A DNA stretch of 64,000 nucleotides from Arenibacter sp. F26102 (lineage in GTDB: Bacteria > Bacteroidota > Bacteroidia > Flavobacteriales > Flavobacteriaceae), in the NCBI RefSeq assembly GCF_023015865.1, contig NZ_JALKBC010000003.1, positions 62,001 through 126,000 on the forward strand, in the 5' to 3' direction. Position 1 is the first letter of the stretch. Every line of letters begins with the position of its first letter. The position numbers were made by a program, and so were the translations under genes. The notes under the pieces are model-generated. The model had not been told where the DNA came from. It did no database searches and worked only from the letters and a program-made list of their open reading frames with translations. Of this stretch, positions 1 to 64,000 are shown piece after piece.

Positions 1-348
1 ATTTGATTCCAGGATTTTTTTAATCACACCGCTTTATCTCAAAACTTAAATAGGAATAATCCCTTTTTCAAATATTGTATGGCTGGCGGCCGCAATAGTT
101 GATTTTATTCCTCATTTCCAATTATTAGTGCTCTCCTGTTAGACCTTCGCAGGTTTAGTAAACCAAGACAATACACCCTCCGTAATATTTCAATCTCTTC
201 TTAAATTTATTTTCTGGTATAGGAAATTTCCCAATAGCACCAAAAGGCAATAGCTAATGCCTTTATTAATAATACTTGTTTGATCATTAGAGTTTGTCTT
301 TAAAGTTTTTTAAATTACTGAAGTAAAATCAGTTAAACTTTTATAAAA
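1..348. other. Intergenic region before the acyl-CoA cluster
   Basis: I find no convincing gene here. A 7-bp hairpin (AAAGGCA at 243-249, TGCCTTT at 258-264, 8-nt loop) followed by an AT-rich stretch may terminate a gene lying left of the window or belong to the leader of the downstream operon. Around 290-310 there is a near match to a Bacteroidota -7 box (TAGAGTTTG, one base too long in the spacer), so the operon promoter is probably near there but is not proven. Confidence 0.4.
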
Positions 349-1092
349 ATGAAAAAACTGGAAGGACAGCTCGTAATCGTTACTGGTGGAGCAAGAGGAA
401 TTGGTGAAGGAATCTGCAAGGTCTTTTGTGACGAGGGCGCCACTGTAGCCTTGTGGGATGTTTTGCAGGATGGCCAACAAACGGCCAATAAAATTACCAA
501 AAATGGAGGTAAAATATTCTTTCAAAAGGTAGATGTCACTAACCAGGAATCCGTTGACCAGGCCGTTGCCAAGATTATATCCAACCACGGAAAAATAGAG
601 GTACTGATCAACAACGCAGGAATTATACGTGACCGTTCTATCCTAAAAATGAGTCGTGAGGAGTGGGATCAGGTAATGCGGGTCAATATAGATTCCCTAT
701 ACATTACCGCAAAAGCGGTAATACCTCATATGAAGGAGGCCAATTATGGGCGAATAATTTCCGCATCTTCCGTTAATGCCTTCCAAGGCGCCTTCGGGCA
801 AACTAACTATAGCGCCAGTAAAGCTGCCATAGTTGGCTTTACTCATTCTCTATGCAGGGAAGTTGGCAAATACAATATCACCGTAAATGCAGTTGCCCCT
901 GGATTTATTAAAACCGAAATGACGGATTCCATGCCAGAGGATGTAATTCAGGCGGGTATTTCTACGATACCTGTGGGCCGAATAGGCACTCCTGAAGATA
1001 TGGGGCATGCCTATCTCTTTCTGGCCTCCAAGGAAGCCGGTTTTATTAGCGGGCATACCTTACACGCCAACGGGGGTGCCATGCCAGTGTAA
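349..1092 (+). CDS. SDR oxidoreductase, FabG-like (3-oxoacyl / 3-hydroxyacyl dehydrogenase)
   Basis: 247-aa classical short-chain dehydrogenase, the usual length for FabG/PhaB-type enzymes. The Rossmann motif TGGARGIG is at residues 12-19, NNAG at 88-91, and the catalytic residues Ser141, Tyr154 and Lys158 are all present. It should reversibly oxidise a 3-hydroxyacyl thioester with NAD(P). It is the first gene of a co-directional cluster (two SDRs, MaoC-crotonase fusion, acyl-CoA dehydrogenase, APH-like kinase), so a CoA-thioester substrate in beta-oxidation is more likely than acyl-ACP. Substrate and cofactor cannot be fixed from sequence alone. Confidence 0.88.
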   Translation: MKKLEGQLVIVTGGARGIGEGICKVFCDEGATVALWDVLQDGQQTANKITKNGGKIFFQKVDVTNQESVDQAVAKIISNHGKIEVLINNAGIIRDRSILKMSREEWDQVMRVNIDSLYITAKAVIPHMKEANYGRIISASSVNAFQGAFGQTNYSASKAAIVGFTHSLCREVGKYNITVNAVAPGFIKTEMTDSMPEDVIQAGISTIPVGRIGTPEDMGHAYLFLASKEAGFISGHTLHANGGAMPV

Positions 1093-1176
1093 TAGAAATA
1101 ATTAAGATTCTGTAAAAACGAAATTTAAGATACCATAACAAATTCATACTCGTATGGCCTTCCAAGAAAAACCATC

Positions 1177-1965
1177 ATGACAACAAGAATAAAACAGAAA
1201 TTTGATCTAAAGGATAAAGTAGCCATAGTTACCGGAGCAAGTAAGGGCATTGGCGAATCAATTGCCAGGGGTCTTGCAGAGTATGGTGCCAAAGTCGTTG
1301 TTAGTTCCCGAAACCAAGAAGCTGTTGACCAAGTGGCGAATAGTTTTAAAGAAGAAGGGTACGATGCCATAGGGATAGCCTGCCATGTTGGTGATGAAGC
1401 CCAATTAAAAAAATTGGTTGATGAAACTGTAAATGCCTATGGTGGAGTGGACATCCTAGTAAACAATGCTGCCACCAATCCATTTTATGGTCCCCTGGAC
1501 ACTATGGAGAATGCCCTATTTGACAAAATAATGGACATAAATGTTAAGGCTCCCTTTCTTTTAGCCAATAAATGTTATCCCATCATGAAAAAAAGAGGAG
1601 GCGGAAGTATCATCAACATTGCCTCGGTAGAGGGAATGAAACCTACCTCAGGATTGGCATTATACAGTATGAGCAAGGCAGCGGTAATTATGCTGACCAA
1701 AACGCAAGCAGTTGAATGGGGTAAATTCGGTATCCGTTCCAATGCAATTTGTCCAGGTCTTATCAAGACTAAATTTAGCGCTGCCCTTTGGCAAAATGAT
1801 AAAGTATTGGACCAGGTAACCCGTCATCTGCCCTCAGGGAGAATGGCTGTTCCCGATGAAATGGCTGGACTCGCCTGTTTTTTGGCGTCCGATGCTTCCA
1901 GTTACTCCACCGGATCGGTATTTACGGCTGATGGAGGTCATATGATTGCTGGTGGATTCAGTTGA
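1177..1965 (+). CDS. SDR family oxidoreductase
   Basis: 262-aa classical SDR with an intact active site: TGASKGIG at 19-26, NNAA at 96-99, Ser150, Tyr163 and Lys167. The N-terminal segment (KFDLKDKVAIVTGAS) and the C-terminal ADGGHMIAGG segment are like DHRS4 / gluconate-5-dehydrogenase type SDRs. It lies 84 bp after the first SDR and on the same strand as the hydratase and acyl-CoA dehydrogenase genes, so it probably oxidises a hydroxyacyl-CoA or secondary alcohol of the same pathway. Two non-identical SDRs in one cluster suggest two oxidation steps or two stereochemistries. The exact substrate is not determinable. Confidence 0.85.
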   Translation: MTTRIKQKFDLKDKVAIVTGASKGIGESIARGLAEYGAKVVVSSRNQEAVDQVANSFKEEGYDAIGIACHVGDEAQLKKLVDETVNAYGGVDILVNNAATNPFYGPLDTMENALFDKIMDINVKAPFLLANKCYPIMKKRGGGSIINIASVEGMKPTSGLALYSMSKAAVIMLTKTQAVEWGKFGIRSNAICPGLIKTKFSAALWQNDKVLDQVTRHLPSGRMAVPDEMAGLACFLASDASSYSTGSVFTADGGHMIAGGFS

Positions 1966-2032
1966 AACATATAAAAAGCTTTGTACATCCCAGCTAACAA
2001 AATAATATAGCTATAGACATAATACGATCAAA

Positions 2033-3367
2033 ATGGCAGATGAAAAAGTAACCAATAAGGCCTATTCCACAGAAATTCCAAATCTATCAGATTTGTCTCA
2101 TTATATAGGCAGAGAGTTAGGATTATCCAATTGGATGACCATAACCCAGGAAATAATCGACGGTTTCGCCAGAACCACGGACGACAACCAATGGATTCAT
2201 GTCAATCCTGAAAAGTCAGCAAAATATTCACCCTACAAAAAAACGGTGGCTCATGGATTCCTGGTCCTATCCCTAGCCTCTAAGTTCTGCTTTGAAACTC
2301 TCAAAATCATGGATATTGCGATGGGAATAAATTATGGATTGGATAAAGTGCGGTTCATGAATGCCACACGAGTGGGCTCCCTACTGAGGGCTCGTGTTTC
2401 CCTAATGGAATTTGATCCTTTTGAAGGTGGCGGCAAATACAAATTAAAGCTTGTATTTGAGCTAAAAGGAGAAGAGAAACCGGCCTGCGTTGCAGAATTT
2501 ATTGCACAGGCGTATTCCGACCCCAATAAAAAGCAAGAAGATGCTGTTACCAACAATAAAACTGCCCAGAGCCTCCAAAAAACCGAAAACAATACTGTAC
2601 TTTTTGAAAAAGAGGGTGACATCGGAATTATTACTCTCAATAGACCCGAAAGATACAATGCAGTTACAGACGATGTTGTAAACGGAATTACCAATGCCAT
2701 CAACAAAATTCGCAAAGATGATGACATTCGCGCAGTTGTAATTTCTGGTGCGGGAAAAGGATTTTGTGCCGGTGCGGATATGGCTGTCTTCGGTCAAATT
2801 ACACCTGAGGAAGGCCGTGCTTATATCACCAAAACCTACCTACCCCTAATGCGTACTCTTTTTACACTTCGCAAGCCAATTATCGGGGCAATAAACGGAA
2901 CTGCTGCCGGTGTAGGGGCTTCTATTGCATTAGCCTGCGATTTTAGGGTAATGTCCCAAAACAGTGCTTTGTTGTATGCCTTTATCAATATTGGCTTGGG
3001 GCCCGACGGTGGTGGTAGCTGGCTTTTGGCCAGACAAGTGGGGTATAGTAAAGCCCTGCAAATAGCAGTAGAGGGTAAGAAAGTCGGGGCTCAGGAATGT
3101 TTAAGTCTTGGCCTCGCGAATAAATTGGTAGAGGATGATGCCGATTTACTTTCAACCACTAAAGCCTGGGCCCACGAATTGGCCAAACGCCCTACTCTGG
3201 CGGTGGGTATCACTAAAGAAGATATGTTCTATGCTATGGGTCATGATTTATATGAAACCATTGCTTTCGAGGCCGACAAACAAGTCACCACTTTTGGTAG
3301 TTACGATTTTGCAGAAGGTGTAAGTGCCTTTTTGGAAAAACGTCCCACTAAATTTATTGGCAAATAG
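2033..3367 (+). CDS. MaoC-like hydratase fused to enoyl-CoA hydratase/isomerase (crotonase)
   Basis: 444-aa two-domain protein. Residues about 25-165 form a NodN/MaoC hot-dog hydratase with the D-x4-H active-site pair (Asp51, His56) and the AHGFL motif at 74-78. After a polar linker (about 163-186), residues about 187-444 form a crotonase: oxyanion segment GAGKGFCAGADM at 239-250 and a second one around NGTAAGVGAS at 288-297. In the active site the usual second Glu is replaced by Asp325 (IGLGPDGG), the arrangement seen in PaaG-type isomerases, so the C-terminal half may isomerise double bonds rather than hydrate them. Normally the two folds are separate proteins, often of opposite stereospecificity. 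Fusion and cluster position suggest sequential handling of an unsaturated acyl-CoA. Confidence 0.85.
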   Translation: MADEKVTNKAYSTEIPNLSDLSHYIGRELGLSNWMTITQEIIDGFARTTDDNQWIHVNPEKSAKYSPYKKTVAHGFLVLSLASKFCFETLKIMDIAMGINYGLDKVRFMNATRVGSLLRARVSLMEFDPFEGGGKYKLKLVFELKGEEKPACVAEFIAQAYSDPNKKQEDAVTNNKTAQSLQKTENNTVLFEKEGDIGIITLNRPERYNAVTDDVVNGITNAINKIRKDDDIRAVVISGAGKGFCAGADMAVFGQITPEEGRAYITKTYLPLMRTLFTLRKPIIGAINGTAAGVGASIALACDFRVMSQNSALLYAFINIGLGPDGGGSWLLARQVGYSKALQIAVEGKKVGAQECLSLGLANKLVEDDADLLSTTKAWAHELAKRPTLAVGITKEDMFYAMGHDLYETIAFEADKQVTTFGSYDFAEGVSAFLEKRPTKFIGK

Positions 3368-3452
3368 CAAATTCAGAATATGGGTAGGTATCAAGATAAA
3401 TAAACCAAGGTGGTATTTAATAGGGAGTGGAATTTTTCAAAAAAAGAAATAG

Positions 3453-4631
3453 ATGCAATTCGAACTAATAAAAAGTAAGATCAATGCCTTTGTTAAGGAG
3501 GAACTTTTTCCATTGGAACCCTGGATTTTAAATTGTAGCTGGGATGAAAAACTTCCAAAACTCAATGAACTCCGTCAAAAAGTAAAGGACCGCGGACTTT
3601 GGCTACCTCAGATTCCAAAGGAATACGGGGGTTTAGGGCTGTCCAATACCCAGCACGGGGAAATCAGCGAAATTTTAGGTGCCAGTCCCTACGGACATTA
3701 TTGTTTTAATTGTCAGGCCCCTGACGCAGGCAACATGGAAATATTGATCGAATTCGGAACCAAGGATCAAAAAGAGGCATACCTCTACCCTCTTCTCGCC
3801 GGCGATATTAGAAGTTGTTTCGCCATGACCGAACCGGATTTTGCTGGCTCCAATCCCGTTAATATGGGGACAATGGCGTTTAAAAAGGATGGCAATTATA
3901 TAATAAACGGTCATAAATGGTTTACAACAGGTTTTGATGGGGCCACCTTTGCCATTGTAATGTTGGTAACCAATCCAGAAGCTTCGGAACCGCATAAAAA
4001 GGCTAGTCAAATTATTGTCCCCACCAATACCACTGGTATCGATTTCATTAGAAACATTCCCGTTATGGGCCATTCCGGCAGTGGTTGGGAGAGTCATTCC
4101 GAAATTAAATTCCAAGATGTAATAGTACCACAGACCAATCTACTGGGTGCTGAAGGTGGGGGATTTTCCATCGCCCAAAACCGATTGGGGCCAGGCCGCA
4201 TTCATCATTGCATGCGATGGATGGGTATTTGCGAGCGATCTTTTGATCTAATGTGTAAACGTGCCGTTTCTAGGGAATTGGCCCATGGCAAAACATTGGC
4301 AGATAAACAGACCGTTCAAAACTGGATTGCCGAATCCAGAGCAGAAATTAATGCCGCCCGATTATTGATTCAGGATGCTGCAAAAAAGATAGATGCACAA
4401 GGAGCTTACAAAACAAGAAAGGAGATATCAACAATAAAGTTTTATTGCGCCAACGTGCTACAAAGAGTAGTTGATCGGGCCATTCAGGTCCATGGTGCCT
4501 TGGGACTTACGGACGATACCATTTTGGCTTTCTATTACAGGCATGAGCGGGCCGCCCGAATTTATGATGGTGCGGACGAGGTACACAAAAGCAGTTTGGC
4601 TAGACAAATTTTGAAAGATTATAGAACATAA
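3453..4631 (+). CDS. Acyl-CoA dehydrogenase, ACAD10/11-like
   Basis: 392-aa FAD-dependent acyl-CoA dehydrogenase of normal single-domain length. Recognisable parts are FAMTEPDFAGSNP (flavin and substrate loop, about residue 122), the helical C-terminal domain with QVHGALGLTDDT, and the end motif IYDGADEVHK. The position of the usual catalytic Glu (IYEG in MCAD) is Asp372, as in the ACAD10/ACAD11 branch. It is followed 48 bp later by a kinase-fold gene of the type fused to the dehydrogenase in mammalian ACAD10/11 and paired with it (LvaA/LvaC) in the Pseudomonas putida levulinate operon. I infer a role in removing a 4-phospho group or dehydrogenating an unusual acyl-CoA; ordinary beta-oxidation is the alternative. 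Confidence 0.88.
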   Translation: MQFELIKSKINAFVKEELFPLEPWILNCSWDEKLPKLNELRQKVKDRGLWLPQIPKEYGGLGLSNTQHGEISEILGASPYGHYCFNCQAPDAGNMEILIEFGTKDQKEAYLYPLLAGDIRSCFAMTEPDFAGSNPVNMGTMAFKKDGNYIINGHKWFTTGFDGATFAIVMLVTNPEASEPHKKASQIIVPTNTTGIDFIRNIPVMGHSGSGWESHSEIKFQDVIVPQTNLLGAEGGGFSIAQNRLGPGRIHHCMRWMGICERSFDLMCKRAVSRELAHGKTLADKQTVQNWIAESRAEINAARLLIQDAAKKIDAQGAYKTRKEISTIKFYCANVLQRVVDRAIQVHGALGLTDDTILAFYYRHERAARIYDGADEVHKSSLARQILKDYRT

Positions 4632-4679
4632 GAACCAATAGGTTTTAATAACCTGCTTGGTCCAGAAAATCCAATAAGC

Positions 4680-5762
4680 ATGGTGAACACTTGGAACGAT
4701 AAATCAGCAACGGTCCGTAAAGGGGAGGAATTACCCATAGATAATTTGAAATCCTATTTAAACCAATTCCTATCCCTTGATGGTGACATAGAGACATCCC
4801 AATTTCCAAGTGGCTATTCCAACCTAACATATCTGTTGCAAATAGGAAATACGGAATATGTCCTTAGAAGACCTCCTATTGGTGCCAATGTAAAATCTGG
4901 TCACGATATGAAGCGGGAGTACGACATATTAACGGCCTTAAAACCAAATTACGGCAAAGTACCAGCCCCTATTCTTTATTGTGATGATGAATCTATTTTA
5001 GGTTGTCCTTTCTACCTGATGGAGCGTATGAAAGGTGTTATATTGAGAGCAGATATGCCTATTGATATGATTCCGGACCCAAACCTAATGCTAGGCATCT
5101 CAAAAAGTTTTGTGGATACCTTGGTAGACCTACACAAGCTGGACGTTAGGGAAATTGGATTGGATGATTTTGGCAAACCAGAAGGGTATATGCAACGTCA
5201 GATTGAAGGTTGGACCAAACGTTATTACAAATCCAAAACGGATGAAATACCAAGAATTGAAGCTACGGCCAAATGGTTGGGCCAGAATATGCCTAAGAAA
5301 TCCAAAACCTATTCCCTGATCCACAACGATTTTAAATACGACAATTTGGTACTGGATCCCCAGGATTGGACCAAAGTAAATGCAGTACTGGATTGGGAAA
5401 TGGCTACCATCGGAAATCCGTTGATGGATCTGGGAACCACTTTGGGATATTGGGTAAACCCTAATGACCCAGACTTCATGAAGGCCTTAAACCTAACCCC
5501 AACCCATCTGCCAGGTAATCTTTCCAGAGAAGAGGTGGTGCATCTATACAGTCAAAAAAGTGGGCAAGCAGTAAACGATGTTATATTTTATTATGTCTAT
5601 GGACTATTCAAAATAGCCGTAATCATCCAACAAATATTCTTTCGCTATAAAAAAGGATTTACTCAGGACCAGCGCTTTGCAAAACTTATAGATGGGGTAA
5701 CCCTACTTGGGGAAATATCGCATATGGCCATAGCCAAAAAACGTTTGGACAATCTATTTTGA
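4680..5762 (+). CDS. Phosphotransferase family (APH fold), probable hydroxyacyl-CoA kinase
   Basis: 360-aa aminoglycoside-phosphotransferase-fold kinase. The Brenner-type catalytic motif is at 215-222 (His215, Asp217, Asn222) and the metal-binding Asp238 lies in VLDWEMATIGNP, the signature of the ACAD10/11-type subgroup rather than of antibiotic kinases. The N-terminal nucleotide-binding lobe has VLRRPP at about 61-66. It is the last of five co-directional lipid genes and directly follows the acyl-CoA dehydrogenase. In characterised systems (LvaA; ACAD10/11 kinase domain) this protein phosphorylates the 4-hydroxyl of a 4-hydroxyacyl-CoA so that the partner dehydrogenase can process it. That function is inferred here from family and context. 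Confidence 0.82.
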   Translation: MVNTWNDKSATVRKGEELPIDNLKSYLNQFLSLDGDIETSQFPSGYSNLTYLLQIGNTEYVLRRPPIGANVKSGHDMKREYDILTALKPNYGKVPAPILYCDDESILGCPFYLMERMKGVILRADMPIDMIPDPNLMLGISKSFVDTLVDLHKLDVREIGLDDFGKPEGYMQRQIEGWTKRYYKSKTDEIPRIEATAKWLGQNMPKKSKTYSLIHNDFKYDNLVLDPQDWTKVNAVLDWEMATIGNPLMDLGTTLGYWVNPNDPDFMKALNLTPTHLPGNLSREEVVHLYSQKSGQAVNDVIFYYVYGLFKIAVIIQQIFFRYKKGFTQDQRFAKLIDGVTLLGEISHMAIAKKRLDNLF

Positions 5763-5836
5763 ACTAAAACAGGTTTCATTAATACCTAAAATCTTTTTTT
5801 ATTATCTTCCAACCCATATAAACTTTAGACCCTTCC

Positions 5837-7258
5837 ATGACCAAATCCAAACACGCAGGAAATCAATTTCTTAGAATTCTAATGACCCTTATGTTCATTG
5901 CCTCTTTTTACAGCAATAGCTACAGCCAGGAAAATTTAGGCAAAACCCCCAATTTCATCATCATTTTTGCGGACGATCTGGGTTATGGCGACCTGGGTGT
6001 TTATGGTCATCCCACCATTAAAACACCGCATTTGGATAAAATGGCGGCCGAAGGCCAAAAATGGACCAATTTCTATGTGGGGGCCAGTGTATGTACCCCT
6101 AGTAGGGCAGCCTTATTAACCGGTCGGTTACCCGTAAGAAGCGGAATGGCAAGTGATACAAAAAGGGTGTTGTTCCCAAACTCTAAATATGGTTTACCAA
6201 GCTCGGAAATAACCCTGGCAGAACAATTAAAAAAAGTTGGCTATAGTACGGCTTGTGTTGGCAAGTGGCATTTAGGCCATAAGGAGGAATACCTGCCTAC
6301 CAAAAATGGTTTTGATTATTATTTTGGCATCCCCTACTCCAACGACATGGATTTTGTAGGCGACCGAACAAAATTTAAGGAGGCCAGAGGAAATTTACCC
6401 ACAGAAAATTTTAATGTTCCCTTGATGCGGAATACGGAAATAATAGAAAGGCCCGCCAATCAAAATACCATCACCAAAAGATATGCCGAGGAAACTATTT
6501 CTTTCATCAAAAAAAATAAGGACAATCCTTTCTTTGTTTACTTGGCGCACAATCTACCCCACATACCCCTATTTGCCTCAGAAGACTTTTTAGGCAAAAG
6601 TAAAAGGGGTATTTATGGAGATGTATTGGAGGAAATTGATCATGGCATAGGCAAAATTATTGCTACCCTAAAAGAAGAGGGATTGGACAAGAATACGATT
6701 GTGGTATTTACCTCGGATAATGGCCCTTGGCTTTCCTATGGGGTTAATGGCGGTAGTGCAGGCTTATTAAAGGCCGGAAAAGGTATGACCTGGGAAGGTG
6801 GCATGCGGGAACCCTGCATATTTTGGTCACCTACCAACATTAAGCCAGCTGTGATATCCGAATTGGGCACCACCATGGACCTTTTCTCTACCTTTAGTGC
6901 CTTGGCCGGTGTACCCATGCCCAAGGACAGGATTATGGATGGCTTTGACATTAGTGGCACCTTATTAAAAAACGAACCAACTCAAAGAAAAGGTGTTTTC
7001 TATTATAGGGGAACACAATTATATGCTGCCCGACTTGGAGATTACAAAGCGCATTATATTACCGAAGGTTCCTATGGGCAATTTGGTAAAAAGGAAATAC
7101 ATAATCCACCAATCCTATACAATTTGAGTGTGGATCCATCCGAAAACTTTGATTTGGGGGCTAGTCACCCAGAAATTATTGCCGAAATTGATCTTATGGT
7201 CATGGAGCACCAATCCAATTTAGTAAAAGGCAAGGACCAACTGGTGGATATAGAATAA
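5837..7258 (+). CDS. Secreted arylsulfatase (family S1)
   Basis: 473-aa sulfatase with an N-terminal signal peptide (hydrophobic about 12-30, ending SYS-QE), so periplasmic or secreted. Metal ligands Asp46-Asp47 ([11 protein letters not shown]) and the formylglycine signature C-T-P-S-R at 86-90 are intact, so Cys86 should be converted to formylglycine by a maturase encoded elsewhere. GKWHLGHK and TSDNGPW supply further active-site residues. It hydrolyses sulfate esters, in marine flavobacteria typically from algal glycans. It starts 74 bp after the kinase gene and may be read with that cluster or on its own. Substrate unknown. Confidence 0.92.
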
Positions 7259-7317
7259 ATAATTATAAGGAAACAACCCTATAGTGTAATGGAAACTTGG
7301 TCTATGGTATTTTTAGG

Positions 7318-8307
7318 CTAAGCCTCTACGATAGATTCCAGCTCCTCTGGTCTACTGGTCCGCTTACCAGCTATTATACTTAAAATCAGAATCTGTGTAG
7401 CATGAAATATCATAAGCGGCAGCAGAATAATGCCTACGGAAGCCATATTGCCGAATAGAATTTTGGAAAATACGGTACCGTGCACCAAAGATTTTTTTGT
7501 GCCACAAAATTGGGCGGTAATCTGGTCCTCCGTATTAAATTTCATTTTGTTGGCTACAAAACCGGTTAAATAAAATACCATATAAAACAATACCAACACT
7601 GCAAAAAAGAGAATCAATAGATCCATTATAGATATTGAACCAAATATATTTCCCTCGAAGGATCCCGCAAAACTTTTATAAATGATTAGCAAAATAATGG
7701 ATTTATCAAACAGGGTTAACCGCTTATTATATCTTTGTGCAAATTCTCCTAAGAAACGCTGAAGAAGAATTCCCAATACTACCGGTAAAATTATTTGCAC
7801 CATTAGTTTTGTATAGATTTCCGTAAAATCAAAATCTGCCTGTCCCGTCTGCACAAAGAGTCCCATCCAAAGTGGAGTTACGGCGATTCCTATAATACCT
7901 GAAATACTGGCATTGAAAATTGCGGCTGGGATATTACCATTGGCCATAGAGACCATAACCACTGAGGAAGAAACGGTAGACGGCAAGGCTGCCAAAAAAA
8001 AGAAGGCCAACCAAAGTATCTCCTGCTCTTCATTTTGCAAAACTGGATGAAAAGCCAAAACAATAAGGGGAAAAACAATAAAGGTTGTAGCCTGTACCAA
8101 CAGATGCAATTTCCAATTTTTAAGACCCGATTTTATTTTGGAAGGACTCAATTTAAGTCCGTAAAAAAAGAAAATCAAGAAAATGCCCATAGCACTAATC
8201 GTATCGATTGGAATAACACTATCTGATGCGCCCCATTCCGGAAAAAAATAAGCTATCCCAATTACCGCTATAATGGACAGGACAAACCCATCGATCTTAA
8301 AGTTCAT
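7318..8307 (-). CDS. Bile acid:sodium symporter-like transporter (SBF/YfeH type)
   Basis: 329-aa integral membrane protein with about ten hydrophobic segments across its length. The order of elements, including LIFFFYGLKLSPSKIKSGLKN near 40-62 and LPSTVSSSVVMVSMANGNIPAA near 108-130, matches the SBF-like family (bacterial YfeH and plant/vertebrate SLC10A7 relatives), where the polar crossing region binds sodium. It should be a sodium-coupled transporter for an organic anion; the substrate is unknown. It is convergent with the sulfatase gene and 225 bp from the next minus-strand gene. Confidence 0.82.
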   Translation of the reverse strand: MNFKIDGFVLSIIAVIGIAYFFPEWGASDSVIPIDTISAMGIFLIFFFYGLKLSPSKIKSGLKNWKLHLLVQATTFIVFPLIVLAFHPVLQNEEQEILWLAFFFLAALPSTVSSSVVMVSMANGNIPAAIFNASISGIIGIAVTPLWMGLFVQTGQADFDFTEIYTKLMVQIILPVVLGILLQRFLGEFAQRYNKRLTLFDKSIILLIIYKSFAGSFEGNIFGSISIMDLLILFFAVLVLFYMVFYLTGFVANKMKFNTEDQITAQFCGTKKSLVHGTVFSKILFGNMASVGIILLPLMIFHATQILILSIIAGKRTSRPEELESIVEA

Positions 8308-8532
8308 AATAAATCTGTTTTTTGCCCATAGTCCAAAACGACAGTTGAAGAAATAATATTATATAAATGACCTACCATCACTCTAAATCCGAATTTATAC
8401 AACTCTGCCTTCAAACCGGCAACCATTAAGGCAGCAAAATTAAGATATAATTTAAGACTTTATAAAAAGATCTGCTAGTATAAATTTAATAATGCCATAG
8501 ATCCTAAATACGGAATGGTCCTGAAGTGACAA

Positions 8533-9561
8533 TCAATGAATTTTCAAAACCTTGGCCCCCCTTATATGGTGTTCCTTCATTTCAAAGAGTGCCTTATTGG
8601 CTTCCTCCAAAGAATATAGCTGAACTTCTGGTGTGATGGAAGCTTTTGCGGCAAGTATTAGAAAATTCTCGACATCCTTAACTGTTAGATTGGCAACCGA
8701 CTTAATTTCCTTTTCCATCCACAACTGATCTTGATAATTTAGGTTTTGGAGGTAGCTCTTATCTTTTTCCTCTTTGCGAATAGCATTGATTACCAACCTA
8801 CCTCCCTTCTTAAGGTTAGTAAGTGCCTCTAATACTGGTTTCCAGGCCGGGGTGGTATCAATGATACTGTCCAGTTTCTCTGGGGAGGCATTTGCTGTAT
8901 CCCCGGCCCAGAATGCCCCCAACTCCATAGCAAAGGACCTTTCTTCCAATTTCCTTGCAAAAACATATATTTTGGTATTGGGATAGGAGTACCTAAGCAT
9001 TTTAAGGACGAGGTGTGCGGAAGCCCCAAATCCTGTAAGACCCACATGGTCACCATCCTTTATTTGAGCAAGCTGTACGGACCTATATCCTATGGCTCCA
9101 GCACATAGAAGAGGTGCTGCCTCGCTATCCGAAAAAAAATCGGGGATACGATGTGCATATTTTTCATCTACAGTCATATACTCGGCATAACCCCCATTAA
9201 CATCCTTTCCCGTGGCTATAAAACGATCACATAGGTTTTCCCTACCCTCCATACAAAATTCACAAAAGCCGCAGGCAGAATAGATCCAGGCAACCCCTAC
9301 TCGATCACCATTCTTAAATTTGGTTACCTCTAGTCCCAATTTATCTACAATCCCCACCACCTGATGCCCCGGAACCACAGGGAAAGTTATTGGGGATATT
9401 CTACCCTCTATTTCGTCCAGCTCGGTATGGCAAACTCCACAAACCGAAACCTTGATCCGTATTTGATTTTCTTGAGGTTCGGGCATTGGAATATTTACCA
9501 AATCCAAAGGAAACCTAATATCCCTTAAATCCTTTATACCATTCAAAATCATTGCTTTCAT
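8533..9561 (-). CDS. Zinc-dependent alcohol dehydrogenase
   Basis: 342-aa medium-chain dehydrogenase. Catalytic-zinc ligands are Cys44 in GVCHTE and His66; the normally following Glu of the GHE motif is Gln67 (GHQVVG). The four structural-zinc cysteines are at 97, 100, 103 and 111. The nucleotide-binding part includes LTGFGASAH at about 177. It resembles the AdhP/zinc-binding dehydrogenase family that oxidises or reduces small alcohols and aldehydes with NAD(P). No clear operon partner: 133 bp separate it from the upstream DUF6544 gene on the same strand. The Gln replacement does not remove a first-shell ligand. Confidence 0.87.
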   Translation of the reverse strand: MKAMILNGIKDLRDIRFPLDLVNIPMPEPQENQIRIKVSVCGVCHTELDEIEGRISPITFPVVPGHQVVGIVDKLGLEVTKFKNGDRVGVAWIYSACGFCEFCMEGRENLCDRFIATGKDVNGGYAEYMTVDEKYAHRIPDFFSDSEAAPLLCAGAIGYRSVQLAQIKDGDHVGLTGFGASAHLVLKMLRYSYPNTKIYVFARKLEERSFAMELGAFWAGDTANASPEKLDSIIDTTPAWKPVLEALTNLKKGGRLVINAIRKEEKDKSYLQNLNYQDQLWMEKEIKSVANLTVKDVENFLILAAKASITPEVQLYSLEEANKALFEMKEHHIRGAKVLKIH

Positions 9562-9694
9562 CCTAACCGATCATTATTATTAAAATCCCTTTTCTCAATT
9601 TCAGAATTTAGTTCTACAGGAATAACGGTCCTGTACTTACATTTCCTAAGGTTATTCAAATTACACCCCTGTTTATTTTCATGATTTACAGATT

Positions 9695-10777
9695 TTATTC
9701 GGAAACATTATAAGCTATATCCACAACCCTAAACTTCCCATAGACAAATTCTCCTTCAGGGTAATGCCATATACCTTCACCATAGGTAGGTAATAAGTAG
9801 CCGTTTACATTTTTATAGGCACTTACAGGAGTGGAAAACGGAAAAGCTTTCATTTCCGAAACAGAATAGCGGTCATTGGAAACAAAATTTACCAGCTGCC
9901 CCTTTTCATTAAAATATAAAATGGCCGATATAGAAGTTCCATTATTATCAAAAGTGGCCCTTGCGCTTTGGGCATCCAAGGTTTCCCATGTTATTCTATG
10001 ATCTATTAAGGCTGCCGGGGCAAATAAACATAGATCGTTAAAAAAGGTAACTGTTTCGGTAGGGTATAATTCCGGTTCCTCCAAGTCCACCACTGAAAAA
10101 AGTGAAAGGAGTTTTATTCGCATATTCGCCATTTCGTTAGTATACTTGTGATAGCCAAAGGTGGGCAGGCCCATTACCCTGGCCTTCATAAAAAACAAGC
10201 GCATAGGAGAAGGCATAAAATTGTACTGTTCCGATGTAAAAAAAAACCAATCCTTGCCCTTGTCCCGCATTTCCCCTTTAAACACAATTTTCATATTGTA
10301 AACCTTAGGCTTTCCTACAGCTCCCACATACGCCAGATATTTTTGAACACACATCGGCAAAGGTTCCAAATCTTTCTCATTGAGAATTTCTTGAATTGGA
10401 ACCACTGCCTTCAGGGCAGCATCAACATCCTTTGTATAACTCCCTTCAAATGCCAAATTACATTGACTTACAATGACCGCAATCAAAATAATGGCGTTCG
10501 CAATAGTCCCATATTTGGCATCGGCCCAGCCAGTAACAATTAAGCTTTGGGAAATAACCACCGAGACAATACCAAGTAAAGACCACCAGTCTTTTTTTAA
10601 AACAAATCCTAGTGTTGTAGCAATAAAAAGTAAAGCCGACACGAACCATAGTATTCCCATTGGCCTGGAAATTTCTTTAGTAAACTGCGATATGCTTCCA
10701 AATTGGTAAGCCTTTGTAAAACCCACAATATGAATGAGGCCGTGAACAATCATTAACAATGCCAACGCAATACGCAT
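9695..10777 (-). CDS. DUF6544-family membrane protein
   Basis: 360-aa protein of unknown function. The first ~110 residues contain four likely membrane helices (about 2-20, 38-60, 66-84, 90-108). The soluble remainder begins with EPLPMCVQKYLAYVGAVGKPKV, the pattern (LP-x-VQ-RYL-x-GAVG) by which I recognise DUF6544, and continues with beta-rich sequence and several aromatic clusters. Family members are common in Bacteroidota but I know no function. It sits between the alcohol dehydrogenase and the coiled-coil gene, all on the minus strand, but gaps of over 100 bp leave the operon structure open. Confidence 0.7.
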   Translation of the reverse strand: MRIALALLMIVHGLIHIVGFTKAYQFGSISQFTKEISRPMGILWFVSALLFIATTLGFVLKKDWWSLLGIVSVVISQSLIVTGWADAKYGTIANAIILIAVIVSQCNLAFEGSYTKDVDAALKAVVPIQEILNEKDLEPLPMCVQKYLAYVGAVGKPKVYNMKIVFKGEMRDKGKDWFFFTSEQYNFMPSPMRLFFMKARVMGLPTFGYHKYTNEMANMRIKLLSLFSVVDLEEPELYPTETVTFFNDLCLFAPAALIDHRITWETLDAQSARATFDNNGTSISAILYFNEKGQLVNFVSNDRYSVSEMKAFPFSTPVSAYKNVNGYLLPTYGEGIWHYPEGEFVYGKFRVVDIAYNVSE

Positions 10778-10992
10778 ATACTACACCATTTAATTTAATA
10801 GTAAATAAATTGCTTCAGGTTTCACTTCTATTAGCTGGAAATACTTGGCATTGGCCTAAATGTTTATAATCCTACATCCTGAAGGCCAAAATCATTAGGT
10901 CCAATCATTTACAATTTCCAAAAGTGACCCTAGAAAGAACTACTACAAACAAATGGGTACGGTAATCAGATGGGAGTATATTGCTCTTCATA

Positions 10993-11442
10993 TCAAGAGC
11001 CCATCAAATTTGCAAGGGATTCACTATCGATTATAAATTCTGTAATGGCAAAGACCTCTTTCCTATTACTGCGAAACTTTTTTACGAAATTCTCGACCTC
11101 CTCTTCCAGATGTTCATGCTCGGTCCTAATTATGCCGGCATCTGCTTTATTATGATTTTCAACCATATGGCCCAATGTATTCTTATGTCTTCCAACCTTC
11201 TCCAGTAAATCCCTGTTTTTTTTCTTTAAATCGAACAATCCAGCTTTTAGTTCTTTTACCATATCCAAATTCTCAGGCTTGGTAATCCACATAAAATATT
11301 TATCTATTAAATGATGTAAAAAACGAAGATCATCACGGTAGAACTCCAGATCCGATTTCCAGTGTTCGGTCAGCACATATAGCTCATACCATGGCCCTTC
11401 CTTAATAAATTGAGCTTCCTTATTGTTTTCCGTGTTTTGCAT
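10993..11442 (-). CDS. Coiled-coil protein of unknown function, divergent from usp
   Basis: 149-aa, highly charged, mostly alpha-helical protein without signal peptide or membrane segment. Residues about 15-50 contain a His/Trp/Tyr-rich helix (EHWKSDLEFYRDDLRFLHH) and about 60-130 look like one or two coiled coils. I do not recognise a family. It is transcribed divergently from the universal stress protein gene, with an 18-bp palindrome of FNR type in the 156-bp gap, which suggests that both belong to one oxygen or stress regulon. Confidence 0.7.
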   Translation of the reverse strand: MQNTENNKEAQFIKEGPWYELYVLTEHWKSDLEFYRDDLRFLHHLIDKYFMWITKPENLDMVKELKAGLFDLKKKNRDLLEKVGRHKNTLGHMVENHNKADAGIIRTEHEHLEEEVENFVKKFRSNRKEVFAITEFIIDSESLANLMGS

Positions 11443-11496
11443 GATGATTATTTTAAGGATTACATCTCTAAAATTAGGTAGTATATAGGTCTTTGA

Positions 11497-11514
11497 AAAT
11501 GATTTAAATCATTT
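11497..11514. promoter_or_regulatory. FNR-like palindrome between coiled-coil gene and usp
   Basis: A perfect 18-bp palindrome, AAATGATTTAAATCATTT. Its 12-bp core TGATTTAAATCA (11500-11511) is identical to the core of the perfect FNR box at 32068-32081 in front of the Crp/Fnr gene of this window. It lies 85-102 bp before the usp start and 55 bp before the divergent gene, a plausible place for a Crp/Fnr activator. Direct binding is inferred. Confidence 0.55.
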
Positions 11515-11598
11515 GGAATTTTGATCAGTATGACAATGGTCATTGGCAACGTGGGAATATTGATTTAGTTTCAAGAGCGCAATTCAAATCATTATAAA

Positions 11599-12441
11599 AT
11601 GAAAACCATTCTTTACGCTACAGACTATTCCCTTAATTCGGTCGCTGCCTTAAAGTTGGCCCATCTTATGACAAAGAAATTCGATGCCAATTTGATGGTA
11701 ATGCACGTTTTTGATATCCCAATACCCCTGAGCACAGTCTCAGTAAGTCATTTGAAAAAAGAAAAGAGGTTACTTACCGAAAACTATACCAGGTTGAAAA
11801 ACTTCTGTACTGAACATCTCGGAGACACTTGGGAAGGCTGCAATATTACTTTTGCGGCAGAAGAAAACGCTTCCGTGCCGAATGGAATATTGGAAAAAGC
11901 ACTACACCTCGATGCCGACCTTATAGTTGTAGGGACTAAAGGGACTAGCGCCCTAAAGGAATTTATCCTAGGAAGTGCTACCACCGCCTTGGTCAAAAAG
12001 GCACCTTGCGCCGTTTTGGCGGTACCCGAAACTTCTGAACTGGAAATCTTTAAAACCATGGTCTATGCCACAGATTTTGAACAGGCCGATATTTTTGCCA
12101 TCAATAAATTTGTGAAAATCGCCAATATTTTCAACGCTGATTTAAGGATCGTACATATTTCCTCGAAAGAGGAATATGCAGGAGATCAACAGATGGAATG
12201 GTTTAAAGACATGCTTCTTCAAAAAGTGAAGTATGAGAAAATAACTTTCGATTTAATATTCTCCGATCAAATTTTTGAGGAATTAAACAGGTACTTGGAT
12301 AAAACGGAAACCAACCTATTTGCCATGCTGGAAAGAAAGGACAACTCCTTTGTTCAAAGATACCTGAAAAAAGATTTGGTAAAAAAAATGGTATCGAATA
12401 TTACCATACCCCTCCTAAGTTTCAACGCTGCCGGCTTATAA
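11599..12441 (+). CDS. Tandem universal stress protein (UspA superfamily)
   Basis: 280-aa protein of two Usp domains. The N-terminal domain (1-145) has the ATP-binding pattern G-x2-G-x9-G-S at Gly112, Gly115, Gly125 and Ser126 and should bind ATP. The C-terminal domain (about 150-280) begins with KTMVYATDF but has lost the glycine motif. Cytoplasmic. Tandem Usps of this length are frequent in flavobacteria and are often induced by low oxygen or stress. An FNR-like palindrome 85 bp upstream supports such control here. Confidence 0.87.
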   Translation: MKTILYATDYSLNSVAALKLAHLMTKKFDANLMVMHVFDIPIPLSTVSVSHLKKEKRLLTENYTRLKNFCTEHLGDTWEGCNITFAAEENASVPNGILEKALHLDADLIVVGTKGTSALKEFILGSATTALVKKAPCAVLAVPETSELEIFKTMVYATDFEQADIFAINKFVKIANIFNADLRIVHISSKEEYAGDQQMEWFKDMLLQKVKYEKITFDLIFSDQIFEELNRYLDKTETNLFAMLERKDNSFVQRYLKKDLVKKMVSNITIPLLSFNAAGL

Positions 12442-12766
12442 TCTGTAATGTCAACCCCTTTGCTCCAAGGCATGGTTAAGAGTAGAAGTTTCATTATCCT
12501 TGCATGGACTTGGGGCCAGTTTCTTGTTCTATTACCTTTTAGACGGTCTTTCCTAGGGTGTCCCTTAATAATTTCCCTAAAAAATCATCCTAAATAACTA
12601 TATCTGTAGTTTTTTTTTAAATTCTTATCTACTGTCATCACCCATTAAATAAAGCCCCACCAAATCCCACCTCTAGTTATTTAAAATAATTCTAAATAAT
12701 TTTGGTCAATATAATTATCCATTCTATTTTAGCGCTTTATTTATAGCCAGTCTAAATTAAAATAGA
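12442..12766. other. Intergenic region before the siderophore receptor
   Basis: No gene seen in these 325 bases. The last ~90 bases are very AT-rich and hold a candidate promoter and operator at 12677-12704, given as a separate entry. The first part shows nothing I can name. Confidence 0.4.
12677..12704 (+). promoter_or_regulatory. Candidate promoter with overlapping inverted repeat (possible iron-responsive operator)
   Basis: An exact Bacteroidota -7 box, TAATTTTG, is at 12697-12704, 62 bp before the receptor start. It overlaps an inverted repeat, TTATTTA (12677-12683) and TAAATAA (12693-12699). An AT-rich repeat overlapping the promoter of an iron-uptake gene is what a Fur-type repressor would need, but the match to a Fur consensus is loose and the -33 element is not evident. 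Confidence 0.35.
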
Positions 12767-15145
12767 ATGAAAAAAATTCTCTTATTTTGCCATTTGTTGG
12801 TCACAACTGCCATTTGCGCACAGAACTATGGCACTGTAAGCGGTACTATAGTTGATAGTGAAAACAATCCTGTTTCTTTTGCCAATGTATTCATAGAAAA
12901 CCTGAAAAAAGGCGGTATGGCCGATGAGTTTGGCCAATATACCTTAACCGAAATACCCTATGGCGAATGGCAGATTAAAGTTAGTTCGGTTGGATTTAGA
13001 ACTATAAAATTTGCTTTGAACCTGTCCTCTTCCCAAATCAGCAATCTGGTTATTAAACTGAATATGGACAATGCCCTCAGCGAAGTAGAGGTATTTGGAA
13101 GACGAATGTCGCACCCAGACAAGATTGAAGCCCTTACCCGCCTGCCATTGGAACCTTACGAACAGATACAGAGCATTTCCGTAATTTCTGAAAAATTGAT
13201 TAGCAACCAAGGAGCGCTCACCATTTCGGAAGCTACCAAAAATGTCCCAGGCGTATATACCTTCGCCACCTATGGCAACAAGCGCGAGAGCATGTCGTCA
13301 CGTGGTTTTAGAGGAATACCCATCCTAAAAAACGGGGTAAGGGTACATTCCGATTTTAGGGGCGTGGGAATATTAACCGATATGCAGGGGGTAGATAATA
13401 TTCAGGTATTGAAAGGGGCAGCTTCAATTACACAAGGAGTAGCAACAGATTTAGGAAGTCCGGGAGGGGTTATCAATATCGTAACCAAAACCCCTATATA
13501 CCAATTTGGAGGTGCGGTTACCCAACGCTTTGGTAGTTTTGGGCAGGTAAGGCCTACCTTCGATATTTATGGCCCAATAGATGACAATCAGTCTGTGGCC
13601 TTCCGTATCAACGGTGCCTTGGAACGTGCAGATAGCTTCCGTGACGGAATCAGCTCAGAACGTATATATATTAATCCTTCATTACAATGGAAAATAGACG
13701 ATAGAACCAAAATTACCATGGAGTTCGACTATTTTGATGACAGTAGAACCCCAGATGTAGGTACCGTAAATCTAGCCGCCAACGAGGTCAATGCCATTTA
13801 CGATCTTCCCAGAGATCAATTTCTAGGATATGAAAACGACCGCTCCCTTACCAAAAACACCACTTATTCCCTTCGGTTCGATAGACAACTCAACGATAAA
13901 CTTACCCTAAAGACTGCTTTTTATAAATCCCATCTAAAACTGAACGACAAAGGAGCCAGCCTTGGAAGTGTAGTTACTATAGACGATGTGGAGCAATACA
14001 ATCTGCGAGCCAGAGGATACTCTACCTCTACCCGATCTGATGATAACGGCGTTTTACAAGTGGATCTTATAGGTGATGATTTTAAAACCGGAAACATAAA
14101 ACATACCTTTCAGGTGGGGTTCGACTATCGTACTTCCAAGTATAGCACTACGAGTCAGTCTCTAAGCGCAATAGATACCATCAATGTTTTTGAGAACAAT
14201 TCAAATACTCTACCCAATGTAGCACTTACCAGTGGCGATCCGGCAGCGGCGGAAAGCAAATCCTTTGGCCTTGTGGCACAGGACGTGGTTTCATGGACAG
14301 ATTGGTTCAAGACTTTTTTGGGAATTAGATATAGTACTACAGAAACCATCACCGATTTAGAAAATAACAAAAGTGATGCCTTTAGTCCCCTTGGCGGTAT
14401 TATTGTTAATCCCTATAAGAACATTAACGTTTTTGCCTCCTATACGAATAGTGCCTATCCAAGAACGGCCGCTCGCCTAGGTGTAGATGGCGAAGCTTTG
14501 GGGAATGAACGTTTTGACCAATTGGAAGCAGGTGTAAAAACCAGCTGGTTTACAGACCGACTAAGGTTTAATCTTACCCTTTTTAAAATCAACAACAAGA
14601 ACATTAATTTACCGGTGTATGACGAAAACTGGGTAGCAACAGGTTTTTACCAAAAGGGTGGTAACGATCAAAGGCAGGGACTGGAAGTGGAACTCACAGG
14701 ACGTATCCTGGAAAACTTAACTGCGGTTGCAGGCTATTCCTACATTGACGCACAGTACAAGGAACACACCTCTTATGTATATGGTTCTGCACCGTTGAAT
14801 ACCCCTAAACACACCGCAAATGTTTATTTGGACTATAAATTTGAAGGCATGCTAGAAGGACTTTCCTTGGGCGGTGGCGTATACTACACAGGAGAAAGAC
14901 CTATAAACGATTGGTCGTCAGGGGCTGTAACCCACGAAGGTATAGTACCCAATGAAAAGCCCTTCAATGTTGAAGCTTATACCTTGACCAACCTTCAGGC
15001 AGGATATAGGTTCAATAATCATTGGGATGTTAGGCTAATGGCGAACAATATTTTTGATCAAATAGGATACAATGCCTATCGTACCAGCTATATTAACCAG
15101 ACCGATCCCAGATCATTTGCGGGGATATTACGATATACACTTTAA
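12767..15145 (+). CDS. TonB-dependent siderophore receptor
   Basis: 792-aa outer-membrane receptor. Signal peptide 1-18 (ending ICA-QN), a carboxypeptidase-like regulatory domain at about 20-105 (VSGTIVDSENNPVSFANV), a plug domain at about 135-245 with MSSRGFRGIP and IQVLKGAASITQG, then a 22-strand-type barrel ending in an aromatic-rich terminus (FAGILRYTL). Length and plug sequence fit the FhuA/ferrichrome-type siderophore class rather than SusC. It imports ferric siderophore using TonB energy. The PepSY reductase gene starts 20 bp later, so the two form an iron operon; an inverted repeat overlaps the likely promoter. Confidence 0.9.
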   Translation: MKKILLFCHLLVTTAICAQNYGTVSGTIVDSENNPVSFANVFIENLKKGGMADEFGQYTLTEIPYGEWQIKVSSVGFRTIKFALNLSSSQISNLVIKLNMDNALSEVEVFGRRMSHPDKIEALTRLPLEPYEQIQSISVISEKLISNQGALTISEATKNVPGVYTFATYGNKRESMSSRGFRGIPILKNGVRVHSDFRGVGILTDMQGVDNIQVLKGAASITQGVATDLGSPGGVINIVTKTPIYQFGGAVTQRFGSFGQVRPTFDIYGPIDDNQSVAFRINGALERADSFRDGISSERIYINPSLQWKIDDRTKITMEFDYFDDSRTPDVGTVNLAANEVNAIYDLPRDQFLGYENDRSLTKNTTYSLRFDRQLNDKLTLKTAFYKSHLKLNDKGASLGSVVTIDDVEQYNLRARGYSTSTRSDDNGVLQVDLIGDDFKTGNIKHTFQVGFDYRTSKYSTTSQSLSAIDTINVFENNSNTLPNVALTSGDPAAAESKSFGLVAQDVVSWTDWFKTFLGIRYSTTETITDLENNKSDAFSPLGGIIVNPYKNINVFASYTNSAYPRTAARLGVDGEALGNERFDQLEAGVKTSWFTDRLRFNLTLFKINNKNINLPVYDENWVATGFYQKGGNDQRQGLEVELTGRILENLTAVAGYSYIDAQYKEHTSYVYGSAPLNTPKHTANVYLDYKFEGMLEGLSLGGGVYYTGERPINDWSSGAVTHEGIVPNEKPFNVEAYTLTNLQAGYRFNNHWDVRLMANNIFDQIGYNAYRTSYINQTDPRSFAGILRYTL

Positions 15146-15165
15146 CAATTTACAATTCTTGAATT

Positions 15166-16320
15166 ATGACCAAAAAAGTTAAGAAATATACTTTTAGAAA
15201 GTTTATAAACGATGCGCATCTCTGGCTGGGGATAGGCAGTGGGATTATTTTATTCCTTGTCTGTTTAAGTGGTACTGTATTGACTTTTGAAGAGGAAATT
15301 AAAGATCTCTTTGTCAAAGATTTCGTTGTTGCAGATGCTTCTGGAAGCCCTCTTTCCCTTATGGAACTAAAGGAGACCTTGTCCAAGGAAGGGATTGTAA
15401 GCAATGTCACCATACCGGCAGTTAGGGATGAAGCACTAAAGTTCAGCGTAAAAACTTCACCACAGGAGAGAAGGGGTACTACCTACTTTGTAGATCCATT
15501 TTCAGGGGAATACCAAAAAGAACAAAAATCTTCATTGGACGGATTCTTTTTAACCATGTTCAAAATGCATAGGTGGTTATTAATGGATATCGAAATTGGT
15601 AGACCAATCGTAGGTGTGGCCACCATAATATTTCTCTTGCTGGCAATCAGTGGTATTGTATTATGGTTTCCTAAAAAATTGAAATGGAAGAGCTTTAAAC
15701 CAGGCTTTAAAATAAAGTTTAAAGCCAATTGGAAACGGATCAACCACGACCTACATAACACACTTGGATTTTACGCCTGTATTTTTTTGGTCATCATGTC
15801 GCTCACCGGGTTATTCTGGTCCTTTGAATGGTATCGTGATGCAGGGAGCATGGCATTGGGCACCAAGGTTTTCGGCAATCGCGGTGGTGGGCCAAAGTTT
15901 GAATCGGCACTAAAGCCAGGTACGACAGAAAAAACCTTTGAAGAGATACTACAGCTTACGTCAGCGGAGTTGGCCTTTGAAGGTGAGACCACAATTACAA
16001 TACCAGCTACGGACAATGAGGTCTATACCATAACCAAAAACAACAATTCCAGATTTTCACCCGTAATAACCGATAAACTTGTGTGGGATAGGGATGGCAC
16101 CCTACTGCATAAGGATCTCTTTGCCGATAAGCCCTTGAACGTTCAGATAGCCTCTTTGATCAAACCTATACACATAGGTACTATTTACGGCAGCTTTTCA
16201 AAGATTATTTACTTTTTCGCTTGCTTGATCGCTACTAGTTTACCCATTACGGGAACCATTATCTGGATCAACAAACTAAAAATAAAAAAGTCGAAAAGGA
16301 AACAACCTGCATTTGTCTAA
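15166..16320 (+). CDS. PepSY-associated transmembrane protein, probable ferric-siderophore reductase
   Basis: 384-aa inner-membrane protein with four clear membrane segments (about 20-40, 147-168, 199-220, 338-360) and a periplasmic PepSY-type region between the first two. Histidines at helix edges (His18 in HLWLG, His135 in HRW, His194 and His197 in NHDLHN) are the residues expected to hold heme or metal in this family. Relatives such as FoxB and FpvG reduce ferric siderophores to release iron. It follows the receptor by 20 bp. A hairpin with a T-run at 16361 terminates the operon. Confidence 0.85.
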   Translation: MTKKVKKYTFRKFINDAHLWLGIGSGIILFLVCLSGTVLTFEEEIKDLFVKDFVVADASGSPLSLMELKETLSKEGIVSNVTIPAVRDEALKFSVKTSPQERRGTTYFVDPFSGEYQKEQKSSLDGFFLTMFKMHRWLLMDIEIGRPIVGVATIIFLLLAISGIVLWFPKKLKWKSFKPGFKIKFKANWKRINHDLHNTLGFYACIFLVIMSLTGLFWSFEWYRDAGSMALGTKVFGNRGGGPKFESALKPGTTEKTFEEILQLTSAELAFEGETTITIPATDNEVYTITKNNNSRFSPVITDKLVWDRDGTLLHKDLFADKPLNVQIASLIKPIHIGTIYGSFSKIIYFFACLIATSLPITGTIIWINKLKIKKSKRKQPAFV

Positions 16321-16360
16321 ACCTAATTCCTTGAGGTTTCAACATATTTAAGTAATGATA

Positions 16361-16385
16361 GGGCCTTTATTGGCCCTTTTCTTTT
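16361..16385 (+). terminator. Terminator of the receptor-PepSY operon
   Basis: Stem GGGCC (16361-16365) and GGCCC (16372-16376), loop TTTATT, then TTTTCTTTT. It lies 40 bp after the PepSY stop and overlaps the convergent nhaA stop codon. Confidence 0.75.
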
Positions 16386-17674
16386 CCGCCACTCCAACGC
16401 AATACAAGATACCCCACCAAACCGGAAATAACTGAGCCTATCAAGATACCCACCTTGGCAGAGTCTATGAGTATTACATTATCTGAAAAGGCGAGGTTGG
16501 CAATAAAAATGGACATGGTAAAGCCTACTCCGGCTAAAATAGCTATTCCGGCAACCTGAATAAAGTTTATATCATCTGGCAATAGTGCCAACTTGAGTTT
16601 AACACCCAACCAAGACATCAATGTAATCCCAATCAATTTACCAAGAAATAAAGCTATAGCAATATTTATCATCAAAGAGGTATCAAAATCTACATTGGCA
16701 CTGAAAACCACTCCTGCATTGGCCAAGGCAAAAACCGGCATAATAAAATAAGCTACCCAACCATGAAGGCGATGTTCCAACCGTTGAAGTGGCGATGTAA
16801 ATTTGTCTGTCAAATCTTCCAGGTCGTCCAAATGTTCTATTTGTTCTTTGGACAGGACAGGAACCTTCTCGATATTAGATCGGGAAATACCTTCGATTAT
16901 TTTGGATAGGTTCTCCTTAAAATAATTCATATCGATCTTTTGCCGAATAGGTACGGTAAAGGCCACTAGCACGCCGGCTATTGTAGGATGTATACCCGAT
17001 TTTAAAAATAACAACCAAATAACAAATCCCAGAATTACAGTCAAATATTTGGAATATATACCTTTAAAACCGAGATAAGAAAGTACTAGTAAGGGAATTA
17101 AAGAATATAAAATTAAAAGCCAATCAACCCCACCGCTATAAAAAATAGCAATTACCAGAACAGCGCCCAAATCGTCCACTATGGCAAAAGCAGTTAGGAA
17201 TATTTTTAAACTTAAGGGAACCCTTTTCCCTAAGAGCTGAAGGATTGCCAATGAAAAGGCAATATCCGTTGCCATGGGAATTCCCCATCCCGGAGCCGTT
17301 TGGGGCTGATTGTTTAAAAAAAGAAATAAAGCCAGGGGAAAGAGCATTCCCCCCAATGCCGCAAACAATGGAAAAATAGCTTTACGAAGTTCATTAAGCT
17401 CACCTATCAGAAGTTCTCTTTTTATTTCCAATCCGATCAAGAAGAAAAATAAGGCCATGAGGCCATCGTTGATCCAAAGAGAAAGTGGTTTCGTAAGCTG
17501 AAAAGCGTCAGAGCTGATACCAATTTTATATTGCCAAAGGGAATTGTAAGACTCACTAAACCCAGAATTAGCCCAAAACAGAGCTATGAGTGTGGCACCA
17601 AACAAGAGGATACCACTTAAACTCTCGATTTTTACAAATTTTTGAAACGGGGTTAGAATAATTCTTTTAATCAT
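16367..17674 (-). CDS. nhaA: Na+/H+ antiporter NhaA
   Basis: 435-aa NhaA-family antiporter with about twelve membrane helices. The ion-binding aspartates are present: Asp137 in MATDIAFSL (E. coli Asp133) and Asp167-Asp168 in AIVDDLGAV (E. coli Asp163-164). A hydrophilic insertion near 245-295 (ISRSNIEKVPVLSKEQIEHL) is longer than in E. coli and typical of the Bacteroidota form. It exports sodium in exchange for protons, which suits a marine cell. Monocistronic; its stop codon overlaps a terminator hairpin shared with the convergent iron operon. Confidence 0.95.
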   Translation of the reverse strand: MIKRIILTPFQKFVKIESLSGILLFGATLIALFWANSGFSESYNSLWQYKIGISSDAFQLTKPLSLWINDGLMALFFFLIGLEIKRELLIGELNELRKAIFPLFAALGGMLFPLALFLFLNNQPQTAPGWGIPMATDIAFSLAILQLLGKRVPLSLKIFLTAFAIVDDLGAVLVIAIFYSGGVDWLLILYSLIPLLVLSYLGFKGIYSKYLTVILGFVIWLLFLKSGIHPTIAGVLVAFTVPIRQKIDMNYFKENLSKIIEGISRSNIEKVPVLSKEQIEHLDDLEDLTDKFTSPLQRLEHRLHGWVAYFIMPVFALANAGVVFSANVDFDTSLMINIAIALFLGKLIGITLMSWLGVKLKLALLPDDINFIQVAGIAILAGVGFTMSIFIANLAFSDNVILIDSAKVGILIGSVISGLVGYLVLRWSGGKEKGQ

Positions 17675-17905
17675 ATAATTTAAAAGTGAGTATACGGAAA
17701 TGCCATTAATGTAAAAATACAGAAATGCATCGAATTGAGCAGGACAAGTAATTGTTCCTAGTTCTTGTTAATTAATGAAATTTGTGACCTCAACTATTAA
17801 AAGTCAATTCCATAATATGCCGATCAGCAGAAAGTATTGAGCAATTTCTCTCCAATTTCGGGCATACATTCAACAAACAACAGCCTAAAGTCTACTTTTA
17901 ATCCT

Positions 17906-20140
17906 CTATTCAAACTCAATTTTTGAGACCAACCTTAACATTTTCCCACTTAAGGAAAATAGCCAGTGTAATTGTTCAGTGACCAAATGGGCTTCCTGAA
18001 GTTGGCGGTCCAATTTTTCATCTACCTTAAAAGAAAGTTCAATATTTTTCGGCACAAAGGTGGGAAGCTGTTCCTTGGAGAATTGATCGCTATGAAGGTC
18101 TAAAGGTGCCTGGTCGTAATTTGATCCCGCCAATGCAAGAAGTACTTGTTCCAGGTTTTTATCAATTTCAGAAATAAAATTTTTAAATTTTAACGAAGCC
18201 TCAGTGGTAGGATTGTTCTGGATATAAGTACTAAATGATGCCAAGGACGAAAGAAAGGTATGATTAAGCACTACCAGTTCATATATTTTATCCAGATTTT
18301 TTTGTTTGGATACGGGTTCTTGTGCCATTCTTTGAAAGGCCGAACTGAGATTGGAAGTTTCCACGAAAGCCTCTTTACGCGACACCTTATAGGTCGTTGT
18401 CACCTTTCCCTTTTGTTCGTAATACCTGGCTATTTGGGCAAGAAACTCCTTATTGGCCTTGACGCTATTTTCTATTTGCTCCCTTATCTCCATAAATCCC
18501 CAAGCAGGCAAAATCCACAACATGGCCACAAAGGACAGTCCAGCTCCAATAAGGGTATCCAATACTCGATACTGTATAACAGTTATAATATCTGGACGGA
18601 TAATGGCATAAACAAATACTACGGTAAGTGTTATGAATGTTGCCCCTGCCCTATAATTTTTCTGGACCATTGAAAACGCAATAACCAAAGACACCACTCC
18701 CAAGGCCCCAAATACATAGGGATTCTGTATCAAAAAAACAAAACCAGTTGCAATGGCTCCACCTAAAAGGGTTCCTATAATTCTATCTTTTGTACGGGAT
18801 TTAGTAAGACCATAACTGGGCCGCATTATTACGATAATAGTCAAGAGTATCCAATATGGGTTTTGAAAATCGAAGAAGTTACCTAGGGCATACCCTATCA
18901 TTACGGTTACAGACAACCTTAACGAATGTCTAAATATGGTAGACCTGAAACTAAAATTGCTCAGCAATAATTTGGGATCATAATCCTGGGCCACTATAAA
19001 ACGTTTGGCCGAAGTCTGATCTACCAAATCTACCGAACCCAAATCCGGATTCCCCAAAAGCCACTTGATCTTTTTGAGTTTTTCAAATTGTTTTTCCAGA
19101 TATTGCAATAGGTTTTGAAGCATGAGGAATCCTTCATAGTCTTCAGTACCCGTCTCCTTCCTAAAATTGGCTATTTCCCGTTCAACCTTTTCAAAACATT
19201 GGCCCATTTTGGAATTTTTGGGAAATTTGCTTTGGTCGGTTCCCACTTCGGCGATTATCCTTAATTGATCGGCCATTTCGAATATTAGATTCTGAAAGCT
19301 TTCTATAAACTCGGGGTGGTCCCCAAAAAGAGCATCCATTTTGTCATAATTGACCGGATTGGCTATAGCGGTCTCAAGCATATCTATCAATTCAACAAAG
19401 ATCAACAGTCTCTTGGCCTGATAACTGGATCTTCCCGAGCTCTTCCTTGAGAGAAGTAAAATTTCCCTCAAGGTTTCATGATGCTCAATCAGCTTGCTTT
19501 GTATTTCATATAATTGGGATTGTAATTCCAATCGATCCTTCTTCGGGCCTACCAGTTTACCCCGAGTTTCCAAAAATTCGGCCGTGAGCCTATAGGTCTC
19601 CCAAAAGAGTTCCTCGGTTTGCGCTTTGGGGTTTATTCGGTACCAAAGTACTGCCAAGAGCAAATACCAGAGTCCACCAGCACCTATTAAAAGTGCATAT
19701 TCATAAATTTCCAAATCCTTCGATTCATGGGCGAAACTCAATACCAGGGCCAACAAGCCGGAAAAACTAATTAGGGAAGCTCGAAACCCATAGACCGAAA
19801 TAAAGGCGATAGCAAAAGTTAGAAGTCCCAAAACAGGAATCAATAGCCAAGTTTCGAACTTCAAATACCCTCCAATAAAACTTACCAACATTACCAAGCC
19901 CGCAGAAAACAATATTCCATACTTCTTGTGGCGAAAATTGCCACTCACATCACTGGGCGAACTCCAAAAGGCCCCAAAGCATAGCGCTAGTCCAATTTCT
20001 ATATGTCCCCATCTAATGGAAAGTAAAATTGGTACTGTAACTGCTATGGCAATCAAAATGGCCTTAGAGAAATTGGTACTTTTCAAGAAGTGCAGCAGTT
20101 CCCTGAAACTATTGAAAATGATCTGGCTGTATGTTTTCAA
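17906..20140 (-). CDS. FUSC-family inner-membrane protein (YccS/YhfK type)
   Basis: 744-aa protein with two sets of about six membrane helices (about 25-175 and 405-550), each followed by a helical cytoplasmic domain, the duplicated layout of YccS/YhfK and of aromatic-acid efflux (AaeB) relatives. Motifs near RPSYGLTKSRTKDRIIGTLLGG (about 440-460) are typical of the FUSC second membrane block. It may export small aromatic acids, but most family members have no proven substrate. It is divergent from the merR gene, with 200 bp between the starts. Confidence 0.85.
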   Translation of the reverse strand: MKTYSQIIFNSFRELLHFLKSTNFSKAILIAIAVTVPILLSIRWGHIEIGLALCFGAFWSSPSDVSGNFRHKKYGILFSAGLVMLVSFIGGYLKFETWLLIPVLGLLTFAIAFISVYGFRASLISFSGLLALVLSFAHESKDLEIYEYALLIGAGGLWYLLLAVLWYRINPKAQTEELFWETYRLTAEFLETRGKLVGPKKDRLELQSQLYEIQSKLIEHHETLREILLLSRKSSGRSSYQAKRLLIFVELIDMLETAIANPVNYDKMDALFGDHPEFIESFQNLIFEMADQLRIIAEVGTDQSKFPKNSKMGQCFEKVEREIANFRKETGTEDYEGFLMLQNLLQYLEKQFEKLKKIKWLLGNPDLGSVDLVDQTSAKRFIVAQDYDPKLLLSNFSFRSTIFRHSLRLSVTVMIGYALGNFFDFQNPYWILLTIIVIMRPSYGLTKSRTKDRIIGTLLGGAIATGFVFLIQNPYVFGALGVVSLVIAFSMVQKNYRAGATFITLTVVFVYAIIRPDIITVIQYRVLDTLIGAGLSFVAMLWILPAWGFMEIREQIENSVKANKEFLAQIARYYEQKGKVTTTYKVSRKEAFVETSNLSSAFQRMAQEPVSKQKNLDKIYELVVLNHTFLSSLASFSTYIQNNPTTEASLKFKNFISEIDKNLEQVLLALAGSNYDQAPLDLHSDQFSKEQLPTFVPKNIELSFKVDEKLDRQLQEAHLVTEQLHWLFSLSGKMLRLVSKIEFE

Positions 20141-20288
20141 TACATAATTGTTCAGCCATAAAGATACGATTTGCCATGGCTATGGCAAATATTGGGATAT
20201 TCTGTTTTCGGGAAATATTCCCTGGAAAAATAACTGGCACATAAAGGAATCAAATGAACGGACCTATAAATGAAACGTTTGTTGAAAC

Positions 20289-20325
20289 TTTGAAATAAAC
20301 TATAAAAACGATATTTTTGTTTAAC
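20289..20325 (+). promoter_or_regulatory. Promoter of the merR gene with GTTTAAC half-site
   Basis: A full Bacteroidota promoter: TTTG at 20289-20292, 19-nt spacer, TATTTTTG at 20312-20319. The 3' end of the -7 box runs into TTTTTGTTTAAC (20314-20325), the same half-site that forms the palindrome before the tetR gene. This suggests that the MerR protein represses its own gene. The expected transcript start leaves a leader of only about 15 nt. Confidence 0.65.
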
Positions 20326-20340
20326 TTTTTCTGAAAAAAA

Positions 20341-21240
20341 ATGAACAACGTTAAAAGTAACTTTAGCATCAAGGACCTTGAAAATCTTTCTGGCATAAAG
20401 GCCCATACTATTAGAATATGGGAAAAGCGCTACAATCTTTTTCAACCAAACAGAACGGATACCAACATAAGATGTTACAACATAGAGAACCTACAAAAAC
20501 TACTGAACGTAACGTTTCTATATAATAACGGTTATAAGATTTCAAAGATATCGGAACTCGGAGAGGAATTAATTCCCAACGTTGTGAGAGATTTGATTTC
20601 TGAGCAAAGTTACAACGGACATGTTTTAAATTCCCTAAAAATGTCCATGATGAATTTTGACCAAGCTCTATTCTTCAAAACTTATAACAAGCTATTAAAA
20701 GAAAAATCTTTTAGGAATATCTTTTATGAAGATTTTATCCCCTTTTTACATGAATTGGGACTACTCTGGCAGACAGACACCATAACACCCTCCCACGAAC
20801 ATTTTATTTGCGCCTTGATCAAGCAAAAGATTTTGGTGAATACTGAAAAGTTACAATTTAACACCCCTACCAAAACTTCCAAAACCTTTGTGCTGTACCT
20901 TCCCGATAATGAAATTCATGAGTTGGGCCTGATGTTTCTTAATTATGAAATCCTGTCTAAAGGCTACCAAACCATTTTTCTTGGGCAGAGTATCCCAATA
21001 TTTAGTTTAAAGGATTTAAAACCCTTATTTAACAATATTGTATTTGTTTCCTATTTTACCGTTCAACCGGATAAGGACAATATTATGGCATATCTCAGAG
21101 ATTTTCATGATTTGCTATTAACAGACAATACCTCCGAGCTATGGATACTGGGTAAAATGCTCCAGAAAATAAATCAAAGAGATCTGCCCAAAGCCATTGT
21201 TCCATTTTCCCAAATAGATGAATTGGTCCAAAAACTTTAA
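20341..21240 (+). CDS. MerR-family regulator with B12-binding-like domain (CarH/LitR type)
   Basis: 299-aa regulator. Residues 1-75 form a MerR winged helix (YSIKDLE-type start, AHTIRIWEKRY at 21-31). Residues about 95-165 are the B12-binding helical bundle with the W-x9-EH signature exact (Trp143, Glu153, His154). Residues about 180-299 are a Rossmann B12-binding domain in which the cobalt-ligand motif is ExHxxG (Glu191, His193, Gly196) instead of DxHxxG, so the axial His is kept. CarH/LitR proteins are adenosylcobalamin photoreceptors that release DNA in light. The downstream genes (folE, ABC1 kinase, GPx, SDR) fit a light and oxidative-stress cluster. Light sensing is inferred. Confidence 0.85.
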   Translation: MNNVKSNFSIKDLENLSGIKAHTIRIWEKRYNLFQPNRTDTNIRCYNIENLQKLLNVTFLYNNGYKISKISELGEELIPNVVRDLISEQSYNGHVLNSLKMSMMNFDQALFFKTYNKLLKEKSFRNIFYEDFIPFLHELGLLWQTDTITPSHEHFICALIKQKILVNTEKLQFNTPTKTSKTFVLYLPDNEIHELGLMFLNYEILSKGYQTIFLGQSIPIFSLKDLKPLFNNIVFVSYFTVQPDKDNIMAYLRDFHDLLLTDNTSELWILGKMLQKINQRDLPKAIVPFSQIDELVQKL

Positions 21241-21459
21241 TCTGCTTAATTCCATAGCAAAATAGTAGCACAGTCAAAAATTTGCTACCCCCAATTATTG
21301 GTTTTAACACCACTTTTAAGAGATCCGTGCTCTACAGATTTTAATCAAGGGATTTAACCCGAACCAACTATTTTACTTTATACTTTATCCACTCTTAGGG
21401 CAAGAACTTTAGGCCTTCAAAGATTATAATAAACCACCATATTCTAAAACCAAGTTAAA

Positions 21460-21505
21460 TTTTGTTTAATATTTAAACAAAAAGGTTAAACATTTTGTAT
21501 CTTGT
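21460..21505 (+). promoter_or_regulatory. Operator-promoter of the tetR gene (palindrome plus conserved block)
   Basis: A near-perfect palindrome of two 10-bp arms, TTTTGTTTAA (21460-21469) and TTAAACAAAA (21473-21482), with a 3-nt centre, followed by a further half-site in TTAAACATTTTGTA (21486-21499) and a -7-like TATCTTGT (21498-21505). The spacing from the first GTTTAA to the second TTAAAC is 16 nt, exactly as at 25019-25064. I take it as the binding site of the neighbouring MerR protein overlapping the promoter. Confidence 0.65.
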
Positions 21506-21523
21506 ACCTTACAAACTATAGTA

Positions 21524-22180
21524 ATGGCTAAAAAGAAAACAATTTCAGAAAACGACATTATTTCATCCTATATGGATTTTGTCCTAGAAAATAACGAAAA
21601 CCCCAAATCGGTCTACGCTTTTGCTAAAGCGAACAACTTTGAAGAATCAAAATTTTATGAATTTTTTGGTTCTTTTGAGGCCATTGAAAAACACGTTTTC
21701 AAAGCCTTTTTCGACAATACTCTTTCTGTTTTGGAAAAAAGCGAAGACTACAAATCTTTCGATGCCCGTAATAAACTATTGAGTTTCTACTTCACTTTTT
21801 TTGAAAATTTGACTGCCAATAGAAGTTATGTAGTTTATGCACTAGATCGCCATAAAAATGGCCTCAAGAGTCTAACATTATTATCTGAGCTAAAAAAGAG
21901 TTTTACCACGTACATTGAGGGCCTGAATATAGAGACTCTTGACATAAAGCAGGAACAAATAGATAAAATTCAGCAACGCGCGCTACAGGAATCGGCCTGG
22001 CTGCAATTGCTCTTGACCATAAAATTCTGGATGGACGACACCTCTGCCTCTTTTGAAAAGACCGACATTTTTATTGAAAAATCGGTCAACACCAGTTTTG
22101 ATGTTTTAAATATTGCGCCTCTTAAAAGTGTGCTCGACTTTGGAAAATTCATTTTCAAGGAAAGAATGCACACAAACTAA
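21524..22180 (+). CDS. TetR-like regulator
   Basis: 218-aa all-helical protein. Residues about 8-55 form a TetR-type helix-turn-helix (SVYAFAKANNFEESKFYEFFGSFEAIEKHVF), where the YAFAKANN..SKFYEFF part stands for recognition helices; the rest is a TetR C-terminal ligand or dimer domain. Start ATG lies about 20 nt after the predicted -7 box. It is 9 bp upstream of the ABC1 kinase gene and surely co-transcribed. It may sense a metabolite made by the cluster; ligand unknown. Confidence 0.8.
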   Translation: MAKKKTISENDIISSYMDFVLENNENPKSVYAFAKANNFEESKFYEFFGSFEAIEKHVFKAFFDNTLSVLEKSEDYKSFDARNKLLSFYFTFFENLTANRSYVVYALDRHKNGLKSLTLLSELKKSFTTYIEGLNIETLDIKQEQIDKIQQRALQESAWLQLLLTIKFWMDDTSASFEKTDIFIEKSVNTSFDVLNIAPLKSVLDFGKFIFKERMHTN

Positions 22181-22189
22181 ATTCCGTAG

Positions 22190-23500
22190 ATGAAAACAAT
22201 AGACAATATTCCTGTTTCAAAAATACATCGTGCTTCAAAATTGGTTTCTACGGGCGCTCGCGTTGGGGTTAATTACCTCAAATACTACGGGGATAAACTT
22301 ACTAAAACGGAAATTGAGGCAAGGTCGCGACTCAACGAAAACAACGCGGAGGATATCTATGACAGCCTTAAACAGCTCAAAGGAAGTGCGCTTAAAGTAG
22401 CTCAAATGTTGAGCATGGAAAAAAGTATAATGCCCCAGGCCTATGTAGAAAAATTTTCCTTGGCCCAGTTTTCCGTACCACCCTTGTCCCCTCCTTTGGT
22501 ACTTAAAACCTTTAAAAATTATTTTGGCAAATTGCCGAGTGAATTATTTGATTTCTTCAACACAACTTCAGTAAACGCCGCCAGTATAGGACAAGTCCAT
22601 GAGGCAGTAAAAGATGGGAAAAAACTTGCTGTGAAAATCCAATATCCTGGAGTTGCCGAGAGTATAGCCTCCGATTTAGCCTTGGTTAAACCCATCGCTA
22701 TTAAAATGTTCAATATAAAAGGAAAAGACTCGGACAAGTATTTTAAAGAAGTTGAAGGAAAACTCGTTGAGGAAACAAATTATGTGTTGGAAATGAAACA
22801 GAGCAAGGAAATTGCTAAGGCCTGCTCATTTATTCCCAACCTTTTGTTTCCTCAATATTATGAAGAATTATCCTCTGATCGCATTATTACCATGGACTAT
22901 ATGAAAGGCGAACACCTTTCGGAGTTTGCGGCCTACAATTCCGATCAAGCAAAAGCCAACAAATTAGGTCAAGCACTATGGGATTTTTATATGTTTCAGA
23001 TACATAAACTCAGAAAAGTACATGCCGACCCACATCCAGGTAATTTCCTGGTGTCCGAAGAAGGTCAATTAATTGCCTTGGATTTTGGCTGTATGAAAAT
23101 TATCCCCAATGAATTCTATATCCCCTATTTTGAACTTGCAATACTGGAAAATATTAGTAATCACAAATTTTTTGTTTCCAAATTATACGAATTGGAAATT
23201 TTGCGTGAAGACGATTCCAAGGAAGAAACGGAATTCTTCACTGATATGTTCCATGAGCTGTTGAGTCTTTTCACCCAACCGTTTCATGTAGAAACCTTTG
23301 ACTTTTCGGATGGTGAATTCTTTGGAAAAATCACCGAATTGGGGCAACGTTATTCCAAGAGTACGGAATTGCGAAAAATGAATGGAAATAGAGGTTCCAA
23401 ACATTTTATTTATATCAACAGGACCTTTTTTGGCTTATATAATCTCATGTTCGATTTAAAGGCCAACAATATTAAGATCAATAATTTTATTGGCTTGTAA
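22190..23500 (+). CDS. ABC1/AarF/UbiB-family kinase-like protein
   Basis: 436-aa atypical kinase. The conserved elements are the KxGQ-type motif at 69-72, here Lys-Val-Ala-Gln, the Ala-rich loop ASIGQVHEA at 131-139, the lysine segment LAVKIQYPGV at 146-155, the catalytic HADPHPGNFL loop near residue 282 and DFG (LDFGCMK) near 302. Family members support quinone or prenyl-lipid metabolism and photo-oxidative stress resistance. The Gly to Ala change in KxGQ may be typical of this branch. It overlaps no neighbour but sits 9 bp after tetR and 42 bp before the SDR gene, in one operon. Confidence 0.85.
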   Translation: MKTIDNIPVSKIHRASKLVSTGARVGVNYLKYYGDKLTKTEIEARSRLNENNAEDIYDSLKQLKGSALKVAQMLSMEKSIMPQAYVEKFSLAQFSVPPLSPPLVLKTFKNYFGKLPSELFDFFNTTSVNAASIGQVHEAVKDGKKLAVKIQYPGVAESIASDLALVKPIAIKMFNIKGKDSDKYFKEVEGKLVEETNYVLEMKQSKEIAKACSFIPNLLFPQYYEELSSDRIITMDYMKGEHLSEFAAYNSDQAKANKLGQALWDFYMFQIHKLRKVHADPHPGNFLVSEEGQLIALDFGCMKIIPNEFYIPYFELAILENISNHKFFVSKLYELEILREDDSKEETEFFTDMFHELLSLFTQPFHVETFDFSDGEFFGKITELGQRYSKSTELRKMNGNRGSKHFIYINRTFFGLYNLMFDLKANNIKINNFIGL

Positions 23501-23542
23501 TGTAGTATTACCATTGAATGATTTATCCAATTAAAGCAACAG

Positions 23543-24967
23543 ATGAAAATTCTCGTAACAGGATCCACCGGTTATATCGGAAAACGATTGATTCCCATTT
23601 TGATCAATGAAGGGCATCAGGTGGTCTGTGCCGTAAGGGATAAATTAAGAGCCGACAAAAATTATCTTAAGGATGAACACATCACCATAGTTGAGGCAGA
23701 TTTTTTAAAACCGGAAACACTCAAAAATATCCCTAAAGATATTGATGTGGCCTATTACTTAATCCACTCCATGTCTAACTCTTCCAACAATTTTGAACGC
23801 CTGGAGGCCGCTTGTGCGGCTAATTTCAAATCATATTTTTCATCTTCCCAACTAGAACAGGTCATTTATTTAAGTGGCATTACCAACGATGATCAACTAT
23901 CCAAACACTTACGATCAAGAAAAAATGTTGAGGACATTTTGGCTTCGGATTCATACGGGCTTACCGTCTTAAAGGCCGGTATTATTGTGGGATCAGGAAG
24001 TTCATCCTTTGAGATAATTAGAGACTTAGTAGAAAAATTACCTGTTATGATAGCTCCCAAATGGCTTAATACCAAAACACAACCATTGGCGGTAAGGGAT
24101 GTATTAGCGTTTCTATCAAGGGCAAAAGGAAAAAAAGAGCTTTTCAACACTTCCTATGATATTTTCGGACCCGAAATATTGACCTACAAACAAATGCTCT
24201 TGGAGTTTGCTGAGATAAGGGGGCTAAAGCGCTATATCCTAACAGTTCCGGTAATGACACCAAAACTTTCTTCCTATTGGCTGTATTTTGTTACCTCAAC
24301 CTCCTACAAATTGGCAACAGCACTCGTAGATAGTATGGGAGTCCAAATTGTTGGGAAACCCAGCAATATAAATCAACTTCTGAAGGTGGATCCCATTACC
24401 TACAAAGAAGCTGTGGAACTGGCTTTTGAAAAAATTGAACAAAACAGTATTGTATCCAGTTGGAAAGATTCCATGGTAAGCAGTGGCCGCTTAAAGAATA
24501 GCCTTCACAAATATATTAATGTTCCCCAATACGGCTGTTTTAAAGACTACAAAGAACGTGAAGTCAAAAATGAGGAGGACACCATTAATAAAATCTGGTC
24601 TATAGGCGGAACAACAGGTTGGTACTATGGAAACTTTCTCTGGAAAATAAGGGGTTATCTGGACCAATTTGCAGGCGGTATTGGATTACGTCGTGGTAGA
24701 ACCCATATTTCCGAATTGGATGCAGGGGACGCCTTAGATTTTTGGCGTGTGATTTTCAGCGATAAAAAAGAAAAAAAACTTTTGTTATATGCTGAAATGA
24801 AGCTACCGGGAGAGGCTTGGCTGGAATTCAAAATTGAAGAAGGTCTTTTAAAACAAACAGCAACCTTTAGGCCACGTGGACTTGCTGGCCGTTTGTATTG
24901 GTATAGCGTATATCCGTTCCACGGTTTAATTTTCAGTGGGTTGATTAATAAACTTGTTGCCAATTAA
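23543..24967 (+). CDS. SDR (atypical, NmrA-like) with C-terminal DUF2867
   Basis: 474-aa two-domain protein. Residues 1-300 are an atypical SDR with the nucleotide motif TGSTGYIG at 6-13 and YLIHSM near 76-81; the classical YxxxK pair is not evident. Residues about 320-474 match DUF2867 (WSIGGTTGWYYGNFLWKIRG, then LDFWRV and the C-terminal FRPRGLAGRLYWY). Such fusions are widespread next to ABC1 kinases and photolyases, function unknown. Same operon as tetR and the ABC1 gene. Confidence 0.83.
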   Translation: MKILVTGSTGYIGKRLIPILINEGHQVVCAVRDKLRADKNYLKDEHITIVEADFLKPETLKNIPKDIDVAYYLIHSMSNSSNNFERLEAACAANFKSYFSSSQLEQVIYLSGITNDDQLSKHLRSRKNVEDILASDSYGLTVLKAGIIVGSGSSSFEIIRDLVEKLPVMIAPKWLNTKTQPLAVRDVLAFLSRAKGKKELFNTSYDIFGPEILTYKQMLLEFAEIRGLKRYILTVPVMTPKLSSYWLYFVTSTSYKLATALVDSMGVQIVGKPSNINQLLKVDPITYKEAVELAFEKIEQNSIVSSWKDSMVSSGRLKNSLHKYINVPQYGCFKDYKEREVKNEEDTINKIWSIGGTTGWYYGNFLWKIRGYLDQFAGGIGLRRGRTHISELDAGDALDFWRVIFSDKKEKKLLLYAEMKLPGEAWLEFKIEEGLLKQTATFRPRGLAGRLYWYSVYPFHGLIFSGLINKLVAN

Positions 24968-25018
24968 AACCTTTTTATATAGTTATATCCTATACCGCCA
25001 TAAATAAATAGAATCCAT

Positions 25019-25064
25019 TTTTGTTTAACTAATTTTAAAAACTATTAAACATTTTGTAGCTTTG
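25019..25064 (+). promoter_or_regulatory. Second copy of the conserved operator-promoter
   Basis: TTTTGTTTAA (25019-25028), 16 nt, then TTAAACATTTTGTA (25045-25058), running into an exact -7 box TAGCTTTG (25057-25064). Fourteen consecutive bases and the spacing are the same as before the tetR gene. The ATG at 25080 would lie only about 10 nt from the transcript start. This marks the start of a second transcription unit of the same regulon. Confidence 0.65.
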
Positions 25065-25079
25065 ATAACAGAATTCAAG

Positions 25080-25511
25080 ATGATTTTAGAAACTTCACAT
25101 AAAAACAAAGATATTTCCTTGCTTATCAATGATGTTGTAGGGAGGCCTTTCAGTTTTATAAAAACCATAAAAATGAAAGGGAGCATTTCTAAAAGAATGA
25201 TCATCGAGGATTCGAGCCCAAATTTGAAAGCCTATTTAAACCGGGCCTTTGATCCTACCTTGGCCAATATAGAATTACGCCCCTTGGGAATACTTATAAG
25301 AATTATAAAAGGCCTGAGCAATTTTACCTGGGTAATTCCATATTATCAATTGGATATTTACAAAAGCAACAGCAACCATATATATTCCCAAGGACGTTTT
25401 ATTCGGTTTAGACTAGACAAGAACTTTAAAGAAAATAAACATTTCTTTGACAAACTTTTTATTTTAAAAGAGAAGTATAAGGCCAAATATGGTTTTCTAA
25501 AATTCAAATGA
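25080..25511 (+). CDS. Conserved-looking protein of unknown function in the light-type cluster
   Basis: 143 aa from ATG 25080; a TTG at 25062 in frame is inside the predicted -7 box and is unlikely to be the start. No membrane segment or signal peptide. The middle contains SFIKTIKMKGSISKRMII and a Tyr-rich stretch (WVIPYYQLDIYKSN); the C-terminus is Lys-rich. I do not recognise a family. It is the first gene after the second copy of the conserved operator, followed 35 bp later by the TIGR03643 gene. Confidence 0.68.
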   Translation: MILETSHKNKDISLLINDVVGRPFSFIKTIKMKGSISKRMIIEDSSPNLKAYLNRAFDPTLANIELRPLGILIRIIKGLSNFTWVIPYYQLDIYKSNSNHIYSQGRFIRFRLDKNFKENKHFFDKLFILKEKYKAKYGFLKFK

Positions 25512-25546
25512 TCAAAAGCTAAAGGGATATAGACCGAATTATTGAA

Positions 25547-25750
25547 ATGGCCTGGGAAGATAGAACGCCTTTTGAAGCTATTGAATATCAGTTATCGATT
25601 TCTGAACCGGAAGTAATAAAACTGATTCGCCGGGAAATAAATCCAAGTAGTTTTAAAATGTGGCGTTCACGGGTTAAAGGTCGGGCTACCAAACACCAAC
25701 AATTAAGAACGTTTGGCCATGGGCGCTTTAAATGTTCAAGACAAAAATAA
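25547..25750 (+). CDS. TIGR03643 family protein
   Basis: 67-aa small basic protein that starts MAWEDRTPFEAIEYQ, the hallmark of TIGR03643, followed by a helix-turn-helix-like segment (LSISEPEVIKLIRREI) and a Lys/Arg-rich C-terminus (KGRATKHQQLRTFGHGRFKC). The family is short, of unknown function and often found near photolyase/cryptochrome genes. It may bind nucleic acid. Its position before folE fits that association, although no photolyase gene is present in this window. Confidence 0.82.
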   Translation: MAWEDRTPFEAIEYQLSISEPEVIKLIRREINPSSFKMWRSRVKGRATKHQQLRTFGHGRFKCSRQK

Positions 25751-25833
25751 ATTACAAACAACTCAATTTCAAAACGATAACGTTGCTTTGCCTTATGGAT
25801 AAGTTCATGAGTACAGCACTTAAAAAAGATAAC

Positions 25834-26532
25834 ATGAATAGAGAATCATTGACCTTAAACAATAGAAATAGCCAAAAATTAAATGGATTTACCCATACGG
25901 ATATTGGTGACGATCATTTGTATACCGGTTTGGAAACACCAATGAAATTGGACGCCTTTAAACTAAATGACAGAGAGAAAAAACAACGTATTGCCTTGTT
26001 GTTTGAGGAAATTATGGATGTTATGGGTTTAGACTTAACAGATGATTCCTTAAAAGGAACACCGGAACGTGTAGCCAAGATGTATATTGATGAGATTTTC
26101 TCTGGATTAAATCCTGAAAACAAACCAAAAATTGCATTGTTCGACAATAAGTATCAATACAACCAGATGTTGGTGGAGAAGAACATTACCTTCTATTCCA
26201 ACTGTGAACATCATTTTGTTCCCATCATCGGAAAAGCGCATGTAGCTTATATCTCTTCTGGAAAAGTAATAGGATTGTCCAAATTGAACAGAATTGTACA
26301 ATATTATGCAAAGCGTCCACAGGTACAAGAACGCCTTACCAATCAAATCGCAGAGGATTTGAAAAGTATTTTAGGTACGGACAATGTTGCGGTCATAATT
26401 GATGCCAAACATTTATGTGTTTCCTCAAGGGGCATTAAAGATGAAACGTCCGCAACCGTAACCTCCTATTATGGAGGGAAATTTAATACCTCATCAAAAA
26501 TAGCAGAATTACAAAATTATCTCAAAAATTAA
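25834..26532 (+). CDS. folE: GTP cyclohydrolase I
   Basis: 232 aa from the chosen start MNRESLTLNN; in-frame ATGs at 25807 and 25795 are possible, the chosen one being preceded by an A-rich AAAAAAGA. GTP cyclohydrolase I converts GTP to 7,8-dihydroneopterin triphosphate. The zinc ligands are seen in NCEHHF (Cys, His) and in HLCVSSRG (Cys), and ERLTNQIAEDL and GTPERVAKMY are further family signatures. In this context it may supply a pterin or folate chromophore for photolyase-type enzymes rather than bulk folate. It is 4 bp from the next small gene. Confidence 0.93.
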   Translation: MNRESLTLNNRNSQKLNGFTHTDIGDDHLYTGLETPMKLDAFKLNDREKKQRIALLFEEIMDVMGLDLTDDSLKGTPERVAKMYIDEIFSGLNPENKPKIALFDNKYQYNQMLVEKNITFYSNCEHHFVPIIGKAHVAYISSGKVIGLSKLNRIVQYYAKRPQVQERLTNQIAEDLKSILGTDNVAVIIDAKHLCVSSRGIKDETSATVTSYYGGKFNTSSKIAELQNYLKN

Positions 26533-26536
26533 TATT

Positions 26537-26767
26537 ATGGATATCATTAACGAAGCATTAGAATTTGAACAAAGAAAACTAAAATCGCTTTCAACTAGCG
26601 ACAGGATTGAAATTTCACGAAAAGCAAAAGCTTTAATATTGGGCTTGAACGAAATTTACAAGAGCCAAAAGGATGAAAAGATCATGGATATCATGAAGCG
26701 CTTAACAGCAATAAAACGAAAAGTAGAAAAAAGATTAAAGGGCAGGCAGTTGATCAGCAACCTATAG
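26537..26767 (+). CDS. Small helical protein of unknown function
   Basis: 76 aa, strongly charged and helical, no cysteine and no membrane segment (MDIINEALEFEQRKLKS start, KRKVEKRLKGRQ end). It starts 4 bp after folE and ends 11 bp before the SDR gene, so it is translated as part of the operon, which is the main reason to believe it. No family recognised. Confidence 0.65.
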   Translation: MDIINEALEFEQRKLKSLSTSDRIEISRKAKALILGLNEIYKSQKDEKIMDIMKRLTAIKRKVEKRLKGRQLISNL

Positions 26768-26778
26768 ACATACATAAA

Positions 26779-27462
26779 ATGAAAACAATAGTTATAATTG
26801 GAGGCAGCAAAGGCATAGGAAATGCTATTGTTGAAACTTTGGTTGATTCCCATAAAGTAATCAACATTAGTAGGTCTGTCCCAGAACAAACCCACTCCAA
26901 TTTAACACATTTTAATTGTGACATACTAAGTGACGAGTTACCTGAAATTTCAGCGATGGATGCCTTGGTATATTGTCCAGGAAGCATCAATTTAAAACCC
27001 ATTGCAAGATTAAGCTTGGAGGACTTTAGGGATGATTTTGAAATAAATGTTGTTGGAGCCGTAAAGGCTATTCAAAAGTATCTGAACGTTTTAAAAAAAA
27101 GCGAACGACCCTCGGTTTTACTCTTTAGCACCGTAGCTTCCAAATTAGGTATGCCTTACCACGCAAGTATTGCCACCGCCAAATCCGGTGTAGAAGGATT
27201 GGTAAAATCCTTGGGTGCGGAATTGGCACCAACTTTACGCATAAATGCCATTGCACCCACGGTTACAGATACGCAATTGGCTTCCAAGCTTCTGCGTAAC
27301 GATAAGATGATAGAAAACATAAAAGATCGGCATCCGCTAAAGAAATTCCTCAACCCCAAGGAAGTGGCAGATATGGCGGAATTTTTATTATCGGACAAAG
27401 CCTCCTCTATCTCGGGTCAAATTTTTGAAATGGACTGCGGAATAGTAACATTTAAAATTTAA
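26779..27462 (+). CDS. SDR-fold protein lacking the catalytic Tyr
   Basis: 227-aa SDR with the nucleotide motif GGSKGIG at 8-14 and NVVGA at 90-94. The lysine of YxxxK is Lys135 (HASIATAKSGVEGL), but the Tyr position four residues before it is Ile131; Tyr127 and His128 lie nearby, and the Ser region reads FSTVASK (117-122). So the standard proton relay is absent or shifted. This HASIA-x-AK form recurs in a subfamily beside folE and photolyase genes, to my knowledge of the family. It may reduce a pterin or act with an altered mechanism. Co-directional, 3 bp before the GPx gene. Confidence 0.82.
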   Translation: MKTIVIIGGSKGIGNAIVETLVDSHKVINISRSVPEQTHSNLTHFNCDILSDELPEISAMDALVYCPGSINLKPIARLSLEDFRDDFEINVVGAVKAIQKYLNVLKKSERPSVLLFSTVASKLGMPYHASIATAKSGVEGLVKSLGAELAPTLRINAIAPTVTDTQLASKLLRNDKMIENIKDRHPLKKFLNPKEVADMAEFLLSDKASSISGQIFEMDCGIVTFKI

Positions 27463-27465
27463 TGT

Positions 27466-28005
27466 ATGAACCCGTTCAAAATATTTGCGGCAACTCTATT
27501 CTCGGGTTCAAAACCTGAAGAAAAGGTAGATTTGCAAACCATATATGACATTAGTATTAATAGCATAAGCCAAAAACCCATAAACCTTAAGGACTTTGAA
27601 GGAAAGCATATTTTATTTGTAAATGTGGCTTCAAAATGCGGCTTTACTCCCCAATATACGGAACTACAGAAGCTTCATGAAGCCTATAAAAATAAATTGG
27701 TGGTCATTGGATTACCATGCAATCAATTTGGAGGCCAAGAACCGGGAAAGGCCAAAGACATTGAAACATTTTGTGAAATAAATTATGGGGTGAAATTCCT
27801 AATAACCGAAAAGATTGATGTAAAAGGCAAAAACCAACATTCCTTGTATAGATGGCTTACAAACAAAGCTATAAACGGAGTTAAAACTTCCACTGTAAAA
27901 TGGAATTTTCAAAAATATCTTGTGGACGACAAAGGAAAATTGGTAGATTATTTCTTCTCAAACACAAATCCCATGAGTTCCAAAATCACAAAACACCTAA
28001 AATAA
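27466..28005 (+). CDS. Glutathione peroxidase family (Cys type)
   Basis: 179-aa thiol peroxidase. Active-site Cys58 is in NVASKCGFTPQY, the Gln in LPCNQFGGQEPG (about 84-94) and the Trp-Asn pair in VKWNFQKYLV (about 145-154). It is a cysteine, not selenocysteine, enzyme and probably uses thioredoxin. It reduces hydrogen or lipid hydroperoxides. The N-terminus (residues 5-15) is mildly hydrophobic but not a clear signal peptide. Its place at the end of the light-type cluster fits protection from photo-oxidative damage. Confidence 0.9.
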   Translation: MNPFKIFAATLFSGSKPEEKVDLQTIYDISINSISQKPINLKDFEGKHILFVNVASKCGFTPQYTELQKLHEAYKNKLVVIGLPCNQFGGQEPGKAKDIETFCEINYGVKFLITEKIDVKGKNQHSLYRWLTNKAINGVKTSTVKWNFQKYLVDDKGKLVDYFFSNTNPMSSKITKHLK

Positions 28006-28010
28006 TAGTC

Positions 28011-28181
28011 ATGTTCGGAATATTTAAAAAGAAATCCAAAGAAGAAAAACTTCAAGAAAAGTACAACGCGTTAATGAAGGAGTGGCACACACTTTCCAGT
28101 ATCAACAGATTGGAAAGCGACAAAAAATATGTGGAAGCACAGGAAGTTTTGGAAGAACTGATGGCCCTACAAAAGAATTAA
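28011..28181 (+). CDS. Lacal_2735 family protein
   Basis: 56-aa protein beginning MFGIFKKKSKEEKLQ and ending with an EELMALQKN-type helix, which matches the Lacal_2735 family of short flavobacterial proteins. A longer open frame begins at 27900 inside the GPx gene; ATG 28011, 5 bp after the GPx stop, gives the family length. Helical, cytoplasmic, unknown function. Likely last gene of the operon. Confidence 0.8.
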   Translation: MFGIFKKKSKEEKLQEKYNALMKEWHTLSSINRLESDKKYVEAQEVLEELMALQKN

Positions 28182-28273
28182 GCAAAACAATTATATTCCT
28201 CGTGTCGCTTTAGTTCCAAAATAAAAATCAAACAGAATCCTTAAAGTGAAAATATTCAGTATTGCTAGATTAA

Positions 28274-29290
28274 CTACTTTGTAAAAATATGATGCTGAGT
28301 GGCTGTAAAATAATCACGGAAAATTTGGTTTAACTTGTGGTCCTTTGTACTCGCCTTCACACCCAAACTTGGGTAGATTTCTATCATAGTCCTAGAAATA
28401 CTTTTCACGGACTGAACGGCCTCATTATGTATTTCCTCCATATAATCCGGCTCAAAAGCCCTGTTTTCCTCGATTCTTTTCTCAATCTCACTGGCGTATA
28501 GAAATATCTTACGAACGGACTCTAGTATTGTAATTCCCAAAGCGCCCAACCTCTCTTTCACTATAACAGCACCAGCCTCTTCCAATAGTTGTTCGGCTAT
28601 ACCAATATAATTTATCCATAGCGTTAAATCTGCAAAAAGGGCAAATGGGATTTTAAAAATAGGGTGAGGCAGATAGCAATCATTATAACTGAAACTACTG
28701 CTCTTATGCGCCAAATAATCTTTGACAGCAAAAGAATGGGTGGCGGTAGCTTTAAGGCCCATAGTATTCCAGTCTTCTATTACCTGCACGGCACTTTTCG
28801 GAATTACAAATGACCGAACCCTTGGTGACCCGTCATCATTTCTTAATTGGACCCCATTCTCCAAAATTTCCGCATTTAGGGTAAAATGTGTAAGATAAGG
28901 GGCTCCGGTGGCATAGTGCCATTTACCCGATATGTTATAGTGATCATCACATATCAAGGCAGTTCCAGACACACCTCCGCTTCCGCCAAAGCAAACAGGA
29001 ACCTTGGAATTAAGAAAAATATCACGGGCTTTACACTCTTCTAAGTTTCCAACAAAATAGTTGGCTCCACTGCAAAGTGTAACCGTCCAACCAAGGCTTG
29101 CATCGATCCGAGCCAATGCCTTCAATTTATGAAGTCCGTCTGTTAGGGACAGCTCCAATCCACCATAAGTTTTAGGGACCCATATACTCCAAAGGTTTTC
29201 CTCCTCTATCCAATCCAAAACTTCCTTAGGAAAAATTTCTACTCCTGAACAAAGTTCCCTAAGCTCTTGCAGTTTGTCTACCTGTATCAT
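28274..29290 (-). CDS. Acyl-CoA dehydrogenase-fold protein under TPP riboswitch
   Basis: 338-aa flavoprotein of the acyl-CoA dehydrogenase superfamily. The N-terminal helical part (LWSIWVPKTYGGLELSL), the beta domain (YNISGKWHYATGA) and the C-terminal four-helix domain are recognisable. The terminus (FRDYFTATQHHIF) is closer to group D flavin monooxygenases (HsaA/DszC type) than to true acyl-CoA dehydrogenases, and the IYEG/IYDG catalytic-base motif is missing. Its start overlaps the end of the thiamine transporter gene by 32 bp, so it should be controlled by the same riboswitch. It may oxidise or salvage a thiamine-related compound. Confidence 0.78.
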   Translation of the reverse strand: MIQVDKLQELRELCSGVEIFPKEVLDWIEEENLWSIWVPKTYGGLELSLTDGLHKLKALARIDASLGWTVTLCSGANYFVGNLEECKARDIFLNSKVPVCFGGSGGVSGTALICDDHYNISGKWHYATGAPYLTHFTLNAEILENGVQLRNDDGSPRVRSFVIPKSAVQVIEDWNTMGLKATATHSFAVKDYLAHKSSSFSYNDCYLPHPIFKIPFALFADLTLWINYIGIAEQLLEEAGAVIVKERLGALGITILESVRKIFLYASEIEKRIEENRAFEPDYMEEIHNEAVQSVKSISRTMIEIYPSLGVKASTKDHKLNQIFRDYFTATQHHIFTK

Positions 29291-29861
29291 GTGTAATTAT
29301 TTTTCTCCATTTAAAATATCCAGAAGTCCCCACAACAAATAAGAAAATGGTAAGTCCGGCGTATATGTAAAGTTCTTTATAGAAGAGAAGTGGGATAGCG
29401 ATAATATTGCTAATATTAAGATAGATCCAATTTTCCATCTTTCTCTTGGCCATGAGCCACATTCCGGCCCATGCAAAAGCACTTACCGCAGCATCCCAGA
29501 TGGGAACATCTGTATTGGTGTAAAATACCAGCCAAAAACACATAAGTGCGAAACAAATCAGTACGATGCCAATTGCGGTTATACGTTCCGACGTGTTGGC
29601 ATAAGAAATTGGAGTTTCTTCTTTTTGTATACCGAATTTCCAATAGAACCAGCCATAGATACTCATAACCAGATAATAAAGGTGGAGTATAATATCAGCA
29701 TACAGTTTTGACTGATAAAGCACCCAGATACCGATTAGAATTGATGCAATGCCAAATAAATAATTGTGAATATTGTTATTTCGTGCCAAAAGCACCTGAG
29801 TAACGCCAAAAGCAGTTCCCACGGATTGCAACACGGTAATATGTGTGAAAAAATTGTCCAT
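29259..29861 (-). CDS. pnuT: PnuC-family transporter, probable thiamine transporter PnuT
   Basis: 200-aa membrane protein with about seven helices and the PnuC pattern (SIYGWFYWKFG near 88-98; WAGMWLMAKRKMENWIYLNISNI near 140-162). PnuC proteins import nicotinamide riboside or, in the PnuT branch, thiamine by facilitated diffusion. A TPP riboswitch 75 bp upstream on the same strand assigns it to thiamine. The gene overlaps the start of the acyl-CoA-dehydrogenase-fold gene, indicating an operon. Confidence 0.88.
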   Translation of the reverse strand: MDNFFTHITVLQSVGTAFGVTQVLLARNNNIHNYLFGIASILIGIWVLYQSKLYADIILHLYYLVMSIYGWFYWKFGIQKEETPISYANTSERITAIGIVLICFALMCFWLVFYTNTDVPIWDAAVSAFAWAGMWLMAKRKMENWIYLNISNIIAIPLLFYKELYIYAGLTIFLFVVGTSGYFKWRKIITHDTGRQTARA

Positions 29862-29935
29862 CGATTCCCAAACTTAAATTAATGAAATGGAAAGATGACG
29901 AAAGTACGGATGTGCTAATATGCTACATCAAGCTT

Positions 29936-30026
29936 AAAATCCCTACGCCGGCATTATCCGGATCAGGTTCAGAGCAAAAACTCCTGGGTATCATCTCAGC
30001 CTGCAATTTATGGCAAGCACCCCATT
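29936..30026 (-). ncRNA. TPP riboswitch (Thi-box)
   Basis: Read on the minus strand, this has the invariant blocks of the THI element in order: GGGGTGC at its 5' end, GCTGAGATGATACCC, TGAACCTGATCCGGATAATG and CCGGCGTAGGGA at its 3' end. It binds thiamine pyrophosphate and lowers expression when the cofactor is abundant. It lies between a -7 box at 30034-30041 and the transporter start at 29861. Confidence 0.95.
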
Positions 30027-30033
30027 TCGAAAA

Positions 30034-30041
30034 CAAAGCTA
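30034..30041 (-). promoter_or_regulatory. -7 box of the riboswitch transcript
   Basis: On the minus strand TAGCTTTG matches the Bacteroidota -7 consensus TAnnTTTG and sits directly before the riboswitch, so transcription would begin at about 30027. A clear -33 TTTG at the usual distance was not found. Confidence 0.5.
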
Positions 30042-30176
30042 AAACTAAATAATGATTTGGTATTCATTTTTGTACAATTATTAAAAAAAGAATGCCATTT
30101 TAGGCTAATCAACCTTTAAAAAACAGCTTTGGAAGTTGCTATGTGCAGGTAATAGCAAAGTAAAGATTCTTTGGTT

Positions 30177-31046
30177 TTAATCTTTTTTCACCAAAGTATT
30201 CAATACCAAGGCAGAGATAATCATAAATAGCCCAATGAAGCTAAAAATAGAGTAGGCTTCATTGAACCAAAAAACGCCAATGGAAATAGTAAAAATTACC
30301 TCAATATATTTTAAGGGAGCTACAAGATTTGTTTTTGCAATTTGAAATGCCTTGGTCATATATATTTGCCCCATAAAACCAAAAATTCCCAAGATAATTA
30401 AAAATGCCCATTCGTAACCAATTGGCTGTACCCAAACGGCAATAGCCAAAAGTCCACCAATTACAGTCCCTACGAACATAAAATAATTTACTACAACCGC
30501 AGGATGGTCAGACACCCCTATTTTTCTAATAACCACATATACCATTCCACTAAAAACGGAGGCTGTTAAGATGAGGGCCAGGCCAACGGTATTAATATTA
30601 CCATCAAATCCCTTTAAAACCAATACCCCAGCAAATGCCGTTAGAAAGAAAAGCCATTGAATTTTTTTCAACTTCTCCCTTAAAAAGAAAACCGCAAAAA
30701 CCGCTGCAAAAATAGGAGCAATATACCTTAATGAAACTGCCGTACCAACATTCAAGTATTTTAAGGAAAAAAAGAACAGGCTCATAGCCGTTAAGCCCAA
30801 GATAGCCCTCAACAACATAAGTCTTCTCTTAATACCAAATATTGGGATCCCTTTGAGCAAAATATAGGCAGTTGCCAGTACCAAGGAACCAAAACATCTA
30901 AAAAATACAATTTGAAAAGTTGGGATTCGGTCTAGATATTTTACGGAAACATTCATCAAAGCAAATGAAAAGGTGCTGATAGTCATAAAAAGCAGAGCTT
31001 TTTTAAAATCCAATCCGGAAGATTTACTCCATTTAATATCTAACAA
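30177..31046 (-). CDS. EamA/DMT-family exporter
   Basis: 289-aa protein with ten hydrophobic helices in two EamA repeats (about 15-145 and 155-285). Typical pieces are FALMNVSVKYLDR in the first repeat and LVAPLKYIEVIFTISIGVFWFNEA in the second. It belongs to the drug/metabolite transporter superfamily, which mostly exports amino acids or metabolites. Substrate unknown. It stands alone, 315 bp from the thiamine operon. Confidence 0.87.
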   Translation of the reverse strand: MLDIKWSKSSGLDFKKALLFMTISTFSFALMNVSVKYLDRIPTFQIVFFRCFGSLVLATAYILLKGIPIFGIKRRLMLLRAILGLTAMSLFFFSLKYLNVGTAVSLRYIAPIFAAVFAVFFLREKLKKIQWLFFLTAFAGVLVLKGFDGNINTVGLALILTASVFSGMVYVVIRKIGVSDHPAVVVNYFMFVGTVIGGLLAIAVWVQPIGYEWAFLIILGIFGFMGQIYMTKAFQIAKTNLVAPLKYIEVIFTISIGVFWFNEAYSIFSFIGLFMIISALVLNTLVKKD

Positions 31047-31216
31047 AATAGTGCTGTTGTTTCTCCAACGGTAATATCCATCGACCTAAAGCTGCTAAGG
31101 TATGAATACCTCGCCTTTACTTACGCTTATAACCATATAAATTCTATTATTAAGTACTTTTTAGTGTTCCACCATGTTCAAAGTATTTCATCTTCCACAA
31201 GGTGGCAAATTATCCT

Positions 31217-31320
31217 CACTGCGTTCGGTGAACCTGATTTTAGAGTCGGTGCTCAAGAAAATTGAACACAAGCTAACGCATGTCGCCTTTTTTGTTTCCA
31301 CTCATTAAGTACCAAGTGAG
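31217..31320. repeat. Degenerate copy of a hairpin-rich intergenic repeat
   Basis: This segment shares the start CCTCACTGCGTTCGGTGAAC and several later blocks (GCTCA-x-GAAAAT, TTTCCACT-x2-TTAAG) with 47165-47280. The inner hairpins are retained with mismatches (ACAAGC and GCATGT here against ACAGGC and GCCTGT there). The outer right arm ACGCAGTG is lost. It lies between the EamA and Crp/Fnr genes. Confidence 0.6.
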
Positions 31321-31341
31321 GTTGACAAGAAATAAATTGGA

Positions 31342-32022
31342 TCAATAAAAATTCGCAATATGTATGAGACGTTCAATATTTAACAATTGAATTTTACGAC
31401 CATCCGTAGCAATAAGTTTATCATGTTTAAAATCATGAAGTACACGTGCCAAGGTTTCAACTACTGTCCCAGCCATATTGGCCAAATCTGATCGAGAAAG
31501 TTTAATATACGTAATTGCAATAGCATCAACCTTATATTTATCATGTAAAATCAATAAATTAAGAGCCACTCGTTCCCTTACTGTGCGTTGAGATAATACC
31601 GCTATAAGATTTGCCAAAACACTAAATTCGTGGCTTAGACTTTTCAATAGCAAACGAGAAAATGATGAAGAATTGTTGAGTATCCTATTAAAATCATTAA
31701 TAGTTATAAATGAGATTATTGCATTCTCTATGGCGACTGCTGTATCTCCGTAAGTATTTTCACTTAAAACCGATGAATAGCCAAAAAATTCACCTTCATT
31801 GTAGATATAAATAATTTGTTCTCGCCCATCATTGTCTATTTTGTATTTTTTTACTTTACCGCTTTGCAAATAAAAAATACCCGATGGTAAGGTGCCTTCC
31901 GTAAATATAGGTTGGTTTTTGCGATACTTTTTATCGATCATTAATTCCTCAAGCAAATCTTTATCAGCTGGAGGTAATTCCTTTAAAATATACTGGCTAT
32001 TGAATATAAATTTTGTAATCAT
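31342..32022 (-). CDS. Crp/Fnr-family transcriptional regulator without Fe-S cysteines
   Basis: 226-aa regulator: cyclic-nucleotide-binding-type beta roll at about 20-125 (GIFYLQSGKVKKYKID, EGEFFGYSSVL), dimer helix about 125-150, and a Crp-type winged helix at about 150-220 (KLSRSDLANMAGTVVETLARVLHDF). There is no cysteine in the whole protein, so it cannot hold the FNR iron-sulfur cluster. The recognition helix keeps the Glu and Arg of FNR (VETLAR against VETISR). A perfect FNR box stands 46 bp before its start, which suggests autoregulation. Ligand unknown; heme, NO or redox sensing are possible. Confidence 0.88.
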   Translation of the reverse strand: MITKFIFNSQYILKELPPADKDLLEELMIDKKYRKNQPIFTEGTLPSGIFYLQSGKVKKYKIDNDGREQIIYIYNEGEFFGYSSVLSENTYGDTAVAIENAIISFITINDFNRILNNSSSFSRLLLKSLSHEFSVLANLIAVLSQRTVRERVALNLLILHDKYKVDAIAITYIKLSRSDLANMAGTVVETLARVLHDFKHDKLIATDGRKIQLLNIERLIHIANFY

Positions 32023-32067
32023 ATTTGAGCCCTAAAGTTACGTCTTATTTATTTTTTAATTTAAAAC

Positions 32068-32081
32068 TTGATTTAAATCAA
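32068..32081. promoter_or_regulatory. Perfect FNR-type box before the Crp/Fnr gene
   Basis: TTGATTTAAATCAA is the exact FNR consensus TTGAT-N4-ATCAA. It lies 46 bp before the regulator start and 173 bp before the divergent zinc-ribbon gene. A second palindrome with the same geometry follows at 32153. Confidence 0.65.
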
Positions 32082-32152
32082 ACTTTTCCAAGACTCCCAT
32101 CAAGCACATTTATTATTAGACATGGTAATTTTACATCCATTGTTTACAATTA

Positions 32153-32168
32153 TTTGTTAATGAACAAA
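32153..32168. promoter_or_regulatory. Second Crp/Fnr-like palindrome
   Basis: TTTGTTAATGAACAAA: half-sites TTGTT and AACAA separated by 4 nt, the same spacing as an FNR box. It is 86 bp before the zinc-ribbon start and could serve that promoter. Confidence 0.4.
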
Positions 32169-32253
32169 ATAACGATGAAATCTCTTATTGAATTCCATTT
32201 CATCTAAAAAATTAAAACTATTTCGCTTGACAAAATTAATTACTTACGCAACA

Positions 32254-32442
32254 ATGAGCTGTCCTATCTGCGGTTCTAAATACAAAGAAAAAATGCCCCA
32301 GATCGGCAAGCATATTAATAGTAGGTGTGTGTTTTGTCATACTCTTTTTGGGATAAGGGATACAAATGACTGTTGTGTTTATTGTACATATAGTGATGAA
32401 ATATGTCCAAAAGCACAAATGAAAACAAAGAAGAACAAATAA
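32254..32442 (+). CDS. Small zinc-ribbon protein
   Basis: 62 aa from ATG 32254 (an upstream in-frame ATG at 32188 adds a basic stretch with no motif). It carries CPIC near the N-terminus, CVFC in the middle and CCVYC plus a last Cys, giving two potential zinc knuckles, and a Lys-rich tail. No family recognised. It is divergent from the Crp/Fnr gene and has FNR-like palindromes upstream, so it may be a target of that regulator. Confidence 0.65.
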   Translation: MSCPICGSKYKEKMPQIGKHINSRCVFCHTLFGIRDTNDCCVYCTYSDEICPKAQMKTKKNK

Positions 32443-32536
32443 AAATTCCAGTAAATGTTTACGCATAAATACTGGTTTGCAATTTTAACAACTAAATAGC
32501 TACTGTTGCCTTATTAGCTAATCAAGTCTGTACACT

Positions 32537-33133
32537 ATGATTTTTAAAAATCTACAATTAAATATTGACATTGAAGACCATCTTTTTAATTCACTCTATC
32601 CCATGCGTATCAAAAAGCTTTCTGAGCGCCATTGGACTCCTGTAGAAGTAGCTAAATTGGCGGCCGATTATTTAGTGGATAAACCAAAATGCAAAGTTTT
32701 GGATATTGGATCGGGAGCAGGGAAGTTTTGTTTAATAGGAGCAGCTTCAACAAAGGGCCGATTTTATGGTGTTGAACAACGAAAGGAACTTGTCACCTTA
32801 TGTCAAAGCATAGCAAAAACACATCATATAAATAATGTAGAATTTTTTCACTCCAATATTACAGAAATTTCCTTTTCTGATTATGATGCGTTCTATTTTT
32901 ATAACCCTTTTTATGAAAACATTGATAACTCCCTGTTAATAGACAACAAAATCGTTTTAGACGAAAAATTATATTTTACCTATTCAGAATATGTAGAAAA
33001 TCAATTAAAAAAAACGCCTGTTGGAACTCGTATTGTTACGTATTGGAGTATGTGGGTAGAGATTCCAGAGGGTTTTGATTTAGAATTTACGGCCTACAAT
33101 GGGAAGCTGAACTTTTGGGAAAAGAAATTTTGA
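32537..33133 (+). CDS. Class I SAM-dependent methyltransferase
   Basis: 198-aa methyltransferase. SAM motif I is VLDIGSGAGKF at 54-64, followed by the acidic GVEQ at the end of strand 2 and a motif IV-like NPFYE near 122-126, which resembles the catalytic loop of N-methyltransferases. The target is unknown: protein, nucleic acid or a small molecule all remain possible. It lies 94 bp after the zinc-ribbon gene on the same strand. Confidence 0.8.
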   Translation: MIFKNLQLNIDIEDHLFNSLYPMRIKKLSERHWTPVEVAKLAADYLVDKPKCKVLDIGSGAGKFCLIGAASTKGRFYGVEQRKELVTLCQSIAKTHHINNVEFFHSNITEISFSDYDAFYFYNPFYENIDNSLLIDNKIVLDEKLYFTYSEYVENQLKKTPVGTRIVTYWSMWVEIPEGFDLEFTAYNGKLNFWEKKF

Positions 33134-33138
33134 CAGCT

Positions 33139-33375
33139 ATGAATAAAGATTTAGATCACATTCAAAAAACTAAGGAAGACCTTTTGATACAAGGTGTCGA
33201 AAAGCTTAAAATCATTGGTTTTACCAATGTTACCGTACATAATATTTTGACCGAGGAAATTTATATTCTCTACTTCTCAACTTATTTAAAAAAAATTTCA
33301 GATCCGAAAAACGATAATGAGATTATTGCTATAAAAGAACTGAAATCATTTATTACCAAACGACGTGAGAATTAA
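33139..33375 (+). CDS. Small protein of unknown function
   Basis: 78 aa from ATG 33139, 5 bp after the methyltransferase stop; an in-frame ATG at 33115 would overlap that gene by 19 bp. The sequence is helical and charged, with a short hydrophobic stretch (IYILYFSTYLKK). No family recognised. Tight spacing supports co-expression with the methyltransferase. Confidence 0.6.
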   Translation: MNKDLDHIQKTKEDLLIQGVEKLKIIGFTNVTVHNILTEEIYILYFSTYLKKISDPKNDNEIIAIKELKSFITKRREN

Positions 33376-33462
33376 AAAAGGAGGAAGCCTTCATCAGGAA
33401 CTTTTTAAACGAAGGGTCCAAAATATATCCCAAAAACTTACGGAATTATATTTCACCCCAAC

Positions 33463-33486
33463 CTGAACCGCTAAAAAACGGTTCAG
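33463..33486. terminator. Hairpin between the methyltransferase unit and the GH31 remnant
   Basis: Stem CTGAACCG (33463-33470) and CGGTTCAG (33479-33486) with an A-rich 8-nt loop. There is no long T-run on either strand, so it is only a possible terminator for the two converging units. Confidence 0.4.
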
Positions 33487-33630
33487 AGTTAGTTTACCGG
33501 CAAGTCAGGCCCGAGGTGGACCTTACTAGCAATTGTTAGGTAAATGAGACATTGTTTACACTATTTATTGAATTAACAGGCTATTGTTTTAATACTTAGT
33601 TGCCTATTAAGCAATAGTATCTAATTCCGA

Positions 33631-34686
33631 TCAGTCTACCTTCGTATAAAATGTAATTCTATCAATAGGTGTATCTATCTCAATAGTTCTATTCCCTTTA
33701 ACTATTATGCCGTCGTCTCCTTTCCATCTGCCCTTAGGTAATATCACCTTACGTTTACGAGCAACTTTTTCTACGACAGGTGCTACCAAGATTTTGTTCC
33801 CAAGGATAAATTGATCCCTTACACCTTCATATCCGCCATCAGGAAAAGCCAAGGCCATTGGCTTCACAATAGGCTCTCCGGTTTTTGAAGCCGTTTTGGC
33901 TAGTTTTAGTATTTCATCTCCCATTTTCATATGCAGTAAGGCTGCTTCATAACAGAGGCCAGCGTTTTCATTTGATAATACTCTCCAAGGGGCAACGGAG
34001 AACTGCATCATGGGCATAAAAGCATGTAGTTGTGCGGATCTGACCACCAATTCTTGATCAATTTTAGCAGAATTCAGAAAAGACAGATGCTCACCGCCGC
34101 CAATCATGTCAGGACAGGTATAAGCATACCCCATTAAGCTCTGCGACATCAGGTCAGGAATAAGCTTTTGTAAATCTGTCCAGTCATGTCCCTTATCCCT
34201 TAGCTGTTGAGCTAATGGTAGTCCCGCCATTTTCCATGATGCACGGTACTCGTTTAACGGATAATCCAATCCTATTTCCTCAAAAAACTGAGTATGTTCG
34301 TTTGGTGTAGCCTGTTGGTATGATACAATTCCATTAGTATAAAAATTAGCATCACCGGCATCAAATTTAAACCCATCCACTCCATACTCCTTCACTAAAT
34401 AATCCAATTTGCCCTTAAACCATTCCTTTGACTTTGAATTACTTAAATTCAGACATGCGCTTGCTCCATTCCACCAACGGATAATAGCTGGTTTATTTTC
34501 ACTATTAGCCCATAATATATCTTGTTTCTCTTCAGAGTCAAGAAGAAGCATTCCGTTTTTTGTAAGATTCCGACAAACCTCAGAATCAGCACTAACAAAA
34601 GGACAAACCCACAACATGACTTTAAATCCCCAATTATGTAATTTTTGAGTCTTACGGTTACTCTTAAGTTTACTTTGATTTAATAT
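33631..34686 (-). pseudogene. Glycoside hydrolase family 31, N-terminally truncated
   Basis: About 330-350 residues of a GH31 enzyme that are normally part of a 600-800-aa protein. The reading frame stays open upstream of its first ATG (34617) to about 34680 and reads KLHNWGFKV just before MLWVCPFVSADS, which is an internal GH31 stretch, so the true N-terminal half is missing. The nucleophile motif DGFKFDAGD (Asp86 counted from the ATG) and the C-terminal sandwich are intact. The FKFDAGD form is like the MYORG subgroup (alpha-galactosidase-like). It belongs to the Sus-type locus. With the sandwich and half of the barrel gone it is probably inactive. Confidence 0.75.
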
Positions 34687-34758
34687 TTACACAAAGATTT
34701 CATTTAACCTTTGTTTTATTAGTCTCATAAAAAATATACTTTTTGAATTGAGAGCGGT

Positions 34759-34930
34759 TCAATCGGAACATAACTTATCAAGGTACTTTACGGCATATTT
34801 TTTATACCTTGACCGTAATCGTCCTTTCCCAAGACTTGATCTGTTGGATAGCCAAATATAGTCCTTTGCCCCCCCTTTCATGTGGGTGCATCCTCTCCAT
34901 TTGTCGGTTATGACATAAGAATCACTACAA
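34759..34930 (-). mobile_element. Possible remnant of an IS1595-type transposase
   Basis: On the minus strand, just after the CRTAC1-type gene stop, an open frame reads SYVITDKWRGCTHMKG and then ends KKYAVKYLDKLCSD. The first part looks like the catalytic Asp region (TD-x-W-x-GY) and the last part like the YLDEF-type C-terminus of IS1595-family transposases, with the middle deleted. No terminal repeats were found. It sits directly beside the truncated GH31 gene. Assignment rests on short patterns. Confidence 0.35.
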
Positions 34931-37900
34931 TTATTGCTGGGCATTGACCTTAAAAATTTGAATTTCCAAATCGTTTTTAGCAAATACCACAATTTTGCTT
35001 TCATGCATTAATGGCAAAGTTATTATATCCCTTACCTCTCCATGTACGTTAAGTCCACTTGTTTTATTATCGACTGCTCGGAATTCACCACTTCCATTTC
35101 CTAAAAGTAGTAGCCCATTGTTGGCGTCACTTCTCCCAAACTTCACACGATTCCCAAAAAAATTACCAGCCAAAATTAGATCAGGATAACCGTCCGCATT
35201 GAAATCCCCAGTTTCAACGGCATATATTGGTGAAAATTGGGCCTCGGACGGTAAGGCCTTCAATACAAATTGACTATTTCCCAAATTTTCAACATAGCTT
35301 GAAGCAAAGTTCACCGCCTTAAATTTTGTAACACCTTTCAAATCATCTTCTGAAAAAATATCAGTTATTTGCTCATTGGCATATTCCGAATATTTTATAT
35401 ATCTACTCTTTAGAATACTCAACTGCCCCAAAAGGTCATCTTTTGAAAATACCGGATAACTATGCCCATTTATATAAGAACAGAGTATAGGGTCTATTGA
35501 GCCGTTATTGTCGAAGTCTTTAGCGTACATTTCAACCGGCTCCCTGACAGATGCTTTCAATTGCGAATTAAATCCAAGATTTCCGAGTATATAATCCATA
35601 TCACCATCCCCATCAAAGTCGCCTTCACGGATAGTGTTCCACCAACCTTCCGTTTCGGATAGTCCGGAAAGACTTGTCAGCTCAGAAAGCTTACCATCTA
35701 AATTTTTAAAGGCTAGAATTTTCATGAATTCCCCAACAATTAGTAAATCAGGGTTGCCATCGCCATTAAAATCACTCCAAAGTGCACCCTTGACCATTCC
35801 TGGATTAATTAATTTTGTATTTACCTCACTCGTGATATCTACAAATTTTCCATATCCATTGTTCTCTAACAAATAACTTCTTTCTGCAAAAGGATATCTT
35901 CCCGGTACGGCACCTCCCCCCACAAAAAGATCCACATCCCCATCATTATCATAGTCCATCGCTGCAACACAGGAGCTGCTTGTTAACATTTCAGGAAGTG
36001 ACCCCTTGTTTTGTCTGAAATTTCCGTCGCCATCATTGAAGTATAATCTATCCTGCAGTTCTGGTGAATTTATATCATACTCATTGCCCCCACTTACCGC
36101 ATAAAGATCCAAATCTCCATCCAAATCTGCATCAAAAAACAAGGCCTCCAAATCCTCCGAGTTTTTATCGTCAAGAAAGACATTTTTGCTTTCCAATCTG
36201 AATTCTCCTGATTTCTGTTGCAAAAAAAGCTTTCCTGAACTTCCCTTGGCCCCTCCAATATAAAAATCTTCCAAGCCATCGTTATTAACATCGCCCTTTG
36301 CCATTCTAGGTCCTTGGGTCGAAAGCTTGTGAGGAAGCAGCTTTTCCCTATTGAAGTCTACATAATTGTTCTCCCTATGTCTGAAGGTCGCCATACTGTC
36401 TTTTGAAATATCAGAAAAATAGGTGTCGTTTGTATCCACATAGTTAATTAATACCTCCTTATGGCTATCCTCTTGCTTTAAGGTCAGCGTCTTATTTACT
36501 TCTAAATTATAAAGTTTTTGCGTTTGACCATCGGGCCATAACACGGCAAGTTCATCTACGGCTGTGCTTTTTCCCAATCCAAATACCATACTTAGGTCTA
36601 CGGAAGATTGATAACCTCTGGTGGGAATCATTTCTTGAACCATAATTTCATCACCTATTCTCAACTTTATCTTCGCTCCTATGCCAAAAGTATTTTTTCC
36701 ATTTCCGTTTAGCCGTACCTTTAAATAATTGTTTTCATCAAAAAGTTCTGTATTATTTCGATAGATAAAGGCAGCTTCATCTATATTGTTGACCACCAAA
36801 TCCAGATCCCCATCATTGTCAAAATCAGCATAAGCCGCACCATTGGATAGTGATTTTTGGTCTAGGCCCCAAGATTCATTTACTTTGCTAAATGTCAAAT
36901 CACCATTGTTGTGGTAGGTATAGTTTTCTTCAATAGTTGAAGGTATTTCTCCTAAGAGGTCCAAGATGGCTGTTTTTTTTCCCGTTTTGTTTTCATTCAG
37001 CTTTTCCTGAACTGCATAGTTCATGAAATCCATATTCGTATAATCCCGCTTGTAACCGTTAGTTATAAAAAGATCTTTGTTGCCGTCCAGATCGAAGTCT
37101 GCAAACAATGGCGCCCAACTCCAGTCAGTATTTGAAATACCTGAAAACTGCCCAATTTCAGAAAACGATTGTCCTTGATTGTTCAATTGTAACATATTCC
37201 GCATAGATTGATTATAGAATCCAGAAGTTACCAACAGGTTATATTTATCATAATTATCGGGACCAAAAACCATTTTTTGTCGGTAGTTTCCTTCTGGCAA
37301 CATATCCAATGTCATAATGTCCATAAATCCATCATTGTTGATGTCGGCAATGTCAGACCCCATAGAGAACATAGAGGTATGCCCTACATATTCTTCCAAA
37401 CTTTCCTTAAATGTTCCATTTTGACTATTTATATATAAATAATCTTGCTCATTGTAATCATTTGATATATACAGGTCTAACCACCCGTCGTTATTAAGAT
37501 CTGAAACGGACACCCCAAGGCCAAACCCCAAAACATTAGAAATAAGTCCTGACCGATCAGATACATCAGTAAATTTCCCATTGTCATTTCTGAACATTTT
37601 ATCGGAAAAGGCTTTATTATATTTTTTCTTTAGAGAAGCCGTAATTTGGCTAAAACCGGCATATTCCTGTGTAGAATGATTAAGTACATACAAATCAAGA
37701 TCACCATCCCTATCATAATCGAAAAATGCGGCTTGAGTGGAGTATCCTGAATCGTTAATACCATACTCTTCCGCTTTTTCCGTAAACGTTAAATCTCCAT
37801 TATTGATAAAGAGTAAATTTCTTCTCTTTTTAGGGTCTTTTGCAGCTGAACGGCAGACATAGATATCAAGAAACCCATCGCCGTTGACATCTGCCATGGT

Positions 37901-38284
37901 TGTACCTGTATTCCACAAGCCTTCTGCAAATACCCCTGCCTCCTTGGCAATTTCCTTAAATTTAAAATCACCCTGATTTATATATAAATGGCTACCCACC
38001 ATGTTTCCCGTAAAGTAGATATCCGGAAGGGAGTCATTGTTAAAATCCCCGACAGAGACGCCACCTCCATTGTACATATAGCCGTAATCAAATACATTGA
38101 ACCGTTCAGTTTCCTTTACCAAGTTTTGAAAATTAACTCCTGTTCTATCGGATTGGAGCAAACTAAACCTTTTACTCCTATCATCAACATTGCATGAAAT
38201 ATGCAAAATAAAAATCAAAAATATTGGAATCATTTTAATACGGCCTATCATATATTCCTTGTTTTTTTTTACTATTCCTTTCAA
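34931..38284 (-). CDS. CRTAC1-type FG-GAP/VCBS repeat lipoprotein with ASPIC/UnbV domain
   Basis: 1117-aa surface lipoprotein. A signal peptide ends in a lipobox (HISC); the likely start may be the internal Met at 38251. About a dozen FG-GAP repeats carry calcium-loop motifs of the form D-x-D/N-x-DG-x-x-D (for example DVNGDGFLDIY, DYDRDGDLDLY, DFDNDGDLDLV). An ASPIC/UnbV domain lies at about 515-590 (GIGAKIKLRIG, TRGYQSSVDL, WPDGQ). Such proteins often accompany SusC/SusD pairs and are thought to bind glycans or calcium at the cell surface. It is separated from susD by 710 bp, so it may have its own promoter. Confidence 0.85.
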   Translation of the reverse strand: MKGIVKKNKEYMIGRIKMIPIFLIFILHISCNVDDRSKRFSLLQSDRTGVNFQNLVKETERFNVFDYGYMYNGGGVSVGDFNNDSLPDIYFTGNMVGSHLYINQGDFKFKEIAKEAGVFAEGLWNTGTTMADVNGDGFLDIYVCRSAAKDPKKRRNLLFINNGDLTFTEKAEEYGINDSGYSTQAAFFDYDRDGDLDLYVLNHSTQEYAGFSQITASLKKKYNKAFSDKMFRNDNGKFTDVSDRSGLISNVLGFGLGVSVSDLNNDGWLDLYISNDYNEQDYLYINSQNGTFKESLEEYVGHTSMFSMGSDIADINNDGFMDIMTLDMLPEGNYRQKMVFGPDNYDKYNLLVTSGFYNQSMRNMLQLNNQGQSFSEIGQFSGISNTDWSWAPLFADFDLDGNKDLFITNGYKRDYTNMDFMNYAVQEKLNENKTGKKTAILDLLGEIPSTIEENYTYHNNGDLTFSKVNESWGLDQKSLSNGAAYADFDNDGDLDLVVNNIDEAAFIYRNNTELFDENNYLKVRLNGNGKNTFGIGAKIKLRIGDEIMVQEMIPTRGYQSSVDLSMVFGLGKSTAVDELAVLWPDGQTQKLYNLEVNKTLTLKQEDSHKEVLINYVDTNDTYFSDISKDSMATFRHRENNYVDFNREKLLPHKLSTQGPRMAKGDVNNDGLEDFYIGGAKGSSGKLFLQQKSGEFRLESKNVFLDDKNSEDLEALFFDADLDGDLDLYAVSGGNEYDINSPELQDRLYFNDGDGNFRQNKGSLPEMLTSSSCVAAMDYDNDGDVDLFVGGGAVPGRYPFAERSYLLENNGYGKFVDITSEVNTKLINPGMVKGALWSDFNGDGNPDLLIVGEFMKILAFKNLDGKLSELTSLSGLSETEGWWNTIREGDFDGDGDMDYILGNLGFNSQLKASVREPVEMYAKDFDNNGSIDPILCSYINGHSYPVFSKDDLLGQLSILKSRYIKYSEYANEQITDIFSEDDLKGVTKFKAVNFASSYVENLGNSQFVLKALPSEAQFSPIYAVETGDFNADGYPDLILAGNFFGNRVKFGRSDANNGLLLLGNGSGEFRAVDNKTSGLNVHGEVRDIITLPLMHESKIVVFAKNDLEIQIFKVNAQQ

Positions 38285-38994
38285 AATGATTCACACTGCT
38301 ACTAACTCCATTGCAGTCCTATTTCGCACTTTAAAACTTATCTTTAATACAATAACTTTCGCCCAGTTGCACATAGGTAATGTTCAATTTTAATGTATTA
38401 TACTCCATTATGTTATACCGAAAAATCTACCAATATGTATTTCTAGATTATCCAAATTCAAATATTGAATCGTATTACAATTAAACTTTATTATATACCA
38501 ATTCCGTGATTTCCACGGAGGAACTATCAAGCTAGGCATATGCAATAATCGTGCAGCTTACTTTCCGATTTAATTCCCGTATGGTCATCTGTAACGCATG
38601 CGGCAGTCATGTGTTAAGGACCAACAGCGCATCTGGCCAATACCATGCCACATTCCACCTAGTATCTTTCCCTTACGGGTTGGCCAATTCCAAAAAGGAG
38701 TACTTTATATTGAACAAAATAACCGGAAGTAGCTAAATAACTTAGCACCTCCGGTCTTTTGTTAGAATTCAATAAAATATTAAGGTCCCACAGCTGTTGA
38801 TGATGACCCCACACCGATCGAATAATCAAGAGCAAAATCACTCTGAATCTATTATCAGCAACAGTTTCACTCATTAATAATTTAACCAGCTTTGGCAACA
38901 GCGCCTAATTACCTAATAATATCTCTCTGGTTTATAAGCCCTTCTCCGATATTAAAACCGTAATGATCCTAAATATTTTAGGTTATTGATATTA
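38285..38994. other. 710-bp intergenic region between the CRTAC1 gene and susD
   Basis: No convincing gene. Two short open frames here lack any motif. It holds a strong hairpin at 38722-38755 (separate entry) and a weaker one, TCCGTG (38503-38508) with CACGGA (38514-38519). The rest is AT-rich and probably contains the promoter of the CRTAC1-type gene. Confidence 0.45.
38722..38755 (-). terminator. Probable terminator of the susCD transcript
   Basis: Stem ACCGGAAGTAGCTAA against TTAGCACCTCCGGT with one or two mismatches and a short loop. On the minus strand it is followed by TTATTTTGTT. It lies 240 bp after the susD stop. On the plus strand it is followed by CTTTT, so it could work both ways. 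Confidence 0.6.
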
Positions 38995-40569
38995 TTACTT
39001 TTTATCCCACCATACCTTGGTACTATTTTTATCACCTCCTTGCATTTCTGGCAATGCTAGAGCACCTGACAAACCTTCGGGATTGGTATCCGCTTCCAAA
39101 CCTGGATATTTTATCCTTCTCATAATTTCATCGGTTCCCACGTCTGGATTGTCCGAAAAAAGACGATCGTACATTTTAGGATACCCTGTCCTTCTAAGAT
39201 CAACCCATGCTTCCCAGCCGTTAGGATATAGGGATATCCACTTTTGAGTCATAATTTGCTCCAACTGAGTTTCAGGATCTGAAGAAAATGCTACAGGAAT
39301 ATCGGTAAGTGCCAAAGTACCTGCCTCATAGGGGACAGGAGTATTGGAACTATTAATATACGCACTAATAAATGTCTCATCTACATCGGATTTGGCAGTA
39401 AGAGAAGCACGGATGCCATTTTCATACATCTGTTCAGATGTACCGCCCATATTCCAACCTTGAAGAGCCCCTTCAGCTCTTAAAAAATAGACCTCTGCAG
39501 CAGTCATTACTTCATAATCACCGTTGGTACCACCAACTTCGAGAGGTAAATAAGGTAAGGACATATTGGAATAGTCATCATTTGGAGGGGAGCTCAAGGC
39601 AGATTGACTCTGACCATTTAATAAACCTTCAAATGCAAGCCCATCCCCATCTGAATCTCCTAAAACAGCCTCTGAAAAATATGTAGGTATCCGTGGATCT
39701 TCATACCCTTTTAATACGCTTTCCATCGCAGCACTCATCCTAAATTCGCCCCATGGCGTAATTTTTGGGTATGGTGATCTATTTGTATCACTGAAGGAAA
39801 CAAATGCATCTTCCGAACTATCTGTAAATACACCATCTGCAATGGCTTTTTCAGCTTCCAACTTGGCTTTCGCCGAATCCGCATAGTGGATATGTATTGC
39901 CAAACGCAAACGTAGACTATTGGCGAATTTCAACCATTTATCTGCGCTACCCCCAAACATTCTATCACTGGATGAAAACATTTCAGCCCCTGGGTTGGCC
40001 TTCAAAACGGATACTGCTTCATCAAGTTGTACAAAAAAATCGGTATACATAGACTCTTGGGTATCATAGGCTACTGCAGATTCACCGTTGCCAAACTGCG
40101 AATACATAATAGGCCCGTAATGATCGGTCATTCTTGAGTAAGAAAGAACTTTCAAGATTTTTGCCATTGCATTTCCTACACTGTTCCCATTTTCAAGACT
40201 GATATCCTCTACAGCTTTTACATGTGCCGCACAATCAGAATAAAAAGACGACCATGCCGCAGCCGACCAAAAGTCTGCAAAATCATTTCTGTCCGCTTCT
40301 GCATCAGGTGTAGTCATGGCAAAATACTGAACATATAAATCTGCATTCCAATTCTGAGCATATTGGAAATAGTATGCAGATTGAAACATGCTCCCGTATT
40401 GCGCTTGCGCAAAGACTTGTCCTAGCAATAGGACATCATCAGCTATAGCATCAGTTGTAAGTTCTTTTTCGTTTGTATTGATTTCTGTGAAGTCTTCCGT
40501 GCAACTGTTGAGGACAAGAGCAACAAAGAGGAAATAAATACACTTCATAATTAATTTATTTTTTTTCAT
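38995..40569 (-). CDS. SusD/RagB-family outer-membrane lipoprotein
   Basis: 524-aa SusD-like protein. The signal peptide ends in the lipobox LNSC (Cys23), so it is lipid-anchored at the cell surface. The sequence carries SusD-type features: FTEINTNEKE near the N-terminus, the TPR-like helical core (LKVLSYSRMTDHYGPI near 135-155, WLKFANSLRLRLAIHI near 213-228) and the C-terminal EAWVDLRRTGYP. It pairs with SusC to capture glycans. Located 11 bp after susC on the same strand, the usual order and spacing. The glycan is not predictable. Confidence 0.92.
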   Translation of the reverse strand: MKKNKLIMKCIYFLFVALVLNSCTEDFTEINTNEKELTTDAIADDVLLLGQVFAQAQYGSMFQSAYYFQYAQNWNADLYVQYFAMTTPDAEADRNDFADFWSAAAWSSFYSDCAAHVKAVEDISLENGNSVGNAMAKILKVLSYSRMTDHYGPIMYSQFGNGESAVAYDTQESMYTDFFVQLDEAVSVLKANPGAEMFSSSDRMFGGSADKWLKFANSLRLRLAIHIHYADSAKAKLEAEKAIADGVFTDSSEDAFVSFSDTNRSPYPKITPWGEFRMSAAMESVLKGYEDPRIPTYFSEAVLGDSDGDGLAFEGLLNGQSQSALSSPPNDDYSNMSLPYLPLEVGGTNGDYEVMTAAEVYFLRAEGALQGWNMGGTSEQMYENGIRASLTAKSDVDETFISAYINSSNTPVPYEAGTLALTDIPVAFSSDPETQLEQIMTQKWISLYPNGWEAWVDLRRTGYPKMYDRLFSDNPDVGTDEIMRRIKYPGLEADTNPEGLSGALALPEMQGGDKNSTKVWWDKK

Positions 40570-40580
40570 AATTCAATTTT

Positions 40581-43500
40581 TTAAAATCCAAATTTTACAT
40601 TTAATCCCATACTTCTTGTGAAAGGCGTAGAATTGAATTCATAACCCTCTTCCTCCGTTCCTGTTCCAATGGTAATCTCTGGATCGAACTGCGCCTTTCT
40701 AGAAAAGAAAAACAAATTACTTCCTACCAAACTAATTTTAGCATGCTTAAGACCAATTTTATTTAATACATCTTTTTGGATGTTATATCCTAACGAAAAT
40801 TCTCTTAGGCGAATATTGGAAGCATCTTCAACAAATGCCTCACCCACAGGTTCTTCGGATTTGCCCAACGATTTCCACAAATCCTCTGCATTTACTTGAA
40901 TGTCATTTGGAGTACCATCAGCCTTTACGGCGCCTCCAGTACCTAATATGTTTTGACCAACTACTAATGACCCATCTCTTCCGGCCGCTGTAATTTCCGA
41001 AAATCCTCCGGCAGCCAAAGCGGCAAGGGTACCTGAAATTACGGTTCCACCCTGTCTAATATCGATCAAGAAGCTCATATCAAATCCTTTGTACTTAAAA
41101 GTATTACGAACTCCACCCAACCAATCAGGGTTATAATTCGCAACTTTCACACTTTTGCCCGATGTAGTTTCAGGTAATCCACTAGCGTCGACTATTATTC
41201 TTCCCTCTGAATCCCTCTCATAACCTCTAGCGTAATAATCGCCCCATTCCGAGCCAACAGTTAATTGCATAAGTCTAATCCCATGAGTAGTCCCAATTGA
41301 CAAACGATCAAGACCCTCTGCCAATTTCTTGACCTCACTGGTGTTTTTGGAAAAATTTAAAGTAACATCCCAGTCAAAATCATCCGTATGAACAGGATTT
41401 CCCGTAAGTATAACTTCAACCCCCCTATTCTCAATGTCAGCACCATTTAAAAACTTTTGTGCCACTCCAGACCCAAGAGGCACATCCTGTGCAAACAATT
41501 GATCCGTACTATTCGTTTTGTAGTAAGTAAAATCAAGCCCTAACCTGCCATTAAAAAATCCAGCATCAAAGCCTATTTCTTTTGAGAGTGTTTTCTCTGA
41601 CTTTAAGTCTTCATTAGGTAAGATAGTTGAAAGGTAGATAAGCCCCCCTGACCGTAATTCGGCTGCACGACTTAATTTAAATGGATCGGTATCATTACCT
41701 ACTTCAGCAAAAGAACCTCTTAATTTCAAATAGCTAAATCCATTTCCAAAATCGAACATATCTGAAACTACTGCACTTAAACCAGCAGAATAATATCCAA
41801 AACTGCGGTTTGCCTCAGGTAGACTGGAACTCCAATCGTTACGATATGTAAGGTCCAGAAAAACCAAATTCTTGAAGGAGGTTTGTCCAAAAGCATAAAG
41901 GGATTGTACTTCCTTTCTGTTTATGGTCTCAGAGAAAGTAGCTTGTAAGGCATTGGACAATGCAAAAATATTAGGAACGCTCAATCCATTGTTGTTCGTG
42001 CTCACTGAACGACCATTTACCTGTCGATTGTTACCACCCACGTTGAGGCTATATTTTATATCCTCTGAAAATTGATCGTTATAGGATAACAAAAAGTCGG
42101 TGTTCCAGTCGTAGTATTGCGAATTCATTGTTGTATACGCTCCATTCTGGGCAATAATATAGGTATCGTTGGACCAACGGGTCTCCATATAGTTAGAAGA
42201 AGTTTCAAATGCACTACGTCCCATTAAACTAAGTTTGTCAGTAAAATTATAGGTTAAAGAAGCATAGCTCAGGATTCTATTTGTGAACTGCTCATTTAGA
42301 TTTCTATTGGCCACCCAATATGCGTTAGCCCCCCCATTAGCTCCGGGAAGCCAATAGTTTTGAAGTACATTTCCATCTTCCCAAGTATATTCAAATTCCC
42401 TTAGGTCTTCATTTCTAATATTATTAGGAATAAGATATACGTTTTTATAGGGGTTGCTTTTGTCATTTCCGGTAGACAATTCATTATCCAAATCGGTCCG
42501 GATGTAGTTCATTTTAGCATCCAAAACTAATTTATCATTAATGAGTTTTTGATTAAGCTTTATGCTAACATTATGCCTTGTCATTTCATTACCTGGCGTA
42601 ATTCCCTTTCTACTGTCATTCGTATATCCGAAATACAATTGCGATTTCTCATTACCTGCCCTAGCTGATAAAGAGTAAACCGTGGTAGCACCTGTTTGTA
42701 AAAAATCATCGTGCCTGTTAGGGTTACTGCCATATGGAAGCAAAATTCCCTGTTTGCTAGGATCTGGAGACCAATGTGGGACTAATAATGATTCATCCAA
42801 AGCCTGACCCCATGATTCCATTGACCCACTTAATGGCGACCCATCCAGAGCGAAGTATGACCCTCCAACTCCTTGACCGTATTGATCTTGGAAATCGAAA
42901 AATATCTTGCCAGTTTCCATGGTCGTGGTAACACCAAAATCGATGCTTAAACGGTCTGCTCCTCCCGACTTGGTCGTAATGATAATAGCTCCATTGTTGG
43001 CCCTAGACCCGTAAAGTGCCGCAGCATTACCACCTTTTAAAACGTTTATGGAGGCGATATCATCTGGGCTAATATCTGAAATGTCCCCTCCTATTGGAAC
43101 ACCGTCTATAACATACAAAGGTTGACTACTACCATCTATGGACCTATTGCCCCTTAAATTAACCCTTGAACTACCTGAAACACCATTTCCTGTTTTGACA
43201 ATTGATAATCCGGCAACCTTACCCTGAAGACTGTTGACAAGATTTTGAGCAGGTCTAACTTCATCCAATGTTTCCAAATCAACATTTTGGGAAGAATATG
43301 TTAAAGATTTCCGCTGTCTCTTTATCCCTAAAGCCGTCACCACAACCTCATCTAAACCATTGGCATCGGGCTGCATTTGAATGGTAAGTTCCTGACTGTC
43401 ACCAACTACCACTTCTTGGGTTAAAAACCCTAAATACGACACCACTAAAACAGCATTTTCAGCCTCTACACTAATACTGAAATTCCCATCAAAATCTGTA

Positions 43501-43793
43501 ACGGTACCATTGGAGGTGCCTTTGAGCACAATGGAAGCACCCGGAAGTGGAGCTCCAATATCATCGATTACAACACCTGAGATTATTTGTTGAAAAATCA
43601 ATTTAGGAACGGCCGATTGCTTATCATCCGTACTTGATCTTTCTATATCCAGAGAAATCTCTCCCTTGTCAGAATAGGAGTTCGCACGAATTTGTAAAAA
43701 TGTGGTAAATAGTAAGAAGAGAGCTAGCTTCTTATTCAAATTGAATTTCCGTAATGACATATTACGAATTCTTTTTTCATTATCGTTTTTCAT
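40581..43793 (-). CDS. SusC/RagA-family TonB-linked outer-membrane protein
   Basis: 1070-aa transporter. After the signal sequence (about 20-40) comes a carboxypeptidase-like domain (about 70-150, ISGVVIDDIGAPLPGASIVL), the linker LDEVVVTALGIKRQRKSL, the plug with the SusC motif DGVPIGGDISDISPDDIASINVLKGGNAAALYGSRA (about 230-268, shown here only as a guide to position), and the barrel ending GLNVKFGF. There is no N-terminal STN signalling domain. The start could be the Met at 43760. It transports the oligosaccharide bound by the adjacent SusD. The ECF sigma gene upstream may control it. Confidence 0.93.
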   Translation of the reverse strand: MKNDNEKRIRNMSLRKFNLNKKLALFLLFTTFLQIRANSYSDKGEISLDIERSSTDDKQSAVPKLIFQQIISGVVIDDIGAPLPGASIVLKGTSNGTVTDFDGNFSISVEAENAVLVVSYLGFLTQEVVVGDSQELTIQMQPDANGLDEVVVTALGIKRQRKSLTYSSQNVDLETLDEVRPAQNLVNSLQGKVAGLSIVKTGNGVSGSSRVNLRGNRSIDGSSQPLYVIDGVPIGGDISDISPDDIASINVLKGGNAAALYGSRANNGAIIITTKSGGADRLSIDFGVTTTMETGKIFFDFQDQYGQGVGGSYFALDGSPLSGSMESWGQALDESLLVPHWSPDPSKQGILLPYGSNPNRHDDFLQTGATTVYSLSARAGNEKSQLYFGYTNDSRKGITPGNEMTRHNVSIKLNQKLINDKLVLDAKMNYIRTDLDNELSTGNDKSNPYKNVYLIPNNIRNEDLREFEYTWEDGNVLQNYWLPGANGGANAYWVANRNLNEQFTNRILSYASLTYNFTDKLSLMGRSAFETSSNYMETRWSNDTYIIAQNGAYTTMNSQYYDWNTDFLLSYNDQFSEDIKYSLNVGGNNRQVNGRSVSTNNNGLSVPNIFALSNALQATFSETINRKEVQSLYAFGQTSFKNLVFLDLTYRNDWSSSLPEANRSFGYYSAGLSAVVSDMFDFGNGFSYLKLRGSFAEVGNDTDPFKLSRAAELRSGGLIYLSTILPNEDLKSEKTLSKEIGFDAGFFNGRLGLDFTYYKTNSTDQLFAQDVPLGSGVAQKFLNGADIENRGVEVILTGNPVHTDDFDWDVTLNFSKNTSEVKKLAEGLDRLSIGTTHGIRLMQLTVGSEWGDYYARGYERDSEGRIIVDASGLPETTSGKSVKVANYNPDWLGGVRNTFKYKGFDMSFLIDIRQGGTVISGTLAALAAGGFSEITAAGRDGSLVVGQNILGTGGAVKADGTPNDIQVNAEDLWKSLGKSEEPVGEAFVEDASNIRLREFSLGYNIQKDVLNKIGLKHAKISLVGSNLFFFSRKAQFDPEITIGTGTEEEGYEFNSTPFTRSMGLNVKFGF

Positions 43794-44071
43794 AAATTTA
43801 ACTGAGTTAATTGGTTATTACTTTAATTTTAATCACCGTCTTACAACAGGAAATACTTCCGACTTTTTCTGATTTCATTTTTGCATTGCTTGGTTTATTT
43901 TAAATTATCCTCCTTTAGTTCCTATATCGATATATTTTATACTGATTATATCACCCTTTACAATTGAACATTTATGGTTAACGCGTCAATGACAGGACAA
44001 CATAATGGCAATAGCCCCTTATATTGATTTAGCCCTTCAGCTGCACCTATATAAGCCATTGATAAAACTGC

Positions 44072-44686
44072 CTAATAGCCAACAAGTCTAAAACTCAAAA
44101 TTTTATTTGCCCTGGTCATATTTGATTCTACGGCTTTTTTTGTTATCGCCAATTGATTCGCCATTTGTTCATTCCTCATGTTTTCAAATCGCATTTTGAT
44201 AAATACTTCTGTGCATCTATTAGCTAATTCAGAAATAAAATTTTTATATAGGTCAGGTAATTCACTAAATGATAATTTATTGGACTCAATTGAATTTAGG
44301 ATATCTGAATTGATATGTATTTCCCTTCCTTGTATATCATGTGAAGCGTATTTTGCATGTACTCCTTTATATCTATTAAGATTAAAACATGCATTTCTTC
44401 CTGTGCGAAACCAATAGGATTGTACCGTACTTTCTTCCAATAAGTAATTCCGGAAGTTCCAATAATTAATAAAAGTCTTCTGGGTTACCACTTTAAAATC
44501 ACCTTCCTCGATGAAATCTTTAGTAAACCCATAAATTCGATGAGAGTATTTTTTAAAGAAATACCTGAAGTCCAGAGTATTCCCATCCTTAAATTCTATT
44601 ATATGTTTTTCATTCATACAAGCAAGTCGTAATTTCATCAATCGGGGGTTACTTGAAGTTTTTGACCTGTTGACCAGAAACAACAT
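44072..44686 (-). CDS. ECF-type RNA polymerase sigma factor
   Basis: 204 aa, or 181 aa from the in-frame Met at 44617, which is nearer the family length. Region 2 is visible at FFKKYSHRIYGFTKDFIEEGDFKVVTQKTFINYWNF (about 45-80; given for location) and region 4 at EVFIKMRFENMRNEQMANQLAITKKAVESNMTRA. The spacing and wording are those of Bacteroidota SusC/D-linked sigma factors. The usual FecR-type anti-sigma gene is absent next to it, and SusC lacks an STN domain, so the signal input is unclear. It lies 278 bp upstream of susC on the same strand. Confidence 0.8.
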   Translation of the reverse strand: MLFLVNRSKTSSNPRLMKLRLACMNEKHIIEFKDGNTLDFRYFFKKYSHRIYGFTKDFIEEGDFKVVTQKTFINYWNFRNYLLEESTVQSYWFRTGRNACFNLNRYKGVHAKYASHDIQGREIHINSDILNSIESNKLSFSELPDLYKNFISELANRCTEVFIKMRFENMRNEQMANQLAITKKAVESNMTRANKILSFRLVGY

Positions 44687-44859
44687 GACAATAGGGCAAA
44701 ATTGTCCCTATTTACAATTCAAACTATTTATATTGGGATTTTATATTTATATATCAAATCATTATCCTAGAGTGGAATATCCTCTTGGTCAACTTAAGAA
44801 CATCCATACTAAATGACCTATCCCCTAAAAAGGACATGACCATTTACGCTAAAAAACCT

Positions 44860-45693
44860 CTATACTTTTTCATTTTTTTCGAAGTTTATGGTTCTCAATT
44901 TATCTTCTACCAACTCAGTAGCCTTATATGTAGCCACAGGAAAAACTTCGCGTAGATCAATATTGCCCGTATTTCTTAATTCGTTCTGTAGGCTCTTCAT
45001 GAATATATTTTTAATTTCGGTAGCTAAATTTATTTTTGTTATCCCGTTCTCAATAGCAGCCTGTAATTGTTCATTCGGGATACCGGAACTTCCGTGCAAT
45101 ACCAACGCAGCCGTAGTAACACTATTGATTTCTTTTATGAGATCCAGCTGTAGATTAGGGGTTTCCTTGTAAAATCCATGAGCCGAACCAACGGCAATCG
45201 CCAAGGCATTGACACCGGTAGCCTCAACAAAATACCTTGCTTCTTCCGGCCGCGTATAAACCATTTTCTGATCTTGGCCCAATTTCGAGATATAACCAAG
45301 CTCCGCCTCCACATTGATTTTATAATTTTCCGCATATTCAACAATCCCGCGGGTTATCCTGACATTTTCTTCAAAGGGCTTTTCACTCGCATCTATCATT
45401 ACCGAATCGAACCCGGCATCTATACATTTTTTGACCAAGACAACATCCTGCCCATGATCCAAATGCAACCAGGCTTTTACCCCATATTGATCTATGGCAC
45501 TTTTAGCAAGAGCGGTCGCTACTTTGAGCCCCATATACTTTATTGAACTTTCTGAAAGCTGCAATATTAGTTCAGAACCAGTGTTCTGAGCAGCGGCCAA
45601 TACGGCGGATAAAGTTTCGAAATTGTAAAAATTCGTAGCCAATAAGGCTTTTCCGTTCTTCTTGTTGTAATGTAGTTTTTCCTTTAATTTCAT
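44860..45693 (-). CDS. Class II ketose-bisphosphate aldolase (FbaA/GatY/KbaY type)
   Basis: 277-aa zinc aldolase. Active-site pieces: LHLDHG with catalytic Asp79 and zinc ligand His80, EAELGYI at 129-135, zinc ligands His172 (GSAHGFYK) and His200 (LHGSSGIP). It cleaves a ketose (bis)phosphate to a triose phosphate and an aldehyde; length and the short form favour tagatose-bisphosphate-like or a special sugar phosphate over the glycolytic enzyme. It stands 173 bp upstream of the sigma gene, on the same strand as the Sus locus, and may process its sugar. Confidence 0.88.
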   Translation of the reverse strand: MKLKEKLHYNKKNGKALLATNFYNFETLSAVLAAAQNTGSELILQLSESSIKYMGLKVATALAKSAIDQYGVKAWLHLDHGQDVVLVKKCIDAGFDSVMIDASEKPFEENVRITRGIVEYAENYKINVEAELGYISKLGQDQKMVYTRPEEARYFVEATGVNALAIAVGSAHGFYKETPNLQLDLIKEINSVTTAALVLHGSSGIPNEQLQAAIENGITKINLATEIKNIFMKSLQNELRNTGNIDLREVFPVATYKATELVEDKLRTINFEKNEKV

Positions 45694-47164
45694 GAATTAA
45701 AATTGAATGAGAATTTCCTTTTGGCTATTTCTTTTATTGCTTCCAAATCAACATAAGCACTTTATTATTCATTAAAAAATCCCCAAAGTTGACTAGGTTG
45801 AACATATAGAAATATTAGTCTTGGATATTTTTAACCCTTGTAAATTTCTTCCGTTTAATCAACTGTTGCTGCAAAATTTATAAGCATTTATATTCCTTTG
45901 CAGAAATCAATTCCGCAATAATTATTGCTATGGGATTAAGGTTGAAAGACAATACCACCCAACCTTGACCAGCTCTTCCTACCAATTCCTTATTTTTCAC
46001 CCAAAACACACGCTGTTAGCGACATTTCCATTACACAAGCATTTAATCTTGACCGGACCTCATTCATCTATTATCTATATAACTATTATAAAATAGTATC
46101 TACATTAATAATCTAGCTTCCGAAATATTTTGAACAAAAATTATTCCTATTAAGAATTACACAAACATAAAAAAAATATATTAACTTATACAAACTTTCT
46201 TTTTAAAATATTTTGATTTCATAAACTTTCATAATTTTAACTATTACAAAAGGCCATCCTTGTTTTTACTTAAATGCGACTAAAATGGGTGTGCACTCAT
46301 TAAAACTGGTATATACCTATATAAATAAACATTTTTTACCAATATTAAATAACATATTTTGATTTTAAAGCCCTAAAATCAATGAATTAACAAATGCTCC
46401 AATTAACATTAAATAAAGTTATACAACCTTTCTTTTATGAATTATGCAATTTCAAAAACTTTCCTCATTTAACACGTATGAAAAATATTGGATCAATCGC
46501 AAAAGTTGTGCGTGAATTGAAAAAAGATAGAACAGACCACCCCAGAGTTAGTGTTCTGTTCATTTTTTTGCATCGCCCAAAAAAGCGATCAGGGCAGAAA
46601 TACAAAGGCGAAGTTTAACTTTGGATGGAGGTGCCAGCTACCGTAATGGCTACCCTCATATACAGTCGTGTTGCCCAATGTGAAAACCACTTGATTTAAA
46701 ACGAAATAAGAAATAGGCCGTTTCCCTATTCCGCAAACCATTGGTATCTATATATAATCGACCGCTACTGAATACCCTTGAACATAATTCTCAAAATAGA
46801 TGGACAGGCCGATCTTCTTCCGTATTAAAGATATCATGGCCATAAAGAATTATTAAAGCCTTGGAAATAATTTAGGCCATGTCACCGGCCCTTAAAATCT
46901 CGAGATTTTAGGGACACCTAGCGAAAAAGGGTCTTTTCTCCTGCCTCGACGGCAAGACGGGTTTGTTTCGTTTTATTCATTGCATGTTTATTTTGGAATA
47001 AGGTATTCACGAACCTCCTACGTCCGTTTCATTGGAAAGCAAAAAAGGCATTTAGGGCACGGTTCAGGGGCGTTAGAAATACAGAAATCTTCCTATTTAG
47101 ATTAACTCAACTATATGCGTAAATATTCAAATACCCAGAAATTGTACTTGATCCAGGATTACCT
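45694..47164. other. Gene-poor region of about 1.5 kb
   Basis: No convincing coding region. The left part (to about 46390) is very AT-rich. Further right are several hairpins: AGAACA with TGTTCT around 46530-46560 followed by a T-run, ATCGC with GCGAT near 46573-46590, and a strong palindrome at 46889-46913 with arms CCCT(T)AAAATCTC and GAGATTTTAGGG. It looks like a region that has lost genes and gathered repeats; a small structured RNA cannot be excluded. Confidence 0.4.
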
Positions 47165-47280
47165 CACTGCGTTCGGTGAACCTGTAGTGGGGTCGATGCT
47201 CATGAAAATCGAGCACAGGCTGGCGCCTGTCCATCTTTTTTATTTTCCACTGCTTAAGCACCCATCGGTGCTACGCAGTG
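47165..47280. repeat. Hairpin-rich intergenic repeat with terminal inverted repeats
   Basis: 116-bp element bounded by CACTGCGT (47165-47172) and its exact complement ACGCAGTG (47273-47280). Inside are three more stems: TGCTC with GAGCA (47197-47201, 47211-47215), ACAGGC with GCCTGT (about 47214-47230) and GCACC with GGTGC (47259-47270). A degenerate copy is at 31217-31320. It could be a non-autonomous mobile element (REP or MITE-like) or an RNA with several branches. It ends 9 bp before the tRNA-Pro terminator. Confidence 0.6.
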
Positions 47281-47288
47281 CAAAATAA

Positions 47289-47318
47289 AAAATCCGATCA
47301 CATATGTGATCGGATTTT
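47289..47318 (-). terminator. Terminator downstream of tRNA-Pro
   Basis: Perfect 15-bp inverted repeat, AAAATCCGATCACAT and ATGTGATCGGATTTT with no extra loop bases. On the minus strand it is followed by further T residues. It lies 2 bp after the tRNA 3' end. Confidence 0.8.
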
Positions 47319-47320
47319 CT

Positions 47321-47398
47321 TGGTCGGGGTGGCAGGATTCGAACCTGCGACCTCCGCGTCCCAAACGCGGCGCGATAACCGGGCTACGCTACACCCCG
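47321..47398 (-). tRNA. tRNA-Pro (anticodon UGG)
   Basis: Minus-strand cloverleaf: acceptor CGGGGTG with CACCCCG, discriminator A, encoded CCA at 47321-47323. The anticodon stem CGCGT/ACGCG holds the loop TTTGGGA with anticodon TGG, and the T arm has GGTTCGAATCC. Confidence 0.95.
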
Positions 47399-47441
47399 AA
47401 ATGGTAATACCATCTCTACAATACTACTTTAAAAAAAAAAG

Positions 47442-47525
47442 CGGAGAGACAGGGACTCGAACCCTGGCGACAGTTACCCGTCGACAGATTAGCAATCTGC
47501 TCCGTTACCACTCCGGCACCTCTCC
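47442..47525 (-). tRNA. tRNA-Ser (anticodon GCU)
   Basis: Minus-strand tRNA with a long variable arm (GTCGACGGGTAACTGTCGCC region), as expected for Ser. Acceptor GGAGAGG pairs with TCTCTCC, discriminator G; CCA is not encoded. The anticodon stem CAGAT/ATCTG encloses TTGCTAA with anticodon GCT. It is 43 bp upstream of tRNA-Pro and may share its transcript. Confidence 0.95.
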
Positions 47526-47680
47526 AATAATTTTAAAGATCTCGCATTAAAAATGCGGTTGCAAATGTACTTTTTCATTCACAAGAACGCAACATTTTTT
47601 TAATATTTTTTCACTTCTTATGACTTATTTAGCGTTTATTGGCCCTATCTCATTAACCCTCAAACAATTCATAAATTCAA

Positions 47681-49750
47681 CTAGTCAGGATATTCCACCC
47701 GTAAATGGTAAATATTGACCAATTTCTGCTTTAATATCTTCTTGATCGCCTCAATTTCCTTAAAGGTAATATTGGCATTTAAAAATTGACCTGCCTTTAT
47801 CTGGCCTTCAATAATCCTTTCCACAAATTCATCGATTATCAAAAAGGTTGGATTCTTTAAACTCTTGGAAGCGGCTTCCACGGAATCTGCCATCATTAAA
47901 ATAGCGGTTTCCTTTGAAAAAGGAATAGGGCCTGGATATCTAAAATCCTCTTCATTTACTTCTCCTTCCAAAGCCTCTTGCTTTTTGTAAAAATAAAAGA
48001 CCAATGAAGTACCATGATGGGTCCTAATAAAGTCTATTACTCGGTCTGGTACCTTGTTTTTACGTGCAATTTCTATTCCTTCAATAACGTGGTTGATAAT
48101 TATGGCCGCAGCATCCATAGGCTCCAAATCGTCATGTGGGTTTACATTGGTGATTTGGTTTTCCGTAAAATAGGTGGGGTTGTTCATTTTACCAATATCA
48201 TGGTAAAGTGCTCCAACCCTAACCAACATGGCATTAGCACCAATTTCATTGGCGGCTGCTTCGGCCAAATTTGCCACCTGAAGGGAATGGTGAAAGGTTC
48301 CCGGAGCCTTATTGGATAATTCCTTTAATAATTTAGAATTGGTATCGGACAATTCCAAGAGGGATACATCGGAAACCAAACCAAATATTTTCTCATGAAT
48401 ATAAATCAATGGCTGAACAAACAGAGTTATCATACCATTGAGAAAAAAATATCCAAAAGCCATCCATTGTATATCATCCAAGTTGCCCTCGTGGATCATA
48501 TGAAAGGCAAAATACCCAATAATATAAATCAGGGTGATTTGACCCACGGATATAAATAAATTCGCCCTTTTATACAGTTCCGAAACCGACAAGATGGTAA
48601 CAATACCTGCCAAGGTCTGTAGAAATATATATTCGAAACTGTTGGGAACCACAAAACCCAGAATTAAAACAGTAAGAACATGGACAAAAAGCCCTAATCT
48701 GGCATCAAAAAAGGTTTTGAGCACCAAAGGCAGAATACACAAAGGAACCACAAAAACATACTCTACATTGTATTTAACCACCATCGTGGTCATAAATACC
48801 ATAATCAGAATATTGACTATAATAAAGGTAACCTTTGTATTGTCCTTAAAGATTTCCGGTCGATATTTTTTGAGAAATAAAAAGAACATCATTAACACCA
48901 TTGCCACCAATAAGGTGTACCCAAACAGTATTAAATATTGATTATTTTCTTCCCATAATTCGGACTCAAACTCGCTTTTAAGTGAATCCAAAACCCTAAG
49001 ATCCCCTTCCTCCACCACCTCTCCCTTGGCAATAATTAGTTTGCCCTCGTCAACATTGCCCAAAGTATAAGAAATCTTGGAATACTCCGATTCCAATTCT
49101 TTGTTAGACAAATCATCGTCGAAACTAACATTGGGTTTAATAAAATTAAAGAACAATTCCTGTAAGGAAGGTTCATATATAGATAATCGACTTTGGGCTA
49201 ATTTTCTTCTTACAACTCCCTCTACATCCGATAAGCTATAAACTTCATCAAATTTCAGCTTTACAGCTTCATTATTCCTAACCAAATAAAGGCTATTCTT
49301 GTTACTCCTGCGTTCTATTTTGGATAGAATACCATTTGCATAGAGATCATCCAAAACGTCTTTGGCCACATCCTTTATCCCATCCAGTTCGTTCCTATCA
49401 AATTCAGAGGCATTAAAGACCTTTGTCAATTCCTTTTGAATGGTGCTATCTACTTCTGCCACAATATTGGCATCATAATTATAGTAATCTATATGGTCGC
49501 TTTCTATTTTCCCTCTTTCCTTAGTAATTTCCTCCTCACCCTTGTTTACTGAAAAATCGAAAGGAGCATAAAAATTATTGTATTGCCAAGGTTTGCCTTT
49601 TTGGTATTCATACTTAAATTTTCCTCCTCTAGGAAAAAAAAATACAATAAAGAAAACAGCCAAGAAATATAAAAAGTACTTATAAACCAGAGAGTGATTT
49701 TTATAAAGGCTGTCCAAAAAAGTGCGCATACGGAAAGTATATATAGTCAA
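47681..49750 (-). CDS. 7TM-HD phosphohydrolase (PgpH-type c-di-AMP phosphodiesterase family)
   Basis: 689-aa membrane protein. One helix at about 25-45, an extracellular 7TMR-HDED domain at about 55-265, about seven membrane helices at 270-440, and a cytoplasmic HD domain at about 475-640. The HD motif is LYHDIGKMNNPTYF (His-Asp near 516-517), with upstream FHHSLQVANLAE and downstream IRTHHGTSLV. PgpH of Listeria breaks down c-di-AMP; the flavobacterial orthologue is expected to do the same, but that is family knowledge. Single gene, 155 bp from tRNA-Ser. Confidence 0.9.
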   Translation of the reverse strand: MTIYTFRMRTFLDSLYKNHSLVYKYFLYFLAVFFIVFFFPRGGKFKYEYQKGKPWQYNNFYAPFDFSVNKGEEEITKERGKIESDHIDYYNYDANIVAEVDSTIQKELTKVFNASEFDRNELDGIKDVAKDVLDDLYANGILSKIERRSNKNSLYLVRNNEAVKLKFDEVYSLSDVEGVVRRKLAQSRLSIYEPSLQELFFNFIKPNVSFDDDLSNKELESEYSKISYTLGNVDEGKLIIAKGEVVEEGDLRVLDSLKSEFESELWEENNQYLILFGYTLLVAMVLMMFFLFLKKYRPEIFKDNTKVTFIIVNILIMVFMTTMVVKYNVEYVFVVPLCILPLVLKTFFDARLGLFVHVLTVLILGFVVPNSFEYIFLQTLAGIVTILSVSELYKRANLFISVGQITLIYIIGYFAFHMIHEGNLDDIQWMAFGYFFLNGMITLFVQPLIYIHEKIFGLVSDVSLLELSDTNSKLLKELSNKAPGTFHHSLQVANLAEAAANEIGANAMLVRVGALYHDIGKMNNPTYFTENQITNVNPHDDLEPMDAAAIIINHVIEGIEIARKNKVPDRVIDFIRTHHGTSLVFYFYKKQEALEGEVNEEDFRYPGPIPFSKETAILMMADSVEAASKSLKNPTFLIIDEFVERIIEGQIKAGQFLNANITFKEIEAIKKILKQKLVNIYHLRVEYPD

Positions 49751-49957
49751 AAATAGAAAAATATAAACTTAAAATGACACTTTACATAAATAACACAACT
49801 TTTGGCAAGCAACATATATTATTTTAAATGTATCGGGCTGTTTTGACCCCCAAATTATCGCTACCATAATTACCCGCTAAAATCATAAAAAACATGGAAT
49901 ATTACACCGTTGCAACCCTCATTGCACATTAATTTATTAAATTCGCAAATAATAAAA

Positions 49958-51142
49958 ATGAACTTGATGAAAGATGTTGTAATCGTTTCTGCCGCAAGGA
50001 CACCTATAGGTAGCTTTATGGGGTCATTGTCCACTATTACGGCCACTGAACTTGGTGCTATTGCAATTAAAGGTGCATTGAATAAAATAAAATTGGACCC
50101 CTCTAAAGTGGAGGAAGTCATTATGGGGAATGTGGTTCAAGCGGGAACTGGTCAAGCTCCGGCCAGGCAGGCTGCTATTTATGCAGGAATACCCAACACA
50201 GTTCCCTGCACCACTGTTAATAAAGTTTGTGCTTCAGGAATGAAATCGGTTATGATGGCCGCCCAGTCCATAGCATTGGGAGACAATAACATTGTTGTTG
50301 CCGGTGGAATGGAAAACATGAGCCTAATACCGCATTATATCCATTTAAGAAGCGGTCAAAAATTTGGACCCGCCACTTTAATTGATGGCATGCAAAAAGA
50401 TGGACTGGTAGACGCCTATGATCAGCAGGCCATGGGGACCTGTGCAGACGCCTGCGCTATTGAATATAAATTTAGTAGGGAAGATCAAGATAATTTTGCC
50501 ATACAATCTTACCAAAGATCAGCCGAAGCCTGGGCGAACGGAAAATTCACCAATGAAGTAGTTCCAGTGGAAGTCCCCCAAAGAAGAGGCGAACCCATAT
50601 TGGTAAGTGAAGACGAAGAATTTAAAAATGTAAAGCTGGACAAAATCCCCGGATTACGCCCAGCATTTTCAAAGGATGGTACTGTTACGGCAGCCAACGC
50701 CTCAACCATTAATGATGGGGCCGCAGCCCTGGTATTAATGAGTAGTGAAAAAGCAAAGGAATTGGGGCTAAAGCCTTTGGCAACCATAAAAAGCTATGCC
50801 GATGCTGCACAGGAGCCCAAATGGTTTACCACGGCGCCAGCGAAGGCACTTCCAAAAGCCTTGACCAAAGCGGGCATTGGCATTGAGGATGTTGACTATT
50901 TTGAGTTTAACGAAGCCTTTGCCGTAGTTGGCCTGGCCAATATAAAAATACTCGGACTTACGGATAAAAATGTAAATGTAAATGGCGGAGCCGTATCTTT
51001 GGGACACCCCTTGGGATGTTCCGGGGCCAGAATCATAATTACATTGCTTAGCGTACTTGAACAAAACAATGCCAAAATTGGAGCAGCGGCCATTTGCAAC
51101 GGTGGTGGCGGAGCTTCCGCAATAATTATAGAAAAAAATTAA
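49958..51142 (+). CDS. Acetyl-CoA C-acyltransferase (thiolase)
   Basis: 394 aa from ATG 49958 (MNLMKDVVIVSAARTP); an upstream ATG at 49910 adds an unrelated peptide. Catalytic residues are Cys91 (NKVCASGMKS), the His of GHPLGCSGAR near residue 350 and the Cys of CNGGGGAS near residue 380. It condenses two acetyl-CoA or cleaves 3-ketoacyl-CoA. The start of the NlpC gene is 22 bp downstream, suggesting one transcript. It is not adjacent to the acyl-CoA cluster at 0.35-5.8 kb, which lacks a thiolase of its own. Confidence 0.93.
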   Translation: MNLMKDVVIVSAARTPIGSFMGSLSTITATELGAIAIKGALNKIKLDPSKVEEVIMGNVVQAGTGQAPARQAAIYAGIPNTVPCTTVNKVCASGMKSVMMAAQSIALGDNNIVVAGGMENMSLIPHYIHLRSGQKFGPATLIDGMQKDGLVDAYDQQAMGTCADACAIEYKFSREDQDNFAIQSYQRSAEAWANGKFTNEVVPVEVPQRRGEPILVSEDEEFKNVKLDKIPGLRPAFSKDGTVTAANASTINDGAAALVLMSSEKAKELGLKPLATIKSYADAAQEPKWFTTAPAKALPKALTKAGIGIEDVDYFEFNEAFAVVGLANIKILGLTDKNVNVNGGAVSLGHPLGCSGARIIITLLSVLEQNNAKIGAAAICNGGGGASAIIIEKN

Positions 51143-51164
51143 TAAGTTCTTGTAAAGCAAGCCC

Positions 51165-51917
51165 ATGCAATACGGTATTTGCCACCTTAGTATTGTTCCA
51201 GTACGTTCCATTGCAGATGACACTAGCGAAATGGTATCCCAACTTTTGTACGGTGAACATTTTAAGGTTTTGGAGCAAAGAAAAAAATGGAGCAAGATCC
51301 GCAATGCTTTCGACAATTTTGAGGGCTGGATAAGCAACCAACAATTCACATTAATTGATGAGGACCGATTTACGGAATTGGAAGGTTCGGAATGCACAAA
51401 AGTATCGTCGGACCTTATTTCATTTATAGAAACCGAACACAACGTACTGCTCCCTATAGTTCTCGGCTCGAACATTCAACAATATTGCTTTTTGAATCAC
51501 AAATTCGATGGCACATTTTCCATAGGTAAGCAGGATAAAAATCAATTGGTACAAAAGGCATTACTCTATTTAAATGCACCATACCTTTGGGGCGGAAAAA
51601 CTACGTTTGGAATTGATGGCCCGGGATTCACCCAAATGGTCTACAAAACAAATGGCTATCGTCTGCTTAGAGGTGCCCAACAGCAATCTACCCAAGGGGA
51701 AGCTTTAAGTTTCATAGAGGAAAGTGAACCGGGAGATCTGGCTTTTTTTGACAACAACGACGGAATTATCGATCATGTTGGGATTATCATGGAGAACAAC
51801 TATGTTATCCATTCCTTTGGTAAGGTCAGGATAGACCGGATAGACCATACGGGCATTTTCAATACAGAAACCAATACCTACACCCACAAACTAAGGGTAA
51901 TCAAAAAAATTATATAA
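51165..51917 (+). CDS. SH3 plus NlpC/P60 protein lacking the catalytic Cys
   Basis: 250 aa with an N-terminal SH3-like part (about 1-65, VPVRSIADDTSEMVSQLLYGE, EGWISNQQ) and an NlpC/P60 C40-type domain at about 125-250. Active members have D-C-S-G at the nucleophile; here it reads FGIDGPGFTQ, so Cys152 is replaced by Gly (codon GGC). The histidines are kept (His204 in IDHVGI, His216 in VIHSFG). No signal peptide. As drawn it cannot be a cysteine peptidase and may be a binding protein for peptidoglycan peptides, unless the site is a sequencing error. Confidence 0.85.
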   Translation: MQYGICHLSIVPVRSIADDTSEMVSQLLYGEHFKVLEQRKKWSKIRNAFDNFEGWISNQQFTLIDEDRFTELEGSECTKVSSDLISFIETEHNVLLPIVLGSNIQQYCFLNHKFDGTFSIGKQDKNQLVQKALLYLNAPYLWGGKTTFGIDGPGFTQMVYKTNGYRLLRGAQQQSTQGEALSFIEESEPGDLAFFDNNDGIIDHVGIIMENNYVIHSFGKVRIDRIDHTGIFNTETNTYTHKLRVIKKII

Positions 51918-51918
51918 A

Positions 51919-51949
51919 AAAAGGGCCATCGTATTGCGATGGCCCTTTT
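51919..51949. terminator. Bidirectional terminator between NlpC and TPR genes
   Basis: Stem AAAAGGGCCATCG (51919-51931) and CGATGGCCCTTTT (51937-51949), 5-nt loop. The A and T flanks give T-runs on both strands, serving both convergent genes. Confidence 0.88.
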
Positions 51950-51958
51950 CCTTTTCTA

Positions 51959-51994
51959 TAAATATTATATTTACTCTAAATATTATATTTACTC
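51959..51994. repeat. Perfect tandem duplication of 18 bp over the TPR gene stop
   Basis: The unit TAAATATTATATTTACTC occurs twice without a gap. The second copy contains the stop codon of the minus-strand TPR gene and its last Glu codon, so the duplication left the protein intact. Confidence 0.9.
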
Positions 51995-53251
51995 TCCAGT
52001 AAGCTTTTTAAGACGTAGGAAGTTTTCGTTATCCCCTAAGGCTCCATATATATTCTTTAATTGAGAAAGAATACTTTGGTTATCAGGATTCAATTTTAAT
52101 GCATCTTCCAGGATGATGGCCCCATCGCGGAACAAACTATCTTTTTGCTCTTTTAGTTCGTCATATCTGGCGATATCCTTTTTAGAATTCCCAAGTGAAT
52201 TCATTTCATCTATCAAACCATTACCTTCATTAACATAGGTTGTAGAAAGATTCAGTTGTGCATTTACATATCCAGGATTAATTTCAATAGCTCTTTTATA
52301 AGCCTTTCTAGCATCCTCTATATTACCTTGTTCCATATTGATCACACCTACATTATAGAACAGGTCTGGATTATCCGGAGCTACTTCTGAAGCTTCCGCC
52401 ATTAAAGCTTTAAATTTTTCCTTATCACCCATTTTGTAATAAAGGTTCGCTTCGTTCAAAATCAGGTTTACATCCTTGGGATCTTTTGCCCTGGCATCCT
52501 TGTAAGCATCCAATGCCTTGTCATCCTGACCCAATTGCGTATATATCAAAGCAATATTCTTAACAATTTCCGTGGTTTTGGAAGGAGTTTTTTCATCCAC
52601 TGGATCTTTGTATGCTCCAGATTTAACCATCAACTCTCGCTGTGTTTTCTCCATCTCCTCGACCTCACCGGTAGACACATTGGTAGCTTTGTAAACTACA
52701 CCACCTCCATCATAACCTAAATCCTTTAACTCATTATAGTATTTAAGTGCTTTTTCATAGTGCCCACCATTTACTGCACTACTGGCAGCATAATAAAGAT
52801 AAACAGTATCCAGAGGGCTTAACTGGTAACCCATATATAGTTTACCTGCAGCCTCCTCATACTTTTTATTGTTGTTATCTTCTACTGCAGAATTTATAAG
52901 ATCGGCAGTCATATTGGAAAGCTTTTCCTTGGCATCAGAGCTGTATTTGGCCTTTCCACTTTTCTCTTCCACTTCACTTACCTTTTTATAAGAAGAAATG
53001 GCTTCATCAAAAGCACCAGCGGTGCCTTTCTTAGCCAAATCTGCATAAGCACTCCCCCTTAAGAAGTAATATTGAGCCTGCATTTTTTCATCCGCACCAC
53101 TAATTAGTGAAGCAGCACCATCCAAAGCTGTTTTCGCAGCCATGGCGTCTCCAGACTTTAATGCTTTATCCGCTGTTTTTATCTGATCCTTTTGAGCAAT
53201 TCCGACTACCGAACAGAACATAGTCGCGATTATTAAAATATTTGTCTTCAT
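51989..53251 (-). CDS. Periplasmic TPR-repeat protein
   Basis: 420-aa protein with a signal peptide (1-19, ending GIAQ) and several tetratricopeptide repeats, clear at about 230-340 (LGQDDKALDAYKDARAKDPKDVN, NMEQGNIEDARKAYKRAIEINPGY) and weaker before. TPRs mediate protein contacts, so it may be a scaffold in the periplasm. It lies 50 bp downstream of gyrA on the same strand, a neighbourhood I believe is common in flavobacteria, though no functional link to gyrase is known. Confidence 0.85.
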   Translation of the reverse strand: MKTNILIIATMFCSVVGIAQKDQIKTADKALKSGDAMAAKTALDGAASLISGADEKMQAQYYFLRGSAYADLAKKGTAGAFDEAISSYKKVSEVEEKSGKAKYSSDAKEKLSNMTADLINSAVEDNNNKKYEEAAGKLYMGYQLSPLDTVYLYYAASSAVNGGHYEKALKYYNELKDLGYDGGGVVYKATNVSTGEVEEMEKTQRELMVKSGAYKDPVDEKTPSKTTEIVKNIALIYTQLGQDDKALDAYKDARAKDPKDVNLILNEANLYYKMGDKEKFKALMAEASEVAPDNPDLFYNVGVINMEQGNIEDARKAYKRAIEINPGYVNAQLNLSTTYVNEGNGLIDEMNSLGNSKKDIARYDELKEQKDSLFRDGAIILEDALKLNPDNQSILSQLKNIYGALGDNENFLRLKKLTGE

Positions 53252-53301
53252 TTCTAAATTAAATTTACGTGTTAGTGTTTATACGTGTTAATGTTTAACT
53301 G

Positions 53302-55833
53302 CTATTCTTTGGTTTCCGCACTATCATTATCAAGAGCCGTGCCATCTTCTTCACTGGCATCTACCTCCAAGGTAGTAATATCATCTATCTCATCTTCATC
53401 CTTCATTACCTTAGCTACCGCCGCAATGGAATCGCTGCCTTTAATATTAATAAGTCGAACACCCTGTGTTGCCCTTCCCATTACCCTTAAATCTTCAACA
53501 CTCATTCTTATAGCGATGCCCGATTTATTGATAATCATTAAATCATCGGAGTCAGAAACATTTTTAATGGCTACCAAACCACCAGTTTTATCGGTAATGG
53601 AAATAGTCTTCACCCCTTTACCTCCTCTATTGGTAATCCTGTAATCTTCAATACTGGAACGTTTACCGTAACCATTCTCCGACACCACCAATATTTCTTC
53701 CTCAAAATTGTGTACGGCTACCATTCCTATTACCTCATCATTATCATGAGCCAGAGTTATACCGCGAACTCCAGAGGCATTTCTGCCCATTGGCCTAGTT
53801 TTAACCTCTTCGAATCTAATAGCTTTACCGGACTTTAGCCCCAAGAATATCTGACTGGCTCCAGTGGTAAGTTTAGCCTCCAAAAGCTCATCATCCTCAC
53901 GTACACTAATGGCATTAATTCCATTCTGTCTCGGTCTTGAATATTGTTCCAAAGATGTTTTTTTAACAATACCCTTTTTAGTGGCCATTATTACATAATG
54001 ACTGTTTACGTATTCCTCATCCTTTAAATCCTGAGTACAGATGAAGGCTTTCACCATATCATCATTTTCAATGTTGATCAGGTTTTGGATGGCCCTACCC
54101 TTGGAGGTTTTAGTTCCCTCCGGGATTTCATAGACCCGCATCCAGAAACACTTACCTTTTTGAGTAAAGAATAACATATATTGGTGGTTGGTACCTACAA
54201 ATAGGTGCTCCAAGAAATCTTCCGTCCTTGTGGAGGTTGCTTTCTGGCCTACACCACCTCTATTTTGTGTCTTATATTCGGAAAGCGGTGTTCTTTTAAT
54301 ATAACCGGCATGTGAAATTGTAATTACCACTTGCTCATCCGGAATCATATCTTCCATACTAAGATCACCACCTGCAAAATTTATTTCCGAACGTCTATTA
54401 TCCCCGTACTTATCTTTAACCTCCAGTAACTCGTCCTTGATTATTTGCATCCTACGCTCTTTTTTAGCTAGGATATCCTTCAAATCGGCTATGGTCAAGA
54501 TTATTTCATCGTACTCAGTTCTCAACTTATCCTGCTCCAGACCCGTCAACTGACGTAAACGCATTTCAACAATGGCCTTGGCCTGAATCTCACTAAGCTT
54601 AAAGCGTTCCATAAGCTTTTCCCTAGCCTCATCGGCATTGGAAGAAGCTCTGATAATAGCAATAACCTCGTCTATATTGTCCGAAGCTATGATAAGACCT
54701 TCCAGGATATGCGCCCTGTCCTCAGCCTTTTTCAATTCAAACTCTGTACGCCTAACTACCACTTCATGACGGTGCTCCACAAAATAATGGATCATCTCCT
54801 TAACATTCAATAATTGCGGCCTTCCTTTGACCAAGGCAATATTATTTACACTAAAGGAGGTCTGTAATGATGTATATTTATACAGGGTATTTAGGACGAT
54901 ATTTGGAATAGCATCCCTTTTCAATATATAAACGATACGCATACCGTTCCTATCCGATTCATCTCTTATGGTAGAAATCCCCTCTATCTTTTTTTCATTG
55001 ACCAAATCGGCAGTCTTCTTGATCATGTCCGCCTTGTTAACCTGATATGGAATTTCGGTAACAATAATACTCTCCCTCCCCTGTACTTCTTCAAAATTTG
55101 TCTTCGCCCTCATTACCACACGACCACGTCCGGTATGAAAAGCCTCCTTAACCCCATCATAGCCATATATAATCCCACCTGTCGGAAAATCGGGTGCTTT
55201 GATATGGGTGATAAGTTCATCGATTTCAATATCGTTATTGTCAATATAAGCCACAGTGCCGTCCACTACTTCGGCAAGGTTATGTGGAGGCATATTGGTT
55301 GCCATACCTACAGCAATACCAGAAGCACCGTTGATCAATAAATTCGGAATTCTGGTAGGAAGCACCGTAGGCTCCTGCAAAGAATCATCAAAATTAAGTT
55401 GATGATCCACAGTATCCTTATCTATATCGGCCAACATATCATCCGCAATCTTTCGCATACGGGCCTCCGTATAACGCATTGCCGCCGGACTATCACCATC
55501 AATGGAACCAAAGTTACCCTGACCATCGACCAACATATACCTTAAACTCCATTCCTGGGCCATACGGACCATAGAATCATAAACAGAGGTATCACCATGT
55601 GGATGATACTTACCCAGAACCTCCCCGACGATACGGGCAGACTTCTTATGTGCACTATTTGACCTAACACCTAACTCGTGCATTCCGAACAAAACCCTTC
55701 TATGCACTGGCTTTAAACCATCCCTAACATCTGGCAGGGCACGTGACACAATGACCGACATTGAATAATCAATGTAAGCAGATTTCATTTCATCTTCAAT
55801 GTTGATCGGAATTAATTTTTCTCCTTCTGCCAT
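53302..55833 (-). CDS. gyrA: DNA gyrase subunit A
   Basis: 843-aa type II topoisomerase subunit. Active-site Tyr121 is in AMRYTEARM. The quinolone region reads [12 protein letters not shown] with Thr82 and Asp86 at the places of E. coli Ser83 and Asp87. A GyrA-box-like NRGGKG in the C-terminal beta-pinwheel supports gyrase rather than topoisomerase IV. The C-terminus ends in an acidic tail ([19 protein letters not shown]). It cuts and rejoins DNA to introduce negative supercoils with GyrB. Upstream region 55834-56090 is divergent to clpC. Confidence 0.96.
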
Positions 55834-56090
55834 TTAAAATCTTCTATTTATTTTTAGTTAAAAAAGCACGACAATATACGTAAAATCGACACTATACAAG
55901 TATTTAGAGCATACTTTTGTGAAGAATTTATTAACACTTTCAATATCGGCTTTGGTTAACAAATTGATTGTTAAATTTTTTGTAAATCATGCTTTTTTTC
56001 GTCACTTAGACCGTCTTTATCGAATATTAGGTATAGTATTTGCCGTAGATTGATATAGATTTACTATTTTTAAAGTTGAAAGGATATTTT

Positions 56091-58643
56091 ATGGACGACA
56101 ATTTTTCCCCTAGAGTAAAAGATGTAATTGCTTACAGCAAGGAAGAGGCCTTAAGATTAGGCCACGACTTCATTGGTACTGAGCACTTAATGCTCGGATT
56201 ACTGCGCGACGGTAATGGAAAAGCAATAAGCATTTTAGACGCATTGGATGTGGACTTGGATCACCTGCGAAGAAAAGTGGAGATATTAAGTCCTGCCAAT
56301 CCAAACGCTGGTAGTGCACAAAAGGACAAAAAGAACCTGCATTTGACCAGACAGGCGGAGCGTGCACTGAAAACAACATTTTTAGAAGCAAAATTATTTC
56401 AAAGTTCCTCTATCAATACGGCCCATTTATTACTGTGCATTTTGCGCAATGAGAATGACCCTACTACAAAATTATTGCATAAATTAAAAGTGGATTACGA
56501 TGGAGTAAAAGACCAGTTTAAATCAATGATAACAAGTGATGACGATTATATAGACTCTCCTACATCCGAATCCTTCCCAAGTGATTCCGATGAACCCAAT
56601 GAAGAAAAAGAAGGAGGCTTCGGCTCCTCCAGCACAGGGCAAAAAGGAAGTAAAAAATCCAAAACCCCTGTATTGGACAACTTTGGGCGCGACCTTACCA
56701 AAATGGCCGAGGAAAACAAATTGGACCCAGTGGTGGGCCGCGAAAAGGAGATAGAAAGGGTTTCGCAAATCCTTAGTAGAAGAAAAAAGAACAATCCTCT
56801 GTTGATTGGAGAGCCTGGTGTTGGTAAAAGTGCCATAGCCGAAGGTCTTGCACTAAGGATAATCAATAAGAAAGTATCTAGAATTCTTTACAACAAAAGA
56901 GTTGTAACCCTAGATCTCGCCTCTTTGGTGGCCGGAACCAAATATCGCGGCCAGTTTGAAGAGCGAATGAAGGCGGTTATGAACGAACTGGAAAAGAACG
57001 ATGACGTTATTTTGTTCATTGACGAGATACACACTATTGTAGGGGCAGGTGGAGCGACAGGCAGTTTAGATGCCTCCAATATGTTCAAGCCAGCCTTGGC
57101 TAGAGGAGAAATTCAATGTATAGGAGCCACTACTCTTGACGAATACAGACAATATATAGAAAAGGATGGTGCCTTGGAAAGACGTTTTCAAAAGGTAATT
57201 GTTGAACCTACAACCGTTATAGAGACCATTGAAATCTTAAAAAACATCAAAAGTAAGTACGAAGACCATCATAATGTTATTTATACGGACGAGGCCATAA
57301 TTGCCTGTGTAAAACTTACGAACAGGTATATGACCGATAGATATCTTCCGGACAAGGCCATTGATGCCCTGGACGAAGCAGGTTCACGTGTTCATATTGT
57401 AAACATGGATGTTCCCAAACAAATATTGGAACTAGAAAAACAATTGGAAGACGTTCGTGAGCTAAAGAATACTGTCGTAAAAAAACAGAAATACGAGGAA
57501 GCAGCCAAGCTGAGGGACGATGAAAAAAGGATAGAAAAAGATCTGGCCATTGCCCAAGAAAGATGGGAAGAAGACAGTAAACTTCACAAAGAAACTGTTA
57601 CCGAAGATAATGTTGCGGACGTGGTATCCATGATGAGCGGTATTCCCGTAAATAGGATTGCCCAAACAGAAAGCAACAAATTGGCAGAATTGCCAAAGCT
57701 TATCAAGAGCAATGTTATTGGGCAGGATGATGCCGTTGCCAAGGTAGCCAAAGCTATTCAACGTAACCGGGCCGGTCTAAAAGACCCGAATAAACCTATT
57801 GGATCCTTTATATTTTTAGGACAGACAGGAGTTGGTAAAACCCAGCTTGCCAAGGTATTGGCCAAGGAGCTATTTGATTCCGAAGACGCTTTGATCAGAG
57901 TGGACATGAGTGAGTATATGGAGAAATTCGCCATATCGAGACTTGTAGGTGCACCTCCAGGATACGTAGGTTACGAAGAAGGTGGGCAGTTGACCGAAAA
58001 AGTGCGCCGTAAGCCTTATTCCGTTATCCTGTTGGATGAAATTGAAAAAGCACACCCCGATGTATTCAATATGCTTCTACAAGTGCTGGATGACGGTTAT
58101 TTAACAGATAGTCTTGGCCGAAAAATAGATTTTAGAAATACGATCATCATAATGACCTCGAACATAGGGGCAAGACAACTTAAGGATTTTGGTCAAGGAG
58201 TTGGTTTTGGCACTTCAGCAAAAAAGGCCCAAGCCGACACCCATCAAAAAAGTGTTATTGAAAATGCCTTAAAAAAGGCCTTCGCACCAGAATTCTTGAA
58301 CAGAATAGATGACGTTATCGTATTCAATGCCCTGGAACGCGAAGATATTCATAGGATCATCGATATCGAGCTCAACAAATTATTTCTTAGAATTAAAGAC
58401 ATAGGATACGATTTACAGCTTACCGATAAGGCCAAAGACTATATCGCCGAAAAAGGTTTCGATAGGCAATACGGAGCAAGGCCACTTAAAAGAGCCATTC
58501 AAAAATATATTGAAGATGCCTTGGCCGAAGAAATCGTAAATTCCAAGTTAGAGGAAGGCGATACTATCCACATGGATTTGGATGAAGCAAAAGAAGAGCT
58601 TACCATTAAGATCAAAAAAGCAGAAAAGTCGTCCAAAACCTAA
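56091..58643 (+). CDS. clpC: ATP-dependent Clp protease ATP-binding subunit ClpC
   Basis: 850 aa from ATG 56091 (MDDNFSPRVKDV), preceded by an AAAGG; an in-frame TTG 15 bp earlier is unlikely. Domains: two Clp-N repeats (1-145), a low-complexity Ser/Glu linker (150-195), AAA-1 with Walker A GEPGVGKS near 240 and FIDEIHT, a UVR-type middle domain at about 410-490 (YEEAAKLRDDEKRIEKDL), AAA-2 with Walker A GQTGVGKT near 577 and LLDEIEKAHPDV. It unfolds proteins and feeds them to ClpP. A terminator follows directly. Confidence 0.96.
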   Translation: MDDNFSPRVKDVIAYSKEEALRLGHDFIGTEHLMLGLLRDGNGKAISILDALDVDLDHLRRKVEILSPANPNAGSAQKDKKNLHLTRQAERALKTTFLEAKLFQSSSINTAHLLLCILRNENDPTTKLLHKLKVDYDGVKDQFKSMITSDDDYIDSPTSESFPSDSDEPNEEKEGGFGSSSTGQKGSKKSKTPVLDNFGRDLTKMAEENKLDPVVGREKEIERVSQILSRRKKNNPLLIGEPGVGKSAIAEGLALRIINKKVSRILYNKRVVTLDLASLVAGTKYRGQFEERMKAVMNELEKNDDVILFIDEIHTIVGAGGATGSLDASNMFKPALARGEIQCIGATTLDEYRQYIEKDGALERRFQKVIVEPTTVIETIEILKNIKSKYEDHHNVIYTDEAIIACVKLTNRYMTDRYLPDKAIDALDEAGSRVHIVNMDVPKQILELEKQLEDVRELKNTVVKKQKYEEAAKLRDDEKRIEKDLAIAQERWEEDSKLHKETVTEDNVADVVSMMSGIPVNRIAQTESNKLAELPKLIKSNVIGQDDAVAKVAKAIQRNRAGLKDPNKPIGSFIFLGQTGVGKTQLAKVLAKELFDSEDALIRVDMSEYMEKFAISRLVGAPPGYVGYEEGGQLTEKVRRKPYSVILLDEIEKAHPDVFNMLLQVLDDGYLTDSLGRKIDFRNTIIIMTSNIGARQLKDFGQGVGFGTSAKKAQADTHQKSVIENALKKAFAPEFLNRIDDVIVFNALEREDIHRIIDIELNKLFLRIKDIGYDLQLTDKAKDYIAEKGFDRQYGARPLKRAIQKYIEDALAEEIVNSKLEEGDTIHMDLDEAKEELTIKIKKAEKSSKT

Positions 58644-58663
58644 TTTGGACCTCTATATAAAAG

Positions 58664-58696
58664 AAAAAAGGAGTAGCTATTGGCTACTCCTTTTTT
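58664..58696 (+). terminator. Terminator of clpC
   Basis: Stem AAAAAAGGAGTAGC (58664-58677) and GCTACTCCTTTTTT (58683-58696), 5-nt loop, followed by further T residues; 20 bp after the clpC stop. Confidence 0.92.
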
Positions 58697-58847
58697 TTAT
58701 CTATTCCCCAAGCTTTGTAAGAAATAAAACACAGTAATCCATTTTCCTTTCCACATAAACGATTAAAGTGTCTTTTATCTAATAATTTTTTAAATAGTTG
58801 CACTTAATTCTACATTCGCTGCAGACACACTATATAAAATACGAAGA

Positions 58848-59258
58848 ATGAAAGTCGGACGACCCAAGAAGACTATTATCGTACGAGAATATCAACTGGA
58901 CATTGGAAAAGTACAGGTATTTGACGATTACATGGTTTCTATTTTTGATGAAGGAAGTACTATTACCAAGGAACGCGTTTTTCAAATTATTGGTATTATG
59001 GAAATTCATTTCAGAAATAAAAACTTCGGTTACATAAGCTTAAGAAAGAATTCCTATGCCATTGACCCAATGGTATACAATCAGATCAGGGAAATAGATA
59101 ATCTAAAAGCTTTTGCCATAGTTTCCATCAAAGAAATAGACATGCACAATTTTAATATTGAGAGACTATTTTACAAGAAAGCAATGAAATTTTTTATAGA
59201 CCAGGATAACGCCCTTACATGGATCAAAAGGCGTGTAAAAACCGCGAATATTGACTAA
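58848..59258 (+). CDS. Conserved-looking protein of unknown function (possible STAS-like fold)
   Basis: 136 aa, start MKVGRPKKTIIVREYQLD, no signal peptide or membrane segment. The alternation of strands and helices and the terminal DQDNALTWIKRRV, like the ends of SpoIIAA/STAS-like bacterial proteins (EDEALAWL), suggest that fold, but I am not sure. The first residues are basic and might bind DNA or membranes. Single gene flanked by terminators. Confidence 0.65.
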   Translation: MKVGRPKKTIIVREYQLDIGKVQVFDDYMVSIFDEGSTITKERVFQIIGIMEIHFRNKNFGYISLRKNSYAIDPMVYNQIREIDNLKAFAIVSIKEIDMHNFNIERLFYKKAMKFFIDQDNALTWIKRRVKTANID

Positions 59259-59293
59259 AGTATGTCATTATCATTAATTGATAATGACATACT
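59259..59293. terminator. Bidirectional hairpin between the 136-aa gene and nnr
   Basis: Perfect 15-bp stem, AGTATGTCATTATCA and TGATAATGACATACT with a 5-nt loop. It starts right after the plus-strand stop and covers two bases of the nnr stop codon. No strong T-run, so it may also act as an mRNA 3' end stabiliser. Confidence 0.65.
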
Positions 59294-60836
59294 ATTGCTC
59301 ACTTTCCCCCTGAACACCTTCAGGTTCCTGTACTTGAAAGAGCTCCAAATAAGCCTTGCCAATATTATCGATTATCCCACTTGCAATTAAGGCCTGAAAA
59401 CCGCAATTCTCTACGGCAATATCAGCTGCTTTACCATGAATATACACTCCAAAAATAGCCGCATCCAATGGCGAATATCCCTGTGCAATTAGCCCAGTAA
59501 TTATCCCTGTCAGCACATCGCCACTTCCCCCTGTCGCCATTCCCGGATTTCCAGTGGTATTCACATAGCCTTTATCCCCATAAATAATGATGCTATTGGC
59601 ACCCTTAATAACGACGATACTGTCGAATTTTTTAGAGAATACCTTTGTTTTATTCAATTTATCAAAATCATCCTTCCATTTTCCAATTATGCGCTCCAAC
59701 TCCTTAGGATGCGGTGTTAAAACGGTTTTTGAAGGCATTTTTTTAAATAAATCAGGATTCTTGGAAAGGATGTTAAGGCCGTCCGCATCTATTACCAAAG
59801 GAACATTATTCTTATGCAAAAATTCAGAAAATGCCTTAACAGTAGCCCCACTTGTACCAATGCCGACTCCTATGCCAATTACGGTAGGAGCCACACCAAA
59901 ATCAATATTGGAAATTTCCCTTTCATCACTATCCGTAATGACCATAGCTTCCGGTAGGGCAGTTTGTAACGGTACATAGCCACATTTAGGCACATAGGCA
60001 TTGACCAATCCACTACCCGCGCACAAACTGCCTTTGGCAGCCAAAATAACCGCTCCGATTTTGCCATAACTACCTCCGATAATTAAAGAATGTCCATAAC
60101 TGCCCTTATGTGAATATTTTTCCCGGGGGATATACAGGGATAGCACTTCATTTTTACCGATCAGCTCATATTCAGCCTCTGATTTAGATAAAAATTCCTG
60201 ATCAAGACCTATGTCCAAAATCTCCCAATGATCAAATAATTTTCCAGTTTCGGGAAGAAAAAATACAAGTTTTGGTACTTGAAAAGTAAGCACAATATTG
60301 GCTCTTATTACCCCATCCGTATTAATAGGACCACTCTCCATAAAGAGTCCGGACGGCATGTCAATAGACAATTTAAATGCCCTTGAATTATTTAGGTGCT
60401 GCATCAGGTTTATCACCCACAGATCAGGAACCCTATTCAATCCAATTCCAAAAATGGCATCAACCACAATATCCTCTCTCCCAATAGTGGGCAACTCCGA
60501 TTCTTCACTCAAAAAATTGGGCCAAATCTTTATTTCCTTTAGTCTATCAAGATTTATTAGAAAATCTTTTGATCTATGTTCGCTATAGTTAACAACATGA
60601 ACCTCAACATTATACCCATGTTCATGTAAATGCCTGGCCAGCACCAGTCCATCACCCCCATTATTACCAATACCACTAAACACACTAATCTTTGTTTGGG
60701 CACCCTGCAACCGAGAATGTATCCAGTTAAAAATCTGAATTGCAGCCCTTTCCATGAGTTGATTGCTGCTTATCTGCTGCCTATCTATTGTGAATTTATC
60801 AGCATCGTATATCTGTTTAGCATTAAAAATCTTCAT
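59292..60836 (-). CDS. nnr: Bifunctional NAD(P)H-hydrate epimerase / ADP-dependent dehydratase
   Basis: 514-aa fusion. Residues 1-215 are the YjeF_N epimerase (GNNGGDGLVLARHL near 56-69). Residues about 225-500 are the ribokinase-like dehydratase with SYGHSLIIGGSYGKIGA, VLTPHPKELERI and the nucleotide motif GNPGMATGGSGDVLTG. It repairs hydrated NADH and NADPH: epimerisation of the R form and ADP-driven dehydration of the S form. Single gene, divergent from the thr operon. Confidence 0.94.
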   Translation of the reverse strand: MKIFNAKQIYDADKFTIDRQQISSNQLMERAAIQIFNWIHSRLQGAQTKISVFSGIGNNGGDGLVLARHLHEHGYNVEVHVVNYSEHRSKDFLINLDRLKEIKIWPNFLSEESELPTIGREDIVVDAIFGIGLNRVPDLWVINLMQHLNNSRAFKLSIDMPSGLFMESGPINTDGVIRANIVLTFQVPKLVFFLPETGKLFDHWEILDIGLDQEFLSKSEAEYELIGKNEVLSLYIPREKYSHKGSYGHSLIIGGSYGKIGAVILAAKGSLCAGSGLVNAYVPKCGYVPLQTALPEAMVITDSDEREISNIDFGVAPTVIGIGVGIGTSGATVKAFSEFLHKNNVPLVIDADGLNILSKNPDLFKKMPSKTVLTPHPKELERIIGKWKDDFDKLNKTKVFSKKFDSIVVIKGANSIIIYGDKGYVNTTGNPGMATGGSGDVLTGIITGLIAQGYSPLDAAIFGVYIHGKAADIAVENCGFQALIASGIIDNIGKAYLELFQVQEPEGVQGESEQ

Positions 60837-60889
60837 TCGATAAGATTATTTAGTAAAAATTGTTGATTTGGCAAAAATCTCTCCAAACA

Positions 60890-60920
60890 TTTGATTGGGC
60901 AATCAAAAATACTACATTTG
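60890..60920 (+). promoter_or_regulatory. Promoter of the thr operon with overlapping palindrome
   Basis: TTTG (60890-60893), 19-nt spacer, TACATTTG (60913-60920): an exact Bacteroidota promoter. The -33 element is part of a perfect palindrome TTTGATTGGGCAATCAAA (60890-60907), a plausible repressor site. The transcript should start about 7 bp before the leader peptide ATG. Confidence 0.7.
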
Positions 60921-60933
60921 GTTCTTTATTCTT

Positions 60934-61035
60934 ATGATGACACTTAACAATACGGAAATAAGACTACCTAATTCACCATTAATTGATGGTTGCATTGCTA
61001 TTACTGTTATCAGCACCACTACCCCATTGGGGTAA
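60934..61035 (+). CDS. thrL: Threonine-operon leader peptide (attenuator peptide)
   Basis: 33-aa open frame that starts MMTLNNTE and contains the run IAITVISTTTP at residues 21-31, with 6 Thr and 5 Ile codons in total. This mirrors the E. coli thr leader (Thr/Ile rich) in content and position, 70 bp before thrA. A 6-bp hairpin, TACCCC and GGGGTA (61020-61034), overlaps its stop codon. Ribosome stalling at Thr or Ile codons would change RNA folding before thrA. No clear U-tailed terminator was found, so the exact mechanism is open. The symbol is by analogy. Confidence 0.65.
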   Translation: MMTLNNTEIRLPNSPLIDGCIAITVISTTTPLG

Positions 61036-61104
61036 GCTACTACATATACGTCCGTTACACAATTATATCAAAATACAGTTTTTATTATTTAATCCTATTG
61101 AACC

Positions 61105-63549
61105 ATGAAAGTTCTAAAATTCGGTGGTACTTCGGTTGCCAACGCTAAAAATATAAGTTTAGTAAAAAATATCATCGCCAACCTTGAGTCCGAAAAAACC
61201 GTAGTAGTGGTTTCAGCCCTAGGCGGAATCACAGACCTGCTATTAAAAACCGCAGCCTTAGCTTCTTCTCAGGACCAAACCTATAAAACTATTCTTAAGG
61301 AAATAGAGGACAGGCATCTATTGACAATAAAGGAACTAATTCCCATACATTCCCAAAGCAAGGTACTAAGCAAAGTAAAAAGTGAACTCAATACACTGGA
61401 AACACTTCTTGAGGGGGCTTATTTAATAGGAGAGATCACCCCTAAACTATCTGACAAAATCGTTAGTTATGGAGAGCTGCTTTCCTCCTATATTATAAGC
61501 GAATATTTTATTGTTGAAGGAATAGACATTGGCCATGCCGATAGTAGACAACTTATAAAAACCAATTCCAATTTTGGAAAGGCGGCCGTAAAATTCGATC
61601 TAACAAACCGAAACATTACCGCTTTCATAGAGAATAGCAAGAATAGTGTTATAGTAATGGGGGGCTTTATTTCCTCTGCCGTAAATGGAGATTCCACCAC
61701 TTTGGGACGAGGAGGATCCGACTATACCGCCGCAATTGTAGCCAATGCTATAAATGCTGAAGTTTTGGAAATATGGACCGATGTAAGTGGTATGTATACC
61801 GCCAATCCAAAAATAGTAAAACAAGCCATGGCCATTCCTCATATTTCCTATGAAGAAGCTATGGAACTGTCCCACTTTGGCGCCAAAGTCCTATATCCTC
61901 CTACAATACAACCAGTATTGACCAAAGGTATTTCCATAGTTATTAAAAACACCTTTGACCCAGAAGCTCCAGGTACTTTAATTACCAAGAACAAAAATGG
62001 ACAAGGTAAAACCGTACGCGGCATAAGCCATGTGGAAAATATTGCACTGGTATCGCTTGAGGGTCCTGGAATGGTTGGAATCACCGGTATCTCCAAACGC
62101 TTTTTTGAAGTGCTGTCGACTGCGGGTATCAGTGTTGTAATGATCACCCAAGCTTCATCTGAACATTCCATTTGTATAGGAATCGATAATCAGGACGCTG
62201 ACCATGCAGTACAGGTTATTAATGATGCTTTTGATATTGAAATTTCACTCGGTAAAATAAAACCGGTGGTTGCCGAAAAAGATCTGGCCATAATTGCATT
62301 GGTCGGTGATAACATGAAAAGCCATCAAGGCCTTAGCGGAAAGATGTTCAGTACCCTTGGCAAAAACAACGTAAATATAAGAGCCATTGCACAAGGTGCC
62401 TCCGAAAGGAATATATCGGCGGTTATCCTAAAGGAAGATGTAAAAAAAGCACTCAATACTTTACACGAAGAGTTTTTTGAAGAAAATGTAAAGCAGTTGA
62501 ACCTCTTTGTTATGGGGGTAGGTAATGTAGGTGCAAAGTTCCTAAACCAAATACAATCCCAAAAGAAATATTTAAAGGAAAAGCTAAAACTTAACATCAG
62601 GGTGATTGGAATGTCCAATTCCAGGAAAATGATTTTTGATGAAGATGGAATTCCGCTTAAAAACTGGCAAGAACTCCTAAATAATGGCGAAGAAGCCAAT
62701 AGGGAGCTATTTTTTGACAAGGTTAAAAAGCTTAATTACAGAAATAGCATTTTTGTGGACAATACCGCCAGTCAAGAAGTTTCAGAAACCTATAATTCCT
62801 ACCTAAGAAATAGTATATCTGTTGTAACCTGTAATAAAATTGCTTGTTCGTCGCCTTATGACAACTATCAGGAATTAAAAGATCTCGCAAGACAGTACAA
62901 TGCACCTTTTCTTTTCGAAACGAATGTGGGAGCAGGCTTGCCAATTATAGACACCTTAAAGCACCTAGTGGCTTCTGGGGATAAAATTCTTAAAATTCAA
63001 GCTGTGCTGTCCGGTAGTTTAAATTTTGTATTCAACAATTTTAAGGACACCACTACATTTCATGATATAGTAAAGGAAGCACAGGTGGAAGGCTATACGG
63101 AACCAGACCCCAAAATAGATTTGAGCGGGGTGGACGTTATGCGTAAAATATTAATTCTGGCAAGGGAAAGTGGATATGTCCTGAATATTGAGGATATCCA
63201 AAACAACCCTTTCCTACCCAAAGAGAGCTTGGAAACAACCAACAATGAAGATTTCTTCAAGACGTTGACCAAGCATGAGGCTTCATTTCAAGAGATGTAC
63301 AAGAAGGCCGTAGACGAAGATAGCAAGTTGAAATATGTTGCACAATTCGAAGACGGTAAAGCCAGCGTAGGATTGCAGCGCATCCCTAAAGGACATGATT
63401 TTTATAATTTGGAGGGAAGCGATAATATTGTACTGTTTTACACCGAACGTTATCCCAACCAACCCATGATTATTAAAGGAGCCGGAGCAGGTGCCGATGT
63501 TACGGCATCCGGAATATTCGCCGATATTATACGCATCGGTAATTTTTAA
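61105..63549 (+). CDS. thrA: Bifunctional aspartate kinase / homoserine dehydrogenase I
   Basis: 814-aa fusion. Aspartokinase part about 1-290 (KFGGTSVANA at 4-13, TLGRGGSDYTA near 199-209), paired ACT domains about 300-460 (LVSLEGPGMVGITG, IIALVGDNM), homoserine dehydrogenase part about 465-814 (GVGNVGAKFL, then SGSLNFVFNNF and GYTEPDPKIDLSG with the catalytic Asp/Lys region). It makes aspartyl phosphate and reduces aspartate semialdehyde to homoserine, first and third steps of threonine synthesis; the ACT domains allow feedback by threonine. First enzyme gene of thrA-thrB, behind a Thr/Ile-rich leader. Confidence 0.96.
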   Translation: MKVLKFGGTSVANAKNISLVKNIIANLESEKTVVVVSALGGITDLLLKTAALASSQDQTYKTILKEIEDRHLLTIKELIPIHSQSKVLSKVKSELNTLETLLEGAYLIGEITPKLSDKIVSYGELLSSYIISEYFIVEGIDIGHADSRQLIKTNSNFGKAAVKFDLTNRNITAFIENSKNSVIVMGGFISSAVNGDSTTLGRGGSDYTAAIVANAINAEVLEIWTDVSGMYTANPKIVKQAMAIPHISYEEAMELSHFGAKVLYPPTIQPVLTKGISIVIKNTFDPEAPGTLITKNKNGQGKTVRGISHVENIALVSLEGPGMVGITGISKRFFEVLSTAGISVVMITQASSEHSICIGIDNQDADHAVQVINDAFDIEISLGKIKPVVAEKDLAIIALVGDNMKSHQGLSGKMFSTLGKNNVNIRAIAQGASERNISAVILKEDVKKALNTLHEEFFEENVKQLNLFVMGVGNVGAKFLNQIQSQKKYLKEKLKLNIRVIGMSNSRKMIFDEDGIPLKNWQELLNNGEEANRELFFDKVKKLNYRNSIFVDNTASQEVSETYNSYLRNSISVVTCNKIACSSPYDNYQELKDLARQYNAPFLFETNVGAGLPIIDTLKHLVASGDKILKIQAVLSGSLNFVFNNFKDTTTFHDIVKEAQVEGYTEPDPKIDLSGVDVMRKILILARESGYVLNIEDIQNNPFLPKESLETTNNEDFFKTLTKHEASFQEMYKKAVDEDSKLKYVAQFEDGKASVGLQRIPKGHDFYNLEGSDNIVLFYTERYPNQPMIIKGAGAGADVTASGIFADIIRIGNF

Positions 63550-63584
63550 GGAAGCGGCATAACTCTGATATTATATCGATTTAA

Positions 63585-64000
63585 ATGAAAACTAACGAAA
63601 TAAGAATTTTCTGTCCGGCTACCATAGCAAATGTTTCCTGTGGCTTTGACGTATTGGGACTTGCATTGGACTCTGTAGGTGATGAGATGGTGGTGAGGAA
63701 AACCAGTGAAAAAGGAATAAAAATAACCAAGCTCATAGGTCAGGACCTGCCCACAGAAACCTTACAAAATGTTGCTGGAGTTGCCGGTTTGGCCCTTTTG
63801 GCGGAAAGTGATCATGTTGGCGGTTTTGAGATCGAAATCTTCAAAAACATAAAGGCAGGCAGTGGTATAGGAAGTAGTGCTGCCAGTTCTGCCGGAGCAG
63901 TTTGGGCTATGAACCAATTATTGGATAGTCCTTTTAGCACTTCGGAATTGGTAAAGTTTGCCATGGAGGGCGAACGACTGGCCAGTGGAGTTGCACATGC
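63585..64000 (+). CDS. thrB: Homoserine kinase (partial, runs off window)
   Basis: The first 138 codons of a GHMP kinase. N-terminal CPATIANVSCGFDVLGLA and the ATP motif GSGIGSSAASSAGA are typical of ThrB. It phosphorylates homoserine, the step before threonine synthase. It starts 35 bp after thrA and is clearly in the same operon. The C-terminal half lies outside the window. Confidence 0.93.
   Translation, partial: MKTNEIRIFCPATIANVSCGFDVLGLALDSVGDEMVVRKTSEKGIKITKLIGQDLPTETLQNVAGVAGLALLAESDHVGGFEIEIFKNIKAGSGIGSSAASSAGAVWAMNQLLDSPFSTSELVKFAMEGERLASGVAH

Follow-up and report, generated by a model that had tools for sequence, protein, structure and literature searches.

The locus studied here raises the question of why two operons of Arenibacter sp. 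F26102 carry the same sequence element in front of their first genes, and which protein reads it. In the window, the whole 64,000-nucleotide stretch of DNA that was analysed, we identified on the forward strand a type-A merR gene (20341-21240), encoding a CarH/LitR-like regulator with a MerR helix-turn-helix and a B12-binding domain, and behind a first putative operator the genes for a TetR-like regulator (TetR_C_23; 21524-22180), an ABC1/UbiB-type atypical kinase (assigned by Pfam and NCBIfam; 22190-23500) and an NmrA-like SDR fused to DUF2867 (domain scan; 23543-24967). A second putative operator precedes, on the same strand, the gene for a 143-aa protein without a Pfam or NCBIfam match (25080-25511), a DUF2805/TIGR03643 coding stretch (Pfam and NCBIfam; 25526-25750, start codon provisional), folE for GTP cyclohydrolase I (25834-26532, possibly with an additional promoter of its own upstream) and, by domain scan, genes for an SDR oxidoreductase (26779-27462) and a glutathione peroxidase (27466-28005). 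No photolyase was found among the scanned proteins of the window cluster; in relatives, photolyase genes are part of the same cluster. A cobalamin adenosyltransferase gene is present.

Before tetR, TTTTGTTTAA occurs at 21460 and TTAAACATTTTGTA at 21486, and the pair recurs before the 143-aa gene at 25019 and 25045. Both copies have a gap of 16 nt and a distance of 26 nt from start to start, as originally predicted, and the window holds no further site of TTAAACATTTTGTA on either strand. Position 21460, where tetR had been placed, is that of the element; the gene itself starts at 21524. Putative operators 1 (21463-21492) and 2 (25022-25051), neither of which is assigned a strand, share the core TGTTTAA-N16-TTAAACA, followed by TTTTG and a -7-like box, which is TATCTTGT (21498-21505) at the first and TAGCTTTG (25057-25064) at the second. 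The exact long form, TGTTTAA-N16-TTAAACATTTTGTA, is found in two copies separated by 3,559 bp, with 3.6e-5 copies per genome expected from the base composition of the window, and exact cores in the whole 5.44-Mb genome are confined to these two operators. When up to two mismatches are allowed, the core gives 94 matches per strand against 112 for a reversed-pattern control, which is chance level, and we therefore claim no genome-wide list of targets.

The original prediction had named recurrence upstream of orthologous genes as its critical test, and the element was found there in both genus and family. All 18 genomes of the genus match it with up to three mismatches (45 matches against 16 for the reversed control, which itself matches in 9/18 genomes), and 14 of the 18 do so with at most one. 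In the family, represented by 199 genomes from as many genera, allowing up to two mismatches gives a match in 112 (194 matches against 22 in the control). At the order level 17/119 genomes match at the same threshold, of which 6, including that of the window, belong to the family; the remaining 11 lie near the control level, and thus we make no claim beyond the family. Twenty family clusters, fetched because of two motif hits, all carry the element before tetR and a second one before the 143-aa gene (20/20 each), together with orthologues of abc1, the DUF2867 gene and the SDR gene (20/20) and a photolyase gene (20/20; 62-100% to that of locus L130). Genes for folE, glutathione peroxidase and TspO are present in 16, 18 and 19 of them, respectively.

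Because the long pattern goes with promoters of the tetR type, co-occurrence of motif and regulator proves little, and a positional test at tetR was preferred. The tetR genomes numbered 131, and 91 upstream regions were read (20 selected by two motif hits, 10 from genomes without type A, 60 by TetR score, plus the window). The exact core lies in 63/80 type-A tetR upstream regions, compared with a mean of 0.01 and a maximum of 1 in 200 rounds of dinucleotide shuffling. A scan of spacers from 6 to 30 in these 80 regions returned N16 in 63 cases, N17 and N29 in one each and no other spacer; over the same range, convergent arrangements totalled 2 and direct arrangements 4 and 2. The rarity of direct arrangements speaks against reading the element as a tandem repeat, as do the logos, with only T- and A-runs in the spacer, against a third half-site there. 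In the motif-blind sample of 60 regions, a perfect TGTnnAA-N16/17-TTnnACA element precedes tetR in 50/59 type-A genomes and is absent from that position in the other 9/59; 35 of the 49 N16 elements in this sample end 28 to 38 nt upstream of tetR.

The merR promoter (20289-20319, forward strand, read from the sequence) comprises TTTG at 20289-20292 and, after 19 nt, TATTTTTG (20312-20319), which we take to be its -7 box (TAnnTTTG) by the Bacteroidetes promoter consensus. It had been described as carrying a lone half-site overlapping that box. The overlap stands, and recurs in 69 of the 80 named type-A loci (those kept of 595 confirmed stretches). The half-site is not alone: TGTTTAA at 20318 is followed after exactly 16 nt by (A)TGAACA, which contains the merR start codon and fits the CarH core TnnACA as given in PMC9304148. 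The resulting putative operator (20318-20347, no strand assigned) has its left half on the -7 box and its right half on the start codon, and the full element is found in 45/47 type-A loci and in 64/80 named loci. In 116 distinct merR genes with an ATG start (of 127), the second codon is AAC 110 times and AAT twice. AAC thus accounts for 110/112 Asn codons at this position against 36% at the other Asn codons of the same genes, and AAC stays at or below about 53% at each of ten further positions where Asn is well conserved. This bias indicates that the DNA itself is under selection and rules out an explanation of the right half at the protein level (Met-Asn). The pairing of TGTTTAA with TGAACA at N16 and the constraint on codon 2 suggest that the supposed lone half-site is half of a third operator, for which autoregulation of merR is the natural reading. 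The merR promoter of one genome, G006, has diverged.

Evidence on the identity of the binder comes from a second MerR-B12 paralogue, type B, which is about 33% identical to type A and forms a separate clade in the tree (support 100/100). At base 4 of the half-site, TGTnnAA-N16/17-TTnnACA elements at type-B loci from 12 genera have C 39, T 6 and A 5 times, whereas type-A loci from 29 genera (used in place of the 46 family type-A loci, among which some genomes are repeated) have T 23 times and C once. The comparison of C and T by paralogue gives a Fisher value of 8e-12, computed on related sequences that are not independent. A full-length scan of the 80 named type-A loci found T 44, A 4 and C 4 at this base. 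C-type elements at 24 type-B loci (one genome represented twice) have spacers of 16 (14 cases) and 17 (20 cases), and none of 8-15 or 18-30. Base 4 therefore tracks the MerR paralogue, with TGTT accompanying type A and TGTC type B, and the variable ‘nn’ of TnnACA is the position at which the two types differ. With the element at merR and the codon constraint, this makes the originally proposed link to a B12-type MerR, and its autoregulation, well supported.

The pattern has exceptions. The tetR promoters of six type-B-only genomes have C/C in two cases, C/T in one, T/T in one and no element in two, and the T/T promoter and the two element-less ones speak against the MerR reading. Five sampled genomes were counted as having neither regulator, and the element precedes tetR in one; G024, counted in this way, has a MerR of ambiguous type (36% to type B), with a T/T element at the locus of that gene. 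In G096, which is 81% complete, the element is present and MerR was not found. We regard the putative operator, its fixed design and its link to the regulator as established by comparison of sequences, the link stopping short of proof owing to the exceptions (G042, G031, G185 and G096) and to the way in which the long motif depends on TetR.

The window MerR contains Pfam domains MerR_1 and B12-binding_2, and its best PDB match is CarH, both by sequence and by predicted fold (full-length TtCarH; model with a mean pLDDT of 85.2 and a pTM of 0.66). W143, E153 and H154 of the W-x9-EH signature and the axial H193, all noted originally, are invariant in the 73 rows extracted out of 80 MerR rows of both types; the start rule left out L019, L138, L147, L152, L162, L205 and L211, and two pairs of rows are duplicated by genome (L032 = L198; L158 = L217). 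Of the light-response signature described in PMC11796333 (GxxW, EH, GxxH, GxxxP), GxxW, EH and GxxxP are present. GxxH is replaced by NxxH in 47/50 type-A rows and kept in 17/23 type-B rows. The equivalent of His132 of TtCarH is Gln in 49/50 type-A and Gly in 21/23 type-B rows. Scores against the NCBIfam CarH equivalog NF052513 are 63.5 bits for type A and 99.7 bits for type B, below its cut-off of 400 bits. The window MerR is thus probably CarH/LitR-like in build and action without being a CarH equivalog.

A cluster headed by merR, as originally envisaged, is not the general arrangement: merR lies with crtI in 78/80 named type-A loci (with crtB in 76/80) and is missing from all 20 of the fetched family clusters. 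A further exact element before crtI is found in only 8/80 named loci; where merR and crtI are neighbours, they may share the merR promoter. Within the genus, 12 genomes have two MerR-B12 proteins and six have one, and in these six it is a type-A gene with crtI-crtB. In the window and the 11 other genus genomes fetched, no crtI or crtB was found near the type-A gene, which stands beside tetR in the window and in 10 of those 11. Type B is found near crtB and a photolyase gene in three type-B genus loci read over 19 kb. In the lineage of the window, two regulators thus seem to have split the task between them. We give roughly even credence to the broader proposal that two B12 photoreceptors operate in Flavobacteriaceae, that their operators are told apart by a nearly orthogonal code of a single base (TGTTTAA for type A, TGTC(T/C/A)AA for type B) in an inverted-repeat design not known for CarH, that their co-occurrence, as in the window lineage, divides folate/redox from carotenoid genes, and that light switching proceeds without His132 ligand exchange.

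We consider it probable that the type-A B12-MerR (20341-21240) has the element as its operator and is an AdoCbl-dependent repressor of both operons and of its own gene that binds in the dark and is released by light; binding, the role of AdoCbl, repression and the light response we infer. AdoCbl-loaded MerR would bind, in the dark, two outward-facing CarH-type half-sites (core TnnACA) whose heptamers are 16 nt apart. At operators 1 and 2 the bound protein would cover the promoters of the tetR and 143-aa-gene operons on their -33 side, and at merR the stretch from the -7 box up to and including the start codon, repressing both operons and merR itself. Light would then break the Co-C bond and take MerR off the DNA, so that genes for folate/pterin synthesis and redox or membrane functions are turned on, joined in relatives by those for photolyases, TspO and carotenoids. 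At tetR and the 143-aa gene, the -7 box starts 5 nt past the right half-site; at crtI it falls within the element, and at merR it coincides in part with the left half-site. As its position varies among these three kinds of promoter, a single protein would most simply act as a roadblock repressor. CarH is described as blocking its promoter in the dark as AdoCbl-loaded oligomers and departing in the light (PMC8156234). Further support for this reading comes from the company of merR and crtI in 78/80 named loci, the match to CarH, the invariant W143, E153, H154 and H193 and the cobalamin adenosyltransferase gene. The rarity of the element before crtI (8/80), the 9/59 type-A genomes lacking a perfect element at tetR, the diverged merR promoter of G006, and NxxH and the Gln at the His132 position in type A, count against it. 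The dependence of the regulon on light and B12 that had been proposed at the outset is likewise something we infer.

The element might instead serve the TetR-like protein, whose gene lies right behind operator 1, as its autoregulatory operator, with MerR as a bystander or co-regulator. The tetR gene is the first behind operator 1 in 20/20 fetched clusters, and among type-A genomes the long motif is found in 95/119 with TetR against 9/31 without, a dependence that would follow if MerR acted mainly on tetR and equally if TetR bound the element. G006, which has no TetR match, nevertheless carries two exact elements, and elements stand at merR in four genomes in which TetR was not found (G094, G147, G160 and G035). 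In addition, six of the ten tetR genomes fetched for their lack of type A show no perfect element in front of tetR and a further two only the C/C form, and the alternation of TGTC and TGTT with the MerR paralogue argues against a local TetR as the binder. We therefore consider TetR an unlikely owner of the element. The same tracking of base 4, the symmetry of the element and its differing placement relative to the -7 box make it very improbable that the element is a promoter for an alternative sigma factor and no operator, as its fixed spacing and the -7-like box at a constant distance at tetR and the 143-aa gene could suggest. Loose matches are at chance in the genome itself and outside the family; however, chance similarity in A+T-rich DNA is next to inconceivable as a source of exact copies at orthologous positions with a single spacer, near-zero counts in shuffles and a constraint on synonymous codons.

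A further possibility retains MerR as the binder and has it sense cobalamin supply or redox state instead of light. The missing His132 equivalent and the loss of GxxH in type A point in this direction, as His132 is reportedly required for the disassembly of TtCarH (PMC10442372). However, CtMerR, which has Arg at this position, is reported to pass from tetramer to monomer in the light (PMC11796333), and the gene content of relatives, with photolyases and crtI-crtB, is typical of light responses. We regard a sensor of this other kind as rather improbable.

Read as a light-released repressor, type-A MerR shares with class I CarH of Thermus thermophilus and Bacillus megaterium the MerR helix-turn-helix and full B12-binding region, W-x9-EH, the axial His, the best structural match, the half-site core TnnACA and, in relatives, adjacent carotenoid genes. 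The known CarH operators are described as tandem 11-bp direct repeats, nnnnTnnACAn (PMC9304148), whereas the operator here is an inverted pair at N16; type A also differs from TtCarH in lacking the His132 equivalent and in falling short of the equivalog cut-off. The target genes are very similar to those of class II LitR of Pseudomonas (PplR, PmlR2), reported as photolyase, folE, cryptochrome and short-chain dehydrogenase and controlled by a repressor that overlaps its promoters at TGTACA-N12-TGTACA sites (PMC9758184). Unlike type-A MerR, class II LitR keeps only the four-helix bundle and works with a LOV protein; the window MerR has a Rossmann part with the axial His, N16 and TGTTTAA half-sites, and lies outside class II. 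In the CarA/CarH systems of Myxococcales, where light and B12 control carotenoid genes, the sites of CarA were likewise first described as inverted repeats, with later work favouring direct repeats for CarA too (PMC9304148); those operators are plastic, whereas the spacer here is fixed. In Vibrio cholerae, the MerR protein VCA0056 is reported as a blue-light regulator in a predicted operon with a photolyase gene that affects its own gene, through a mechanism proposed to be ROS-based, unlike that suggested for type A (PMC5241685). Chryseobacterium lacus has light-induced crt genes and, according to its authors, no car or lit operon (PMC7064467), a case that neither supports nor opposes our reading. 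We found no description of an operator of this design in Bacteroidetes among open-access titles and abstracts, subscription journals being mostly outside the scope of the search.

Our best reading of element and regulator is a variation on the CarH/LitR kind of switch, with an inverted-pair operator and no His132 ligand. If this holds, a concrete regulon for light sensing could be assigned to the Flavobacteriaceae, many of them marine, and their genomes searched with its consensus; research on CarH would gain another operator design along with two natural paralogues that apparently differ in DNA specificity at one base. Sensors without the residue thought to drive disassembly of TtCarH would also make light release by CarH-like proteins directly testable.

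The first copy of the element had in addition been described as a palindrome with 10-bp arms (21460-21482). The palindrome is exact in the genome of the window, and in that genome alone among the 11 of the genus whose tetR promoters were extracted. We accordingly dropped it as part of the shared design; judged by this comparison, it is incidental.

Upstream of the gene for the second B12-type MerR paralogue in the organism's own genome, which lies outside the window (G000:C8:17347-17494), we identified three N17 elements with C-type (TGTC) half-sites, spaced 52-65 bp apart. Two of the three carry one mismatch to the search pattern. On the basis of sequence, this trio is a clustered array of predicted operators.

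The gene behind operator 2 in the window (25080-25511) encodes a 143-aa protein that has no Pfam or NCBIfam matches and is retained in 20 of the 20 fetched clusters (46-60% identity). At this gene in one genus member (locus L043, genome G014), the element lies 204 nt from the start codon, and a G+C-rich, repeat-looking stretch separates the two. Upstream of folE, the window contains a block conserved across the genus (25735-25833; CTCAATTTCAAAACG.TAAC..TGCTTTG) that lacks the element and may represent folE's own promoter.

Exact cores also occur at htpG, which encodes HSP90, in three other genomes (loci L190, L192 and L195). In G160 and G067 the core separates htpG from a gene for beta-ketoacyl-ACP synthase III, and in G122 it precedes htpG. 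These genes are possible further targets. A CRP/FNR-like regulator is encoded a few kb from the window's cluster (31342-32022, minus strand).

Two genomes from another family of the same order (G254 and G318) both contain the exact core TGTTTAAC-N14-GTTAAACA, possibly a rare instance of the element beyond the Flavobacteriaceae. Type-A merR genes with 59-61% identity to that of the window were found in metagenome-assembled genomes recorded as Rhizobium, Klebsiella and Bifidobacterium (L309, L342 and L357), which are probably mislabelled or mixed assemblies.
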